A stretch of 53,983 nucleotides of DNA. Source: Streptacidiphilus carbonis. Its GTDB lineage: Bacteria > Actinomycetota > Actinomycetes > Streptomycetales > Streptomycetaceae. The position numbers and the translations under genes are program-made. Below the pieces are notes generated by a model that ran no database searches, was not told where the DNA came from, and saw only the letters and a list, made by a program, of their open reading frames with translations. The first letter of the stretch is position 1; every line of letters starts with the position of its first letter. Shown here in pieces: positions 1 to 53,983 of this stretch. Location of the stretch: positions 115,177 to 169,159 of the forward strand of contig NZ_BBPM01000011.1 in the NCBI RefSeq assembly GCF_000787775.1. The letters are read 5' to 3'.

Positions 1-1020
1 CCCCCCCCGCCCACCACCGCCCCGCCCACCACCGCCCCGCCCACCACCACGCCCCCGGGCGGCGACACCTGCGCCACCAAGCCCAAGCCGTCGGGCAAGG
101 TGCTGCAGGGCTACTGGGAGAACTGGGACGGCGCCCTCAACGGCGTGCACCCCGGCTTGGGCTGGATCCCCATCACGGACAGCCGGATCGCCGAGCACGG
201 CTACAACGTCATCAACGCCGCCTTCCCGGTGATCCTCTCCGACGGCACCGTCGAGTGGCAGGACGGCATGGACACCAATGTCAAGGTCGCCACCCCGGCT
301 GAGATGTGCCAGGCCAAGGCGGCCGGGGCGACGATCCTGATGTCGATCGGAGGTGCCACCGCAGGAATCGACCTGAGCTCCAGCACCGTCGCCGACCGGT
401 TCGTGGCGACCGTCGTCCCGATCCTCAAGAAGTACAACTTCGACGGGATCGACATCGATATCGAGACCGGCCTGACCGGAAGCGGCAACATCAACACGTT
501 GTCCACCTCCCAGGCCAACCTGGAGCGCATCATCGACGGCGTGCTGTCCCAGATGCCCGCGGGCTTCGGCCTGACGATGGCCCCGGAGACCGCGTACGTC
601 ACCGGCGGAAGCGTCACCTACGGGTCGATCTGGGGTTCCTACCTGCCGATCATCAAGAAGTACGCCGACAACGGGCAACTGTGGTGGCTCAACATGCAGT
701 ACTACAACGGCAGCATGTACGGCTGCTCCGGCGACTCCTACCAGGCCGGAACCGTCCAGGGCTTCACGGCGCAGACCACCTGCCTGAACAACGGCCTGAC
801 CGTCCAGGGCACCACCGTCAAGGTGCCGTACGACAAGCAGGTGCCCGGCCTGCCGGCCCAGTCCGGCGCGGGTGGCGGCTACCTGGCCCCGAGCCTGGTC
901 AGCCAGTCGTGGAACGCCTTCGGCGGTTCACTGAAGGGGCTGATGACCTGGTCGATCAACTGGGACGGCTCACTGGGCTGGACCTTCGGCGACAACGTCA
1001 GGTCCCTCCAGGGCCGTTGA
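1..1020 (+). CDS. GH18 chitinase, 5'-truncated by the window edge
   Basis: This is the 3' part (339 visible codons) of a secreted glycoside hydrolase family 18 chitinase, which cleaves beta-1,4-GlcNAc polymers outside the cell. The frame is open from base 1. The first 20 or so residues are a Pro/Thr repeat linker, which implies a signal peptide and a carbohydrate-binding module upstream of the window. The catalytic domain follows from about residue 34. It has the SxGG strand (MSIGG, bases 340-354) and the GH18 signature DGIDIDIE (bases 442-465), whose last Glu is the catalytic acid. The C-terminal LMTWSINWD strand closes the barrel. An internal GTG at base 100 is not the true start. The stop is followed by a long hairpin. 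Family assignment is firm; the subtype is not resolved. Confidence 0.93.
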   Translation, partial: PPPPTTAPPTTAPPTTTPPGGDTCATKPKPSGKVLQGYWENWDGALNGVHPGLGWIPITDSRIAEHGYNVINAAFPVILSDGTVEWQDGMDTNVKVATPAEMCQAKAAGATILMSIGGATAGIDLSSSTVADRFVATVVPILKKYNFDGIDIDIETGLTGSGNINTLSTSQANLERIIDGVLSQMPAGFGLTMAPETAYVTGGSVTYGSIWGSYLPIIKKYADNGQLWWLNMQYYNGSMYGCSGDSYQAGTVQGFTAQTTCLNNGLTVQGTTVKVPYDKQVPGLPAQSGAGGGYLAPSLVSQSWNAFGGSLKGLMTWSINWDGSLGWTFGDNVRSLQGR

Positions 1021-1052
1021 CGCACTGATCGAAACCACCCGGGTGCCGACCC

Positions 1053-1094
1053 GTGTGGACGACCCGGGCCCGGACCGGGCCCGGTCGTCCACAC
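1053..1094. terminator. Hairpin terminator after the chitinase gene
   Basis: A long inverted repeat (left arm GTGTGGACGACCCGGGCCCG, right arm its complement with one base missing) begins about 30 bases after the chitinase stop. It has no T-tract, as is usual for actinomycete terminators. Confidence 0.6.
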
Positions 1095-1120
1095 AGGCGA
1101 TCGGGGCGGTACCCGTTGCT

Positions 1121-1143
1121 GCCTGTCCCTGCCAGGGGCAGGC
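1121..1143. promoter_or_regulatory. Inverted repeat upstream of the XRE regulator, possible operator
   Basis: Arms GCCTGTCCCT and AGGGGCAGGC are separated by 3 bases, with one mismatch. The repeat lies 33 bases upstream of the regulator start, where an autoregulatory operator would be expected. Its use as an operator is inference. Confidence 0.35.
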
Positions 1144-1175
1144 TGCGGTTCCGGCGTCGGACCATACTCGGATCC

Positions 1176-2129
1176 ATGAACGGAAAAGGACAGCTCGGGG
1201 ACTTCCTGCAGGCGCGACGCTCCCAGCTGCTTCCCGAGGACGCGGGGGTGCCCACATACGGGGAGCGGCGGCGTGTGCCGGGTCTGCGGCGTGAGGAGTT
1301 GGCGCTGCTCGCGGGAGTGGGCACCTCCTACTACACGCGGTTGGAGCAGGGGCAGTCCCTGAACGCCTCGCCCGAGGTGCTGGACGCGATCGCCCGAGCC
1401 CTGCGGCTGGACGAGTCCGAGTGCCTGCACCTGCACGACCTGGCCCGGCCTGGGAAGCACCGCGGTCGGAGCCGCCGACCCGCGCCGGAGCGGGTGGCGG
1501 AGGCGACCGGCCAGTTGCTGGACGCGCTCGCGGACGTCCCGGCGGTCGTGCTCGGGCAGCGCAGTGACGTCCTGGCGTGGAACCGGCTCGGCCATGCGCT
1601 GTTCGCCGGGCACCTGGACCCGGGCGCCGCTGACCGGCCGGCCGAGCGCCCGAACATGGCGCGCCTGGTGTTCCTCGACACCCACACCCGCGACCTGTAC
1701 GCGGACTGGCCGAGCAAGGCCAGGGCGGTGGTGGGGAACCTGCGCCTGGTGGCGGGGCGCCACCCGGACGACGCCGCGCTGCACGCCCTCCTGGGCGAAC
1801 TGAGCGCGAAGAGCGGTGAGTTCGCCACGATGTGGGCCGACCACCACATCAAGGCCTGCGATGTCGCCACCTACACGATGCGGCATCCACTGATCGGAGA
1901 ACTGGCCGTCACGCAGCAGACCCTGGGCCGGGGTCCGGACCAGAACATCGTGGTCGCCACCGCGCAGGTGGGCTCCGCGTCACACGCCGCACTGACCCTG
2001 CTCGCCCAGGCCACTGCTCCGGCCGCTGCTCCGGCCGCTGCGCCCGACACCGCGTCACCGTCGCGAAGAGCGGCCGCGGCCGGGGTCGGGGCTGGTCCCC
2101 GGCCCGGGTCCGGGCCCGGAGTCGCCTGA
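1176..2129 (+). CDS. XRE-family regulator with MmyB-like ligand domain
   Basis: This is a 317-residue DNA-binding regulator. An N-terminal helix-turn-helix spans roughly residues 35-65, including the typical PGLRREELALLAGVG and YYTRLEQG segments. It is followed by the MmyB-type C-terminal domain, seen in NMARLVFLDTHTRDLYADW, VVGNLRLVAGRHPDD and GELSAKSGEF. Such regulators usually control a neighbouring oxidoreductase or secreted-protein gene; here the next gene encodes a secreted beta-propeller. The ATG at 1176 begins MNGKGQLGDFL at the conserved N-terminus. The open frame extends upstream but without family-like sequence. No clear ribosome binding site is visible. The last 50 residues are Ala/Pro/Gly-rich, longer than usual for the family, and may be a non-functional extension. 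Confidence 0.88.
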   Translation: MNGKGQLGDFLQARRSQLLPEDAGVPTYGERRRVPGLRREELALLAGVGTSYYTRLEQGQSLNASPEVLDAIARALRLDESECLHLHDLARPGKHRGRSRRPAPERVAEATGQLLDALADVPAVVLGQRSDVLAWNRLGHALFAGHLDPGAADRPAERPNMARLVFLDTHTRDLYADWPSKARAVVGNLRLVAGRHPDDAALHALLGELSAKSGEFATMWADHHIKACDVATYTMRHPLIGELAVTQQTLGRGPDQNIVVATAQVGSASHAALTLLAQATAPAAAPAAAPDTASPSRRAAAAGVGAGPRPGSGPGVA

Positions 2130-2226
2130 CCCCACACCCGCACCACCATCCAACCGCTGTACCCATGACCGCACTCGTGCGTCGGCGTGCCGCTGCCGCA
2201 TGCCCGAAAACAAGGAAACCGGAACC

Positions 2227-3192
2227 ATGTTCAAGAAGCTCTCCAAGGCCGCCGTCCCGGCCGCCGTCCTGACCGCGGTCGCCCTCGCAACGACGGCTGC
2301 GGCTCCGGCGTCAGCCGGCTCCGCCTCCCTGGGCCGGGCGCGGATCGCCGCGCACTTCGACCTGCTGAAGGGTCAGCAGCCGGAGAACATCGCACTGGCC
2401 CCCGACGGCAGCGAGGACGTCACCTTCGCCGGCGCCCGCCAGGTCGCCCGGGTGACCGCCTCCGGCAGCACCCGGATCCTGGCCACGCTGCCCGAACCCG
2501 CCGACGGCGGCGTCCACACCCCGGTACTGACATTCGCCCTGACCACCGGCATCGTCCGCGCCGGCGACGGCACGCTGTACGTCCTGTATGCCACCGGTAC
2601 CGCCGACCTCACCGGCCTGTGGCGGATCCGCCCCGGCGGCACCCCGCAGCGCATCGCCGCCCTGCCGGCCAACGGCCTGCCCAACGGCCTGGCCCTCGAT
2701 CGGCACACCGGCACCCTCTACATCACCGACTCGGTGCTCGGCGTCATCTGGAGGGTGCCGGTCACCGGCGGCGAACCCACCATCTGGTCCGCCGCCCCCG
2801 AGTTGGCCTCCACCGGGTTCCTCGGCGCCAACGGCCTGAAGATCCACAACGGTGCGGTCTGGGCCACCAACCTGGATCGGGGCACCGTCCTGCGCATCCC
2901 CGTCCTCGCGGACGGCAGCGCCGGAACCGTCCAGACCCGGGCCACAGGCCTGCCAGGGATCGACGATTTCACCTTCACCGGCCATGGCGACCAGATCCTG
3001 GCCGCCGTCAACGGTCCCAGCGAAGTCGCGCTCATCCAGCCCGACGGCTCGCACTCCATCGTCCTGACCGCGGCAGACGGCCTGCAGAACCCCACCTCCA
3101 TCGCCCTGCGCGGTGGAACCGCCTACGTCCTGAGCGCCGCCTACACCACCGGCCAGGACCCCAACCTCCTCATCGCCCACCTGCACGAGTAG
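2227..3192 (+). CDS. Secreted NHL/SMP-30-like beta-propeller protein (ScyD/ScyE-like)
   Basis: This 321-residue exported protein has a Sec signal peptide (MFKKLSKAAVP, hydrophobic core, APASA cleavage region near residue 33). The mature part consists of repeating propeller blades with motifs such as PNGLALDRHTGTLYITD, GANGLKIHNGAVWATN and NPTSIALRGGTAYVLSAAY, typical of NHL/SMP-30-gluconolaconase folds. Members of this group are annotated as ScyD/ScyE family or hypothetical; the substrate is unknown. I chose ATG 2227 over the in-frame ATG 2200 because AAGGA at 2212-2216 sits 10 bases upstream and the signal peptide starts cleanly there. The gene follows the XRE regulator by 97 bases and may be its target. 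Confidence 0.85.
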   Translation: MFKKLSKAAVPAAVLTAVALATTAAAPASAGSASLGRARIAAHFDLLKGQQPENIALAPDGSEDVTFAGARQVARVTASGSTRILATLPEPADGGVHTPVLTFALTTGIVRAGDGTLYVLYATGTADLTGLWRIRPGGTPQRIAALPANGLPNGLALDRHTGTLYITDSVLGVIWRVPVTGGEPTIWSAAPELASTGFLGANGLKIHNGAVWATNLDRGTVLRIPVLADGSAGTVQTRATGLPGIDDFTFTGHGDQILAAVNGPSEVALIQPDGSHSIVLTAADGLQNPTSIALRGGTAYVLSAAYTTGQDPNLLIAHLHE

Positions 3193-3395
3193 CACCACGC
3201 CCGCACCGCCAGCCGGGGAGCGAACCCCGGTCGGAGCTTCCCGGGTTGCGTCGAGGATCCAGGCCCCTGAGTACATTCAGAAGGGCCGGAGCCTCGGCGC
3301 AACGCGGCAGCTGAAAGTCCGACAGGCCCCGTGCGGAGACCGTCGGGTGGTGATCGGTAAGGTCGGCGCAGCCAAGCAGCTGAGGAGTGCAGATC

Positions 3396-5267
3396 GTGAG
3401 ACCGCCGGCAGAGCTCGACGACGTGCCGTGGCAGGCCCTGACCCACGCCTACGGTTCCGCTGAGGACGTGCCGGAGCTGATCCGATCCCTCTACCTGGGC
3501 GACGAGGAGGCGGCCGACGAGGCGATCTACGACCTCCACGGGAACATCTGGCACCAAGGCACGGTCTACCAGGCCTCGGCGCCGGCCGTCCCCTTCCTCG
3601 CCCACGCCGTCGACCACGTCTCCGCCAAACGCGCCGACCTGCTGATGCTGCTGGCTGTCCTGGGCGACCACGATCTGGAGTCCGTCCACGGACCGCACTG
3701 GCCCGACAGCCCGCTCGGTGCGGTGTGTGCGGAGCTGTGCCAGGTGCTTCCGGAGCTGCTGGGCTGCCTCGGAGACCCCGAGGGAGCTGTTCGCCGCGCC
3801 GCGCTGAGGGTGGTCGCCGCCGTCGGCGACCTGCTCCCGGAGGAGCAGCGAACCGCCGTCGCGGAACGGGTCCACGCGCTGTATGTCGGAGATCCCCTTC
3901 CGGCCGTCCGCGCTGATGCCGTGGTCTGCCTGGACCGGCTCGGTCGGGCGACGGACGCCCTGACCGACGCACTGCCCGCGATCAGGCTGGCGGCCGCCGT
4001 GGTCGCCGCGGAGCGCCTGCAGCCGCCGTACCCGGGCGAGTTGGTGGAGCTGATGGCCCAGGACGGTGCCGAACCCGATCCAGGGGGCGACAACTTCCCT
4101 TGGTCAAGGCTCCGAACGCAGGACGACATGCTCACCCGTCTGCTCGGCGCGGATCCCCGTGCCGGCCTCACCGTTGCCGCCCGCTGGATCTCCGCGGGCG
4201 ATCTCGGCACACGCGGCTCCCGGCTGGCCGAAAGGACTGCGGAGACCTGGCGTGACCAGGAGCCCGCCGTCCTCGACCTGCTCCAAGCGGCCTTGCCTCA
4301 GCAACGGGAGGCCGGTGCGACCGCCGGCCGTCTGCGCGCCATAGGTCACTGGATCGAACTCCATCCCGAGCCCGATGCCGCGATCCGCGCCACACTGCTT
4401 CGGTACGCGAGCGGCGACGACGATGAGACCGCTGAGCCGGCGCTGCTGGCGCTGGTGTGCTCCCGCGACGCCCGCGCAACGGAGCTGGTGCTGCGCCGCC
4501 CCACGCCACGGCTGATCGCGGTCGCCGCCCGGCATCTCCCCGAGGCGTCCGAACTGCTGATACCGGTGATCCGCCGCGAACTGGCAGCGGGTGCCGACGG
4601 GAACGACGCCATTGCCCTGGTGCAGTCTCTGGCCCACTTCGGGTCCGCCGCTCGGCTGGCCCAGCCGGAGCTGGTGGACTGCCTTCGGACGCGGCGCGCG
4701 GCCATCGTCGCCGCTCGTCGGCTCGGGGCCAACGGCCTCTCCACGCCCGGGATCACCGACCTGCTGAGCGAGGCGACACAGGGTGCCGATCTTTCGCTGC
4801 GCTCCACCGCGGCGGTCGCGCACTACCAGCTGACGGGCGAAGCCCAGCCGGCGTTGACCACCTTCGAGGGACTGCTGTCGGGCGCGGGCCAGACCAGTTG
4901 GTACCTCAGCGCCCTGGAGCCGTTGGGAGCCGCTGCCTCTCCCTTGCTGCCGCTCATCGAGCCCATGCTCGAAGGCGGTGCCTGGACGAGGATGGCCGCG
5001 GCCGAGGCCCACCACTGGATCACCGGCTCCCCGGACCGGGCCGTCCCTGTCCTCACCGAACTCGTCGGGGCTTCCCCGGTCGGCCTCCGCGCCCTCAAGG
5101 CGCTCGCCGCCACCGGGGTGGTCCCCGAGGATCTGCGCCCGACTCTGCGGGGCTTCGCGTTCTCCCCGCGCCGCCTGCTGACCGACACCCCCGTCTCCGG
5201 CCAGGGCCACGCGGACGAAGAGCTCCGGGCGCTGGCACTGTCGTTGCTCAGCGTCCAGGACGCGTGA
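3396..5267 (+). CDS. HEAT-repeat domain protein
   Basis: This cytoplasmic protein of about 623 residues is built of alpha-helical repeats. Segments such as LGCLGDPEGAVRRAALRVVAAVGDLL, VGDPLPAVRADAVVCLDRLG and LEPLGAAASPLLPLIEPMLEGG have the spacing of HEAT/armadillo repeats. No catalytic motif is visible, so it is probably a protein-protein scaffold. A GTG at 3396 is preceded by GAGGAG (3382-3387) with an 8-base spacer. The other in-frame GTG at 3387 overlaps that site and is less likely. It stands alone, with 200 bases upstream that hold nothing recognisable. Its substrate or partner cannot be deduced here. Confidence 0.85.
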   Translation: MRPPAELDDVPWQALTHAYGSAEDVPELIRSLYLGDEEAADEAIYDLHGNIWHQGTVYQASAPAVPFLAHAVDHVSAKRADLLMLLAVLGDHDLESVHGPHWPDSPLGAVCAELCQVLPELLGCLGDPEGAVRRAALRVVAAVGDLLPEEQRTAVAERVHALYVGDPLPAVRADAVVCLDRLGRATDALTDALPAIRLAAAVVAAERLQPPYPGELVELMAQDGAEPDPGGDNFPWSRLRTQDDMLTRLLGADPRAGLTVAARWISAGDLGTRGSRLAERTAETWRDQEPAVLDLLQAALPQQREAGATAGRLRAIGHWIELHPEPDAAIRATLLRYASGDDDETAEPALLALVCSRDARATELVLRRPTPRLIAVAARHLPEASELLIPVIRRELAAGADGNDAIALVQSLAHFGSAARLAQPELVDCLRTRRAAIVAARRLGANGLSTPGITDLLSEATQGADLSLRSTAAVAHYQLTGEAQPALTTFEGLLSGAGQTSWYLSALEPLGAAASPLLPLIEPMLEGGAWTRMAAAEAHHWITGSPDRAVPVLTELVGASPVGLRALKALAATGVVPEDLRPTLRGFAFSPRRLLTDTPVSGQGHADEELRALALSLLSVQDA

Positions 5268-5339
5268 GCCCGGTTGCCGCGTCGGCGCGGTCCCAGGTGT
5301 TCTCGCCGCTCTGTGCGAGGACGCCGAGGAGGCCTGTTC

Positions 5340-6695
5340 GTGCATGATGACGCCATGAGCCATGGCGACCAGCGCTTCCACGTCATCGTGCTGTCGAACT
5401 TCGCGAGGGGCTTCGACAAGTACGCGTTCGCCTACGGAAAGGCGGGGATCCCGGAGAGCACCTATCCCGACCGGTTCCACCTGCTGACCCGTGCGGAGCT
5501 GGGCATCGGCGCCGGCAAGGCACAACGCCTGCTGGACCGTCTGTCGATTCCGGGCGACCGGCTGCTGGTGCTGGAAACCACGGTGGACCCCGACGAGTTG
5601 GTGCCCAACGTGTCGACCGGCCTCGGTATGGAGCTGCGCGAGCCTCGTATCCGGTTGTCAGCCGTCCACGAGCTCGACCAGGGAGCTGCGGAGTTCGCGC
5701 TGCGCCCGACGACCGTCGAGGACGCGATGGCCGCCTCCCTGCACCTGCACGGACCTGTACAGCGTCGCTACGCCGACATACGCCCGCGCTCGGTTTCGGT
5801 TCTGCCGGTCGCCTCCGCCTGCCAGGCCAGGTGTTCGTTCTGCTTCTCCTCGGCTTCGATCTCCAGCGATCAGCCGCCGGCTCGGGTTCCGTGGGACGCG
5901 GTCGCCTCCTGGCTGGAGCGCGCCCGTGCGGCGGGTGCCGAGCGTGCGGTGATCACGGGAGGCGGGGAGCCCACGCTCATACCGTTCGAACAGCAGCTGC
6001 GACTGGTGTCCGCCTGCTCGGCGGCCTTCCCGAAGGTCGTGCTGATCACCAATGCGCACACCCTGGCGAAGGGGCAGCACGCGGACCGGGCCGGCCGACT
6101 GGCAGCCCTGAGCGCCGCAGGCCTGAGCGTGCTGGCGGTCTCCCGGCACCACCAGGACGACGCCGTCAGCGAGCGGCTGATGATGCTGCGCACGCCGGTG
6201 GATTCCGTCATCGACACCTGGCGCGTGGAACGTGACCGCTGGCCGGGGCTGCGGATGAGGCTGATCTGCGTGCTCCAGCACGGCGGCGTGGCCGGCGCGA
6301 CCGGAGTCGCCGACTACCTCTCGTGGGCCGCGGCGCTCGGTGTCGAGGAGGTCTGCTTCAAGGAGCTCTACGTCTCCACCAGCACCGAGTCGCTCTACTT
6401 CGACCGCGCCGCCAACGTCTGGAGCCGCGAGCACCAGGTTTCGCTGTCCGTGGTCACGCGGTTCGCCGAGCAGCAGGGCTTCGAACTGGCGAGCCGCCTG
6501 CCCTGGGGCGCGCCGGTCTACCACGGCAGCTGGGACGGCCGGCCGATGCGGATCGCCGCCTACACCGAGCCCAGCCTGTTCTGGGAACGAACCAGCGGGA
6601 TCGCACGCAGCTGGAACGTGATGGCCGACGGACGCTGCTACGCCTCCCTGGAGGATCGGGCCAGCGAGATCCTGCCGGAAGGTGTGGCGGTATGA
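5340..6695 (+). CDS. Radical SAM protein of unassigned subfamily
   Basis: This 451-residue protein has the radical SAM cluster motif CxxxCxxC (C-QAR-C-SF-C, bases 5820-5843, about residues 161-168) and the GGGEPTL strand that follows it in AdoMet radical enzymes. It should bind a 4Fe-4S cluster and cleave S-adenosylmethionine. About 150 residues precede the cluster and form an unusual N-terminal domain beginning FHVIVLSNFARGFDKYAF, which I do not recognise. No SPASM-type Cys cluster is visible at the C-terminus. GTG 5340 is chosen because GAGGAGG (5326-5332) lies 7 bases upstream; ATG 5355 is an alternative. The stop overlaps the start of the next gene (ATGA), so the two are translationally coupled. 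The substrate is unknown. Confidence 0.85.
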   Translation: MHDDAMSHGDQRFHVIVLSNFARGFDKYAFAYGKAGIPESTYPDRFHLLTRAELGIGAGKAQRLLDRLSIPGDRLLVLETTVDPDELVPNVSTGLGMELREPRIRLSAVHELDQGAAEFALRPTTVEDAMAASLHLHGPVQRRYADIRPRSVSVLPVASACQARCSFCFSSASISSDQPPARVPWDAVASWLERARAAGAERAVITGGGEPTLIPFEQQLRLVSACSAAFPKVVLITNAHTLAKGQHADRAGRLAALSAAGLSVLAVSRHHQDDAVSERLMMLRTPVDSVIDTWRVERDRWPGLRMRLICVLQHGGVAGATGVADYLSWAAALGVEEVCFKELYVSTSTESLYFDRAANVWSREHQVSLSVVTRFAEQQGFELASRLPWGAPVYHGSWDGRPMRIAAYTEPSLFWERTSGIARSWNVMADGRCYASLEDRASEILPEGVAV

Positions 6696-7780
6696 GGTTC
6701 GACGAGTTCCAGGAGTTCCGGCAGCAGCAGCTCAGCGCTTCCCCGTCGCTCGTGGACGCCGCCGAGACCAATGTGTACCGGGCACTTGCTCCATTGCGGC
6801 CGGAACCGCCGACCGATCTGCGTACGGTGCACCGGTGTGATCTCGCCCGTGCCTGGCTGCGGCGGTTCGACCTGCCGCAGGAGTTGTCCGGCCGCGCCAT
6901 GGTCTGCCGAGGGGTCCGTCACGGGCTCGGTGTGGTGTTCCGCTGGCTGCACGCCGTACGAGCGCGGTTGTGGCTGCCCAGTGACGTGTACCCGGTCTAC
7001 TTCGAGCTGGCCCGCGCCGCGGGCCTGGCGCCCGCGTCCTACCCGACGCTGCCGGAGCCGGCCTTGCCGAAGTCGCCGGCGGACGACCGGCCCGAGTACC
7101 TGCTGCTCGCCAACCCCAGCAAGCCGCTCGGCCGGTACCTGTCCGATGCCGAGTGCGCCGCGGTGATGTCATGGCTGAGGGACTCACCGCACCGCCGCTT
7201 GCTGATCGACAGCGTCTACGACCTGGGCGCCCCGTTCGCCGCCGGCACCCGTCGATTGCTGGATACCGGCCGTGCGGTCCTGCTGCATTCGGTCACCAAG
7301 GGCTGGCTGTGGCCACGCACGTTCGGCGTGGTCCTGCTGGGCGCGGGAGAGGCCGAACTCGCGGAGATGTTCCGGGCGGATCCACCGACGCAGGCTCAGC
7401 TCCGGCTCGCCGACCGGCTGCTGACGGAGCACAGCGACGTGCCCCAGCAGGTGGTCGCCGAACTGGCCGGCCGGGCTGAGCGGTTGTTCGACCGGTTGCC
7501 GGCCGAGGTTCTCGGGGCGATTCCCACGGCGAGCCGGATGTGTCCCGGGAACTACTTCTTCCCGGCGGAAATCCCGGCAGACACGCTCCGGCGCGAACAC
7601 GGCCTGCTCGCCCTGCCGGTCAGCGTGTTCGGTAGGAGCAGCTGGTCCGGCTCCATCCTGAGCAGCCTCTCCGACGACTTCGGCCCTCTGACTCAGCTCA
7701 TCGACACCGTTCCTGCGAAGGCGCCGGGTCAGTACGATAGGCGAGGTACCGATCGAAAATCTCCTGGCTGTCAGGAGTGA
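6692..7780 (+). CDS. PLP-dependent aminotransferase-like protein (fold type I)
   Basis: This 362-residue protein is coupled to the upstream radical SAM gene by an ATGA overlap. It resembles fold-type I aminotransferases: LLLANPSKPLGRYLSD matches the NP-x-x-P-x-G motif, LLIDSVYDLG the PLP-contacting Asp strand, and HSVTKGWLWPRTFG the Schiff-base Lys (about K203, bases 7298-7300). The N-terminal 110 residues are diverged, so substrate specificity cannot be read. The last roughly 27 codons overlap the convergent Nudix gene. Aminotransferase, decarboxylase or aldol-type chemistry are all possible. The pairing with a radical SAM enzyme suggests a small natural-product or cofactor-modifying pathway; that is inference. 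Confidence 0.78.
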   Translation: MRFDEFQEFRQQQLSASPSLVDAAETNVYRALAPLRPEPPTDLRTVHRCDLARAWLRRFDLPQELSGRAMVCRGVRHGLGVVFRWLHAVRARLWLPSDVYPVYFELARAAGLAPASYPTLPEPALPKSPADDRPEYLLLANPSKPLGRYLSDAECAAVMSWLRDSPHRRLLIDSVYDLGAPFAAGTRRLLDTGRAVLLHSVTKGWLWPRTFGVVLLGAGEAELAEMFRADPPTQAQLRLADRLLTEHSDVPQQVVAELAGRAERLFDRLPAEVLGAIPTASRMCPGNYFFPAEIPADTLRREHGLLALPVSVFGRSSWSGSILSSLSDDFGPLTQLIDTVPAKAPGQYDRRGTDRKSPGCQE

Positions 7781-8219
7781 AGGTCCACTGCCGCAGAGTC
7801 CTCTGCAACTCGGACTCGGTCAGCCACCCGTGCCAGGCCACTTCACCCGGATCGGGGTCGCCGATCTCCGCAAGCACGGCATCGCACACCCCAAGCCAGT
7901 GAGGGCTGAAGCCGCCCCGGTTGAGGAACGTGAACCGAAGGCACACTGTCGCCGATGTTCCCAGCTCCTCACCGAGCTCGCGGGCAGCTGCCTGCTCATA
8001 GGATTCGCCGACTCCTGCAGCGCCCCCGACCCCGAGTTCGTAGTGCCCTGGGAAACGGGACAGCTGCTCGGCACGCCGATGGACGAGGAAGCGACCCTGC
8101 CCATCACGGCACACCACCGAGGCAATTCGGTGCAACCAGCCCTCCCGAACAGCTTCCCACCGACTGACCACCCCCAGCACACGGTCCTGAGCGTCAACGC
8201 GCTCCACGAGTTCATCCAC
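7698..8219 (-). CDS. Nudix hydrolase
   Basis: This protein of about 173 residues carries a complete Nudix box (G66, E72, R80-E81, E84-E85, G87; GAAGVGESYEQAAARELGEE), which binds Mg2+ and hydrolyses nucleoside diphosphates linked to another group. The N-terminus DELVERVDAQDRVLGVVSR resembles the isopentenyl-diphosphate-isomerase-like Nudix subgroup often seen in Streptomyces. The start is uncertain. GTG 8219 gives the usual family length. ATG 8381, which has GAGGAGG just upstream, would add 54 residues that look non-homologous. The 3' end overlaps the convergent PLP-enzyme gene by 83 bases. Confidence 0.82.
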   Translation of the reverse strand: MDELVERVDAQDRVLGVVSRWEAVREGWLHRIASVVCRDGQGRFLVHRRAEQLSRFPGHYELGVGGAAGVGESYEQAAARELGEELGTSATVCLRFTFLNRGGFSPHWLGVCDAVLAEIGDPDPGEVAWHGWLTESELQRTLRQWTFTPDSQEIFDRYLAYRTDPAPSQERCR

Positions 8220-8493
8220 GACGCACACGATCCCAGAACCCACTGACACCCACCCCTCGATCGCCGTTACGCCGTCCAGGTCGGGGACGAGATGGCGGTG
8301 CAGATCGCTGAAGTGGATCCGGTGCGACGTCGGATCAGCCTGTCCTGCCCCGACTGGGCAAGGTGCGACGCGGGAGCTCATGGCCTCCTCGACCGCTCCG
8401 TGTCGCGGCCCTGGTGCCGCGTGGGCAATCGCTGTTCGCGGCGGCCGTGATGCAGCAGCATGGTGCCGGAGACATCGGGGCGAGGGGGATGCG

Positions 8494-8642
8494 GTGGGGT
8501 TGCTGTCGGGGGCGCGCTGCCCGGTGGAGCCGGGGGAGCAGGCGTGGGTGGAGCGGAACATGCGCTGGCTGGAGGACCAGTTCGGGCGGGAGGTGATGCT
8601 GCGTCGGACGGTGGAGCCCACCGCCGAGTTCTTCCCGGGGGG
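8494..8642 (+). pseudogene. N-terminal fragment of the ImmA/IrrE-type protein, separated by a frameshift
   Basis: A GTG at 8494, with a purine-rich GAGGGGGA just upstream, opens a frame that reads GLLSGARCPVEPGEQAWVE, then NMRWLEDQFGREV, then PTAEFFPG. This is what I would expect as the N-terminus of the peptidase that continues downstream. At the six-G run 8637-8642 the sense continues one frame over. Removing one G would give FFPGAYAGSAEDVRRTVARV without interruption. Either the gene is really broken or the run is miscounted. Confidence 0.6.
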
Positions 8643-8665
8643 CGTATGCCGGTTCGGCGGAGGAT

Positions 8666-9226
8666 GTGCGGCGGACGGTAGCGCGCGTGTGCAAGCGGAT
8701 GCGAGTGGACTACGCAGGGTTGGTGGTCGAGGTGGAGCCGTACGACGACACGGAGCGCAAGGCCTGGCTGAAGATGGGGCTGCAGTACCGGGAAGGCGGC
8801 GCGGCCGGGCACTACCGCCGGGAGAACGGACGACCGGTGATCGCGATCAGCCAGCACCTGACGGAGCGTCCGACGGCGCTCGTGGCCACGGTCGCGCACG
8901 AGCTGGGGCACGTGCTGCTGCTGGACGGCGGCCTGGTGAATCGAGAGCGCGAAGACCAGGAGGAACTGACCGACCTGCTGACGGTGCACTTCGGGCTGGG
9001 TGTCTTCAACGCCAACGCTTCCTTCGACTTCCACCGGGACGCGAGCGGCTGGTCCCGCAACCAGCTCGGCTACCTGGACGAGCGCATCTACGGCTACGCC
9101 CTGGCCCTCTACGCTGTCGCTCGCGGCGAGGCCCAGCCCCCGGCGTGGTCCCGCCACCTGGACACCAACCCCCGCGCCTACATGAAGCAGGGCCTGCGCT
9201 ACCTGGCCCGGCGGGACCGGCGCTGA
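8666..9226 (+). CDS. ImmA/IrrE-type zinc metallopeptidase domain (C-terminal part of a frameshifted gene)
   Basis: This 186-residue frame carries the zincin motif VAHELGHVLL (HExxH), with acidic residues downstream (EDQEELTD) that can supply the third zinc ligand. It resembles the ImmA/IrrE peptidase-like proteins that accompany regulators or mobile elements. The ATG at 8666 has no convincing ribosome binding site. Coding similarity extends upstream in this frame (YAGSAEDV, from about 8646) and then moves to another frame at 8637-8642. The native protein was therefore probably about 243 residues starting at 8494. It lies convergent to the exonuclease gene. Its substrate is unknown, and no partner repressor is adjacent. 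Confidence 0.75.
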   Translation: MRRTVARVCKRMRVDYAGLVVEVEPYDDTERKAWLKMGLQYREGGAAGHYRRENGRPVIAISQHLTERPTALVATVAHELGHVLLLDGGLVNREREDQEELTDLLTVHFGLGVFNANASFDFHRDASGWSRNQLGYLDERIYGYALALYAVARGEAQPPAWSRHLDTNPRAYMKQGLRYLARRDRR

Positions 9227-9281
9227 GGGCCTGCCGGTACCCGGCACAGGCGTCGCGGAACTGTGCGACCGCGATATACCG

Positions 9282-10241
9282 CTAGGAGTCGGCTGCCGCG
9301 AGGACGTCGAGGAGGCGCTTGACGGGTGTGGCCAGGCCCCAGCGGCCGGAGAGTTCGTCGAGGGCGACAGGGTCGCGGGGTGTGCGGGGGAGGGTGGGGT
9401 CGAGGTCGGGGAGGGGGATGTCGGTGGCGACCTGGACGACTTTGGGGGCGACGGCGAGGTAGGCGGTTGCTTCGGCGAGGCGGTTGCGCTGGGCGGGGGT
9501 GATCTTGGAGGTGGGGTCGGCGGCGGCGGCCTGGATGCCGGCGAGGGTGCCGTACTGGGTGATGAGCTTGGTGGCGGTCTTCTCGCCGATGCCGACGACG
9601 CCCGGGAGGCCGTCGCTGGGGTCGCCGCGCAGGACGGCGAAGTCGACGTACTCGGCTCCGGTGACGCCGTACTTCTCTGTGAGCATGGCGTTGTCGGTGA
9701 GTTGGAGCGTGCCCACGCCCTTGATCGGGTAGAGCACCCGCACCCCCCGCGCGTCGTCCACCAGTTGGAACAGGTCCCGGTCTCCGGTGACCACGTCGAC
9801 CGGGCCCGGGTGGTGGGTGGCCAGGGTGCCGATGACGTCGTCGGCCTCGTAGCCGGGGACGCCGACGCGGGCGATGCCGAGGGCGTCCAGGACCGCCGCG
9901 ATCACCGGGACCTGGGGGGAGAGGGTGTCCGGGACCTCCTCCTGGCCCTCGACCTCGGGCTCGGCCGCCAGCCGGTGGGTCTTGTAGGTGGGGATCAGGT
10001 CCACCCGCCACTGGGGGCGCCAGTCGGCGTCCCAGCAGGCGACCAACTGGTCGGGCCCGTGGTCGTGGACCAGCCGGGTGATGAACTCCAGCAGGCCGCG
10101 GACGGCGTTGACCGGGTGCCCGTCGGGGGAGCGGACCGAGTCGGGGACGCCGAAGAAGGCGCGGAAGTACAGGCTGGCGGTGTCCAGCAGCATCAGCCGG
10201 GGCGGGGTCGCGGACGAGGCGGACGAGGGTGCGGCGGTCAT
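9282..10241 (-). CDS. 5'-3' exonuclease (Pol I N-terminal-type, PIN/H3TH)
   Basis: This protein of about 319 residues corresponds to the free-standing 5' nuclease family related to the N-terminal domain of DNA polymerase I. Visible are the acidic metal-binding strands [42 protein letters not shown] and [12 protein letters not shown], then the helix-hairpin-helix DNA-binding segment [16 protein letters not shown]. It should trim flaps and RNA primers in repair or replication. ATG 10241 ([10 protein letters not shown]) is the most likely start. In-frame ATGs at 10253 and 10271 add only a few residues, and none has a clear Shine-Dalgarno site. Confidence 0.9.
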
Positions 10242-10363
10242 GGGTCGCATCATGCCGTACGGGTACGACAACCGCCGGTTGCCGACTCGTGTTGACAGCG
10301 CGTCGGGGGCGCATCAGGCTCGCCCCTGCTGAGCGTCACGACCTATCGCAGTTGGAGCACCGT

Positions 10364-11290
10364 ATGGCCTGGACCATCGCCGATGTCCCCGACCAGACCG
10401 GGCGGACCGCCCTGGTCACCGGGGCCAACACCGGTCTCGGCCTGCAGACCGCCCGAGTGCTCGCCGAACGCGGCGCCACCGTCGTGCTGGCCTGTCGGAA
10501 CCCCGCCAAGGCCGAGGCGGCCGCGGCGGCGATCGGGGGCCGTACCGAGCTGCTGGTGCTGGACCTGGCCTCGCTGGACTCGGTCCGTACGGCTGCGGCC
10601 GAGGTGCACCGTCGCTTCGACCGGCTCGACCTGCTGATCAACAATGCCGGGGTGATGTATCCGCCGTACCGGCGTACCGCCGACGGATTCGAGCTCCAGT
10701 TCGGCACCAATCACCTGGGCCATTTCGCGCTCACCGGCCTGCTGCTGGACCTGCTGCGCGGCACCGCGAACTCGCGGGTGGTCGTCCTCTCCAGCTTCAC
10801 CCACAAGACGGCGCGCCGCGGGATCGACTTCGACGACCTGCAGTCCGAGCGCCACTACCGCCGTTCGGCCGCCTACGCCCAGTCCAAGCTGGCCAATCTG
10901 ATGTTCATGTACGCCCTGCAGCGCCGGCTGGCCGATGCCGACGGCACTGTCACCGGCACCGGCGCCAACTCAGGCACCATCGCCCTCGCCGCCCACCCGG
11001 GCTACACCGCGACCGAGCTCACCCGGCACGTCCCGGCCGCGCTGCGGCCGCTGAACGCCCTGGTCGCCGCCCCGCTGGCGCAGCCCGTCGAGATGGGAGC
11101 GCTGCCCACCCTGCGCGCCGCCACCGACCCGCTCGCCATGGGCGCCCACTACTACGGCCCTGACGGCCCGTTCGAACTGCGCGGCTTCCCGGTGCTCAAG
11201 GCAGCCGCCGCGCCGGCCCACAACCGGTCCGCGCAGGAGCGGCTGTGGGCGGTGTCGGAGCAGCTCACCGGCGTCACCTACGCCTGTTGA
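10364..11290 (+). CDS. SDR-family oxidoreductase (retinol dehydrogenase-like)
   Basis: This 308-residue NAD(P)-dependent short-chain dehydrogenase has the cofactor motif TGANTGLG, the NNAG strand ([12 protein letters not shown]), the substrate-region segment [12 protein letters not shown] and the catalytic YAQSK. It resembles the WWOX/retinol-dehydrogenase-like group, which acts on assorted carbonyls. ATG 10364 is preceded by TTGGAG with 7 bases between; the open upstream extension in the same frame is not coding. It diverges from the exonuclease gene, with about 120 bases between them, and converges on the S9 peptidase. Its substrate cannot be named from sequence. Confidence 0.88.
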
Positions 11291-11339
11291 GCACGATGTT
11301 GGGCAACCTGTTGGCCACTCCGTCGGCCCGCCGTGCGGT

Positions 11340-13382
11340 TCAGAGCAGGTCGGGGCGGCGCCACTCCTCACCGAGGACGTGGTGGGCCAGGAAGGCCAGC
11401 ACGGTGGCGTACCAGAGCTTGGCGTTGTTCGGCTTGAGGATCCAGTGGCCCTCGTCCGGGTAGTACAGGAACTTCGCCGGGACGCCGAAGCGCACCAGGT
11501 CGGTCCACAGGCCCAGGGCCTCGCCGATCGGCACCCGGTAGTCGCGGTCGCCGTGGATCACCAGCATCGGGGTGCTGATCTCCGCCGCCCGCAGGTGCGG
11601 TGACGACCTCTCGTACCGCTCGGTGGTCTTCAGCGGGTCGCCGAAACCGCGCCGCCAGTACTGCGGGGAGTCGGTGGTCCCGGCGAAGGCGTGGAGGTTC
11701 CAGAGGCTGGCGTGGGTGACGATCGCCTTGAAGCGGCCGGTGCTGGTGGCGATCCAGTTGGCCATGTAGCCGCCGAAGGATCCGCCCATCATCGCGGTGC
11801 GGTCGGCGTCCAGGTCGGGGCGGACCAGGGCGGCGTCGGTCAGTGCCATCACGTCGCGGTACGGGTTGCCGCCCCAGTCCTGCCAGCCCCGCCGGTGCAT
11901 CTCCTGCCCGTAGCCGGTGGACATGGCGGGGTCCGGCAGCAGCACCGCGTACCCGGCCGCCGCGGCGACCCAGGGGTTCCAGCGCCAGGTCCAGGCGTTC
12001 CAGCTGCCCTGCGGGCCGCCGTGCACCCAGAGCAGCAGCGGCGCGGGCTCCTGGGCGCTCGCGGTGTGCGGCAGCACCAGCCAGGAGCGCAGCGCCGTGC
12101 CGTCCTCGGCGGTCGTGGTGACCTCGGTGAGGCTGCCGGGCAGCGCGCCGACCGGGGCCGGCGAGGGCAGTTCGACCGGCTGCTGGTCGGCGGTGGAGCT
12201 GTCGAACCTGACCGGGGTGGGCGGGGCGTCGACGGCGGCGCGCAGCGCGTACAGGGTGCCGCCGTCCGGCGAGACCGAGAGGTGGGTGTAGCTGCCGGTG
12301 GCGGTGAGCCGGGTGACGGTGCCGTCGGCGGTGTCCAGCCGGAAGGCCGGGGAGTGGCCCCGTTCGTCGGCGGCGAAGAAGACCGCGCCGCCGGCCGGGG
12401 AGGGCACGCCCTGTCCCGGCCACAGGTCCAGGTCCGGGAGCAGGTCGCGGCCCTGGTCCTGCTCGTCGGTGGCGTTCAGCGACCACAGGGTCAGGTCGAA
12501 GCTCTCCTCGAAGCTGGACATGGTGCCGCGCATGCAGACCAGCGTGCGGCTGTCGGCGGCGAAGGCCGGGGCGAGGTACTCGGCGTCGGGGGCGGATATC
12601 AGTCGCAGCCGCTTGCCGGTCGCCGCGTCCACGACCGCTACGGCGCTGCGGTGCAGGTCCGGGTCCTCGGTGAGCTGCACGGTGCAGGCGAGCAGGGCGC
12701 CGTCGGGGGACAGTGCCGGCTGCGCTTCGCTCCGGTCGACCGGCCCGCAGTCCACCGGCGCCGCCTCGGCGGACGCCTCGGGCAGGGTGAAGGCGTGCGG
12801 GAGGCCGGGGCCGAGGTCGTGGTCCCAGAAGCGGACCTCCCCCTCCTCGTGCAGGATCGCGCTGACCTTGGCGTCCTTCCTGGCCTTGCGCAGCTCGGCG
12901 TCCGCCTCGGCGGACTCGGCCCCGGGCAGCAGCGAGGCGGTGAGCGCCGTCCGGTCGGACTGACGCGCCGTCACCACGCTCTCGACCCCGCCCGGGCGGC
13001 CGAGCACCCTGAACGCCTCGCCGCCCCCGGCGGGCAGCGCCCACAACGCGGCCTCCTCCTCGGCCGGTTCGTCCTTGGCCGGGTCGGTGTCGGGACGGGC
13101 GGAGAGGAACAGCAGCGTCCCGTCCGGGCGGAACGCGGGCGCGGACTCGCCCTTGGCGGAGCGGGTGAGCCGGCGGGCCGGGCGCTCTCCAGCCGGGTCG
13201 ACCTCCCACAGCGCGGTGATGTAGCGGGTGCCGTCGGCGGCGAGTTCGGCGACCGAGGCGATCAGCCGGTCGCCGGCGGGGGAGAGGGTCAGGGAGCTGA
13301 TCCTGGGCAGCGCGGCGAACGCCCCCAGATCGTGGAACGCGGTCGGGGCTGCGGCGGCGTCGGCTGCGGAGTCGTCAGGCAT
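11340..13382 (-). CDS. S9-family serine peptidase (acylaminoacyl/dipeptidyl peptidase type)
   Basis: This 680-residue prolyl-oligopeptidase-family enzyme has an N-terminal beta-propeller (about residues 20-400) that gates access. The C-terminal alpha/beta hydrolase domain has the nucleophile elbow GGSFGGYMANW, the acid strand VIHGDRDYRVP and the catalytic His in DEGHWILKP. No signal peptide is seen, so it is likely cytoplasmic and cleaves short peptides. ATG 13382 follows AGGA with a 7-base spacer. It starts 4 bases after the stop of the PuuD-like gene, so the two are probably one operon. A link to the gamma-glutamyl pathway is only positional. Confidence 0.92.
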   Translation of the reverse strand: MPDDSAADAAAAPTAFHDLGAFAALPRISSLTLSPAGDRLIASVAELAADGTRYITALWEVDPAGERPARRLTRSAKGESAPAFRPDGTLLFLSARPDTDPAKDEPAEEEAALWALPAGGGEAFRVLGRPGGVESVVTARQSDRTALTASLLPGAESAEADAELRKARKDAKVSAILHEEGEVRFWDHDLGPGLPHAFTLPEASAEAAPVDCGPVDRSEAQPALSPDGALLACTVQLTEDPDLHRSAVAVVDAATGKRLRLISAPDAEYLAPAFAADSRTLVCMRGTMSSFEESFDLTLWSLNATDEQDQGRDLLPDLDLWPGQGVPSPAGGAVFFAADERGHSPAFRLDTADGTVTRLTATGSYTHLSVSPDGGTLYALRAAVDAPPTPVRFDSSTADQQPVELPSPAPVGALPGSLTEVTTTAEDGTALRSWLVLPHTASAQEPAPLLLWVHGGPQGSWNAWTWRWNPWVAAAAGYAVLLPDPAMSTGYGQEMHRRGWQDWGGNPYRDVMALTDAALVRPDLDADRTAMMGGSFGGYMANWIATSTGRFKAIVTHASLWNLHAFAGTTDSPQYWRRGFGDPLKTTERYERSSPHLRAAEISTPMLVIHGDRDYRVPIGEALGLWTDLVRFGVPAKFLYYPDEGHWILKPNNAKLWYATVLAFLAHHVLGEEWRRPDLL

Positions 13383-13386
13383 GGGT

Positions 13387-14133
13387 TCATCCTGGAACAG
13401 GAGCTGTGCGCGCACCAGACCCCTCGTTGACCGCGGCCTGCACCAGCGCCTGGAACAGCCGCAGGTCGGTGCCCTGCTCGGGGTGCCACTGCACGCCCAG
13501 CACAAAGCCGCCGGCGGGCTCCGCCGGCTCGACCGCCTCCACCGTCCCGTCGGTGTGGTGCGCGCTCGCGACCAGTCCCGCGCCCAGCCGGTGCGCGCCC
13601 TGGTGGTGGTAGGTGGGCACATTCATCGCGGACTCGCCGAGCAGCCCCGCCAGCCGGGTCCCCGGCACCGGGACCACCGGGTGGACCGAGTAGGCGCCCG
13701 GTGTGGGGGAGTGGCCCTCGTGCCCGACCGTGTCGGGCAGGTGCTGCACCAGGTCGCCACCGCAGGCGATGTTCAGCAGTTGCATGCCCCGGCAGATGCC
13801 CAGCAGCGGCACCCGCTGCCGCAGGGCGGCGGCGATCAGCGCCAGCTCCCAGCCGTCCCGCTCGGTCGGCGCCGGGTCGGTGCGCGGATCGCGCGGCGCA
13901 CCGTACCGGGCCGGGTCGACGTCGGGGCCGCCGCTGACGACCAGTCCGTCCAGCCGCGACACGACGTCGTCGGCGGTGCCGGGGTCGCCGGGCGGCAGCA
14001 TCGCGGCGATGCCCCCGGCCAGCTGGACCTGGGCGGAGTACGGGACCGGCAGCAGTGCGGCCTGCGTCTCGGTCCACACGCCCCAGGCCGCCGGGACGAG
14101 GTAGGTCGTCACACCGATCAATGGACGGTTCAA
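13387..14133 (-). CDS. Gamma-glutamyl-gamma-aminobutyrate hydrolase family protein (PuuD-like)
   Basis: This 248-residue class I glutamine-amidotransferase-fold hydrolase has its catalytic Cys in LLGICRGMQLLN (about C114) and the His/Glu pair in GVQWHPEQ. The family removes glutamate from gamma-glutamylated amines or acids. I place the start at TTG 14133 because GGAGG sits 7 bases upstream and the protein then begins NRPLIGVTTY, as homologues do. The next upstream in-frame starts give an unlikely N-terminus. It is encoded just before the S9 peptidase and opposite a GlnA4/GlnA3-like ligase locus. It probably acts at the end of that gamma-glutamylation route, by analogy with the Puu pathway. 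Confidence 0.88.
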   Translation of the reverse strand: MNRPLIGVTTYLVPAAWGVWTETQAALLPVPYSAQVQLAGGIAAMLPPGDPGTADDVVSRLDGLVVSGGPDVDPARYGAPRDPRTDPAPTERDGWELALIAAALRQRVPLLGICRGMQLLNIACGGDLVQHLPDTVGHEGHSPTPGAYSVHPVVPVPGTRLAGLLGESAMNVPTYHHQGAHRLGAGLVASAHHTDGTVEAVEPAEPAGGFVLGVQWHPEQGTDLRLFQALVQAAVNEGSGARTAPVPG

Positions 14134-14152
14134 TTGGAGGCCTCCATGGATG

Positions 14153-14172
14153 CCCCCGGTTTGACTCGGGGG
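14153..14172. repeat. Small C/G hairpin upstream of the PuuD-like gene
   Basis: CCCCCG and CGGGGG are separated by 8 bases (GTTTGACT). It resembles the 3'-end hairpins of IS200/IS605 elements and could be part of the remnant described at 14290-14500. It could equally be an RNA structure of the local transcripts. Confidence 0.3.
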
Positions 14173-14289
14173 AGCAGTCGGATTGCTCGCGGTGCGGGGC
14201 AGCGGGCGGCGGTTCGCCGTCAAGGCGGACCGCCGGTGGGTCACTCTCCCAGGGGACTTCCCGGTGAGCGGCTGCTGGGTAGGGTGGTC

Positions 14290-14500
14290 GTTATCCGGGT
14301 GGCGACAACCAAGCCGTCTGGGTCTACCTCCGGGCTGGAGGGATGTCAGGTCTGTGGAGCTGGCGTAAGACTGCTGGACGTACCAACGTCCCTGGCCGTT
14401 GGTTCGGGGCAGCTGCTGTCGATGAAGCAGAAAGCTCGACCCGCGAGGGAAGAACCCCCTGCTTCAGCTGGGGGAGAGGTCAACAGGCTCCTTCAGGCAG
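14290..14500 (+). mobile_element. Degenerate TnpB C-terminus and right end of an IS200/IS605-type element
   Basis: This 400-base gap between genes is not empty. One frame reads CQVCGAGVR, then GQLLSMKQKARPAREEP, which resembles the far C-terminal tail of Streptomyces TnpB proteins (CGxGVRP, GGQS-x-KQE patterns). It is followed by a structured end: TGAAGCAG (14423-14430) pairs with CTGCTTCA (14459-14466), and CCCCC (14455-14459) with GGGGG (14470-14474). No RuvC-type nuclease domain or TnpA remains, so the element is dead. The assignment rests on remembered family tails and the hairpins; a database search would settle it. Confidence 0.5.
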
Positions 14501-14534
14501 GGGTACGGGGGATCAGGTCGGGGCTGGAACGGCG

Positions 14535-15317
14535 TCAGGCCAGGAAGCCGCGCAGCAGCGCCGCCGTCCCGGCCAGGTGCTCGCGCATCACCGCGCGGGC
14601 GCGGTCGGGCTCGCCGCCGAGGATGGCGGCGACCAGCTCGGTGTGCTGCCGCTCGCTGTGCTCCAGGTTGGGCGGCAGCAGCGGGATGCAGTCCAGCAGC
14701 TCGTTCACGGTCGAGCGGACCGCCGCGTACTGGGCGGCGACCGAGACCGAGCCGCTGAGCTCGGCGATGGCCAGGTGCAGCCGGGTGTCCTGGCTGCGGT
14801 AGTCGGCCAGGCCGGCCGCGGCCGTGGCGGCCAGGCAGTCCCGGAGCCGCCGCTCCTCCTCGCCGCCGGTGTCGCGCACGGCGCAGAGCTCGGCCGCGCC
14901 GACCTCCAGCACCTCGCGGAAGAGCAGGGTGTCCTCCAGCCGGTCGCCCAGCAGTTCGGCCCGGCGGCGCAGCTCCGCGCCGTCGCCCGAAGGGGCGTCC
15001 TGCTCCGCCTGCCGGACGAAGGCGCCGCCGTAGCGGCCGCGCCGGATCTCCAGCCGGCCGGCGTCCTGCAGCACCTTCAGGGCCTCGCGCAGCGTCACCC
15101 GGCTGACCTGGAGCCGCTCCGCCAGCTCGCGTTCCGGGGGCAGCCGCTCGCCTTCGCGCACCAGTCCGAGACGGATCAGCTGGAGTACCCGCTGAACCGT
15201 TTCCTCGAAGGTGTTCCCCGACCGCACCGGCCGCAGCGCCGCGGCCAGCGGATCGGCGCCGGCCGGAGCGGCGCCGGCCGGACGAGCCGGACGAGTACCC
15301 GCTGCGGTTCCGCTCAT
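14535..15317 (-). CDS. FadR/GntR-family regulator, EpuRII-like
   Basis: This 260-residue repressor-type protein has an N-terminal winged helix (about residues 38-105: LPPERELAERLQVSRVTLREALKVLQ, RRGRYGGAFV) and a C-terminal all-helical FCD ligand domain (residues 125-255; metal/ligand histidines in TRLHLAIAELSG and RQHTELVAAI). It is divergent from the GlnA4/GlnA3-like gene, as EpuRII is next to glnA4 in S. coelicolor to my knowledge. It is expected to bind the shared intergenic region and respond to the amine substrate or its product. ATG 15317 is preceded by GAAGGGGG. Specific ligand is inference. Confidence 0.87.
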   Translation of the reverse strand: MSGTAAGTRPARPAGAAPAGADPLAAALRPVRSGNTFEETVQRVLQLIRLGLVREGERLPPERELAERLQVSRVTLREALKVLQDAGRLEIRRGRYGGAFVRQAEQDAPSGDGAELRRRAELLGDRLEDTLLFREVLEVGAAELCAVRDTGGEEERRLRDCLAATAAAGLADYRSQDTRLHLAIAELSGSVSVAAQYAAVRSTVNELLDCIPLLPPNLEHSERQHTELVAAILGGEPDRARAVMREHLAGTAALLRGFLA

Positions 15318-15415
15318 CGAGCCCCCTTCCCTTTCATTGGTACAAGGCTATACCTTTGGCTTGCTCGACCGCCGGTCCATTCGGAAAGCAATCGCAAGCA
15401 GTCGGAGGCCCGTCC
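15318..15415. promoter_or_regulatory. Divergent promoter/operator between the FadR regulator and the ligase gene
   Basis: This 98-base AT-richer spacer contains an interrupted palindrome GGTA-N8-TACC (15339-15354) overlapping a TATACC element (15349-15354) that can serve as a -10 box. A FadR-family operator in this position would control both directions. The match to a GntR-type site is by form only. Confidence 0.45.
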
Positions 15416-16777
15416 GTGACAGACCGTCAACCCCCGCTCAGCGTCCAGGACCTACGCCGGCTGGTGGCCTCCGGGGAGATCCACACCGTCGCCCTGGCCT
15501 TCACCGACATGCAGGGCAGGCTGCAGGGCAAGCGCTTCGCCGCGGGCTTCTTCCTCGACGACGTCCTGGCCCACGGCACCGAGGGCTGCGCCTACCTGCT
15601 CGCCGTCGACGTCGAGCTCAACACGGTCGACGGCTACCCGATGGCCTCCTGGGACACCGGCTACGGCGACTTCGCCCTCGTTCCCGACCTGGCCACCCTG
15701 CGGCGCACCCCCTGGCAGCCCGGCACCGCCCTGGTCACAGCCGACCTGGCGTGGCACGACGGCACCCCCGTCCCCGCCTCGCCGCGGCAGATCCTGCGCC
15801 GCCAGCTGGACCGGCTCGCCGAGCACGGCCTGACCGCCTGGGCCGGCACCGAGCTGGAGTTCATCGTCTTCCGGGACAGCTTCGAGGACGCCTGGAAGGG
15901 CGGCTACCGCGAGCTGACCCCGGCCAACCAGTACAACGCCGACTACTCGCTGCTGGCCACCGCCCGGATCGAGCCGCTGCTGGCCCGGATCCGCAACGAG
16001 ATGGGCGCCGCCGGGATGGTGGTGGAGTCGGCCAAGGGCGAGTGCAACCTGGGCCAGCACGAGATCGCCTTCCGCTACGACGACGCGCTCACCACCTGCG
16101 ACCAGCACAGCGTCTACAAGACCGGGGCCAAGGAGATCGCCGCCCAGCAGGGCATGTCGCTGACCTTCATGGCCAAGTACAACGAGCGCGAGGGCAACAG
16201 CTGCCACATCCACCTCTCGCTGCGCAACGCCCAGAACAAGCCCGTCTGCGCCGGCGAGGACGGCGACATGTCGCCGCTGATGCGCCACTTCCTGGCCGGC
16301 CAGCTCGCCGCCATGCGCGAACTCACCCTGCTCTACGCCCCGAACATCAACTCCTACAAGCGCTTCCGCCCCGGCTCCTTCGCGCCCACCGCCGTCGCCT
16401 GGGGCCGGGACAACCGCACCTGCTCGCTGCGGGTGGTCGGCCACGGCCCCTCGCTGCGGTTCGAGAACCGGGCCCCCGGCGGGGACGTCAACCCGTACCT
16501 GGCCGTCGCCGGAATGATCGCCGCCGGGCTGCATGGAATCGAGCAGCAGTTGGAACTGCCGGAGCCCTGCGCCGGCAGCGCCTACTCCGCCGGCTACGAG
16601 CAGCTCCCGGGCACCCTGCGCGAGGCCGCCGGCCTGTGGGCCGGCAGCAAGATCGCCGAATCCGCCTTCGGCAGCGACGTGGTCCAGCACTACCTGCGGA
16701 TGGCCGAGGTCGAGCAGGACGCCTACGACACCGCCGTCACGGACTGGGAGCGGTTCCGCTCCTTCGAACGAATGTGA
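15416..16777 (+). CDS. Glutamine-synthetase-like gamma-glutamyl ligase (GlnA4/GlnA3 type)
   Basis: This 453-residue member of the glutamine synthetase superfamily has the N-terminal beta-grasp (TVALAFTDMQGRLQGKRF), metal/glutamate motifs TELEFIVFRD and ECNLGQHEI, HIHLSL, and the ATP-site segment NINSYKRFRPGSFAP. Such paralogues do not make glutamine but ligate glutamate to amines: S. coelicolor GlnA3 uses polyamines and GlnA4 ethanolamine. The neighbours (FadR regulator, aldehyde dehydrogenase, SDR, PuuD-like hydrolase) match the glnA4 locus best as I recall it. GTG 15416 has GGAGG at 15404-15408 (7-base spacer). Which amine is used cannot be decided from sequence alone. Confidence 0.88.
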   Translation: MTDRQPPLSVQDLRRLVASGEIHTVALAFTDMQGRLQGKRFAAGFFLDDVLAHGTEGCAYLLAVDVELNTVDGYPMASWDTGYGDFALVPDLATLRRTPWQPGTALVTADLAWHDGTPVPASPRQILRRQLDRLAEHGLTAWAGTELEFIVFRDSFEDAWKGGYRELTPANQYNADYSLLATARIEPLLARIRNEMGAAGMVVESAKGECNLGQHEIAFRYDDALTTCDQHSVYKTGAKEIAAQQGMSLTFMAKYNEREGNSCHIHLSLRNAQNKPVCAGEDGDMSPLMRHFLAGQLAAMRELTLLYAPNINSYKRFRPGSFAPTAVAWGRDNRTCSLRVVGHGPSLRFENRAPGGDVNPYLAVAGMIAAGLHGIEQQLELPEPCAGSAYSAGYEQLPGTLREAAGLWAGSKIAESAFGSDVVQHYLRMAEVEQDAYDTAVTDWERFRSFERM

Positions 16778-16788
16778 GCCGCCCAGAG

Positions 16789-18195
16789 ATGTCCGACGAC
16801 CTGACCCCCGACGGTCTGACCCCCGACGGCCTGCCCGAGGACCTGACCGTCCTCAATCCCGCCACCGAGGACGTCGTCGCCACCGTCCCGGCCACCACGG
16901 CCGAGCAGGTGGACGCCGCCGTCGCCCGCGCCGCCGCGGCCCAGCGCCGCTGGGCCGCGCTGGCCCCCGGCGACCGGGCCCGGCTGCTGCGCCGTTTCGC
17001 CGACGCGGTGGACGGCGCGGTGGAGGAGCTGGCGCGGCTGGAGCTGCGCGAGGCCGGCCACACCCTGGGCAACGCCCGCTGGGAAGCCGGCAACGTCCGC
17101 GACCTGCTCGAATACGCGGCCGGCGGGGTCGAACGGCTGACCGGCCGACAGATCCCGGTCGCCGGCGGCCTGGACATCACCTTCCACGAACCGCTCGGCG
17201 TGGTCGCCGTCATCGCACCGTGGAACTTCCCCATGCCGATCGCCGGATGGGGCTTCGCCCCGGCCCTGGCGGCCGGCAACGCGGTGCTGCTCAAGCCGGC
17301 CGAGACCACCCCGCTCACCGCGCTCAGGCTGGCCGAGCTGGCTCTGGCCGCCGGACTGCCGGAGGGACTGTTCCAGGTGCTGCCCGGCCACGGGCGGATC
17401 ACCGGGCGGGCGCTGGTGGACCACCCGGGGGTGCGCAAGGTGGTCTTCACCGGATCCACCGCGGTCGGCAAGGAGATCATGGCCCGCTGTGCGAGCCGGC
17501 TGAAGCGGGTCACCCTGGAACTCGGCGGGAAGAGCCCCAACATCGTCTTCGCCGACGCGGACCTGGAGAAGGCCGCCGCCAGTGCGCCGATGTCCTTCCT
17601 GGACAACTCCGGCCAGGACTGCTGCGCCCGGACCCGGATCCTGGTGCAGCGCGAGGTCTACGACGACTTCCTGGCCCGGGTCGCCCCGGCGATCGCCGCC
17701 GTCCGGGTCGGCGACCCGGCCGATCCGGACACCGAGATGGGGCCGCTGATCTCGGCGCTGCAACGCGACCGGGTCAACAGCTTCCTGGCGGATGATCAGA
17801 AAGTGCTGGCCCAGGGCGACGCGCCCTCAGGTCGCGGCTTCTGGTGCCCGCCGACCCTGCTCGCCCCGGCCGAGGACAGCCGCGCCGCGACCGAGGAGAT
17901 CTTCGGCCCGGTCGCCGTGGTGCTCCCGTTCACCGACGAGGCCGACGCGCTGCGGCTGGCCAACGCCACCCGCTACGGCCTGTCCGGCTCCCTCTGGACC
18001 CGCGACCTGGGCCGCGCGGTCCGGCTGGCCCGGGGCGTCAACGCCGGGAACCTGTCGGTCAACTCGCACAGCTCGGTCCGCTACTGGACCCCCTTCGGGG
18101 GTTTCGGCGAGTCCGGCCTGGGTCGCGAGCTGGGCCCCGACGCCCTCGCCCACTTCACCGAGACCAAGAACGTCTTCTTCGCCACCGAGGAGTAG
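16789..18195 (+). CDS. Aldehyde dehydrogenase
   Basis: This 468-residue NAD(P)-dependent aldehyde dehydrogenase oxidises an aldehyde to its acid. It shows the cofactor/oxyanion segment VIAPWNFPMPIA, LKPAETTPLT, the glycine-rich FTGSTAVGKEI, the general base Glu in LELGGKSPNIV and the catalytic Cys in NSGQDCCARTR. FGESGLGRE is near the C-terminus. It starts 11 bases after the ligase stop, and GTG 16774 is an alternative start overlapping that stop. In this operon it would oxidise the aldehyde derived from a gamma-glutamylated amine. The N-terminus carries a short DGLTPDGL repeat of no known role. Confidence 0.93.
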   Translation: MSDDLTPDGLTPDGLPEDLTVLNPATEDVVATVPATTAEQVDAAVARAAAAQRRWAALAPGDRARLLRRFADAVDGAVEELARLELREAGHTLGNARWEAGNVRDLLEYAAGGVERLTGRQIPVAGGLDITFHEPLGVVAVIAPWNFPMPIAGWGFAPALAAGNAVLLKPAETTPLTALRLAELALAAGLPEGLFQVLPGHGRITGRALVDHPGVRKVVFTGSTAVGKEIMARCASRLKRVTLELGGKSPNIVFADADLEKAAASAPMSFLDNSGQDCCARTRILVQREVYDDFLARVAPAIAAVRVGDPADPDTEMGPLISALQRDRVNSFLADDQKVLAQGDAPSGRGFWCPPTLLAPAEDSRAATEEIFGPVAVVLPFTDEADALRLANATRYGLSGSLWTRDLGRAVRLARGVNAGNLSVNSHSSVRYWTPFGGFGESGLGRELGPDALAHFTETKNVFFATEE

Positions 18196-18202
18196 AGAGC
18201 AT

Positions 18203-18994
18203 ATGAGCAACGAAGAGACCGGCGCCGTCTGCCGCCGACTGGTCGGCCGCACCGCCGTCATCACCGGCGCGGGCAGCGGCATCGGCCTGGCCACCGCCCG
18301 CCGGCTGGCGGACGAGGGCGCGCACGTGGTCTGCGGCGACATCGACGAGACCGCAGGCAAGGCGGCGGCCGAGGAGGTCGGGGGGCTGTTCGTCCGGGTC
18401 GACGTCACTGACGCGGAGCAGGTGGACGCCCTGTTCAAGGTGGCCCACGACACCTACGGCAGCGTCGACATCGCCTTCAACAACGCCGGCATCTCCCCGC
18501 CCGACGACGACTCCATCCTGACCACCGGCATCGACGCCTGGCGTCGGGTCCAGGAGGTCAACCTCACCTCGGTGTACCTGTGCTGCAAGGCCGCGCTCCC
18601 TTATATGCAGCGTCAGGGCAGGGGCTCCATCATCAACACCGCCAGCTTCGTCGCCGTGATGGGCGCCGCCACCTCGCAGATCTCCTACACCGCCTCCAAA
18701 GGCGGCGTGCTGGCCATGTCCCGCGAGCTGGGCGTGCAGTTCGCCCGCGAGGGGATCCGGGTGAACGCCCTGTGCCCCGGCCCGGTTGACACCCCGCTGC
18801 TGCGCGAACTGTTCGCCAAGGACCCGGAGCGCGCCGCCCGCCGTCTGGTCCACATCCCGCAGGGCCGCTTCGCCCGTCCCGAGGAGATCGCGGCCGCGGT
18901 GGCCTTTCTCGCCAGCGACGACTCCTCCTTCATGACGGCCAGCGAGTTCCTGGTCGACGGCGGCATCGGCGGCGCCTACGTCACCCCGCTGTAG
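18203..18994 (+). CDS. SDR-family oxidoreductase of the gamma-glutamyl-amine operon
   Basis: This 263-residue classical short-chain dehydrogenase has the cofactor motif TGAGSGIG, the NNAG strand (FNNAGISPPDDD), the catalytic Ser region in SIINTASFVAVMGAA, YTASK, and the PG turn (LCPGPVDTPLL). It begins 7 bases after the aldehyde dehydrogenase stop, so it is the third gene of the ligase operon. A likely job is oxidation of the alcohol group of gamma-glutamylethanolamide, or a similar alcohol, to the aldehyde used by the preceding enzyme. That order is inferred from the context. Confidence 0.9.
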   Translation: MSNEETGAVCRRLVGRTAVITGAGSGIGLATARRLADEGAHVVCGDIDETAGKAAAEEVGGLFVRVDVTDAEQVDALFKVAHDTYGSVDIAFNNAGISPPDDDSILTTGIDAWRRVQEVNLTSVYLCCKAALPYMQRQGRGSIINTASFVAVMGAATSQISYTASKGGVLAMSRELGVQFAREGIRVNALCPGPVDTPLLRELFAKDPERAARRLVHIPQGRFARPEEIAAAVAFLASDDSSFMTASEFLVDGGIGGAYVTPL

Positions 18995-19108
18995 GCCCAC
19001 CGGAATGATCAAGTACCCAGCCCGCCGGATGAGTAAGCCCGCTCTCTGCCCATGCGATTCTCAGCTGATACTCAGAGGCGATTGATCGCACGCTTATCCA
19101 ATGAGCCG

Positions 19109-19121
19109 TAGATTGCGCGTG
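19109..19121 (+). promoter_or_regulatory. -10 element of a leaderless promoter for the DUF2510 gene
   Basis: TAGATT at 19109-19114 lies 6 bases before the GTG start, the arrangement of leaderless actinomycete transcripts. No ribosome binding site is present. The -35 region is weak. Confidence 0.4.
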
Positions 19122-20107
19122 TGAGTACGACAACCCCGGCCGGCTGGTACCCGGACCCCAAGCCCGCCGATCCCACCAACCCCGGACAGCGGTGGTGGAA
19201 CGGCACCGAATGGACCGTCAGCACCAAGACGGACGAACTGCTGTCCGTCGGGACCGACGCCCCGAAGCAGCGCTCCCGCCCGCGTCGGGCCACCGTGGTG
19301 GCCGGAACCGTGGCGGCGCTGCTGGGTCTCGGCGTGGGCAGCCTGACCACGTACCTGATCATGGACGGTCGCAACGACGGGACGGCCAAGGCCGCCGTGT
19401 CCACACCGGGCAACGGTACCGCCCCCGGGGGTGGTAGCGGCGGACTGTTCGGCGAGGGCGGCTCCGGAGGTTCGGGAGGTTCGGGCGGCTCCTCCGGCGG
19501 CTCGGGTTCGACCGGCGGCGGCAGCGGCTCAAGCGGCGGCTCCACCGGCGGCACCGGTGCCGGCAGCACCACCGCCTACGACGTCGTCGACGGCATCTCG
19601 CTCCCGATCCCCAGCGGGTGGAAGGGCGACACCACCACCGACGGCTACGCCTCCATGTACGTCGGCTCCTACGCCTGCGCGGGCACCACCTCCGGCTCCA
19701 GCTCCACCTGCTCCCTCGGCGGCGCCAACACCGAGGCCGTCAAGGCCTCGGTCAGCGCGGGCGCCAAGGCCGCCGCGGAGGCCGACATCGCGACCGCCGC
19801 CAAGGAGGCCTACAACGACCTCAACGGCCACACCGTGCTGGAGTCCCAGGCGGTCAGCGTGGCCGGGCGCTCCGGCTACCTGATCCGCTGGAAGGTCGAC
19901 GCCAAGGTCGGCAACAGCGGCACGGTCGAGACCGTGGTCTTCCCGACCAGCGACAACAAGAGCCTGGTCGCGCTGCACATGGGCTTCGACACCGCCGCCA
20001 AGGCCCCGGACGTCTCGGTGATGGACACCATCGTCAGCGGCATCAAGGACGCCACCGTCAGCGGTTCTTCCGGCGGGACCTCCGCCGGCACCGGCAGCAA
20101 CTCCTGA
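19121..20107 (+). CDS. DUF2510 domain membrane-anchored protein
   Basis: This 328-residue protein begins with a DUF2510 domain (AGWYPDP, QRWWNGTEWT; residues 7-32). A basic stretch and a single transmembrane helix follow (VVAGTVAALLGLGVGSLTTYL, about residues 60-82), then a long Gly/Ser linker (about 100-150). The external C-terminal domain (about 155-310) has the fold hint ISLPIPSGWKG. It is probably type II oriented, with the DUF2510 inside and the C-terminal domain outside. No enzymatic motif is visible and its function is unknown. It ends at a perfect bidirectional hairpin shared with the convergent gene. Confidence 0.82.
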   Translation: MSTTTPAGWYPDPKPADPTNPGQRWWNGTEWTVSTKTDELLSVGTDAPKQRSRPRRATVVAGTVAALLGLGVGSLTTYLIMDGRNDGTAKAAVSTPGNGTAPGGGSGGLFGEGGSGGSGGSGGSSGGSGSTGGGSGSSGGSTGGTGAGSTTAYDVVDGISLPIPSGWKGDTTTDGYASMYVGSYACAGTTSGSSSTCSLGGANTEAVKASVSAGAKAAAEADIATAAKEAYNDLNGHTVLESQAVSVAGRSGYLIRWKVDAKVGNSGTVETVVFPTSDNKSLVALHMGFDTAAKAPDVSVMDTIVSGIKDATVSGSSGGTSAGTGSNS

Positions 20108-20123
20108 CCTCTCGCCGCACAGT

Positions 20124-20155
20124 TGTGCCCCCGCCGACCGGTCGGCGGGGGCACA
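20124..20155. terminator. Bidirectional hairpin terminator
   Basis: A perfect 32-base palindrome (two 16-base arms, left arm TGTGCCCCCGCCGACC) lies between the convergent DUF2510 and aldolase-like genes. Confidence 0.75.
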
Positions 20156-20191
20156 GCCATGAGCGGAGCTTCGGAGCTCGGAGTTCGGAGT

Positions 20192-21391
20192 TCAGAGGAA
20201 GGTCTGTCCCTCGCCGCGGTAGGTGGGCACCGTCTCCACCACCCGGTCGCCCTCGACCAGTCGCACCTCGGCGAAGCGCTCGAACAGCTCACCGGCCTTG
20301 GCGTGCCGGAACCACACCTTGTCGCCGATCAGCAGATCGTCGGCGGCCGACCCCAGCAGCGGGGTCTGCACCTCTCCGGCGCCCTCCTGTTTGTCGTAGC
20401 GCAGGCCCTGCGGCAGGTAGGGGACGGGGGAGCGGTCGGCGCCCGCCGCGCCCGAGGCCGGGTAGCCGCCGCCGAGCACGGTCACCACGCCCACCCCGGG
20501 CCGGCGCACCACCGGCTGGGCGAACAGTGCGGCCGGACGCCCGTGGAACGAGCGGTAGTTGTCGAACAGTCGGGGGACGTAGAGGCCGGACCCGGCCGCC
20601 ACCTCGGTCACCGCGTTCTCCGCGACGGTGCTCTCCACACTGCCGGTCCCGCCGCCGTTGACGAACTCCAGGTCGGCCACCGCGCGTACCGCGCGCACCA
20701 CGGCGGCCCGGCGCTCGGCGAGTTCGGCCCGGGCGGTGCGCTGCATGGCCTGCACCATGCGCGAACGGAACGGACGCCCGGCGATGCTGTCGCCCACACC
20801 CGCGATATGGCCCTCGTAGGCCATCAGCCCGACCACCCGGAAGCCGCGCCGCAGCTGCACCAGCCGGGCGAACTCGGCCAGTGCCTCCGGGGTGCGCAGC
20901 GGCGAGCGCCGGGCGCCGATCCGGATCCGGCCGCCGAGCAGGTGAAGCGCGGTGTCCAGCTCCAGGCAGACGCGGATCTCCTCGGTGCCGGAGCCGCGCG
21001 CCGCGTCGATCAGGTCCAGCTGCGCCGGGTCGTCCAGCAGCACCGAGATCGCCCTGGCCAGCTTGGGGTCGGCGGCGAGCTCGGCGTAGCCGGCCCGGTC
21101 CGCGGAGGGGTAGGCGAGCAGGATGTCGTCGAAGCCCGCCCGGGCCAGCCAGACCGACTCGGCCAGGGTGAAGCTCATGATCCCCTGGAAACCGTCCATC
21201 CGGAGCACCCGCTCCAGCAGGGACCGGACCCGCACCGACTTGCTGGCCACCCGGACCGGCTTGCCCGCGGCGCGCCGGACCAGGTCCTCGGCGTTGGCGT
21301 CGAAGGCTTCGAGGTCCACTATCGCCAGCGGGGCGTCCAGGTGGGCCGTGGCACGGTCGTAGCGCGTGCGGTCAGCGGAAGGTGTCACCAT
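20192..21391 (-). CDS. D-threonine aldolase / alanine racemase N-terminal-type PLP protein
   Basis: This 399-residue protein is of the type annotated as amino acid deaminase/aldolase. The N-terminal alanine-racemase-like barrel (about residues 15-260) has the PLP-Lys region RVASKSVRVRSLL, preceded by LAIVDLEAFDANAEDLVRR. The C-terminal beta domain (about 280-399) shows VTVLGGGYPASG and the metal-site-like DKVWFRHAKAGEL. Related enzymes cleave or deaminate D-hydroxy amino acids. The start is ATG 21391; an upstream in-frame ATG adds only six residues and has no ribosome binding site. It is monocistronic as far as visible. Confidence 0.85.
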   Translation of the reverse strand: MVTPSADRTRYDRATAHLDAPLAIVDLEAFDANAEDLVRRAAGKPVRVASKSVRVRSLLERVLRMDGFQGIMSFTLAESVWLARAGFDDILLAYPSADRAGYAELAADPKLARAISVLLDDPAQLDLIDAARGSGTEEIRVCLELDTALHLLGGRIRIGARRSPLRTPEALAEFARLVQLRRGFRVVGLMAYEGHIAGVGDSIAGRPFRSRMVQAMQRTARAELAERRAAVVRAVRAVADLEFVNGGGTGSVESTVAENAVTEVAAGSGLYVPRLFDNYRSFHGRPAALFAQPVVRRPGVGVVTVLGGGYPASGAAGADRSPVPYLPQGLRYDKQEGAGEVQTPLLGSAADDLLIGDKVWFRHAKAGELFERFAEVRLVEGDRVVETVPTYRGEGQTFL

Positions 21392-21445
21392 GCCGGAAGC
21401 GTGCCACACCGCCGCTACCTGCGGGTAGGGGGAGCCCGGTGCGGA

Positions 21446-22510
21446 TCAGCTTCCCCTGACGGTCTCGGCTGCGGCCTTGGCCACCGACTCCACCAGCGAG
21501 ATCCCGCCCGCCTCGGAGGTGTTGCCGTCCGAGACCACGGATATCAGCAGCAGATGGCCGTCGCGGGAGACCTGGCCGACGCTGTTGATCACCCACAGAC
21601 CGGTGGCGGAGCGCGGCAGCCAGCCGTTCTTCAGAGCGAAGCCGGAGTCGGTCGCCGCCGCGCTCACGCCCCAGCGCTGGTCGCTCTCGACCTGGCCCAT
21701 CAGCTCCTGCTCATAGCTGCGCGAGGCGGCGCTCAACTTCGACGAGCTGGTGAACACCTGGCGCAGCAGCCGCAGTTGGTCGGCGGCGCTGGTGGTGGTG
21801 AGACCCCAGTACACCCCCGGGCCGCCCTCCGTCCCGGTCAGGCCGAACCGCTTGTTGGCCGCGTCCAGGCCGCCGCTCTCGCCGATCTCCTGGTAGAGGC
21901 TGTCGGCGGCCGTGTTGTCGCTGTTCTCGATCATCCGGGTGGCCAGCGCGCGCTGCGAGGAGGTCAGGGTCGTGCCGTTGTCCTGGGCCTGGAGCAGCAG
22001 GGTGGCCAGGATGTCCATCTTGGCGATGCTGGCGGTGACGAAGGCGTGGTCGGTGTCCCCGTAGTCGAGTGACGCCCCGGTGGTCAGGTCGGTGGCGGCG
22101 ACCGCCACCGAGCCCTCGGCCGCCGCGGCGGCCTTCTTGAGCTGCTCCATCGCCGTCTCCGAGCTGGTCGCCGAGGGCTTCGCGGACGGCGTGGCCGAGG
22201 CGTTCGCGGATGCGGACGCTGTTGCCGGGGTTGATGCCGAGGCCGAGGCCGACGCCCGGTCGGAGTCCGACCCTACCGTCGCCGACGGGGAGGCCGGGGA
22301 GGAATCCGAGGACGCCGCCGACACCAGGGCGCTGTTCTGCGCCGTCGCCCTGTGCCCGTGCACCGCCGCGGTGGTGACGGCCACCGCGATCACCGCCAGG
22401 ACGGCGGCGCCGATCCCGGCCCGGCTCCGGATCCGGGCCGGCCAGAGGTGTCCGCTCGGCCCCGACCCCTGCTGATGCTCCGGCGTACCGGCTGGACTTC
22501 TCGTAGACAT
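21446..22510 (-). CDS. Membrane-anchored serine hydrolase, class A beta-lactamase fold
   Basis: This 354-residue protein has a cytoplasmic N-terminus, a transmembrane anchor (GAAVLAVIAVAVTTAAV, about residues 34-50) and an Ala/Ser/Thr-rich linker to about residue 118. The penicillin-recognising-enzyme domain follows, with SxxK as S161-IA-K164 and an SDN triad near residue 200 (ENSDNTAADSL). The KTG box is replaced (KNGWLPRS), so efficient beta-lactam hydrolysis is doubtful; a peptidase or esterase role at the wall is equally possible. The linker is coded by a low-complexity Ala/Ser repeat. ATG 22510 gives a complete anchor. Confidence 0.85.
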   Translation of the reverse strand: MSTRSPAGTPEHQQGSGPSGHLWPARIRSRAGIGAAVLAVIAVAVTTAAVHGHRATAQNSALVSAASSDSSPASPSATVGSDSDRASASASASTPATASASANASATPSAKPSATSSETAMEQLKKAAAAAEGSVAVAATDLTTGASLDYGDTDHAFVTASIAKMDILATLLLQAQDNGTTLTSSQRALATRMIENSDNTAADSLYQEIGESGGLDAANKRFGLTGTEGGPGVYWGLTTTSAADQLRLLRQVFTSSSKLSAASRSYEQELMGQVESDQRWGVSAAATDSGFALKNGWLPRSATGLWVINSVGQVSRDGHLLLISVVSDGNTSEAGGISLVESVAKAAAETVRGS

Positions 22511-22629
22511 GGTTCCGGACGGTAGGCACCGCGCCTACGCGTGGCCTGGGAGAAAGTGGGGAATCGGCTGGCAGCGCGGGCCGCCGGGGTCGGGCGGAGG
22601 CGGGGGCGGAGGTGCCGGAGCGGTCGACT

Positions 22630-22641
22630 AGGCTCGCCGGG
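22630..22641 (+). promoter_or_regulatory. -10 element of a leaderless promoter for the SseB-like gene
   Basis: TAGGCT (22630-22635) sits 5 bases before the GTG start and no ribosome binding site is present. This is consistent with a leaderless transcript. Confidence 0.45.
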
Positions 22642-23390
22642 TGCAGCGTAAGAACATCCCAGACCCCGGCTTCGCGGGCGACGACGGCTCGGCCGATCCC
22701 CGTCTCGCGGCGGCCCTCGCCCGTCATGCGGCGGAACCCTCGCCGGAGACCGAGCAGGAGCTGCTGGCCGCGCTGGTGGGGGCCAGGCTGATGGTGCCGA
22801 TCGTGGCGATCCTCGGTGAGGCCGAGACCGGTGCGGACGGCCTGAAGCACGAGAAGTCCAGCGACATGGCGGTCCCCACGGTCCAGGCCCCGGACGGACG
22901 CAGGGGGCTGCCCGCCTTCACCTCCCTGGAGGCGCTCACCCGCTGGCGCGCCGACGCCCGTCCGGCCCCGGTCCCGTCCTCGCAGGCGGTCCAGGCGGCC
23001 TGGTCGGAGCAGGCCGACGCGCTGCTGATCGACCTGGGCGGCCCCGCCTTCTACGAGCTCTCCGGCGCCGCGATGCGTGCGGTCGCCGAGGGACGGGCCA
23101 GGATCGCCCCGCTGCGCGACCCCGCGGTCGCCGAGGCGGTGCGGGGGCTGCTGGCGCAGCAGCCGGCGGTGCTGCGGGCCCATCTGCTGCCCAGCGAGCG
23201 GGCCGACGCGACCCTGGCTCTCATCACCGCCCCGGCGGCGGACCCCGCCGCGCTCACCGCGGCGGTCCAGGGGCTGGCGACCGCCCTGGCCGCGGACGAC
23301 CTGCTCCGCATCCGCCTGGACCACGGCCTCGACCTGGCGGTCGTCCCCCCGTCCCCGTCGGAGCCGGCCACACCCCTCTATACGCGCTGA
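22641..23390 (+). CDS. SseB family protein
   Basis: This 249-residue protein has the SseB N-terminal domain pattern: LAALVGARLMVPIVAIL, then AFTSLEALTRW and LLIDLGGPAFYEL. In actinobacteria this family occurs next to the infC operon and its role is not established; the enterobacterial namesake was linked to serine sensitivity. GTG 22641 is the leaderless start. The gene is convergent with the DUF1844 gene, with a hairpin terminator between. Confidence 0.85.
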   Translation: MQRKNIPDPGFAGDDGSADPRLAAALARHAAEPSPETEQELLAALVGARLMVPIVAILGEAETGADGLKHEKSSDMAVPTVQAPDGRRGLPAFTSLEALTRWRADARPAPVPSSQAVQAAWSEQADALLIDLGGPAFYELSGAAMRAVAEGRARIAPLRDPAVAEAVRGLLAQQPAVLRAHLLPSERADATLALITAPAADPAALTAAVQGLATALAADDLLRIRLDHGLDLAVVPPSPSEPATPLYTR

Positions 23391-23394
23391 GGTC

Positions 23395-23490
23395 GGTCAG
23401 CCGTATACCGGCCCGGTGCTGTGCCGGTCCGGGGGACAACCCCCGGACCCCGGCGGGACCCCGCCCGGTCAGCCGTAGACCGGCCCGGTG
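23395..23490. repeat. 24-base direct repeat pair, one mismatch
   Basis: Copies at 23395-23418 and 23467-23490 share GGTCAGCCGTA-x-ACCGGCCCGGTG and differ at one base. The second copy is the 3' end of the DUF1844 coding region, including its stop. The first is a duplicate in the spacer beyond the terminator hairpin. A past tandem duplication or recombination scar is likely. Confidence 0.7.
23427..23448. terminator. Hairpin terminator between convergent genes
   Basis: GTCCGGGGG and CCCCCGGAC form a perfect 9-bp stem with an ACAA tetraloop between the SseB-like and DUF1844 genes. Confidence 0.7.
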
Positions 23491-23849
23491 AACTTCTCGC
23501 CCGGGCCGGTCCCCGGCTCGTCCGGCACCAGCGAGGCCTCGCGGAAGGCGAGCTGGAGCGACTTCAGCCCGTCCCGCAGCGGTGCGGCGTGGAAGTTGCT
23601 GATCTCCGGCGCGCCGGCGGTGACCAGTCCGGCCAGGGCGGTGATCAACTTGCGGGCCTCGTCCAGGTCCTTGTGCTTCTCGCCGTCCTCGGCCAGCCCC
23701 AGGTTGACCGCCGCCGCGCTCATCAGGTGCACCGCGACCGTGGTGATGACCTCCACCGCCGGGACGTCCGCGATGTCACGGGTCAGGTCGTCGAAGTCGG
23801 GGTTCTCAGGAGTCCCGGAGTTCTCGGGGCTCTCGGACTGGCTGCTCAT
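23469..23849 (-). CDS. DUF1844 domain protein
   Basis: This 126-residue small cytoplasmic protein has an acidic N-terminal tail followed by the DUF1844 core (AVEVITTVAVHLMSAAAVNLGL, then ARKLITALAGLV). The family is conserved beside infC in actinobacteria, and its function is unknown to me. ATG 23849 begins MSSQSESPEN. The frame is open for 24 further codons upstream, without family character. It diverges from the infC leader. Confidence 0.85.
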   Translation of the reverse strand: MSSQSESPENSGTPENPDFDDLTRDIADVPAVEVITTVAVHLMSAAAVNLGLAEDGEKHKDLDEARKLITALAGLVTAGAPEISNFHAAPLRDGLKSLQLAFREASLVPDEPGTGPGEKFTGPVYG

Positions 23850-23941
23850 GGGTACTCGTCTCACCGGTCGAACGCGGATGTCTGCACCGAAGTCTGCCTG
23901 ATCACCGGGCAGCGCCCGCAAAAGCCCCCCGCGCCGGGGAA

Positions 23942-23971
23942 TTCTGCGCTACGGCCGAACGCTGCTATGGT
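23942..23971 (+). promoter_or_regulatory. infC: Candidate promoter for the infC operon leader
   Basis: TATGGT (23966-23971) matches a -10 box, with TTCTGC 18 bases upstream as a weak -35. It is the best-placed promoter for the structured leader that follows. Confidence 0.4.
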
Positions 23972-23976
23972 TGGAC

Positions 23977-24333
23977 ACTGACCGGCCAGGTACTGCCATG
24001 CCCCCCAGGGGCGGACCGCATCGTACCCGGCCCACAAGTGGAGGCTCCCTCCCACCCGCATCGACCCCCGGGTCGTCGGGTTCCGGTCCGGTGGTGCCCG
24101 TCCTGCCAAGGACGCGGCGTCGCTCAGCGCGTATCGCGGACATGTGCTCCGCGGTGGCGCGCCCGGTTTCCGTGGAGCCCCGCCTGTGAGTCATGCGGGG
24201 CTTTTTTCGTGCCCGCGGTGCTGCGCCCGGCGCAATTCCCACCGCGGTACGAATGAAGTCCTGTGTGGCGGTGAATAGTCCGATGTTCGCGCGACTGCCG
24301 TCGGCAGCCGCGAGGTGCAACCGAGGAGGATCC
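23977..24333 (+). promoter_or_regulatory. infC: Long structured infC 5' leader with attenuator
   Basis: The stretch of about 360 bases before infC holds no gene but several hairpins: CGACCC/GGGTCG (24062-24075), the U-tract terminator at 24176-24207, CCGCGGTG/CACCGCGG (24213-24247) and CTGCCG/CGGCAG just upstream of the start. This is the architecture of transcription attenuation. In other bacteria the IF3-L35-L20 operon is repressed through its leader by L20. The mechanism here is inferred. Confidence 0.6.
24176..24207 (+). terminator. Intrinsic terminator inside the infC leader
   Basis: AGCCCCGC (24176-24183) pairs with GCGGGGCT (24195-24202) and is followed at once by TTTTTT. It is the only canonical stem plus U-tract terminator I see in the window, and it lies 127 bases before the infC start, so it should act as an attenuator. 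Confidence 0.8.
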
Positions 24334-25050
24334 ATCAGCACCGAGCCCCGCATCAACGACCGGATTCGCGTCCCCGAGGTGCGACTCGTCGGTCCCAGCG
24401 GCGAGCAGGTCGGCATCGTGCCGCTTGCCAAGGCCCTGGAACTTGCGCAGGAGTACGACCTGGACCTGGTCGAGGTCGCGGCGACCGCCCGGCCGCCGGT
24501 GTGCAAGCTCATGGACTACGGCAAGTTCAAGTACGAGTCCGCCCTGAAGGCCCGTGAGGCGCGCAAGAACCAGGCGCACACGGTCATCAAGGAGATGAAG
24601 CTCCGCCCGAAGATCGACCCGCACGACTACGACACCAAGAAGGGTCACGTCGTCCGGTTCCTCAAGCAGGGTGACAAGGTCAAGATCACGATCATGTTCC
24701 GTGGTCGCGAGCAGTCCCGTCCCGAGCTGGGCTTCCGACTGCTGCAGCGGCTCGCGTCCGATGTCGAGGAGTTGGGCTTCATCGAGTCCAACCCGAAGCA
24801 GGACGGCCGAAACATGATCATGGTTCTCGGCCCGCACAAGAAGAAGACCGAGGCCATGGCCGAGGCCCGCGAGGCGGCAGCCGCGCGCAAGGCCGACCGC
24901 CAGGGCCGTCCCGCCGAGGACGACGAGGCCCCCGCCGCAGCGGAGCCGGCCGAGTCCGCGGCGGCCGCAGCCCCCGAGGCCGCCGAAGAGACTGTCGACG
25001 CCCCCGTCGGCGACGAGGTCTCGGACGCTCCGGAGGCGGCAGCCAGCTAG
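24334..25050 (+). CDS. infC: Translation initiation factor IF-3
   Basis: IF-3 (238 residues) binds the 30S subunit, blocks premature 50S joining and proofreads start codons. The N-domain begins [19 protein letters not shown], followed by the linker [11 protein letters not shown] and the C-domain ([42 protein letters not shown]). An acidic Ala-rich tail of about 60 residues follows, typical of actinobacteria. I place the start at ATC 24334: GAGGAGG (24323-24329) lies 4 bases upstream, and the protein begins at the conserved point. A rare start codon discriminated by IF-3 itself is the classical autoregulation of infC. In-frame ATG/GTG codons farther up lack a ribosome binding site and fall in the attenuator. 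Confidence 0.95.
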
Positions 25051-25108
25051 GCTGCCGCATCCGCACCGGCCCACCGGCACCCGCCGGAGGGCACCAGAAG
25101 AACCACAG

Positions 25109-25144
25109 CGCTCCCGCCCGCGCCCCGGCGCACGGGCGGGAGCG
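25109..25144 (+). promoter_or_regulatory. Hairpin in the infC-rpmI spacer
   Basis: Perfect 12-bp arms CGCTCCCGCCCG and CGGGCGGGAGCG with a 12-base loop lie 24 bases before rpmI. It may tune read-through, mRNA processing or L20 binding; none is proven. Confidence 0.5.
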
Positions 25145-25168
25145 GACCGACGAGGAGAGTACGGCGAC

Positions 25169-25363
25169 ATGCCGAAGAACAAGACGCACTCCGGTGCCAG
25201 CAAGCGCTTCAAGGTCACTGGCTCCGGCAAGGTGCTGCGCCAGCGCGCCGGCCGCCGTCACTACCTCGAGCACAAGGCGTCCACGCTGACCCGTCGCCTT
25301 GCCGGCACGGTCGAGGTGTCCCCCGCCGACGCCAAGAAGATCAAGAAGCTTCTCGGCAAGTGA
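25169..25363 (+). CDS. rpmI: 50S ribosomal protein L35
   Basis: This is a 64-residue basic ribosomal protein. [20 protein letters not shown] at the N-terminus and the Lys-rich KKIKKLLGK end are diagnostic. GAGGAG lies upstream of the ATG. It is the second gene of the IF3-L35-L20 operon. Confidence 0.98.
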
Positions 25364-25406
25364 TCCTGCGCCCCGCGCAGCCGATCCCCTCGACCCATTC
25401 GTAACC

Positions 25407-25432
25407 GGACCGCGTGAGACAGACCGCGGTCC
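25407..25432 (+). promoter_or_regulatory. Hairpin in the rpmI-rplT spacer
   Basis: GGACCGCG and CGCGGTCC form an 8-bp stem with a 10-base loop, ending a few bases before the rplT ribosome binding site (AAGGAG). It could hinder or couple rplT translation. Confidence 0.4.
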
Positions 25433-25450
25433 TCACCAAGGAGTAACAAC

Positions 25451-25837
25451 GTGGCACGCGTCAAGCGGGCAGTAAACGCCCACAAGAAGCGCCGGGTCAT
25501 CCTCGAGCGCGCCAGCGGTTACCGCGGCCAGCGCTCGCGGCTGTACCGCAAGGCCAAGGAGCAGGTCACCCACTCCTTCGTCTACAACTACAACGACCGG
25601 AAGAAGCGCAAGGGCGACTTCCGCCAGCTGTGGATCCAGCGCATCAACGCTGCGGCGCGTGCGAACGGCATGACGTACAACCGCCTGATCCAGGGTCTGA
25701 AGCTGGCCAGCGTCGAGATCGACCGCAAGATGCTCGCCGAGCTCGCCGTGCACGACGCCACCGCGTTCGCCGCGCTGGTCGAGGTCGCGCAGAAGGCCCT
25801 CCCGGCCGACGTCAACGCGCCCCGCGTCGCCGCCTGA
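25451..25837 (+). CDS. rplT: 50S ribosomal protein L20
   Basis: This 128-residue protein binds 23S rRNA early in 50S assembly and acts as the autorepressor of this operon in several bacteria. The Arg/Lys-rich N-terminal arm ([20 protein letters not shown]) and [20 protein letters not shown] are typical. GTG 25451 is preceded by AAGGAG. The stop is followed by a strong hairpin. Confidence 0.98.
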
Positions 25838-25890
25838 GCGACTGCGCCCCGCGTCGCCGTAAGCGCGTAAGCGCGTAAGCGTGATTCCGA

Positions 25891-25932
25891 GGAACGGACC
25901 CGTAGGGGGAGCACCCCTTGCGGGTCCGTTCC
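25891..25932 (+). terminator. Hairpin after rplT
   Basis: Perfect 12-bp arms GGAACGGACCCG and CGGGTCCGTTCC enclose an 18-base loop that itself contains a short GGGG/CCCC pairing. It separates the ribosomal operon from the methyltransferase gene and lacks a U-tract. Confidence 0.65.
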
Positions 25933-25956
25933 CGTTCGTCGAAGTGAGAGCAAGCG

Positions 25957-26820
25957 ATGCCCCAGCAGCACCTTCCCGCGCCCGAGCTGACCTCGCTGCG
26001 CTCGCCCCGGGTCACCGCCGCCCGCCGGCTGTCCCGCCGGGCCCAGCGCGGCAAGGAGCGCCGCTTCGTCGCCGAGGGCCCGCAGGCCGTCCGTGAGGCC
26101 GTGGCGTACGGGAGGCTGCCGGGCGGCGAGCACGCCGTGGTGGAGATCTACACCACCCCGGAGGCCGCCGAGCGCCACGCCGAGCTGCTGGCGGACGCCC
26201 GTGCCGCCGGGGTGCCGGTGCTGACCGCCGGCGACGAGGTGATCGAGTCGGTCTGCCAGACCGTCACCCCGCAGGGGATCGTCGCGGTCTGCCGCTTCGT
26301 GGACACCCCCTTCGAGCAGGTGCTGGCGGCCCGGCCCAGGCTGGTCGCGGTGCTGGCCCATGTCCGCGACCCCGGCAACGCCGGGACGGTGCTGCGCACC
26401 GCGGACGCCGCCGGGGCCGACGCTGTGGTGCTCACCGACGCCTCGGTGGACCTCTACAACCCCAAGGCCGTCCGCGCCTCGGTCGGCAGCCTGTACCACC
26501 TGCCGGTGGCCGTGGGAGTGCCGGTGGAGCGGGCCGTGTCCGCGCTGCGGGAGGCCGGGGTGCGGGTGCTGGCGGCCGACGGGGCCGGCAAGCGCGACCT
26601 GGACCAGGAGCTTGACGACGGCACCCTGGGCGGGCCCACCGCCTGGGTCTTCGGCAACGAGGCCTGGGGCCTGCCGGAGTCCACCCGGGCGCTGGCCGAC
26701 GAGGTGGTCCGGGTGCCGATCCACGGCAGTGCCGAGAGCCTGAACCTGGCGACGGCCGCCGCCGTCTGCCTCTACGCCTCCGCCCGGGCACAGCGCGGCC
26801 CCACCGGGTGCCGCTCCTAG
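25957..26820 (+). CDS. TrmH/SpoU-family RNA 2'-O-methyltransferase (23S rRNA type)
   Basis: This 287-residue SPOUT methyltransferase has an N-terminal L30e-like substrate-binding domain (TSLRSPRVTAARRLSRRAQR, then RRFVAEGPQAVREAV). The C-terminal trefoil-knot domain carries the three SpoU motifs: VRDPGNAGTVLRTADAAGAD, TAWVFGNEAWGLP and SAESLNLATAAAVCLY. It uses S-adenosylmethionine to methylate a ribose 2'-OH, probably in 23S rRNA as in TsnR/RlmB relatives. Its place right after rplT is conserved in streptomycetes. The exact nucleotide target is not deducible. Confidence 0.92.
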   Translation: MPQQHLPAPELTSLRSPRVTAARRLSRRAQRGKERRFVAEGPQAVREAVAYGRLPGGEHAVVEIYTTPEAAERHAELLADARAAGVPVLTAGDEVIESVCQTVTPQGIVAVCRFVDTPFEQVLAARPRLVAVLAHVRDPGNAGTVLRTADAAGADAVVLTDASVDLYNPKAVRASVGSLYHLPVAVGVPVERAVSALREAGVRVLAADGAGKRDLDQELDDGTLGGPTAWVFGNEAWGLPESTRALADEVVRVPIHGSAESLNLATAAAVCLYASARAQRGPTGCRS

Positions 26821-26871
26821 GCACAGGTTCGCTAGGGTGACCAACGGCGGCATCCGGAGGGGAGGGCGGCC

Positions 26872-27984
26872 ATGACCGACACGCGGCAGCTCCGTGCGTC
26901 AACCCGCGCTGTCCTGCCGGGCCCCGGTCAGCTCGATCCGGAGGACCTGCCGGACGGACTGGTCGTCGCGGACGCCGACGGGACGGTCGTGTGCTTCAAC
27001 TCCGCGGCCGCCCGGATCAGCGGGATCAGCGCGGAGCAGGCCCTGGGCCGCCCGCTGGCCGAGGCCCTGCCGCTGGAGGACCTGGAGGGCCGCCGCTGGT
27101 GGCCGCTGCTGGACCCGTACGGGGGCCTGCGGATACGCACCGGCCAGCCGGAGCGCAATCTTTTACTGCCCGGCGGCCGCGAGGTCCTGGTCTCCGCCCG
27201 CTACCTGCGCGAGGGCACCGGCCCGGTGCGCCGGGTGGTGGTCGCGCTGCGCGGCACCGAGGCCCGGCGCCGTACCGAGCGCAGCCACGCCGAGCTGATC
27301 GCCACCGTCGCCCATGAGCTGCGATCCCCGCTGACCAGCGTCAAGGGCTTCACCGCGACCCTGCTGCAGAAGTGGGAGCGGTTCACCGACGACCAGAAGA
27401 AACTCATGCTGGAGACCGTCGACGCGGACGCCAACCGGGTGACCCGGCTGATCGCCGAACTGCTGGACATCTCCAGGATCGACGCGGGCCGGCTGGAGGT
27501 CCGCAGGCAGAAGGTCGACCTGCCGCTGGCGCTGCGCCGCCATGTGGACGGCAAGATCGCCGCCGGGGTGGCCCCCGAGCGCTTCGTCATCCGGGTCCAC
27601 GAGCCGCTGCCACCGTTGTGGGCCGACGCCGACAAGGTCGACCAGGTGCTGGGCAACCTGCTGGAAAACGCGGTGCGCCACGGTGAGGGAACTGTCACCA
27701 TCGAGGTCCAGCCGGACAAGGCGGTCCTCGCCTCCGGCCAACTGCGCGAGGGGACGGCGGTGACCGTGAGCGACCAGGGCCCCGGCATCCCCGAGGAGTC
27801 CATCCCGCGCGTCTTCACCCGCTTCTGGCGCGGCAGCAAGCGCGGCGGCACCGGCCTGGGCCTGTACATCGTCAAGGGCATCGTCGAGGCCCACGGCGGC
27901 AGCATCGCGGTGGACCGGGTGCCCGAGGGCGGCGCCAGGTTCCGATTCATCCTGCCCGCGGGCATCCCCGACTTCATGGCCTGA
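26872..27984 (+). CDS. PAS-domain sensor histidine kinase containing one TTA codon
   Basis: This 370-residue soluble sensor kinase has an N-terminal PAS domain (about residues 25-125: LPDGLVVADADGTVVCFNSAA). The dimerisation/phosphoacceptor helix has H148 in VAHELRSPLTSVKGF. The ATPase domain has the N box NLLENAVRHG and the G boxes DQGPGIPEE and GGTGLGLYIVKG. There is no transmembrane segment, so it senses a cytoplasmic signal. No response regulator gene is adjacent, making it an orphan. Codon 98 (27163-27165) is TTA, which in Streptomyces needs the bldA tRNA; translation may therefore be developmentally limited. The ribosome binding site is GGAGGGGAGG upstream of the ATG. Confidence 0.92.
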   Translation: MTDTRQLRASTRAVLPGPGQLDPEDLPDGLVVADADGTVVCFNSAAARISGISAEQALGRPLAEALPLEDLEGRRWWPLLDPYGGLRIRTGQPERNLLLPGGREVLVSARYLREGTGPVRRVVVALRGTEARRRTERSHAELIATVAHELRSPLTSVKGFTATLLQKWERFTDDQKKLMLETVDADANRVTRLIAELLDISRIDAGRLEVRRQKVDLPLALRRHVDGKIAAGVAPERFVIRVHEPLPPLWADADKVDQVLGNLLENAVRHGEGTVTIEVQPDKAVLASGQLREGTAVTVSDQGPGIPEESIPRVFTRFWRGSKRGGTGLGLYIVKGIVEAHGGSIAVDRVPEGGARFRFILPAGIPDFMA

Positions 27985-28065
27985 CCGGTCCGTACCGGTA
28001 CGTCCCCAGGGACCGCGCAGGCCGCACCGGGGGGCACGCGGGCGCTGCCGACCCGAGAACCTCAG

Positions 28066-28071
28066 TAGACT
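28066..28071 (+). promoter_or_regulatory. Candidate -10 element for pheST
   Basis: TAGACT lies 146 bases before pheS and is the best -10 match in the 232-base spacer. The spacer otherwise shows short C/G repeats but no Phe-rich leader peptide or T-box. Confidence 0.35.
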
Positions 28072-28216
28072 CGGCCTTTGGCGTCGTGCGCTACTCCAAC
28101 TCATCGGGGAGCGACCCCCCGAATCCCCACGCGAACCCCGGGTGGCGGGTGCCGGGCGGGTGGCCTGTACGCGGTCTGTCCGGAGTGAATCACACAGGAG
28201 CATGGGAAGAAGAGGG

Positions 28217-29341
28217 ATGTCCGCACCGAACAAGTCCTACGACCCGGTCGAGGTAGAGGCGTTGAAGCCGGAAGAGATCGAGCGGCTGCGGGACGAGGCG
28301 CTGGCCGCGTTCGAGGCCGCCGCCGACCTCGCCGCGCTGCAGGAGGCCAAGGTTGCCCACACCGGCGACCGCTCCCCGCTGTCCCTGGCCAACCGCGAGA
28401 TCGGCGCGCTGCCGCCGCAGGCCAAGAAGGAGGCGGGCCAGCGCGTCGGACAGGCGCGCGGGGCGGTCAACAAGGCCCTCGCCGAGCGCCGCGCCGTGCT
28501 GGAGGCCGAGCGCGACGCCCGGGTGCTCACCGAGGAGGCCGTGGACGTCACGCTTCCGTTCGACCGCGCCCCGCGCGGCGCCCGGCACCCGCTGACCACC
28601 CTCTCCGAGCGGCTCGGCGACATCTTCACCGCCATGGGCTACGCCGTCGCCGAGGGCCCCGAGGTCGAGGCCGAGTGGCTGAACTTCGACGCCCTCAACA
28701 TGGGCCCGGACCACCCGGCGCGCTCCACCCAGGACACCTTCTTCCTGAAGGACGCCACTGGACACTCCACCGACGGCGTCGTGCTGCGCACGCACACCTC
28801 CGGTGTGCAGATCCGCTCCATGCTGGCCGCCTCCGAGCCGCCGATCTACGTGATCTGCCCGGGCAGGGTGTTCCGCTCCGACGAGCTGGACGCCACCCAC
28901 ACCCCGGTCTTCAGCCAGATCGAGCTGCTGGCCGTGGACGAGGGCCTGACCATGGCCGACCTCAAGGGCACCCTGGACCACATGGTGGTCTCGCTCTTCG
29001 GCGAGGGCATGAAGACCCGGCTGCGCCCCAACTACTTCCCCTTCACCGAGCCGTCCGCCGAGATGGACATGGTGTGCTTCAACTGCCGCGGCGAGTCCGT
29101 CGGCAACCCGGACCGCCCCTGCCGCACCTGCTCCTCCGAGGGCTGGATCGAGCTGGGCGGCTGCGGGATGGTCAATCCGCGGGTGCTGATCGCCTGCGGC
29201 ATCGACCCCAACAGGTACAGCGGCTTCGCGTTCGGCTTCGGCATCGAGCGACTGCTGATGTTCCGCCACAACGTCGAAGACATGCGAGACATCGTGGAGG
29301 GTGACGTGCGCTTCACCCTTCCGTTCGGGATGGAGATCTGA
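28217..29341 (+). CDS. pheS: Phenylalanyl-tRNA synthetase alpha subunit
   Basis: This 374-residue class II synthetase subunit forms the alpha2-beta2 enzyme that charges tRNA-Phe. An N-terminal coiled coil (about residues 10-95) precedes the catalytic domain with motif 2 ([20 protein letters not shown]), [12 protein letters not shown], and motif 3 ([16 protein letters not shown]). A CxxC-like cluster (CFNC and CRTC) is present, as in many actinobacterial Phe[11 protein letters not shown] is the usual actinobacterial start. In-frame ATG 28202 is possible but has an over-close ribosome binding site. The stop overlaps pheT by one base. Confidence 0.97.
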
Positions 29342-31863
29342 TGCGCGTCCCGCTTTCCTGGCTGCGGGAGTACGTCGACCTGCCCGCAGGCGAGTCCGGC
29401 CGCGACCTGGCCGACAAGCTGGTCCGGGCCGGCCTGGAGGTGGAGACCGTCGAGCAGCTCGGCGGCGACCTCAAGGGCCCGCTGGTGGTCGGCAAGGTCC
29501 TGGCCATCGAGGAGCTCACCGGTTTCAAGAAGCCGATCCGCTACTGCCAGGTCGACGTCGGCGACGCGAACGGGACGGGTGAGCCGCAGAACATCGTCTG
29601 CGGCGCCCGCAACTTCGCCGTCGGCGACAAGGTCGTCGTGGTGCTCCCCGGCGCGGTGCTGCCCGGCCCGTTCCCGATCTCGGCGCGGCAGACCTACGGC
29701 CACACCTCAGAGGGCATGATCTGCTCTGCCCGCGAGCTGGGCATGGGCGACGAGCACGACGGCATCATCGTGCTGCCGGCCGAGTTCACCCCCGGCACCG
29801 ACGCCATCGAGCTGCTGGAGCTGGTGGACGAGGTGCTGGACATCGCCGTCACCGCCGACCGCGGCTACTGCCTGTCGGTGCGCGGAGTCGCCCGCGAGGC
29901 CGCCATCGCCTACGACCTGCCGCTGAGCGACCCGGCGCTGCTGGACGTCCCCCCGGCCAACTCCTACGGCCCGCTGGTCAAGGTCGAGGACCCGGCGGGC
30001 TGCGACCGCTTCGTTGCGCGCGGTGTGGTCGGCATCGAGCCGACCGCGCTGTCCCCGCTGTGGCTGCAGCGCCGGATCCAGAAGGCCGGGATGCGACCCA
30101 TCTCGTTGGCCGTGGACATCACCAACTACGTGATGCTGGAGCTCGGCCAGCCGCTGCACGCCTACGACCGCAGCCGGATCGACGGCGCGATCACCGTGCG
30201 CCGCGCCCGCGCGGGCGAGAAGCTGCGCACCCTGGACGGCGTCGAGCGCACTCTCGACGTCGAGGACCTGCTGATCTGCGACAACTCCGGGCCGATCGGC
30301 CTGGCCGGGGTCATGGGCGGGGCCGGCACCGAGATCGCCACCGCGGTCGAGGACCCGGAGACCGGCCGGGTCAGCGGCACCACCGAGGTCGTGGTCGAGG
30401 CCGCGCACTTCGACCCGGTCGCCATCGCCCGCAGCGTGCGCCGGCACAAGCTGCCCTCCGAGGCCGCCAAGCGCTTCGAGCGCGGCGTGGACCCGGAGGC
30501 CGGCAAGGCCGCCGCGCAGCGCGCCGTGGACCTGCTGGTGCTGGTCGCCGGCGGCACCGCGGAGGCCGGTGTCACCGACATCGCCGCCCCGCACCCGGTG
30601 CACAGCATCACCATCGCCGCCGACCACCCCGACCGGGTGGCCGGGCAGGAGTACGGCCGCGAGACCGTGGTCCGCCGGCTGCAGGAGGTCGGCTGCACCG
30701 TGGTCGGCGGGGACGTGCTGGTGGTCACCCCGCCGAGCTGGCGGCCCGACCTCACCGACCCCAACGACCTCGCCGAGGAGGTCATCCGGCTGGAGGGCTA
30801 CGCCGAGCTGCCCTCCACCCTGCCCACGCCGCCCGCGGGCAAGGGCCTGACCGAGGCCCAGCGGCTGCGCCGGCGCACCGGCCTGGCGCTGGCCGGGGCC
30901 GGCTACGTCGAGGTGCTGAACTACCCGTTCATCGGCGAGACCGTGCTGGACGCCTTCGGCCTGGACGCGGACGACCCGCGCCGGGAGACGGTGAAGCTCG
31001 CCAACCCGATCTCCGACGAGGAGCCGTCGCTGCGCACCACGCTGCTGCCGGGGCTGCTGGCGGCGCTGCGCCGCAATGTCGGCCGGGGCGCGACGGACGT
31101 GGCGCTGTTCGAGCAGGGGCTGGCCTTCCGGGTGGACGGCACCGACCCGGGGACGCTGTTCAAGGCGCCGCGGCTGCCGGTCGACCGCCGTCCCACCGAC
31201 GAGGAGATCGCGCAGCTCGACGCGGCGCTGCCGCGCCAGCCGCGCCGGGTCGCCACCGTCCTCGCGGGCAACCGCGAGCCCGACGGCTGGTGGGGCAAGG
31301 GCCGCGCCGCGACCTGGGCCGACGCCGTCGAGTCGGCCCGTACCGTGGCCGCCGCAGCGGGCGTGGAGCTGACGGTCCGCCAGGACCAGCACGCGCCCTG
31401 GCACCCGGGCCGCTGCGCCGCGCTCTACGTCGGCGAGACCCTGGTCGGCCACGCCGGCGAGCTGCACCCGCGCACCGTCAAGGCGCTGCACCTGCCGGAG
31501 CGCACCTGCGCGATGGAGCTGGACGTGGAGCTGCTGACGGCGGACGGCTCCGGGCATGTCGAGGGTCCGCGGATCTCCGGCTTCCCGGTCGCCACCCAGG
31601 ACGTCGCCCTGGTGGTGGACGCCGCGGTGCCGGCCGCCGAGGTCGAGTCCGCGCTGCGGGCCGGCGCCGGACCGCTGCTGGAGTCGCTGCGGCTGTTCGA
31701 CGTCTACACCGGCGAGCAGATCGGTGCGGACAAGAAGTCGCTGGCCTATGCGCTGCGCTTCCGCGCGCCGGACCGCACGCTGACCGCGGACGAGGCGAGC
31801 GGGGCCCGCGAGGCCGCTATCGCCGAGGCCGTGGCCCGCACCGGGGCGAGCCTGCGCGGCTGA
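29341..31863 (+). CDS. pheT: Phenylalanyl-tRNA synthetase beta subunit
   Basis: This 840-residue subunit is co-translated with pheS. Domains in order: the N-terminal region [15 protein letters not shown], the tRNA-binding OB domain (about 40-150), the B3/4 editing domain (about 210-390, which removes Tyr-tRNA-Phe), the B5 domain (about 410-490), the core catalytic-like domain, and the C-terminal ferredoxin-fold anticodon-binding domain (about 745-840). Length and order match bacterial PheT. The gene ends just before a very strong hairpin terminator. Confidence 0.97.
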
Positions 31864-31888
31864 CGGCACGGCGAGGCCAGAGCCGGAC

Positions 31889-31927
31889 GACGGCGGTCCG
31901 TCCCCCACGCGGGGGCGGACCGCCGTC
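31889..31927 (+). terminator. Strong hairpin terminator after pheT
   Basis: GACGGCGGTCCG pairs with CGGACCGCCGTC, extended by CCCCC/GGGGG, about 26 bases after the pheT stop. No U-tract follows. Confidence 0.75.
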
Positions 31928-32052
31928 GGCGTGCGGGCCCCGGACCCCGGGCTCCGCGTACGGGTTCCGTCGGGTTCCGGCCATGTCGGGTTTGAGCCGC
32001 GGCGGGCGGCGACAGGATCAAGGGCAGGAAAGTTCCTGCTGCAGGAGGCCCC

Positions 32053-32979
32053 ATGCCGTCCGGTCCCACCCCGATACGCCTGTCCGACGAGGTCCGAAAA
32101 GCCGTCGAACGGGGGCGCCCGGTGGTGGCGCTGGAGTCGACGATCATCTCGCACGGACTGCCGCGGCCCCGGAACCTGGAGGTCGCCCGGGAGCTGGAGG
32201 CGGCGGTGCGGTCGGGCGGCGCGGTGCCGGCCACCATCGCGGTGCTGGACGGGGTGGCCAGGGTCGGACTCGGCAAGGACGACCTGGAGCGGGTCGCCAA
32301 CGACGAAGGGATGCGCAAGCTCGGGTTCCGCGACCTGGCCTCGGCGGTCGCGCTCGGCGCCAGCGGGGCGACCACCGTCTCCGCGACCGCGTTCCTGGCC
32401 CACGCCGCGGGCATCCCGGTGTTCGCCACCGGCGGCCTCGGCGGCGTCCACCGCGACTGGGTGACCCTGCAGGACGAGTCGGCCGACCTGGGGCTGCTGG
32501 CCCGGGTGCCGATCACGGTGGTCTGCGCGGGCGTCAAGTCCATCCTGGACGTTCCCGCGACCCTGCAGCGGCTGGAGACCCTGAACGTCGGCGTGGTCGG
32601 CTACCGGACCGCCGAGTTCCCCGGTTTCTACCTCAGCAGCTCCGGCCTGCCGGTGGACTGGACCGTGGACAGCCCCGAGCAGGTCGCGGCCCTGATGCAG
32701 GCCCGCTGGCAGCTCAACGCCGACCTCACCGCGCTGATCGTGGCCAACCCGGTGCCCGAGGACCGGCAACTGGACCCGGAGTTGCACGACCGGGTGCTGG
32801 CCAAGGCCCTGCGCGCGGCCGAGCGCAACGGCGTCACCGGCCAGGCGGTCACCCCGTACCTGCTCGGCTACCTGGTCAAGCACACCGACGGCGCCTCGCT
32901 GGAGGCCAACCTCGCCGCGGTGCGCGGCAATGTCGCACTGGCGGCGAAGATCGCCCGCAGCCATGCGGCGCTGAGTTGA
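32053..32979 (+). CDS. psuG: Pseudouridine-5'-phosphate glycosidase
   Basis: This 308-residue enzyme cleaves the C-C glycosidic bond of pseudouridine 5'-phosphate, giving uracil and ribose 5-phosphate. Family signatures visible are VVALESTIISHGLPRP, the conserved GAVPATIAVLDG, ATGGLGGVHRD, CAGVKSILDVPATLQ (catalytic Lys region) and NVGVVGYRTAEFPGFY. GCAGGAGG is a good ribosome binding site, and a small hairpin (32024-32039) sits just ahead of it. The stop overlaps the start of the PfkB kinase gene, the usual psuG-psuK pairing. Confidence 0.96.
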   Translation: MPSGPTPIRLSDEVRKAVERGRPVVALESTIISHGLPRPRNLEVARELEAAVRSGGAVPATIAVLDGVARVGLGKDDLERVANDEGMRKLGFRDLASAVALGASGATTVSATAFLAHAAGIPVFATGGLGGVHRDWVTLQDESADLGLLARVPITVVCAGVKSILDVPATLQRLETLNVGVVGYRTAEFPGFYLSSSGLPVDWTVDSPEQVAALMQARWQLNADLTALIVANPVPEDRQLDPELHDRVLAKALRAAERNGVTGQAVTPYLLGYLVKHTDGASLEANLAAVRGNVALAAKIARSHAALS

Positions 32980-33896
32980 CGGGCCCTCAGCCTCCCCGGG
33001 GCCGGGCCCTGCTGGTGGTCGGCGACCTGGTCACCGATGTGGTCGCGCTGCACGCCGAGCCGCTGGCCCCGGACACCGACACCACCGCGCGGACGGCGAT
33101 CCGCCCGGGCGGCTCGGCCGCCAACACGGCGGCCTGGGCAGCCAGGGCCGGGGCGCGGGTGCGGCTGCTGGCGCGGGTGGGGGCCGACTCGGCCGACTGG
33201 CACCGCGAGGCGCTGGTGCGCGGCGGCGTCGAGCCCTGCCTGCGCGTGGACCCGGAGCGGCCGACCGCGGTCGTCATCGACCTGGTCGACGGCGCGGGGG
33301 AGCGGACCTTTGTGACCGACCGCGGCGCCAGCGGCGCGCTCGGCCCCGCCGACTGGGAGGCCTCGCTGCTGGACGGAGTGGGCCGGCTGCACCTCTCCGG
33401 CTATCTGCTCTTCGGCGCCGATGGCCGGGCCCTCGCCGCGGTCGCGGTGGCTGCGGCCCGGGCCCGAGGGATCGGAGTCAGCGTGGATCCGGCGTCCAGC
33501 GGCTTTCTGAACGAGTTCGGCCCGGACCGCTTCCTGGCCCTGCTGGCCTCGCTCGGCGGTGTCGACCTGCTGCTGCCCAACTTCGACGAGGCCCGGGTGC
33601 TGACCGTCCCGTCCGCCGACCCGCCGGCCGCTGCCCGGGCGCTGAGCGCGCACTGCGGCTGCCTGGTGGCGCTGAAGCTAGGGGCGGCGGGCGCACTGCT
33701 GGCCGAACACGGTGAAGTCCTCGGCCCGGTCCAGGCTCCCGCGGCCGTCCCGCTCGACTCCACCGGCGCGGGCGACGCCTTCGCCGGCGGACTGCTCGCC
33801 GCCCTCCTGGACGGCGCCGAGCCGTCGGCGGCAGCGGCTGCGGGCTGCCGGCTGGGCGCTGCGGCGGTCGTCGCCGTGGGTGGTCGACCGGGATAG
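32976..33896 (+). CDS. PfkB-family carbohydrate kinase, probable pseudouridine kinase
   Basis: This 306-residue ribokinase-family enzyme starts with the typical strand LLVVGDLVTDVV. The GG switch region is PGGSAANTAAWAARAG. The anion-hole/catalytic motif near the C-terminus is DSTGAGDAFAGG, with Asp as the base. Its overlap with psuG (TTG start 32976, TTGA shared with the stop) supports a pseudouridine kinase that supplies the glycosidase. GTG 33015 is an alternative but would delete the first beta strand. No clear ribosome binding site is present, so it is likely translationally coupled. The substrate is inferred from context. Confidence 0.87.
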   Translation: MTGPQPPRGRALLVVGDLVTDVVALHAEPLAPDTDTTARTAIRPGGSAANTAAWAARAGARVRLLARVGADSADWHREALVRGGVEPCLRVDPERPTAVVIDLVDGAGERTFVTDRGASGALGPADWEASLLDGVGRLHLSGYLLFGADGRALAAVAVAAARARGIGVSVDPASSGFLNEFGPDRFLALLASLGGVDLLLPNFDEARVLTVPSADPPAAARALSAHCGCLVALKLGAAGALLAEHGEVLGPVQAPAAVPLDSTGAGDAFAGGLLAALLDGAEPSAAAAAGCRLGAAAVVAVGGRPG

Positions 33897-33916
33897 GCCG
33901 TCGATACTGCACCAGT

Positions 33917-33932
33917 GCTTGAGCACTCAAGC
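33917..33932. promoter_or_regulatory. 16-base palindrome, probable MarR operator
   Basis: GCTTGAGCACTCAAGC is a perfect dyad (arms of 7 around CA). It overlaps the promoter of the MarR gene, whose -10 is TACGGT at 33939-33944 and whose GTG start at 33951 is leaderless. A-T rich dyads of this form are typical MarR binding sites, so autorepression is likely. Confidence 0.65.
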
Positions 33933-33950
33933 TTCTGCTACGGTGACACC

Positions 33951-34487
33951 GTGAACGATGCACTGGAGACGTCGCTGCGCCTGGTCCGGGCCCAGGCCGC
34001 GCTGGTCAAGCGGTTCGACGCGCGGCTGTCCGCGCTGCACGGCGTCAGCTTCGCCGACCTGGCGGTACTGCGCTGCCTGGGACAGGCGGAGGGCGGTCGG
34101 ATGCGGCGGGTGGACCTGGCGCTGGCGCTGGGCCTGTCCGCCTCCGGCGTCACCCGCGGCCTGATCCCGTTGGAGCGGATCGGCCTGGTCGTCCGCGAGC
34201 CGGACCCGCGCGACGCCCGGGTGGCCTATGCGGCGCTGACCCCGACCGGGCGCGAGCGTCTGGAGGAGATGGAGCGGACCGCCGGCGAGGTCGCCGACGA
34301 CGTCTTCGCCGACGAGGTGTGGGCGGGTGGCGGCCTGGCCGCGCTGGTGGACCTGCTGGACGCCCTCCCCGGGGTCGGCGACGACAGCGGCGGCCCCGAC
34401 GCGGCGGCCCGGCGCGGCGCCCGCCGCGAGGCACGCGACGGCGCCCGCGGCGGACAGCCGGAATCGGCGGACAACCGGCATGGTTGA
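33951..34487 (+). CDS. MarR-family transcriptional regulator
   Basis: This 178-residue winged-helix regulator has an N-terminal dimerisation helix (about residues 1-30: LRLVRAQAALVKRFD), DLAVLRCLGQAEGG, the recognition helix region ALALGLSASGVTRGLIPLERIGL and the wing VVREPDPRDARVAYAALTPTG. GTG 33951 is preceded by a -10 element and a palindrome but no ribosome binding site, so the mRNA is probably leaderless. An in-frame ATG at 33915 would place the operator inside the coding region. The C-terminal 30 residues are Arg/Ala/Gly-rich and disordered. It overlaps the next gene by 8 bases, suggesting co-expression. Confidence 0.88.
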   Translation: MNDALETSLRLVRAQAALVKRFDARLSALHGVSFADLAVLRCLGQAEGGRMRRVDLALALGLSASGVTRGLIPLERIGLVVREPDPRDARVAYAALTPTGRERLEEMERTAGEVADDVFADEVWAGGGLAALVDLLDALPGVGDDSGGPDAAARRGARREARDGARGGQPESADNRHG

Positions 34488-35460
34488 CCTGCTGGGGAGG
34501 GCCGACTGGCAGGTCGTCGAACTGATGCTGGGCGGCGGCTGGGCGGCCCCGCCGCTCATGGGGGCCGAGTACGGACGAGAGGCGGAGCGGGTGCGGACGG
34601 GTACCGGACTGACCGAGGTGGCGGCGCTGCGCTACCTGGAGCCGCTGCGGGCCGGCGGCTCGCTCCCCGGCGTGGTCGAGACCGACGACCTGGGCACCTA
34701 TGTGGTGAAGTTCTCCGGCGCCGCGCAGGGCCCCAAGGCCCTGGTCGCCGAGATCATCACCACCGAGCTGGCCCGCCGGCTCGGCCTTCGCGTCCCGGAG
34801 CTGGTGCTGGTCGACTTCGATCCGGCAGTGGCGGCGCACGAGCCCGACCCGGAGGTGCAGGACCTGCTGCGGGCCAGCGCCGGCCTCAACCTCGGCATGG
34901 ACTTCCTGCCGGGGGCCCGCGACTTCGCCCCCGCGGTGCGCCGCGACGTCGACGTGTCGCCCGCCGAGGCCGGACGGATCGTCTGGTTCGACGCCCTGGT
35001 GGGCAATGTCGACCGCACCGTGCACAGCCCCAATCTGATGGTGTGGCACCAGCGGCTCTGGCTGATCGACCACGGTGCGGCGCTGATCTTCCACCACCGC
35101 TGGTCGGGTGCGCCGGACGCGGTCGCCCGGACGTACCCGATGTCCGAGCACGCCCTCGGCGGCTACGCCCCGGACGTCGCCGGAGCGGACCGGGCCCTGG
35201 CACCGCGGGTCACCGTCGAACTGCTGCGCGAGGTCACCGCGCTGGTCCCGGACCGGTGGCTGGAGCCCGAGCCGGGCCTGGACTCCCCGGGGCAGCAGCG
35301 CGAGGCCTATGTCAGCCATCTCGCCGCCCGCGCGGCCCGCTCCGCCGAGTGGCTGCCGGACGGCTTCGCCACCCCGGCCGAGCTGGCCGAGCGCGAGGCC
35401 CGGCGCACCGCGGCCACCCTGGCCGGACGTCCCGCCTGGCTGCAGCACGTGCGGGGTTGA
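34480..35460 (+). CDS. HipA-like kinase family protein
   Basis: This 326-residue protein resembles the solitary HipA-type kinase family (HipA_2-like). Seen are the nucleotide-binding strand TYVVKFSGAAQGPKALVAEI (Lys as ATP contact), the catalytic loop DALVGNVDRTVHSPNLMVW and the metal-binding DHG (LWLIDHGAALIF). Classical HipA toxins phosphorylate GltX and pair with HipB. Here no HipB-type XRE gene is present; the partner in the operon is a MarR regulator, overlapped by 8 bases. Substrate and any toxin role are unknown. ATG 34480 (MVDLLGRADW) is chosen as the first family-like residue. Confidence 0.8.
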   Translation: MVDLLGRADWQVVELMLGGGWAAPPLMGAEYGREAERVRTGTGLTEVAALRYLEPLRAGGSLPGVVETDDLGTYVVKFSGAAQGPKALVAEIITTELARRLGLRVPELVLVDFDPAVAAHEPDPEVQDLLRASAGLNLGMDFLPGARDFAPAVRRDVDVSPAEAGRIVWFDALVGNVDRTVHSPNLMVWHQRLWLIDHGAALIFHHRWSGAPDAVARTYPMSEHALGGYAPDVAGADRALAPRVTVELLREVTALVPDRWLEPEPGLDSPGQQREAYVSHLAARAARSAEWLPDGFATPAELAEREARRTAATLAGRPAWLQHVRG

Positions 35461-35494
35461 CCGGGCCGGTCACCCGCGGGGTACGGTCGCCCCC

Positions 35495-36481
35495 ATGCGG
35501 ATCTGTGTGCTGGGTGCCGGAGCGGTCGGCGGCTTCATCGGAGCGAGGCTCGCCCTCGCGGGCGTGGAGACCTCGGCGGTCGCCCGCGGCGCGACCCTGG
35601 CCTCACTGCGCGAGTACGGCTGGCGGCTGGAGTCCGCGGAGACGCCCGGCGGCGCGGTGGCCGCCGCGCCGGTCCGGGCCACCGGGGACGCCGCCGAACT
35701 GGGTGTCCAGGACGTGGTGGTGCTCGCCGTCAAGGCGCACGCGGTGCCGTCCACCCTGGACAGCCTCGCCCACCTGGTCGGCCCGGAGACGGCCGTGGTC
35801 ACCGCCCTCAACGGCGTCCCCTGGTGGTTCTTCGACGGATTCGGCGGCCCCTGCGAGGGCCGGCACCTGGACACCGTCGACCCGGGCGGCCTGATCTCCG
35901 CCGCGGTACCGGTCGACCGGGTCCTGGGCTGCGTGGTGCACGTCAGCTGCAGCACCCCCGAACCGGGCCTGGTGCACCACCACAAGGGCGCCGGGCTCAT
36001 CCTCGGCGAGCCCGGCGGCGGCGGGTCCGAACGGGTGCGGGAGCTCGCCGCGGTGCTGCGCGGCGCCGGGCTGGACGCCACCGTCTCCGACGGCATCCAG
36101 CGGGACGTCTGGTTCAAGCTCTGGGGCAATATGACCATGAACCCGATCTCCGCCCTGACCGGCGCGACCGGCGACCTCATCCTCGACGACGAGCTGGTGA
36201 TGGGCTTCGCCCATGCCGCGATGCGGGAGGCCGCCGAGATCGGCGGCCGGATCGGCTGCCCGATCGACCAGCGCCCCGAGGAACGCAGCGAGGTCACCCG
36301 CAAGCTCGGTGTCGCCCGCACCTCCATGCTCCAGGACGCCGAGGCCGGACGCAGGCTCGAACTCGACGCCCTGGTCGGATCGGTGCGCGAGATCGGCGGG
36401 CTGCTGGGGGTGCCCACCCCCAGCATCGACGCCCTCCTCGGCCTCACCCGCCTCAGCGCCCGCGTGCACGGCCTGCTCTGA
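35495..36481 (+). CDS. 2-dehydropantoate 2-reductase family protein (PanE/ApbA)
   Basis: This 328-residue NADPH-dependent reductase has the Rossmann start MRICVLGAGAVGGFIGARLA. VVVLAVKAHAVPSTL follows, then TALNGVPWWFF (the N-G motif with catalytic context) and the C-terminal domain DVWFKLWGNMTMNPISALTG (Lys as proton donor). Ketopantoate reduction in pantothenate synthesis is the reference reaction, but actinobacteria hold several paralogues with other 2-keto acids as substrates. TACGGT (35482-35487) lies 7 bases before the ATG, indicating a leaderless transcript. A small hairpin follows the stop. Confidence 0.87.
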   Translation: MRICVLGAGAVGGFIGARLALAGVETSAVARGATLASLREYGWRLESAETPGGAVAAAPVRATGDAAELGVQDVVVLAVKAHAVPSTLDSLAHLVGPETAVVTALNGVPWWFFDGFGGPCEGRHLDTVDPGGLISAAVPVDRVLGCVVHVSCSTPEPGLVHHHKGAGLILGEPGGGGSERVRELAAVLRGAGLDATVSDGIQRDVWFKLWGNMTMNPISALTGATGDLILDDELVMGFAHAAMREAAEIGGRIGCPIDQRPEERSEVTRKLGVARTSMLQDAEAGRRLELDALVGSVREIGGLLGVPTPSIDALLGLTRLSARVHGLL

Positions 36482-36485
36482 CGGG

Positions 36486-36506
36486 CTGTCCTGGCCGGCA
36501 GGACAG
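36486..36506 (+). terminator. Small hairpin after the reductase gene
   Basis: CTGTCCT and AGGACAG form a 7-bp stem with a 7-base loop, 5 bases after the stop. It is a weak terminator candidate. Confidence 0.45.
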
Positions 36507-36575
36507 GGATAAGGACCGCGTTAGCACGGCGATATCCCGGGTACGCGCTGGACAGACACCAACCGGAGGTGCGAC

Positions 36576-36965
36576 ATGCTGCTGCTCGGACTACTGATCG
36601 TAGGCGCGACCATCGCCTTCACCACGGTGGTGATCGCCGACAACCTCGACGGGGGGCCGCACTACTCGGCCACCCTCTTCGGTCACCATCTCGCCACCGT
36701 CAACACCCTCGGCGCGTTCCTCGCCGGGATGGCGCTGGCCCTGGTCTTCTGCCTGGCCATGCTGATGGTCTCGGCCGGCGCCCGCCGTGAGCGCCGGCGC
36801 AACGCGGAGCTGCGGACCGCCCGCCGCGAGCGCAGGGCCGCCGCGCGGGCCGCGGACGCGGACACCGCCGCTCCCGTCGGCACCGCCACCGGCGAGGAGG
36901 ACACCGTGACCAGGCCGGTGCTCACCAAGGGCCGCCCCCGCGGTGTGCACCTCTTCGGCCACTGA
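36576..36965 (+). CDS. Small two-helix membrane protein of unknown function
   Basis: This 129-residue protein has two predicted transmembrane helices (LLLGLLIVGATIAFTTVVIA, about residues 2-21, and LGAFLAGMALALVFCLAMLMV, about 46-66). A highly basic cytoplasmic stretch (RRERRRNAELRTARRERRAA) and a short tail ending RGVHLFGH follow. GGAGG lies 7 bases before the ATG. Similar small membrane proteins are common in Streptomyces. No function can be assigned. Confidence 0.75.
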   Translation: MLLLGLLIVGATIAFTTVVIADNLDGGPHYSATLFGHHLATVNTLGAFLAGMALALVFCLAMLMVSAGARRERRRNAELRTARRERRAAARAADADTAAPVGTATGEEDTVTRPVLTKGRPRGVHLFGH

Positions 36966-36971
36966 GCCCCT

Positions 36972-36997
36972 GCCCCTGAGCCCCCGGGCTCAGGGGC
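36972..36997. terminator. Hairpin terminator after the membrane protein gene
   Basis: GCCCCTGAGCCC and GGGCTCAGGGGC form a perfect 12-bp stem with a CC loop, 6 bases beyond the stop. Confidence 0.72.
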
Positions 36998-37052
36998 CCG
37001 ATGCCCGCCCTGCGGTGCGCATGTGACCGCAGGGACGGGGTAGGCCGGGGGT

Positions 37053-37367
37053 ATGACCGAAGCACTGGTGGAGGACGACCCCGGCCGGATCCACCCGGAC
37101 GACATGGCCGCGATCCTCGCCGCCCTCGACGACATCGACGTCTCCGCGAAGCCGGTACGGACCGTCACCCCCGACAGCCCGGACGACTGGACCCTGTGCC
37201 TGCACTGGCTGCAGCAGGGGCCGGTGTCCTCCGACACCGAGGCCGCGCTCCCGGGAGTGCTCTCCCGGGTCCGCGACCACTTCACCCTCCACGGGCGCAC
37301 GCCGCCGTCCCGCATCGACCTGCACGGCCCGGACGGCGGAGAGCTGTTGACCATCGAGGCCGGGTAG
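37053..37367 (+). CDS. Small acidic hypothetical protein
   Basis: This 104-residue acidic protein has no signal peptide or membrane segment. Its helix-rich first half reads IHPDDMAAILAALDDIDV and its second half RVRDHFTLHGRTPPSRIDLH. I do not recognise the family. The ATG is preceded by TAGGCCGG-N4, an arrangement also seen before the small tandem genes at 40071-41055, which may be a leaderless -10 or a weak ribosome binding site. It is convergent with hemC, with only 21 bases between. Confidence 0.65.
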   Translation: MTEALVEDDPGRIHPDDMAAILAALDDIDVSAKPVRTVTPDSPDDWTLCLHWLQQGPVSSDTEAALPGVLSRVRDHFTLHGRTPPSRIDLHGPDGGELLTIEAG

Positions 37368-37388
37368 GCGCGACCGACTCACCCGGAG

Positions 37389-38318
37389 TCAGTGCGGAAT
37401 GGCGTTGATCACCTCATGCGCCCCCTGCCGCAACAGCGTTGCCGCAACCGACGTGCCGAGCGCCAGCGCATTGCGGTCCCACTCGTGCGCGTCCAGGGTG
37501 GTCTTCCCGTCCGGGCTGAAGACCCGGGCCCGCAGCGACAGCCGGCCGTCGTGCTCGGTGGTCGCGAAGGCGGCGATGGGGGAGTTGCAGTGGCCCTGGA
37601 GCACATGCAGCAGCATCCGCTCGGCGGTGGTCTGCCGGAAGGTCTCCGCGTCGTTGAGCGCGGTGACGGCCTCCACCACTGCCTCGTCCTCGCTGCGGCA
37701 CTGCAGGGCCAGGGTGCCCGAGCCCACCGCCGGCATCATCTGCTCGACGCTGAGGATCTCGGTGATCCGGTCCTGCGCCCCGATCCGCTCCAGCCCGGAG
37801 ACGGCCAGCATCAGCGCGTCCACGTCGCCGGCGTCCAGCTTCGCCAGCCGGCTGTTGGCGTTGCCGCGGATCGGCACCGGCTCCAGCTCCGGCCAGCGCT
37901 GCGCGAGCTGGGCCACCCGGCGGACGGACGAGGTGCCGATCCGGGTGCCGGCCGGGAGCCGGTCCAGGGTCAGCCCGCCGGGGTGGACCACGGCGTCCCG
38001 CAGGTCGTCACGCCTGAGGTAGGCGGCGAACACCGTCCCGGCCGGGACCGGTCGGTCCCCGGGCACGTCCTTGACGCAGTGCACGGCCAGGTCGACGGTC
38101 CCGGCCAGCAGCGCCTCGTCCAGCTCACGGGTGAAGGCGCCCTTGCCGCCGAGCTCCACCAGCGCGCCCGACCAGCGGTCGCCCGACGTCGTGAAGGGCA
38201 CGACCTCGGTGACGATCCCGGGGTGCGCGGCGGCCAGTTCGGCCCGTACCCGCTCCACCTGGGCCAGCGACATCGGGGAGGAACGCGCGCCGATACGGAT
38301 CAGTTGAGGGTCTGACAT
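37389..38318 (-). CDS. hemC: Hydroxymethylbilane synthase (porphobilinogen deaminase)
   Basis: This 309-residue enzyme polymerises four porphobilinogen units into hydroxymethylbilane in haem/corrin synthesis. The N-terminus [20 protein letters not shown] matches the family, HCVKDVP holds the catalytic Asp (D84), [11 protein letters not shown] and [14 protein letters not shown] follow, and the dipyrromethane-cofactor Cys is C244 ([10 protein letters not shown]). No other haem gene is near, so it is likely a second copy or a relocated one. ATG 38318 begins [10 protein letters not shown]; upstream frame extension is not family-like. Confidence 0.93.
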
Positions 38319-38506
38319 GGCCTCAGCGTAGGGCGTCCCCGCCCTGGACCCGACATCAGGGAGGTGGGCGGCCTGCCGTCCGCCCCGAGGGAGTAGCCTG
38401 ACTCGGTTGCGGTCCGGGAGGAGCGGCGCAGTGGGCGAGGCGTAGGCACGCAGGGGGTCCCGGTGACGAGCGCGAGATCTGCACCGTGGAGGGCTGACGC
38501 CCTGGG

Positions 38507-38800
38507 TCACATGTCGGGGCCGGTCGGTTCGTAGGTCTCGTTGAGGGCGGCCTCGTCGATGGGGTAGTACTCACCGCGGACGCCGCGGACCACATGGTGC
38601 CCGGTGTAGACGCCGATCCAGGTGGAGTGGAGTTCGTCGAAGACCTCGGCGGTGATCTTCGCGTCCCGGTTCGGGCGGGTCGGGTCGACGACCCGGAACG
38701 CGCCGCCGCAGAACTCCCGCATCTCCTCCTGGTTGACGCCGGTCCAGAGGAGCGTGCGGACGGTAACCGGACGCTTCCGGCGCATGGTCACGGACGGCAT
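38507..38800 (-). CDS. Small phage-type protein of unknown function
   Basis: This 97-residue protein begins [20 protein letters not shown] and ends [20 protein letters not shown], a pattern I associate with small actinophage/prophage proteins (a 'PV-x-V-x-A-x-x-W-T-G ... GEYYP' layout). ATG 38800 has AAAGGA upstream with a 6-base spacer. It lies at the left edge of the accessory island, beside a second minus-strand small gene. Its role is unknown; the phage association is by resemblance only. Confidence 0.7.
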
Positions 38801-38958
38801 GTCAGTTCCTTTCCACAGCAGTCTCCTTGTCGCCTGCCCCCGCAGCGGCGACCATGCGGGCGGATTGCTGCCCTGGAGCCGTATGTTGTCAGGCCGCGGG
38901 CCGCCACGACAGCGTAAGACACGTTCCACGCGCGGAGACACGGCAGATTTCTCGGTGC

Positions 38959-39291
38959 TCACACCGCCGAGGCGTCGGGCTGCTCCAGCCATTCGGTGCG
39001 GACGATGTGCCGGGTCAGCACGACCAGGCGGTAGTCGGCGAGCTGTTCCTCCCGGTGCTGCTCCAGCCGGATCTCCAGAGCGTCACGTTCGGTGCCGTAC
39101 TCGACCATCTCCCCGGGCTGCCCGTCGATGACGGCGCGCACGGCGTACTCGACCGTACCGCCGGACAACTGGGTCCGCAGCCGGTCGATCTCGGCGAGCA
39201 GGACGGCGACGTCCGCCGACTCCCAGCGGTCGGTCTCCCCGGCGGCGTGCCTGGAGCGGATGGCTTCGACGGCGGAGGACGGCCGGGTCAT
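38959..39291 (-). CDS. Small hypothetical protein, accessory island
   Basis: This 110-residue acidic, helix-rich protein begins TRPSSAVEAIRSRHAAGETD and has a middle segment DVAVLLAEIDRLRTQL with coiled-coil character. The second half (MVEYGTERDALEIRLEQHRE) reads like a small phage protein. AAGGAG lies 8 bases before the ATG, a strong ribosome binding site. It diverges from the RNA-ligase-like gene across a 156-base spacer. I do not recognise the family. Confidence 0.7.
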   Translation of the reverse strand: MTRPSSAVEAIRSRHAAGETDRWESADVAVLLAEIDRLRTQLSGGTVEYAVRAVIDGQPGEMVEYGTERDALEIRLEQHREEQLADYRLVVLTRHIVRTEWLEQPDASAV

Positions 39292-39447
39292 CGTGCGGGC
39301 TCCTTCTGGCGGCGGCGTCTACTTCTACCAGACCGGCGGGCCCGGCAGTGCCGGGGCGCCTGTGAAATCCGGGCGACGGCAGCCTCCGGACCCGCCTACG
39401 GTGGGTCAGCCCCAGTAGCCCAGCGGTTCGTTGCCCCGGAGACCCCG

Positions 39448-40023
39448 ATGCAGAAGATCCCCACCGTGTTCGTGCGTGACTTCTCCGCCCGCCCGGCATA
39501 CGTCACCGAGCAGCCCGACCCGCGCTGCCGATGGGTCCTGGACGGCGAGGGGACGCCCACGCGCAAGTACGACGGGGCCTGCACCGCGCTGGACGCGGAC
39601 GGCCGCTGGTGGGCCCGCCGCGAGGTCAAGGCGGGCGGGACCCCGCCGCCGGACTACCTGCCGCTGCACACCGACGAGGAGACCGGGAAGACGGTCGGCT
39701 GGGAGCCGATCGAGCAGTCCGGTTTCGCCAGGTGGCACGCGGAGGCCGTCGCCCACTCCGACCTCGCCCCCGGTTCCGAGGGCACCTTCGAGCTGATCGG
39801 CCCCAAGGTCAACGGCAACCCGGAGCGCAGCGAGGTCCACCGCCTGGTCGCGCACGACACGGCGGAGCGCCTCGACGTGCCGGACCGCAGCTTCGCGGGC
39901 ATCCGGGAGACCGTGCTCGCGCTGGCCGCGGCGGACGGCTGCGAGGGAATCGTCTTCCACCACTCGGACGGCCGGAAGGCCAAGATCAAGGCCCGCGACT
40001 TCGGCCCGGCCGACCCGTTCTGA
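39448..40023 (+). CDS. RNA ligase-like nucleotidyltransferase (RLIG1/DUF5565-like)
   Basis: This 191-residue protein has the motifs of covalent nucleotidyltransferases (DNA/RNA ligase superfamily). Motif I is K40-Y-D-G, whose Lys would carry AMP. R57/R58 lie in the strand WWARREVKAGG. Motif III-like EGTFELIGPKVNGNP spans about residues 111-125, motif IV is E166-GIVF, and motif V is KAKIK (177-181). The order and spacing, especially GTFELIGPK-x-x-GNP, resemble the RLIG1/C12orf29 family that joins RNA 5'-phosphate to 3'-OH ends. GGAG lies about 7 bases before the ATG. It heads a run of five small tandem genes. Activity is inferred from motifs, and a search is needed. Confidence 0.75.
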   Translation: MQKIPTVFVRDFSARPAYVTEQPDPRCRWVLDGEGTPTRKYDGACTALDADGRWWARREVKAGGTPPPDYLPLHTDEETGKTVGWEPIEQSGFARWHAEAVAHSDLAPGSEGTFELIGPKVNGNPERSEVHRLVAHDTAERLDVPDRSFAGIRETVLALAAADGCEGIVFHHSDGRKAKIKARDFGPADPF

Positions 40024-40070
40024 GCCCCGCCCGCCGTGCGCGGGCCCGGGTGCCGGGCGAGGGTGGACGC

Positions 40071-40289
40071 ATGAGCGAGACAACGGTGTTCATCGGCATG
40101 CTCGACGCGAGCCAGAGCAGTCGGCAGGTCAGCGCCTCGACCCCGGGCGGAATCCCGGCCGTCCGGGCCTGCGCCAGCCGCCGCGAGGCCGAGGAGTTCC
40201 TCGGCCAACTCGGCCTCGCAGTCGACCTGGACGACGAGGACCGGGTCAGTTGGGACGGCGACCGGGGTGTGTGGCCGGTCGGCCCGTAG
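40071..40289 (+). CDS. Tandem small protein 1 (HPGEW-family, divergent)
   Basis: This 72-residue protein is the first and most diverged of five tandem paralogues. It shares the strand TVFIGMLDASQSSRQVSAST, CAS-R (residues 34-37) followed by a helix, and DLDDEDRVSW near the end, but has VWPV in place of the HPGEW close. The start is preceded by GAGGGTGG-N4-ATG, matching the two next genes. It begins 47 bases after the RNA-ligase-like gene. Function unknown. Confidence 0.7.
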   Translation: MSETTVFIGMLDASQSSRQVSASTPGGIPAVRACASRREAEEFLGQLGLAVDLDDEDRVSWDGDRGVWPVGP

Positions 40290-40481
40290 GCCGTCCGCGC
40301 TAAGCGCGTGGTGGAACCTGCCCACCGTGGTTCAGTCGCAGCCCCCGGGGGCGCGGGGCTCTGCTTGATCAACAGCGCGCGCGACAAGCCCCTTACGGTC
40401 CGCACCCGACGATCCACCCGCGCCCCCGCCCGCGCCCCGACCCGAGGTGCGCCCCGCTGCGCCCCGGGTGAGGCTGGGCCC

Positions 40482-40712
40482 ATGAGCGAGCACCCGGAGT
40501 CCGACAAGCCCGTCTACATCGGCGCCTACGTCCCCCAGGACCGCGACCGCTACGTCCACGTCGTGCGCCCGGACGGTGACACCGTCCGGGCGCTGTGCGC
40601 GAGCCAGGACGACCTCGCGCGCTTCGTCGCGCGCGAGCGCCCCGGCACCGACCTGGACGATCCCGCACAGGTGTACTGGGTGGATCACCCGGGGGAGTGG
40701 TCCGGGCTCTGA
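40482..40712 (+). CDS. Tandem small protein 2 (HPGEW family)
   Basis: This 76-residue member has the full family layout: the strand KPVYIGAYVPQDRDRYVHVV, then CASQDDLARFV, then PGTDLDDPAQVYWVDHPGEW. It is probably a small beta-alpha-beta domain. GAGGCTGG-N4-ATG precedes it. The 192-base spacer upstream contains G/C-rich sequence but no other gene I can support. I do not recognise the family. Confidence 0.75.
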   Translation: MSEHPESDKPVYIGAYVPQDRDRYVHVVRPDGDTVRALCASQDDLARFVARERPGTDLDDPAQVYWVDHPGEWSGL

Positions 40713-40762
40713 CCCGGTCGAGCCGACGTGCGGCCCGCGCCGCTTGGGGCGAGGCTGGCGGT

Positions 40763-40987
40763 ATGGGCAGAAACGCCACCTACCCGGTCGAGATCGGCCC
40801 CCTCGTGGCCGGCGACCGGCACCGCCACGTCCGAATCGAGCGCCCCGGCTCCCCGGCCGTCTGGGAGGCCTGCGCCAGTGGGGCCGACCTGGTCGCCGCG
40901 CTGACCATGTTCCGTCCCGACCTGGACCTGACCGACCAGTCGCAGGTGCACTGGGTCGGCAGCCCGGGGGAGTGGCCGCGCGGCTGA
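40763..40987 (+). CDS. Tandem small protein 3 (HPGEW family)
   Basis: This 74-residue paralogue is closest to the next gene. Shared parts are YPVEIGPLVAGDRHRHVRIE, EACASGADLVAAL, RPDLDLTDQSQVHWV and SPGEW. GAGGCTGG-N4-ATG is repeated exactly upstream, so the duplication included the expression signal. Function unknown. Confidence 0.75.
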   Translation: MGRNATYPVEIGPLVAGDRHRHVRIERPGSPAVWEACASGADLVAALTMFRPDLDLTDQSQVHWVGSPGEWPRG

Positions 40988-41054
40988 GCACGGAGCGTCC
41001 CGGGCCCGTCCGGTTCGACATGCGACCCGGGCCGGACCGAGTCAGGGTGTAGCC

Positions 41055-41285
41055 ATGGCGATACTCAGCGTTCACCCCGTCGAGATAAGCCCGCTGGTCC
41101 CGTGGGACCGCCACCGCCACGTGCGTATGCAGCGCATCGGCGGCGGCGATCCGCTCTGGGAGGCCTGCTCCACCCAGAACGACCTGAGGGCCGCGTTGAA
41201 GCTGTTCCGGCCCGACGTGGACCTCAACGACCCGACCCAGGTGCACTGGGCCGGCGGCCACCCCGGCGAATGGCCGGAGGACTGA
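41055..41285 (+). CDS. Tandem small protein 4 (HPGEW family)
   Basis: This 76-residue paralogue resembles protein 3 over its whole length (HPVEISPLVPWDRHRHVRMQ; LWEACSTQNDLRAALKLFRP; DLNDPTQVHWAGGHPGEW). The two are the most recent duplicates of the set. The upstream signal is CAGGGTGT-N4-ATG. The next family gene begins 2 bases after its stop, so those two are one unit. Confidence 0.75.
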   Translation: MAILSVHPVEISPLVPWDRHRHVRMQRIGGGDPLWEACSTQNDLRAALKLFRPDVDLNDPTQVHWAGGHPGEWPED

Positions 41286-41287
41286 CC

Positions 41288-41566
41288 ATGACCGACGACC
41301 TGGAGGAACTGGACCCGTACCAGGACGAGGACGAGGGGGAGCACCGCGACCCCGGGACCACCGCCGTCTACGTGTTCGCCTACAGTCCCGGCGAGCGCAA
41401 TCGGCAGGTCCGCATCGTGGGCGCCGACGGCGTCGCCGTCACCCGGCCCTGTGACAGCCAGCAGCGGTTCGAGGCACTGGTCGAGATGCACCGCCCCGGC
41501 ATCGACCTGACCGACCCCGAACGCGTCTGCTGGGTGGACCACCCGGGCGAGTGGTCCGGCGTCTGA
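41288..41566 (+). CDS. Tandem small protein 5 (HPGEW family, acidic N-terminus)
   Basis: This 92-residue member has an extra acidic N-terminal tail (TDDLEELDPYQDEDEGEHRD) ahead of the family core (AVYVFAYSPGERNRQVRIVG; DLTDPERVCWVDHPGEW). The start lies 2 bases beyond the stop of the previous gene, with GGAGGA in that gene's end as ribosome binding site. The stop falls in a 15-base tandem repeat. Function unknown. Confidence 0.75.
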   Translation: MTDDLEELDPYQDEDEGEHRDPGTTAVYVFAYSPGERNRQVRIVGADGVAVTRPCDSQQRFEALVEMHRPGIDLTDPERVCWVDHPGEWSGV

Positions 41567-41609
41567 CCCGTACGGCGCCGACCCGTACGGCGCCGACCCG
41601 TACGGCGCC
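41565..41609. repeat. Three 15-base tandem repeats
   Basis: GACCCGTACGGCGCC occurs three times without interruption from 41565 to 41609, starting inside the stop codon of small protein 5 and ending 11 bases before the convergent dehydrogenase stop. Each unit contains GGCGCC, so RNA from either strand can fold. It may act as terminator or be a slippage tract. Confidence 0.85.
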
Positions 41610-41620
41610 GGGGCCCGCCG

Positions 41621-42478
41621 TCAGTACTGGTAGAAGCCCCGGCCGGACTTGCGGCCGAGGAGCCCCGCGTCCACCATCCGCTGCAGCAGCGGCGGCGCGG
41701 CGTACAGGGGCTCCTTGTACTCGTGGTACATCGACTCGGCGATGGAGACGATGGTGTCCAGTCCGATGAGGTCGCACAGCCGCAGCGGCCCCATCGGGTG
41801 GGCGCAGCCGGCCTCCATGCCCTTGTCGATGTCCTCGGCCGTGGCCACGCCCGACTCGAACATCCGGACCGCGGAGAGCAGGTAGGGCACCAGCAGCGCG
41901 TTGACCACGAAGCCGGCCCGGTCGCGGGCCCGGATCGGGTCCTTGGCCAGCACCTCGCGGGTGAAGGCCTCGGCGCGGGTCACCGTCTCGGCCGAGGTGG
42001 TGAGCGTCGGGATGATCTCGACCAGCTTCTGCACCGGGGCCGGGTTGAAGAAGTGTATTCCGAGCACCTGCTCCGGCCGGGAGGTCGCCGAGGCCAGCTT
42101 CACGATCGGGATGGAGGAGGTGTTGGACGCCAGGATGGCGTCGCGCCGCTCCACCACCTGGTCCAGGGTCTGGAAGATCGCGCTCTTGACGTCCTCGCGC
42201 TCGGCGACGGCCTCGATGACCAGGTCGCGGTCGGCGAAGTCGGCGAGCTCGGTGGTGAAGGAGATCCGGGCCAGCGCCGCCTCCCGCTCCTCCTCGGTGA
42301 GCTTCCCGCGCTTGACCGCGGTGTCGAACGAGCCGGTGAGCCGGGTGCGGCCGAGCTCCAGGGCCTCGCCACCGGCCTCGGAGACCCTGACGTCGAGTCC
42401 GGCCCGGGCGAACACCTCGGCGATCCCCGACCCCATCAGCCCGCAGCCGACGACCCCTACCCGCGCGATGTCGCTCAC
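41621..42478 (-). CDS. 3-hydroxybutyryl-CoA dehydrogenase
   Basis: This 285-residue NAD(P)-dependent 3-hydroxyacyl-CoA dehydrogenase has the Rossmann motif VGVVGCGLMGSGIAEVFARA and LASNTSSIPIVKLA. The catalytic His is in LGIHFFNPAPVQKLVEI, followed by GFVVNALLVPYL and the C-terminal helical domain ending GRGFYQY. It interconverts acetoacetyl-CoA and 3-hydroxybutyryl-CoA in butyrate/PHB or ethylmalonyl-CoA metabolism. GTG 42478 is the probable start. The frame extends 16 codons further up, without similarity to the family. It diverges from the SDR gene. Confidence 0.93.
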   Translation of the reverse strand: MSDIARVGVVGCGLMGSGIAEVFARAGLDVRVSEAGGEALELGRTRLTGSFDTAVKRGKLTEEEREAALARISFTTELADFADRDLVIEAVAEREDVKSAIFQTLDQVVERRDAILASNTSSIPIVKLASATSRPEQVLGIHFFNPAPVQKLVEIIPTLTTSAETVTRAEAFTREVLAKDPIRARDRAGFVVNALLVPYLLSAVRMFESGVATAEDIDKGMEAGCAHPMGPLRLCDLIGLDTIVSIAESMYHEYKEPLYAAPPLLQRMVDAGLLGRKSGRGFYQY

Positions 42479-42621
42479 TTCAAGTCCATTCGTCCGTGCC
42501 CGTTGAGTGGTCGACCGGCAGATCAACCGAGCCGACGTTACTCCGTCACGGCCCGCGTGTCCGAGGCCGCCGGTGCGGCCCGCTGATCAACAATGGCAGT
42601 CCGCCACGAGAGGAGTACACG

Positions 42622-43452
42622 GTGCCCGTGCGGACGCTCGAAGGACAGGTCGCCCTGATCACCGGTGCGGGCCGGGGTATCGGGCGCGAGATCGCACTCG
42701 GCCTGGCCGAGGAAGGCATGCACCTGGGCGTGATCGGACGCCATCGGGAGACGCTGGCCGACACCCTGCGGGCCTGTGTGAAGCAGGGTGTGAAATGTGT
42801 CGCAGTGGCGGCCGACGTCACCCATCCCGGCGCGGTCCGCGAGGCGGTGCGCACCGTGGAGCGCGACCTGGGGCCGGTCGACCTGCTGGTCAACAACGCC
42901 GGGCAGGTCGACCGCGCCGAGGTGCCGCTCTGGGAGGCGGACCCGCTGCAGTGGTGGTCGGTCGTGGAGACCAATCTGCGCGGACCCTTCAATCTGATGC
43001 GCGTCGTGCTGCCGGGCATGGTGGAGCGTCAGCGCGGCCGGGTCGTCAATCTGAACTCGGGGTTCGCGCTGCGCCCGGAGTGGCGCTACTCGGCGTACGC
43101 CACCTCCAAGGCGGCGCTGCTGCGGCTGAGCGACAACGTCGCCGGGCCGCTGCGTCCGCACGGGGTGACCGTGCTGGACATCAGCCCAGGGGCGGTGGCC
43201 ACCGAGATGACCGCGGGTATGCCGATGTTCGCCGACATGCTGCACTGGGGAAGCATCCCGCTGCTGGTGTCGACCGTCGCGGACGCGGCCCGGGGCCGGC
43301 TGGACCTGCTGCACGGGCGCTTTCTGCACCTGGGTCGCGACAGTGTTCCCGAGCTGCTGGAGCAGGCCGGCCGGATCAGCGAGAACGACGCCCGGACGTT
43401 GCGGCTGCGCCCTTACAGTGAGGAGGACCCGCTCGCCCGGACGCACGGCTGA
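42622..43452 (+). CDS. SDR-family oxidoreductase
   Basis: This 276-residue short-chain dehydrogenase has TGAGRGIG at the cofactor site, LLVNNAGQVDRAEVP, the Ser region VVNLNSGFALRPEW, the catalytic YATSK, and SPGAVATEM after it. AGGAG lies 6 bases before GTG 42622. It stands between the divergent 3-hydroxybutyryl-CoA dehydrogenase and the arginine operon, without an obvious metabolic partner. Substrate unknown. Confidence 0.88.
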   Translation: MPVRTLEGQVALITGAGRGIGREIALGLAEEGMHLGVIGRHRETLADTLRACVKQGVKCVAVAADVTHPGAVREAVRTVERDLGPVDLLVNNAGQVDRAEVPLWEADPLQWWSVVETNLRGPFNLMRVVLPGMVERQRGRVVNLNSGFALRPEWRYSAYATSKAALLRLSDNVAGPLRPHGVTVLDISPGAVATEMTAGMPMFADMLHWGSIPLLVSTVADAARGRLDLLHGRFLHLGRDSVPELLEQAGRISENDARTLRLRPYSEEDPLARTHG

Positions 43453-43511
43453 CCGACGCACGGCCGGCTGTGGGCGGCTCGTCGGCGGCAGCCGGCCGGA
43501 CGCTCAGCCGA

Positions 43512-45824
<2,313 letters not shown>

Positions 45825-45839
45825 AGGGGCCCGACGGCC

Positions 45840-46778
45840 GTGCAGATCGCACCCAAGGGCGAACAGGCCCGCAACAACACCGCGCTGCCCAAGGCGCTCA
45901 CGCTGATCGAGGCGCTGCCCTGGCTGGAGCGCTTCCACGGCAAGACCGTGGTCATCAAGTTCGGCGGCAACGCCATGGTCGACGAGTCGCTCAAGGCGGC
46001 CTTCGCCCAGGACGTCGTCTTCCTGCGCTACGCCGGGCTGCGCCCGGTCATCGTGCACGGCGGCGGTCCGCAGATCAGCGCCCAGCTCCAGAAGTTGGGC
46101 ATCGACTCGCACTTCACCGCGGGCCTGCGGGTGACCACCCCGGAGACCATGGACGTGGTCCGGATGGTGCTGGCCGGCCAGGTCCAGCGCGAACTGGTCG
46201 GACTGCTCAACGACCACGGCCCGTTCGCCGTCGGCATGACCGGCGAGGACGCCCACACCATGACCGCGGTCAAGCGATACGCCGAGGTGGACGGCGACCA
46301 GGTCGACATCGGCCTGGTCGGCGACATCGCCCATGTCGATCCCGGCGCGGTCAACGCGCTGCTGGACAACGGCCGGATCCCGGTGATCTCCTCCATCGCC
46401 CGCGGCTCCGGCGGCCATGTCTACAACATCAACGCCGACACCGCCGCCGCCGCGATGGCGGTCGCCCTGGACGCCGAGATGCTGGTCGTGCTCACCGACG
46501 TCGAGGGCCTCTACGCCGACTGGCCGGCCAGCGACGACGTGATCAGCCAGCTCAGCGCGAGCGAGCTGGAGAAGCTGCTGCCGACCCTGGCCAGCGGGAT
46601 GCTGCCGAAGATGGAGGGCTGCCTGCGCGCCGTCCGCGAGGGCGTCGGCACCGCACGTGTGCTGGACGGCAGGGTGCAGCACAGCCTGCTGCTGGAGATC
46701 TTCACCGACGAGGGCATCGGCACCATGGTCGTGCCCGATGCCGACACCGAAACCATCATCACCGGGGGGCTCGCATGA
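45840..46778 (+). CDS. argB: Acetylglutamate kinase
   Basis: This 312-residue amino-acid-kinase-fold enzyme phosphorylates N-acetylglutamate, normally the arginine-inhibited step in actinobacteria. [13 protein letters not shown] is the phosphate-binding strand, [10 protein letters not shown] the substrate glycine loop, [15 protein letters not shown] the second, and [14 protein letters not shown] the ATP-site Lys region. The N-terminal helix ([16 protein letters not shown]) is typical of the hexameric, arginine-sensitive type. GTG 45840 lies 15 bases after argJ, and the stop overlaps argD. Confidence 0.98.
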
Positions 46779-47977
46779 CCGGGACCGGCAACCAGGACCT
46801 CACCCAGCGGTGGCAGCACACGCTGATGAACAACTTCGGCACCCCGCGCATCCCGCTGGTCCGCGGCGAGGGGGTCCACCTCTGGGACGCGGACGGCAAG
46901 CGCTACACCGACTTCCTCGGCGGCATCGCCGTCAACGCCCTCGGCACCGCCCACCCGGCGATCGTCGCGGCGGTCAGCGCGCAGATCGGCACCCTGGGGC
47001 ACATCTCCAACTTCTTCCTGGCCGAGCCCACGGTCCGGCTCGCCGAGCGGCTGGTCTCCCTCTCCGGGCGTGGGGACACCACCGGCCGGGTCTACTTCTC
47101 CAACTCCGGCGCCGAGGCCAACGAGGCCGCCTTCAAGATCGGCCGGCTCACCGGGCGCACCCATATGGTCTCCGCCCACGGCGGTTTCCACGGTCGGACC
47201 ATGGGCGCGCTGTCGCTCACCGCCCAGCCCGCCAAGCAGGACCCGTTCCGGCCGCTGCCGGGCGACGTCAGCCACGTCCCCTTCGGTGACGCCGAGGCGC
47301 TGCGCGCCGCCGTCACCACCGACACCGCCCTGGTGGTGCTGGAGCCCATCCAGGGCGAGAACGGCGTGGTCGTCCCGCCCGCCGACTACCTGCTCGCGGC
47401 CCGGGAGATCACCCGCGCCACCGGCACCCTGCTGGTCCTGGACGAGATCCAGACCGGCATCGGCCGCACCGGACTGTGGTTCGCCCACCAGGCCTTCGAG
47501 GGCGTGGACCCGGACATCGTCACCCTGGCCAAGGGCCTCGGCGGCGGGCTGCCGATCGGCGCCACCCTGGCCTTCGGCGAGGCGGCCGAGCTGCTGCACC
47601 CCGGCCACCACGGCTCCACCTTCTCCGGCAACCCGGTGGTCTGCGCCGCGGCCAACGCGGTCCTGGACACCGTCGAGGCCGAGGGCCTGCTGGACCAGGT
47701 CGCCAAGGTGGGGGAGCGGCTGCGGAACGGCATCGAGGCCATCGGCGACCCGCTGGTGGACCAGGTCCGGGGCTCCGGGCTGCTGCTCGGCATCGTGCTC
47801 ACCCAGCCGGTCGCCGCGCAGGTCCAGGCCGCCGCCCAGCGGGCCGGCTTCCTGGTCAACGCCGCCGTCCCGGACGTCGTCCGGCTGGCCCCGCCGCTGA
47901 TCCTCACCGAGCGCGACGCGGACACCTTGCTCGCCGTGCTCCCCGGCATCCTGCGTTCCGTACGAGAGGCTGACTGA
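46775..47977 (+). CDS. argD: Acetylornithine aminotransferase
   Basis: This 400-residue class III PLP aminotransferase converts N-acetylglutamate semialdehyde to N-acetylornithine. [28 protein letters not shown], the Asp of [15 protein letters not shown] and the Schiff-base Lys in [13 protein letters not shown] (K253) are all present. ATGA overlap with argB gives coupling. The gene is followed after 5 bases by argR. Confidence 0.98.
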
Positions 47978-47982
47978 ACCCC

Positions 47983-48525
47983 ATGGCCGACGACGCCCAG
48001 CCCGATCCGGTCACCACGGGACCGGTGTCCCAGCTGCCGCAGACGCGGACCGCACGGCACCGGCGCATCGTGGACCTGCTGACCCGTCAGCCCGTCCGCT
48101 CGCAGAGCCAGTTGGCGAAACTGCTCGCGGACGACGGCCTCGCGGTCACCCAGGCCACCCTCTCCCGGGACCTGGACGAGCTGGGCGCGGTCAAGATCCG
48201 CAACCAGTACGGCAATCTGGTGTACGCCGTCCCGGCGGAGGGCGGCGACCGCACCCCCCAGGCGGCCGGCGGCGAGTTCGGCAACGAGGGCCGGCTGGCC
48301 CGCCTCTCCTCCGAGCTCATGGTCTCCGCGACCGCCTCCGGCAACCTGGTGGTCCTGCGCACCCCGCCCGGCGCCGCCCAGTTCCTGGCCTCCGCCATCG
48401 ACCAGTCCGGCATCCACGAGATCATCGGTACCATCGCCGGCGACGACACCGTCCTCCTCATCTCCCGCGACCCCGCCGGCGGCAACGCCCTGGCCGCCCG
48501 CATGCTGGAACTGGCCCAGTCCTGA
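47983..48525 (+). CDS. argR: Arginine repressor
   Basis: This 180-residue regulator has an N-terminal winged helix (about residues 27-90: [37 protein letters not shown]) and a C-terminal arginine-binding, hexamer-forming domain (about 108-178, [14 protein letters not shown] near its end). It binds ARG boxes when arginine is bound. It closes the argCJBDR operon and should repress it through the site at 43512-43550. Confidence 0.97.
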
Positions 48526-48662
48526 CCGGGCGCGGCCACGCCCGCTTTCGGTCCGACCGATGAGTTCCGCCCTGCCGAGTCGTCTCCATGCTGGGAACGT
48601 CCCGCCTCCGCGCCGGTGGGGGCCGGCGGCGGGATGACCAGTGACAAGGAGCGGTGCAGACC

Positions 48663-49142
48663 ATGGACCAGGAGAAGATGAGCGCCACCCTGACGGTGGC
48701 CGTGCCCGCCGCGAAGGTGTTCGCGGCGCTGGCGGATCCGACGACGCATGCTGCGATCGACGGCACCGGGTGGGTCTCGGGAGCGGTCGACAGGGCGCCG
48801 CTGACCGAGGCCGGGCAGGTCTTTCGGATGAGCATGTACCACGCCGGGCATCCGAACCGTGACTACCAGACCGTCAACAAGGTCCAGGTGCTCGACCCGC
48901 CGCGCGCCATCGGCTGGCTGACGGGGCGGGAGAAGGACGACGGGGAGATGGAGTTCGGCGGCTGGCTCTGGCGCTACGACCTGGCGCCGCAAGGCCCGTC
49001 CGAAACCGAGGTCACACTCAGCTACGACTGGTCCGCGGTGCCCCAGTACATCCGTGACCGAGGCATCAGCTTCCCGCCGTTCGGCCCCGAGCACCTGATC
49101 AACTCGCTGCACCACCTGGCCGGGCTCGTCTCCGGAACGTGA
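48663..49142 (+). CDS. SRPBCC-family (polyketide cyclase/START-like) protein
   Basis: This protein of about 159 residues has the START-like pattern: KMSATLTVAVPAAKVFAALA at the N-terminus, then WVSGAVDRAPLTEAGQVFRM, VQVLDPPRAIGWL and ETEVTLSYDWSAVP. The family forms a hydrophobic ligand cavity and includes polyketide cyclases and AHSA1-like proteins; the ligand is unknown. AAGGAG upstream fits ATG 48663 with an 11-base spacer, while GTG 48654 is too close. The preceding 137-base spacer holds nothing recognisable. Confidence 0.82.
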   Translation: MDQEKMSATLTVAVPAAKVFAALADPTTHAAIDGTGWVSGAVDRAPLTEAGQVFRMSMYHAGHPNRDYQTVNKVQVLDPPRAIGWLTGREKDDGEMEFGGWLWRYDLAPQGPSETEVTLSYDWSAVPQYIRDRGISFPPFGPEHLINSLHHLAGLVSGT

Positions 49143-49256
49143 AGTAGTCACGCGCCTGACTGTCCAACGCGCGTTCGAGGAGGGGCTTGACCTTGCGCAC
49201 CCGGCAGAGCTGACGCCGATCGTCGACGCCGCGCGGCTGCGCATAGCGTTGGTGGC

Positions 49257-49807
49257 ATGAGCTACGAGGGCGACGAGGAGCGTGAGATCCAGCGGCTGTG
49301 GAGCGAGCTGGAGCTCCCGAGCGGTGCTTGGGCGGAGTTGCTGGACTCCCAGATCGTGGTGCAGGCGAATCCCACCCACCTTCACGATGTCCCGGGTCGG
49401 GTGTTCGTCCGTACGGTTCCCGAGCCTTTCGAGGCGTTCTCGGAGCGTGGTATCGCCATCGGTCCCACGGACAGGCCGCGCCCCGATGTGGCCATCGCGC
49501 TGGCGGAGGACATTCCCGAGTATGTGCGCGACTGGCCCGCCTCCGTGGTGCGAGCAGTGGTGGAGACGGTCAGTGCGGGGCGGGGCGCGGCCAAGCGCGA
49601 CTATGAGGACAAGCGCGCCGCCTACCAGCGTGCCGGTATTCCGATCTATGTGATCGTCGACCCCCGGACGGGACCTGGGTGGTGCTGGTGCTGGTCGCCG
49701 GGGTCTACGAGGAGCATGCGAAGGGCGCGTTCGGCCAGCCGATTCCCTTGCCCGAGCCGCTGGGGCTCCCGATTCCCACGGTCGCGTTCCACCGCTACCC
49801 GGAATGA
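49257..49807 (+). pseudogene. Uma2-family endonuclease gene with a frameshift
   Basis: The first 137 codons read as a Uma2 (DUF820) nuclease: VPGRVFVRT, RPRPDVAIALAEDIPEYVRD and DYEDKRAAYQRAGIPIYVIVDP, which is the PD-(D/E)XK-like core. After GAC CCC CGG (49659-49667) the sense jumps to another frame: TWVVLVLVAGVYEEHAKGAF, then GQPIPLPEPLGLPIPT, then VAFHRYPE and a stop at 49805-49807, an ideal Uma2 C-terminus. One extra G near 49667 would restore DPRDGTWVV. Either a real mutation or a base miscall. Uncorrected, the frame runs on to 49994 with unrelated sequence. Confidence 0.75.
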
Positions 49808-49826
49808 TCCGGAGTCTTCTACCTGT

Positions 49827-50168
49827 TCATCCCCGTACCCAGGTCTGGTGCACGGCGGCCAGCGCCTCGGCGTCCGCGGCCGGCCAGACCTGTCCGGAGC
49901 CCACGGCGTCGAAGGCGTACTCGGGGAAGCGGGTCCGGATCTCCGGGAATCCCGCTGCGGGCACGGCGATCTCCAGATCGCCGTGCGGTCGTGACTGTGT
50001 GCCGCGGAACAGGTCCAGTGCCCACCCTGCCGCGACGCACCAGGGCACGCCGACTCCGTCCAGGCGCTCCGCGATCCGCTCCGGCCGCCAGGCGTCCGCC
50101 CACCGTGCCTCCAGTTCGTCCGCGTCGTGCACTACGCCGCCGGACGGCAGGGATTCGGTCATGGTCAC
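49827..50168 (-). CDS. Truncated nucleotidyltransferase domain protein (AadB/LinB-like)
   Basis: This 113-residue protein has a pol-beta-type nucleotidyltransferase beginning: VPWCVAAGWALDLFRGTQSR then PHGDLEIAVPAAGFPEI, the G-W-x-L-D ... H-x-D-L-E pattern of the AadB/LinB-like group. FDAVGSGQVWP and ALAAVHQTWVRG follow, and then a stop. Relatives continue for about 70 more residues, so the C-terminal part is missing; the breakpoint abuts the end of the Uma2 gene. It is probably non-functional. ATG 50162 is an alternative start two codons in. Confidence 0.65.
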   Translation of the reverse strand: MTMTESLPSGGVVHDADELEARWADAWRPERIAERLDGVGVPWCVAAGWALDLFRGTQSRPHGDLEIAVPAAGFPEIRTRFPEYAFDAVGSGQVWPAADAEALAAVHQTWVRG

Positions 50169-50370
50169 AACCTACTGTGACCGCGGGTCGAGGGCTGGGG
50201 CCAACGGTCTTGGTGTGCAGGAGTCTTGACAGTGGGTCGGCCGTGCCCGACGCTCCGTATTGCGCGGTGACGGGTGCCTGACAGGCGGTTCATGGTGCGC
50301 TGACGGGATCCGGGGGCGGTCCGGGGCCCGCCCGTGTTCGGCCGACGGCCGACAGTCGAAGGGACCGGAG

Positions 50371-51387
50371 ATGGCTGCTGCTCCCCCCGCCCCGCCCGCC
50401 TCGCGACCCACCCTCGCCGAGGTCGCGCGAAGGGCGGGTGTCTCCACAGCGACGGCGTCCCGGGTGCTGAACCGGTCCGCGCCGGTCAGCGAGGACGCGC
50501 TGGCGCGGGTCGAGTCGGCCGTGCAGGAGCTGGGCTATGTGCGCCAGCGGGCGCAGAGCGTGGGGGCGCGGGAGACCGGGGCGGTCGCCGTCGTGGTCTT
50601 CGAGGACATGATCCACTACCGGTCGGACGTCTTCTACTCGCGGCTGCTGGTCGGCGTCGAGCGCGCGCTCCAGCCCGGCGAGCAGGAGCTGGTGGTGCTG
50701 ACCGCATCCCGCCGGACCCGGCGGCCCTCGCTGCTCCGCTACCTCTGCGGCGGCCATGTGGACGGGGTGCTGCTGGTCGGGCCGCGCGGCGACGACTCGC
50801 TGCCGCAGCTGATCCGGGCCGCGGGCGTGCCGGTGGTCTCGCTGGGACGGCCGCTGGCGCCGGGGGACCTGCCCTATGTGGACGCGGACAACCTCGGCGG
50901 CGCGGCCGGCGCGGTCGGCCATCTCCTCAACTCCGGGCGGAGCACCGTCGCCACCATCGCCGGGCCGCCGGACATGTCGGTCGGCGCGGACCGCCTGCGC
51001 GGCTACTTCCGCGCGGTGCGCGAGGCCGACGGGCCGGGGCGCGAGACGGTGGCGTACGGGGACTTCACCGTCGCCTCAGGGGAGCACGCGATGGTCCGGC
51101 TGCTGGAGCTGCGCCCCGGGCTGGACGCCGTCTTCGCCGCCTCCGACCTGATGGCGGCCGGGGCGCTCCGGGTGCTGCAGCGGATGCGGATCCGGGTACC
51201 GGAGGACGTCGCCCTGGTGGGGTTCGACGACGACGCGGTCGCCTGCCGGGTCCGTCCGCTGCTGACCACGGTGCGGCAGCCGGTGGAGGAGATGGGCGCA
51301 CGGGCGGTGGCACAACTGCTGGGGCTGGGGCAGGCCGAGGACCAGGTCGTGATGGACACCGCGCTGGTGCTGCGCCAGTCGGCCTGA
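50371..51387 (+). CDS. LacI-family transcriptional regulator
   Basis: This 338-residue repressor has an N-terminal HTH and hinge (about residues 12-62: TLAEVARRAGVSTATASRVL) and a periplasmic-binding-protein-like sugar domain. VDGVLLVGPRG, VPVVSLGRP, FAASDLMAAGALRVL and VALVGFDDDAVA mark the latter. The start is ATG 50371 with GGGACCGGAG upstream. It lies directly before a GH74-type glucanase gene and probably senses oligosaccharides released from that substrate; this is inference from position. Confidence 0.92.
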   Translation: MAAAPPAPPASRPTLAEVARRAGVSTATASRVLNRSAPVSEDALARVESAVQELGYVRQRAQSVGARETGAVAVVVFEDMIHYRSDVFYSRLLVGVERALQPGEQELVVLTASRRTRRPSLLRYLCGGHVDGVLLVGPRGDDSLPQLIRAAGVPVVSLGRPLAPGDLPYVDADNLGGAAGAVGHLLNSGRSTVATIAGPPDMSVGADRLRGYFRAVREADGPGRETVAYGDFTVASGEHAMVRLLELRPGLDAVFAASDLMAAGALRVLQRMRIRVPEDVALVGFDDDAVACRVRPLLTTVRQPVEEMGARAVAQLLGLGQAEDQVVMDTALVLRQSA

Positions 51388-51487
51388 GGCCGCGCGGCTT
51401 GAGCTCTCGGCCCGGGCGGCCGGGGATCCGGCTGTGTAGCTTTCACGGGTGACGGGTGTTCAGAACCGCCTGAGCCGCTGGTGTTCG

Positions 51488-51502
51488 GCGAAGCGCTTGC
51501 AT
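51488..51502. promoter_or_regulatory. Possible LacI-type operator before the GH74 gene
   Basis: AAGCGCTT (51491-51498) is a perfect 8-base dyad with the central CG and flanks typical of LacI-family sites, 89 bases upstream of the glucanase start. Confidence 0.45.
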
Positions 51503-51586
51503 GTCCCATAGGTCGGATTGACGAACCGTCAGTCGACTGCGTTCATGGGCGGGCCCACCCCCGCGCACCTCCCGAGGAGCCGCCCG

Positions 51587-53983
51587 ATGCGCCACCCACG
51601 CACCAAGGCCAGATCCCTGCTCTCCGTGCTGACCGCTGCCGCCGCCGTGGCCGTGGTCGGCCTGCTGCCGGGAGCGCTCCCGGCCCAGCGCCAGGCCGGT
51701 TCTCCGGACACCGTCACCGCGGCCGCCACCAGCCAGTCCTACAACTGGAAAAATGTGCAGATCGGCGGGGGCGGCTTCGTCCCCGGCATCGTCTTCAACG
51801 AGGGCCGCTCCGGGCTGGTCTACGCGCGCACCGACGTCGGCGGCGCCTACCGGCAGGACCCGGCGACCGGCAAGTGGATCCCGCTGCTGGACTCGATCGG
51901 CTGGAGCGACTGGAACCTCAGCGGCGTGGCCAGCCTGGCCACCGACGCGGTCGACCCGAACCGGGTCTACCTGGCCGCCGGCAGCTACACCAACAGCTGG
52001 GACCCGAACGACGGCGCCATCCTGCGCTCCGACGACCAGGGCGCCACCTGGCAGCGCACCGTGCTGCCGTTCAAGGTCGGCGGCAACATGCCGGGCCGGG
52101 GGATGGGCGAGCGGCTGACCATCGACCCCAACAACGACAAGGTCCTGTACTTCGGCGCCGAGAGCGGCAACGGCCTGTGGCGCAGCACCGACTACGGCGT
52201 GACCTGGGCCAAGGTCACGTCCTTCCCCGACACCGGCCCGTACGCGCCCGACCCGACCGACACCACCGGCTACCAGAACGACCCCGAGGGCGTGCTCTGG
52301 GAGGTCCTGGACAAGGGCAGCGGCACCGCCAACGGGGTGACCAAGACGGTCTACGTGGGCGTCGCGGACAAGGCGCACAGCATCTACCGCTCCGAAGACG
52401 GCGGCTCCACCTGGACGGCGGTCACCGGGCAGCCGACCGGCATGATCCCGCACAAGGCGGTGCTCGACGCCTCCGGCGGGAACCTGTTCATCACCTACAG
52501 CGACACCGGCGGCCCCTACGACGGAGCGCACGGCGACGTCTGGAAGTACGCGACCTCCACCGGGACCTGGACCAATGTCAGCCCGGTGCCGTCCACCGAC
52601 ACCAGCAACGACTACTTCGGCTACAGCGGTCTGACCGTGGACCGGGAGCACCCGGGGACGTTGATGGTGACCGCCTACAGCTCGTGGTGGCCGGACACCC
52701 AGATCTGGCGCAGCACCGACAGCGGGGCGACCTGGAAGCCGTTCTGGTCCTACACCAGCTACCCGACCAGGGCCGACCAGTACACCATCGACCTGACCTC
52801 GGTGCCCTGGCTGACCATGAACGCCAACCCCTCGCCGCCCGAGGAGACGCCCAAACTCGGCTGGATGACCGAGTCGTTGGAGATCGACCCGTTCAACTCC
52901 GACCGGATGATGTACGGGACGGGTGCCACCCTGTTCGGCAGCAGCGACCTGACCGACTTCGACGCGGGCAAGAAGATCACCATCGCGCCCGTGGTCCAGG
53001 GCCTGGAGGAGACCGCGGTCAACGGGCTGATCAGCCCGCCGACCGGGGCCCCGCTGCTCAGCGCGCTGGGCGACCTCAGCGGCTTCCGGCACACCGACGT
53101 GACCGCCGTCCCGGCCAAGGCCTTCTCCTCGCCGCAGTTCAGCACCTCCACCGGGATCGACTACGCGGAGAGCACACCGAGCGTGATCGTACGGGTCGGT
53201 GACACCGCGTCAGGTTCGACGGAGAAGCACATCGGCTACTCCACCGACGACGGCGCCGACTGGTTCGCGGCCTCCACCGAGCCCGGCGGGGTGACCGGCG
53301 GCGGCACCGTGGCGCTCGCGGCCGACGGCAGCGCGACGGTGTGGAGCCCGGCCGGTACCGGGGTGTACCACTCGACCGGCTACGGCAACGCGTGGAGCGC
53401 TTCGACAGGGATCCCCGCCGGCGCGACCGTCGCCTCGGACCGCTCCGACCCCAAGACCTTCTACGGCTACTCCGGCGGGACCTTCTACGTCAGCACCGAC
53501 GCCGGGGCGACCTTCAGCGCCACGGCGGCCACCGGGCTGCCGAGCGCGGGCAACGTCCGCTTCAAGGCCGTGCCCGGGGTCAAGGGCGACATCTGGTTCG
53601 CCGGCGGCCAGAGCGGCGGCACCTACGGGCTGTGGCACTCGACCAGCGGCGGCGCGGGCTTCACCCGGGTCGGCGCCGTGGACCAGGCCGACGACATCGG
53701 CTTCGGCAAGGCGGCCCCGGGCAGCAGCTACCCGGCGCTGTACAGCAGTGCGCAGGTCGGCGGGGTGCGCGGGATCTTCCGCTCGGACGACGCGGGAGCC
53801 ACCTGGGTGCGGATCAACGACGACCAGCACCAGTGGGGCTGGACCGGCGCGGCGATCACCGGCGACATGCGGACCTACGGCCGGGTGTACGTGAGCAGCA
53901 ACGGGCGCGGGATCCTGTACGGCGACATCGCCGGCGGGACCTCCACGTCCACGCCGACGCCCACCCCCACGCCGACTCCCACC
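51587..53983 (+). CDS. Secreted GH74-type xyloglucanase, 3'-truncated by the window edge
   Basis: The 799 visible codons encode an exported endo-glucanase of family GH74, which cuts xyloglucan. A signal peptide (RTKARSLLSVLTAAAAVAVV, hydrophobic to about residue 31) is followed by two seven-bladed propellers rich in Asp-box repeats (SDDQGATW, STDYGVTW, SEDGGSTW, STDSGATW, SDDAGATW). ARTDVGGAYR holds the first catalytic Asp (D83), and SLEIDPFNSDRMMYGTG lies in the second catalytic region. After about residue 785 it enters a Thr/Pro repeat linker that presumably leads to a carbohydrate-binding module beyond the window. GAGGAG lies 7 bases before ATG 51587. The frame is open to the last base. 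Confidence 0.92.
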   Translation, partial: MRHPRTKARSLLSVLTAAAAVAVVGLLPGALPAQRQAGSPDTVTAAATSQSYNWKNVQIGGGGFVPGIVFNEGRSGLVYARTDVGGAYRQDPATGKWIPLLDSIGWSDWNLSGVASLATDAVDPNRVYLAAGSYTNSWDPNDGAILRSDDQGATWQRTVLPFKVGGNMPGRGMGERLTIDPNNDKVLYFGAESGNGLWRSTDYGVTWAKVTSFPDTGPYAPDPTDTTGYQNDPEGVLWEVLDKGSGTANGVTKTVYVGVADKAHSIYRSEDGGSTWTAVTGQPTGMIPHKAVLDASGGNLFITYSDTGGPYDGAHGDVWKYATSTGTWTNVSPVPSTDTSNDYFGYSGLTVDREHPGTLMVTAYSSWWPDTQIWRSTDSGATWKPFWSYTSYPTRADQYTIDLTSVPWLTMNANPSPPEETPKLGWMTESLEIDPFNSDRMMYGTGATLFGSSDLTDFDAGKKITIAPVVQGLEETAVNGLISPPTGAPLLSALGDLSGFRHTDVTAVPAKAFSSPQFSTSTGIDYAESTPSVIVRVGDTASGSTEKHIGYSTDDGADWFAASTEPGGVTGGGTVALAADGSATVWSPAGTGVYHSTGYGNAWSASTGIPAGATVASDRSDPKTFYGYSGGTFYVSTDAGATFSATAATGLPSAGNVRFKAVPGVKGDIWFAGGQSGGTYGLWHSTSGGAGFTRVGAVDQADDIGFGKAAPGSSYPALYSSAQVGGVRGIFRSDDAGATWVRINDDQHQWGWTGAAITGDMRTYGRVYVSSNGRGILYGDIAGGTSTSTPTPTPTPTPT

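Follow-up and report, generated by a model that had tools for sequence, protein, structure and literature searches.

The region described here occupies positions 38,507 to 41,566 of a 53,983-nucleotide stretch of Streptacidiphilus carbonis DNA, the whole of which is referred to as the window. Two small minus-strand genes are followed by an RLIG1-type ligase gene and five co-oriented open reading frames (ORFs) of 72–92 codons, which agrees with the layout proposed in an earlier note on this DNA. The features are as follows.

38507..38800, minus strand: phage-family gene (PHROG 1810), 97 aa; conserved next to the array in two further species
38959..39291, minus strand: gene for a 110-aa protein with no significant family match; likewise conserved next to the array in two further species
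39337..40026, no strand assigned: ligase-bearing segment of about 690 bp, its borders read by eye; G004 and G010 have at most a few tens of bp in its place
39448..40023, plus strand: gene for an RLIG1-like (C12orf29-like) putative ATP-dependent RNA ligase, 191 aa, with a KYDG motif at residues 40–43
40037..40073, plus strand: leaderless promoter-like element of copy 1 (TGCG at −34 to −31, GAGGGTG at −12 to −6, then ATG)
40071..40289, plus strand: small-family copy 1, 72 aa
40448..40484, plus strand: leaderless promoter-like element of copy 2
40482..40712, plus strand: small-family copy 2, 76 aa; AlphaFold model β-β-β-α-β, pLDDT 89.2
40729..40765, plus strand: leaderless promoter-like element of copy 3
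40763..40987, plus strand: small-family copy 3, 74 aa
41021..41057, plus strand: leaderless promoter-like element of copy 4
41055..41285, plus strand: small-family copy 4, 76 aa, with the same protein sequence in three species; matches PHROG 17005 weakly (E 0.021)
41288..41566, plus strand: small-family copy 5, 92 aa; its start lies 2 bp past copy 4, and the element is absent here

The minus-strand pair had been called phage-flavoured. This holds for the gene at 38507, which has homologs in 279 phage records and matches PHROG 1810 (E 3.2e-15); no support was found for the gene at 38959, whose best matches in PHROG (E 0.024) and NCBIfam (E 0.0092, far under the cut-off) are insignificant.

The five array ORFs behave as genes. 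Against orthologs in two other species, copies 1–5 give pairwise dN/dS point estimates of 0 to 0.57, and copy 4 shows 0 nonsynonymous versus 7–8 synonymous changes. The copies can be aligned over their full length; once one relative is added, 12 columns are left invariant, and these include R-x-V, C, DL-x-D, V-x-W and G-x-W. The fold predicted for copy 2 is a confident one; its β-β-β-α-β topology may correspond to the first half of an RNase H-like fold, and structure comparison of the prediction returned no significant fold match. Short ORFs that belong to no Pfam, NCBIfam or PADLOC family could be spurious, or decaying duplicates without function, but this is hardly credible given the dN/dS values of all five copies, the unchanged protein of copy 4, the confident predicted fold, and the presence of the family (subfamilies A and B, below) in 99 of 297 Streptomycetaceae genomes.

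The family had been described as unrecognised, and it is so in the sense that Pfam and NCBIfam yielded nothing above cut-off and PADLOC no match; for the window copies, no significant entry was found in the four profile libraries searched. The five genes are probably members of subfamily A, one part of a superfamily of proteins of about 75 aa from Streptomycetaceae, with one predicted fold and conserved R-x-V, W and W. Sequence comparison indicates that its subfamilies A, B and C are homologous: the profile–profile comparison of A/B with C gives a probability of 91% (E 1e-6), and the topology predicted for both is the same. Subfamily C is equivalent to PHROG 17005, a phage family whose entry carries no function, since all 50 C proteins tested match it at E ≤ 0.01 (best E 4.3e-36); among the window copies, copy 4 matches it weakly and the other four do not. 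The midpoint-rooted protein tree, which has 64 leaves, pairs copies 3 and 4 as sisters (support 0.948), and the clade descending from the most recent common ancestor of the array copies holds 30 of the 64 leaves. The copies are thus tandem in that they are five co-oriented related genes, but not as a single-clade amplification; since they do not form one clade, the array looks like an old, mixed one rather than the product of a single recent amplification.

Copies 1–4 are each preceded by a leaderless, sigma-70-like element, TGCG-N19-A..(C/G)TG-N5-ATG. In the 54-kb window the strict pattern occurs four times, exclusively at these copies (100 shuffles: mean 0.01, maximum 1), and in the orthologs of copy 5 in G004 and G010, TGCG stands at −34 with A...T at −11/−7. 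A relaxed pattern is found upstream of 33 of 66 A/B members (three TPR-fused members of the 69 were left out, and the remaining 33 do not match) versus 4 of the 768 remaining genes at those loci, a comparison that favours the family, as any in-frame start before the domain was accepted for its members and only the called start for the controls. A genus-wide scan by DNA pattern alone gave 64 hits, versus 8 with the reversed pattern. Family members, including new and distant paralogs (subfamily C), account for 30 of these hits, while 34 precede unrelated genes, as do about 25 of 41 hits in Streptomyces; hits were sorted manually from translated ORFs and coordinates, with one counted member (L190) judged by eye and three identical repeat hits in G010 judged from one translated copy. 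In the genome from which the window comes, eight of nine hits are family members. Because the pattern also lies before unrelated genes, the element could represent a leaderless promoter of a general type.

Subfamily C loci picked by protein carry the same arrangement. Both elements were present in 21 of 27 readable loci of a first set (3 of 30 dropped for want of a readable frame, starts chosen to fit the pattern, and 3 of the 21 already known from it). In a second set, the exact register was observed in 15 of 21 readable loci versus 0–1 at 20 shifted registers (6 of 27 dropped for the same reason, L368 left out as already known, and L356 being the same locus as L252 of the first set). Upstream of C genes in viral-collection contigs, both elements occur in 56 of 74 sequences (6 of 80 loci dropped as duplicates or edge cases, near-identical ones retained, starts chosen to fit). 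In phage VWB, gp20 has both elements at an internal start; Kromp gp70 shows no fit at its annotated start. Paralogs with about 25% identity to one another share the element, as do copies on chromosomal, plasmid and viral-collection DNA. In PMC8079986, Streptomyces housekeeping promoters are given a −10 of TAnnnT and a −35 of nTGACn, and leaderless transcripts are common (17%). Compared with these promoters, the element has the A/T at −11/−7, a 17-nt spacer and the TG of the −35, but differs in a −35 of nTGCGn, in G or C for the first T of the −10, and in a G favoured at −6, these departures being read from the 33 A/B members selected for TGCG.

Subfamily C also occurs on mobile DNA, with 50 records from plasmids, two Streptomyces phages and 126 stretches of contigs in viral collections. 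In the viral contigs, with duplicates kept in the count, both neighbours are co-oriented for 5 of 44 C genes versus 505 of 746 other genes, and in 39 of the 44 cases at least one neighbour is on the other strand from the C gene. Phage morons are autonomous cargo genes of prophages. C genes of viral contigs mostly sit at strand switches, as morons do, and would share with them a promoter-like element of their own. Unlike morons, C is also present in 228 of 297 genomes, and A/B were not found on phages with the one query used, window copy 2, which had no match in phage records or viral contigs; the link to mobile DNA thus rests on C. Copies of B usually number one per genome with a match in the Kitasatospora-type group g14 and look like stable chromosomal genes. 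The chromosomal neighbourhoods of family copies are unrelated from locus to locus.

The ligase assignment of the earlier note was confirmed. The protein passes the curated threshold of Pfam RLIG1 (PF17720; 31.4 bits where 25 are required, E 1.2e-7) and matches PHROG 14301 'RNA ligase' (E 4.8e-41) and PDB 9c6l 'RNA ligase1' (E 5.5e-10), a solved structure with which it aligns. K40, D42 and G43 of the KxDG motif are invariant across seven aligned ligases, that of phage Paola included, and phage homologs, several of them annotated as RNA ligases, reach 45% identity. It differs from RLIG1/C12orf29 in having 191 aa and a Pfam match that spans only model positions 190–270 of 324. According to PMC11071452, several bacterial and viral RLIG1 homologs ligate tRNA halves. 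The window protein is a putative RNA ligase for which 5′–3′ RNA ligation is known at the family level.

The earlier note had linked this ligase functionally to the array, as an island of RNA repair or defence in which the small proteins would be ligase cofactors or immunity partners acting jointly with it on broken RNA. Some adjacency agrees with this. A family copy lies 47–524 bp from the ligase gene in four of nine ligase-bearing Streptacidiphilus genomes, in two unrelated contexts (co-oriented in the window, divergent with shared neighbours in G002, G006 and G007). One family copy overlaps by 4 bp a gene for RlaP (PF10127, E 2.6e-19), a family described in PMC7824862 as acting alongside RNA ligases; in G009 RlaP and another copy are about 1.5 kb apart with one gene between them, so that 2 of 13 RlaP genes of the genus are within 2 kb of an A/B copy. 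Against this, RlaP is present in 269 of 297 genomes and its adjacency to family copies was examined in the genus only, and the ligase-adjacent copies of the window and of G002, G006 and G007 fall on different tree branches. In S. jeojiense (G004) and G010 both minus-strand genes and all five copies are retained in unchanged order, and the ligase was found neither at the site nor elsewhere in these genomes (G004 being a draft of about 140 contigs); absent from the array in two of the three genomes that have it, the ligase is not retained with partner genes across species. In the other five of the nine ligase genomes, no A/B copy is listed closer than about 8 kb to the ligase. Among 18 ligase genomes of group g14, the A/B copy is on the ligase contig in 10, each at least 42 kb off, and on a different contig in 8. 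The ligase also lacks the family element, having a GGAG site upstream instead. Within Streptacidiphilus the small family is present in 14 of 14 genomes and the ligase in 9; across the 297 Streptomycetaceae genomes A/B occur in 99, C in 228 and the ligase in 35. Given this far wider spread and the g14 distances, what we found is mostly what the earlier note had named as speaking against its own link, a wide occurrence of the family with no ligase or phage genes nearby; the link was not borne out. A joint repair function is improbable; the RLIG1 ligase appears to be the array's neighbour and not its partner, a separate accessory gene, and the two ligase contexts and one RlaP overlap that place family copies next to RNA-repair genes are a weaker lead.

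We consider it probable that the array belongs to a dispersed superfamily of accessory cassettes with their own promoters, partly borne by mobile DNA. Such cassettes would have spread autonomously, usually with one leaderless promoter per gene, on chromosomes and, for subfamily C, on plasmids and phage-type DNA too; the array would be an old chromosomal collection of them, and the ligase a separate accessory gene. The element might be recognised by a housekeeping-type sigma factor acting with a dedicated activator, or else an alternative sigma factor may read it. Either way, the gene would be expressed from an otherwise quiet element, as in morons. The product may be a small soluble protein that binds a target in the host or in a phage, and its most likely role would be in conflicts between mobile elements or in adaptation of the host. 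The same element could instead mark a chromosomal stress or developmental regulon, in which one alternative sigma factor or activator serves a large number of small genes, with their occurrence on phages and plasmids being secondary. It is indeed common to unrelated chromosomal gene groups in several species, being carried by HTH regulators in Streptacidiphilus and by apparent small membrane proteins in Streptomyces (their membrane nature judged by eye), and B copies in g14 are usually single and chromosomal. The plasmid occurrence of C, the retention of the element in most viral-collection upstreams (56 of 74) and the unrelated neighbourhoods of chromosomal copies speak against a regulon, and we regard it as rather unlikely. 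A bolder extension of the cassette reading, which we put forward tentatively and with some doubt, is that these genes are phage and plasmid morons throughout the Streptomycetaceae with one public, host-read promoter: any element entering the cell would have its cassette switched on by the host sigma factor or activator, and hosts would have gathered such cassettes into chromosomal arrays, which would serve as inherited protection or counter-protection between mobile elements.

If the genes are indeed morons, they would form an unexplored layer of phage–host conflict in the main antibiotic-producing group, and the conserved promoter-like element offers a direct handle for finding the regulator, the condition and the partner. 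Subfamily C is widespread (228 of the 297 sampled Streptomycetaceae genomes) yet known only as an unnamed phage family. Where present in these genomes, C genes often occur in several copies.

The gene order given in the earlier note was confirmed: two minus-strand genes (38507..38800 and 38959..39291) are followed on the plus strand by the ligase gene (39448..40023) and by an array of five co-oriented small genes (copies 1-5, 40071-41566). Throughout, gene calls come from one simple gene caller, and the genome samples hold one genome per species, many of them drafts. The ligase/array interval is bordered on the left by a porphobilinogen deaminase gene (PF01379, E 5e-62) and on the right by the gene 41621-42478, which by the gene calls lies beside an argC-type cluster, its arg names being our presumption from the sequence.

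The assignment of the ligase to the RLIG1-like enzymes also held, with a Pfam RLIG1 match above cut-off and matches to PHROG 14301 and to a solved chain named RNA ligase1. At a coverage of at least 80%, homologs are found in 20 phage records, many annotated as RNA ligase and the best 45% identical, and the KxDG motif keeps its K, D and G across seven relatives. Several bacterial and viral members of the RLIG1-type family have joined tRNA halves in vitro (PMC11071452). On the strength of these family and structure matches, the motif and the activity of the relatives, the window ligase belongs to a known type of enzyme and probably acts on broken RNA.

A functional link between ligase and array, as previously proposed, finds no such backing. 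In two other Streptacidiphilus genomes, G004 (S. jeojiense) and G010, the interval is made up of the same genes as in the window (deaminase, the pair of minus-strand genes, five copies and the 41621 gene), apart from the ligase, which is missing there and was not found in the rest of either genome. The ligase site spans ~690 bp in the window versus at most a few tens of bp in these two, a difference that reflects either an insertion in the window or a loss in G004 and G010; the arrangement in a third genome of the genus, G009, where the ligase lies ~3.4 kb from the 41621 homolog with no array in between, would fit an older presence of the ligase in this interval. Across the genus, the small family occurs in 14 of 14 genomes and the ligase in 9; for four of these ligases the distance to a family copy is 47-524 bp, and the four fall into two gene contexts unrelated to each other. 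Among 18 Kitasatospora genomes with a ligase (group g14), a copy of subfamily A (the window type) or B (the g14 relatives) is on the contig of the ligase in 10, at least 42 kb away by coordinates read by hand, and on another contig in 8. In the largest group, g9, inferred to be Streptomyces, eight genomes have A/B copies but no ligase match, and A/B copies are missing from the three that have a ligase match, which in one case is weak (E 4.7e-4). From the absence in G004 and G010 and the counts in the genus, g14 and g9, it follows that adjacency of ligase and small family is an oddity of the genus and no rule.

Profile searches joined subfamily A to subfamily B, the latter usually present as one copy per g14 genome having a match. 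The distant paralogs of subfamily C, related to A/B in profile-profile comparison (probability 91%, E 1e-6), retain R-x-V, W and W, and their predicted topology (pLDDT 84.5) equals that of A, for which the AlphaFold model of copy 2 gives b-b-b-a-b (pLDDT 89.2). The window genome holds seven A/B and five C matches. Against Pfam, 50 members yielded single chance-level matches, one member each (best E 0.0057), and all 50 C proteins tested matched PHROG 17005, of unknown function; the median pI of C proteins is 4.7 (n=53). Some relatives share a reading frame with a larger protein. A TPR-like N-terminal segment (E 2.2e-4, just short of the cut-off) precedes the family domain, which forms the C-terminus, in proteins of 298-301 aa from three Streptacidiphilus genomes:

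L067:4428-5333, TPR-like part and family domain
L128:7067-7963, TPR-like part and family domain
L131:6945-7844, TPR-like part and family domain

Other in-frame parts, GrpE (E 2.5e-20) and DUF998 (E 4.8e-26), may be artefacts of the gene caller, since a start codon lies at the junction.

Upstream of copies 1-4, counting from the ATG, TGCG stands at -34..-31 and an A...TG element at -11..-6, followed by five bases and the start codon, a geometry that is that of a leaderless sigma-70-type promoter. Compared with S. lividans promoters, described in PMC8079986 with a TAnnnT -10 and an nTGACn -35, this element has nTGCGn as its -35 and a -10 without the first T. Copy 5, the ligase and both minus-strand genes do not have it. 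A relaxed pattern precedes 33 of 66 A/B members versus 4 of 768 other genes of the same loci (-10 by itself, 48 of 66 versus 81 of 768; -35 by itself, 33 of 66 versus 10 of 768), counts that favour the family in that any in-frame start ahead of the domain was accepted for its members and, for controls, the called start only. The 33 members without the element may use different promoters, or their starts may be wrong.

The same element recurs at C loci picked by protein. TGC at -34 with A/T at -11/-7 was found at 21 of 27 readable loci (three of the 21 already known from the pattern); in upstreams from a viral collection, both parts were present in 56 of 74, the -10 only in 9 and the -35 only in 2; and in a further set, which has one locus in common with the first, both parts were present in 15 of 21 readable loci and the -10 only in 4, the start being picked among in-frame candidates in all three sets. 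Equal freedom was given to the control in this last set alone, where shifting the register by any of 20 offsets reduced the count to 0 or 1. Gp20 of phage VWB fits the element if its start is an internal ATG, and for gp70 of phage Kromp the annotated start gives no fit.

Searching by DNA pattern led back to the family. In 14 genomes of the genus, the strict pattern gave 64 matches versus 8 with the pattern reversed, 30 of the 64 being assigned to the family by hand sorting. Eight of the nine matches in the window's own genome are family members, namely five A copies and three C, one of these truncated; the C members were missing from the list of the A/B protein profile there. A close variant gave 41 matches versus 5 for the control in ten Streptomyces-group genomes, where 13 of 30 matches with loci are C, with three further C by coordinates. 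The remainder include several groups resembling small membrane proteins; the element is thus not exclusive to the small family, hinting at a wider regulon. By eye, membrane-type proteins of ~80, 160 and 350 aa follow the same leaderless pattern in different species (L375, L379, L385, L394, L396, L398, L399, L400). At an HTH gene of five Streptacidiphilus genomes (377-386 aa where complete; L196, L203, L213, L214, L254), the palindrome TGCGATTCTCGCA replaces TGCG in the promoter register and is perhaps the gene's own operator. The pattern also occurs four times with identical sequence, ~6-13 kb apart, in G010:C2:534770-559891; one translated copy falls in what we take to be a polyketide-synthase-like frame, so these recurrences probably stem from one chance match multiplied by repeats.

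Subfamily C is present in 228 of 297 Streptomycetaceae genomes, with up to 14 matches per genome; a class-wide draw gave matches in 33 of 345, 31 within Streptomycetaceae and two, weak, outside. Of 72,556 plasmid records, 50 gave a match to a single C query, with no match exceeding 80% of query length (Streptomyces 47, Streptantibioticus 2, one record named Kitasatospora). A search with the C alignment gave 126 matching stretches in contigs of the viral collection, of which 80 were fetched, and given the nature of the collection we infer that most of these contigs are proviruses. The Streptomyces phages Kromp and VWB carry C, and Kromp (MH744420.1) encodes, besides gp70, a protein under gp58/gp59 that is homologous to the 38507 protein (52%). 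The C copy at C124:90691-90927 of the window genome (L204, L265) has a 100% identical counterpart in a 98.7-kb viral-collection contig, and so may lie inside a predicted provirus. Among 44 C genes with two called neighbours in viral contigs, near-duplicate loci kept, both neighbours were same-strand for 5, one opposite for 30 and both opposite for 9, versus 505, 192 and 49 of the 746 other genes. Phage morons typically have off-strand neighbours and their own promoter, and C genes resemble them in strand position together with their promoter-like elements.

A dN/dS below 1, a common predicted fold, a common element and a distribution that is both chromosomal and mobile are directly supported. 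Family genes would be transcribed as leaderless messages and expressed in a quiescent state, with products that would function as small binding proteins, most of them acidic. We hold it reasonably probable that the small family forms an autonomous cassette, our confidence being slightly reduced because the freedom of start choice favours the family and A, queried with copy 2, was not found on phages. In its boldest form, with the element as a public promoter for mobile-element cargo, this reading appears rather unlikely.

In locus L050 of G011, an RlaP nucleotidyltransferase gene (5359-6117; PF10127, E 2.6e-19) and a family copy (6114-6344) have 4 bp in common, and the promoter-like element of the copy falls within the RlaP gene. 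RlaP is present in 269 of 297 Streptomycetaceae genomes, versus 35 for the RLIG1-like ligase, and in some, from coordinates, it forms a tight pair on opposite strands. A different protein of 73-77 aa provides two look-alikes with the same element (L050:12035-12256 and L217:3093-3326, G011), one of which adjoins a family copy.
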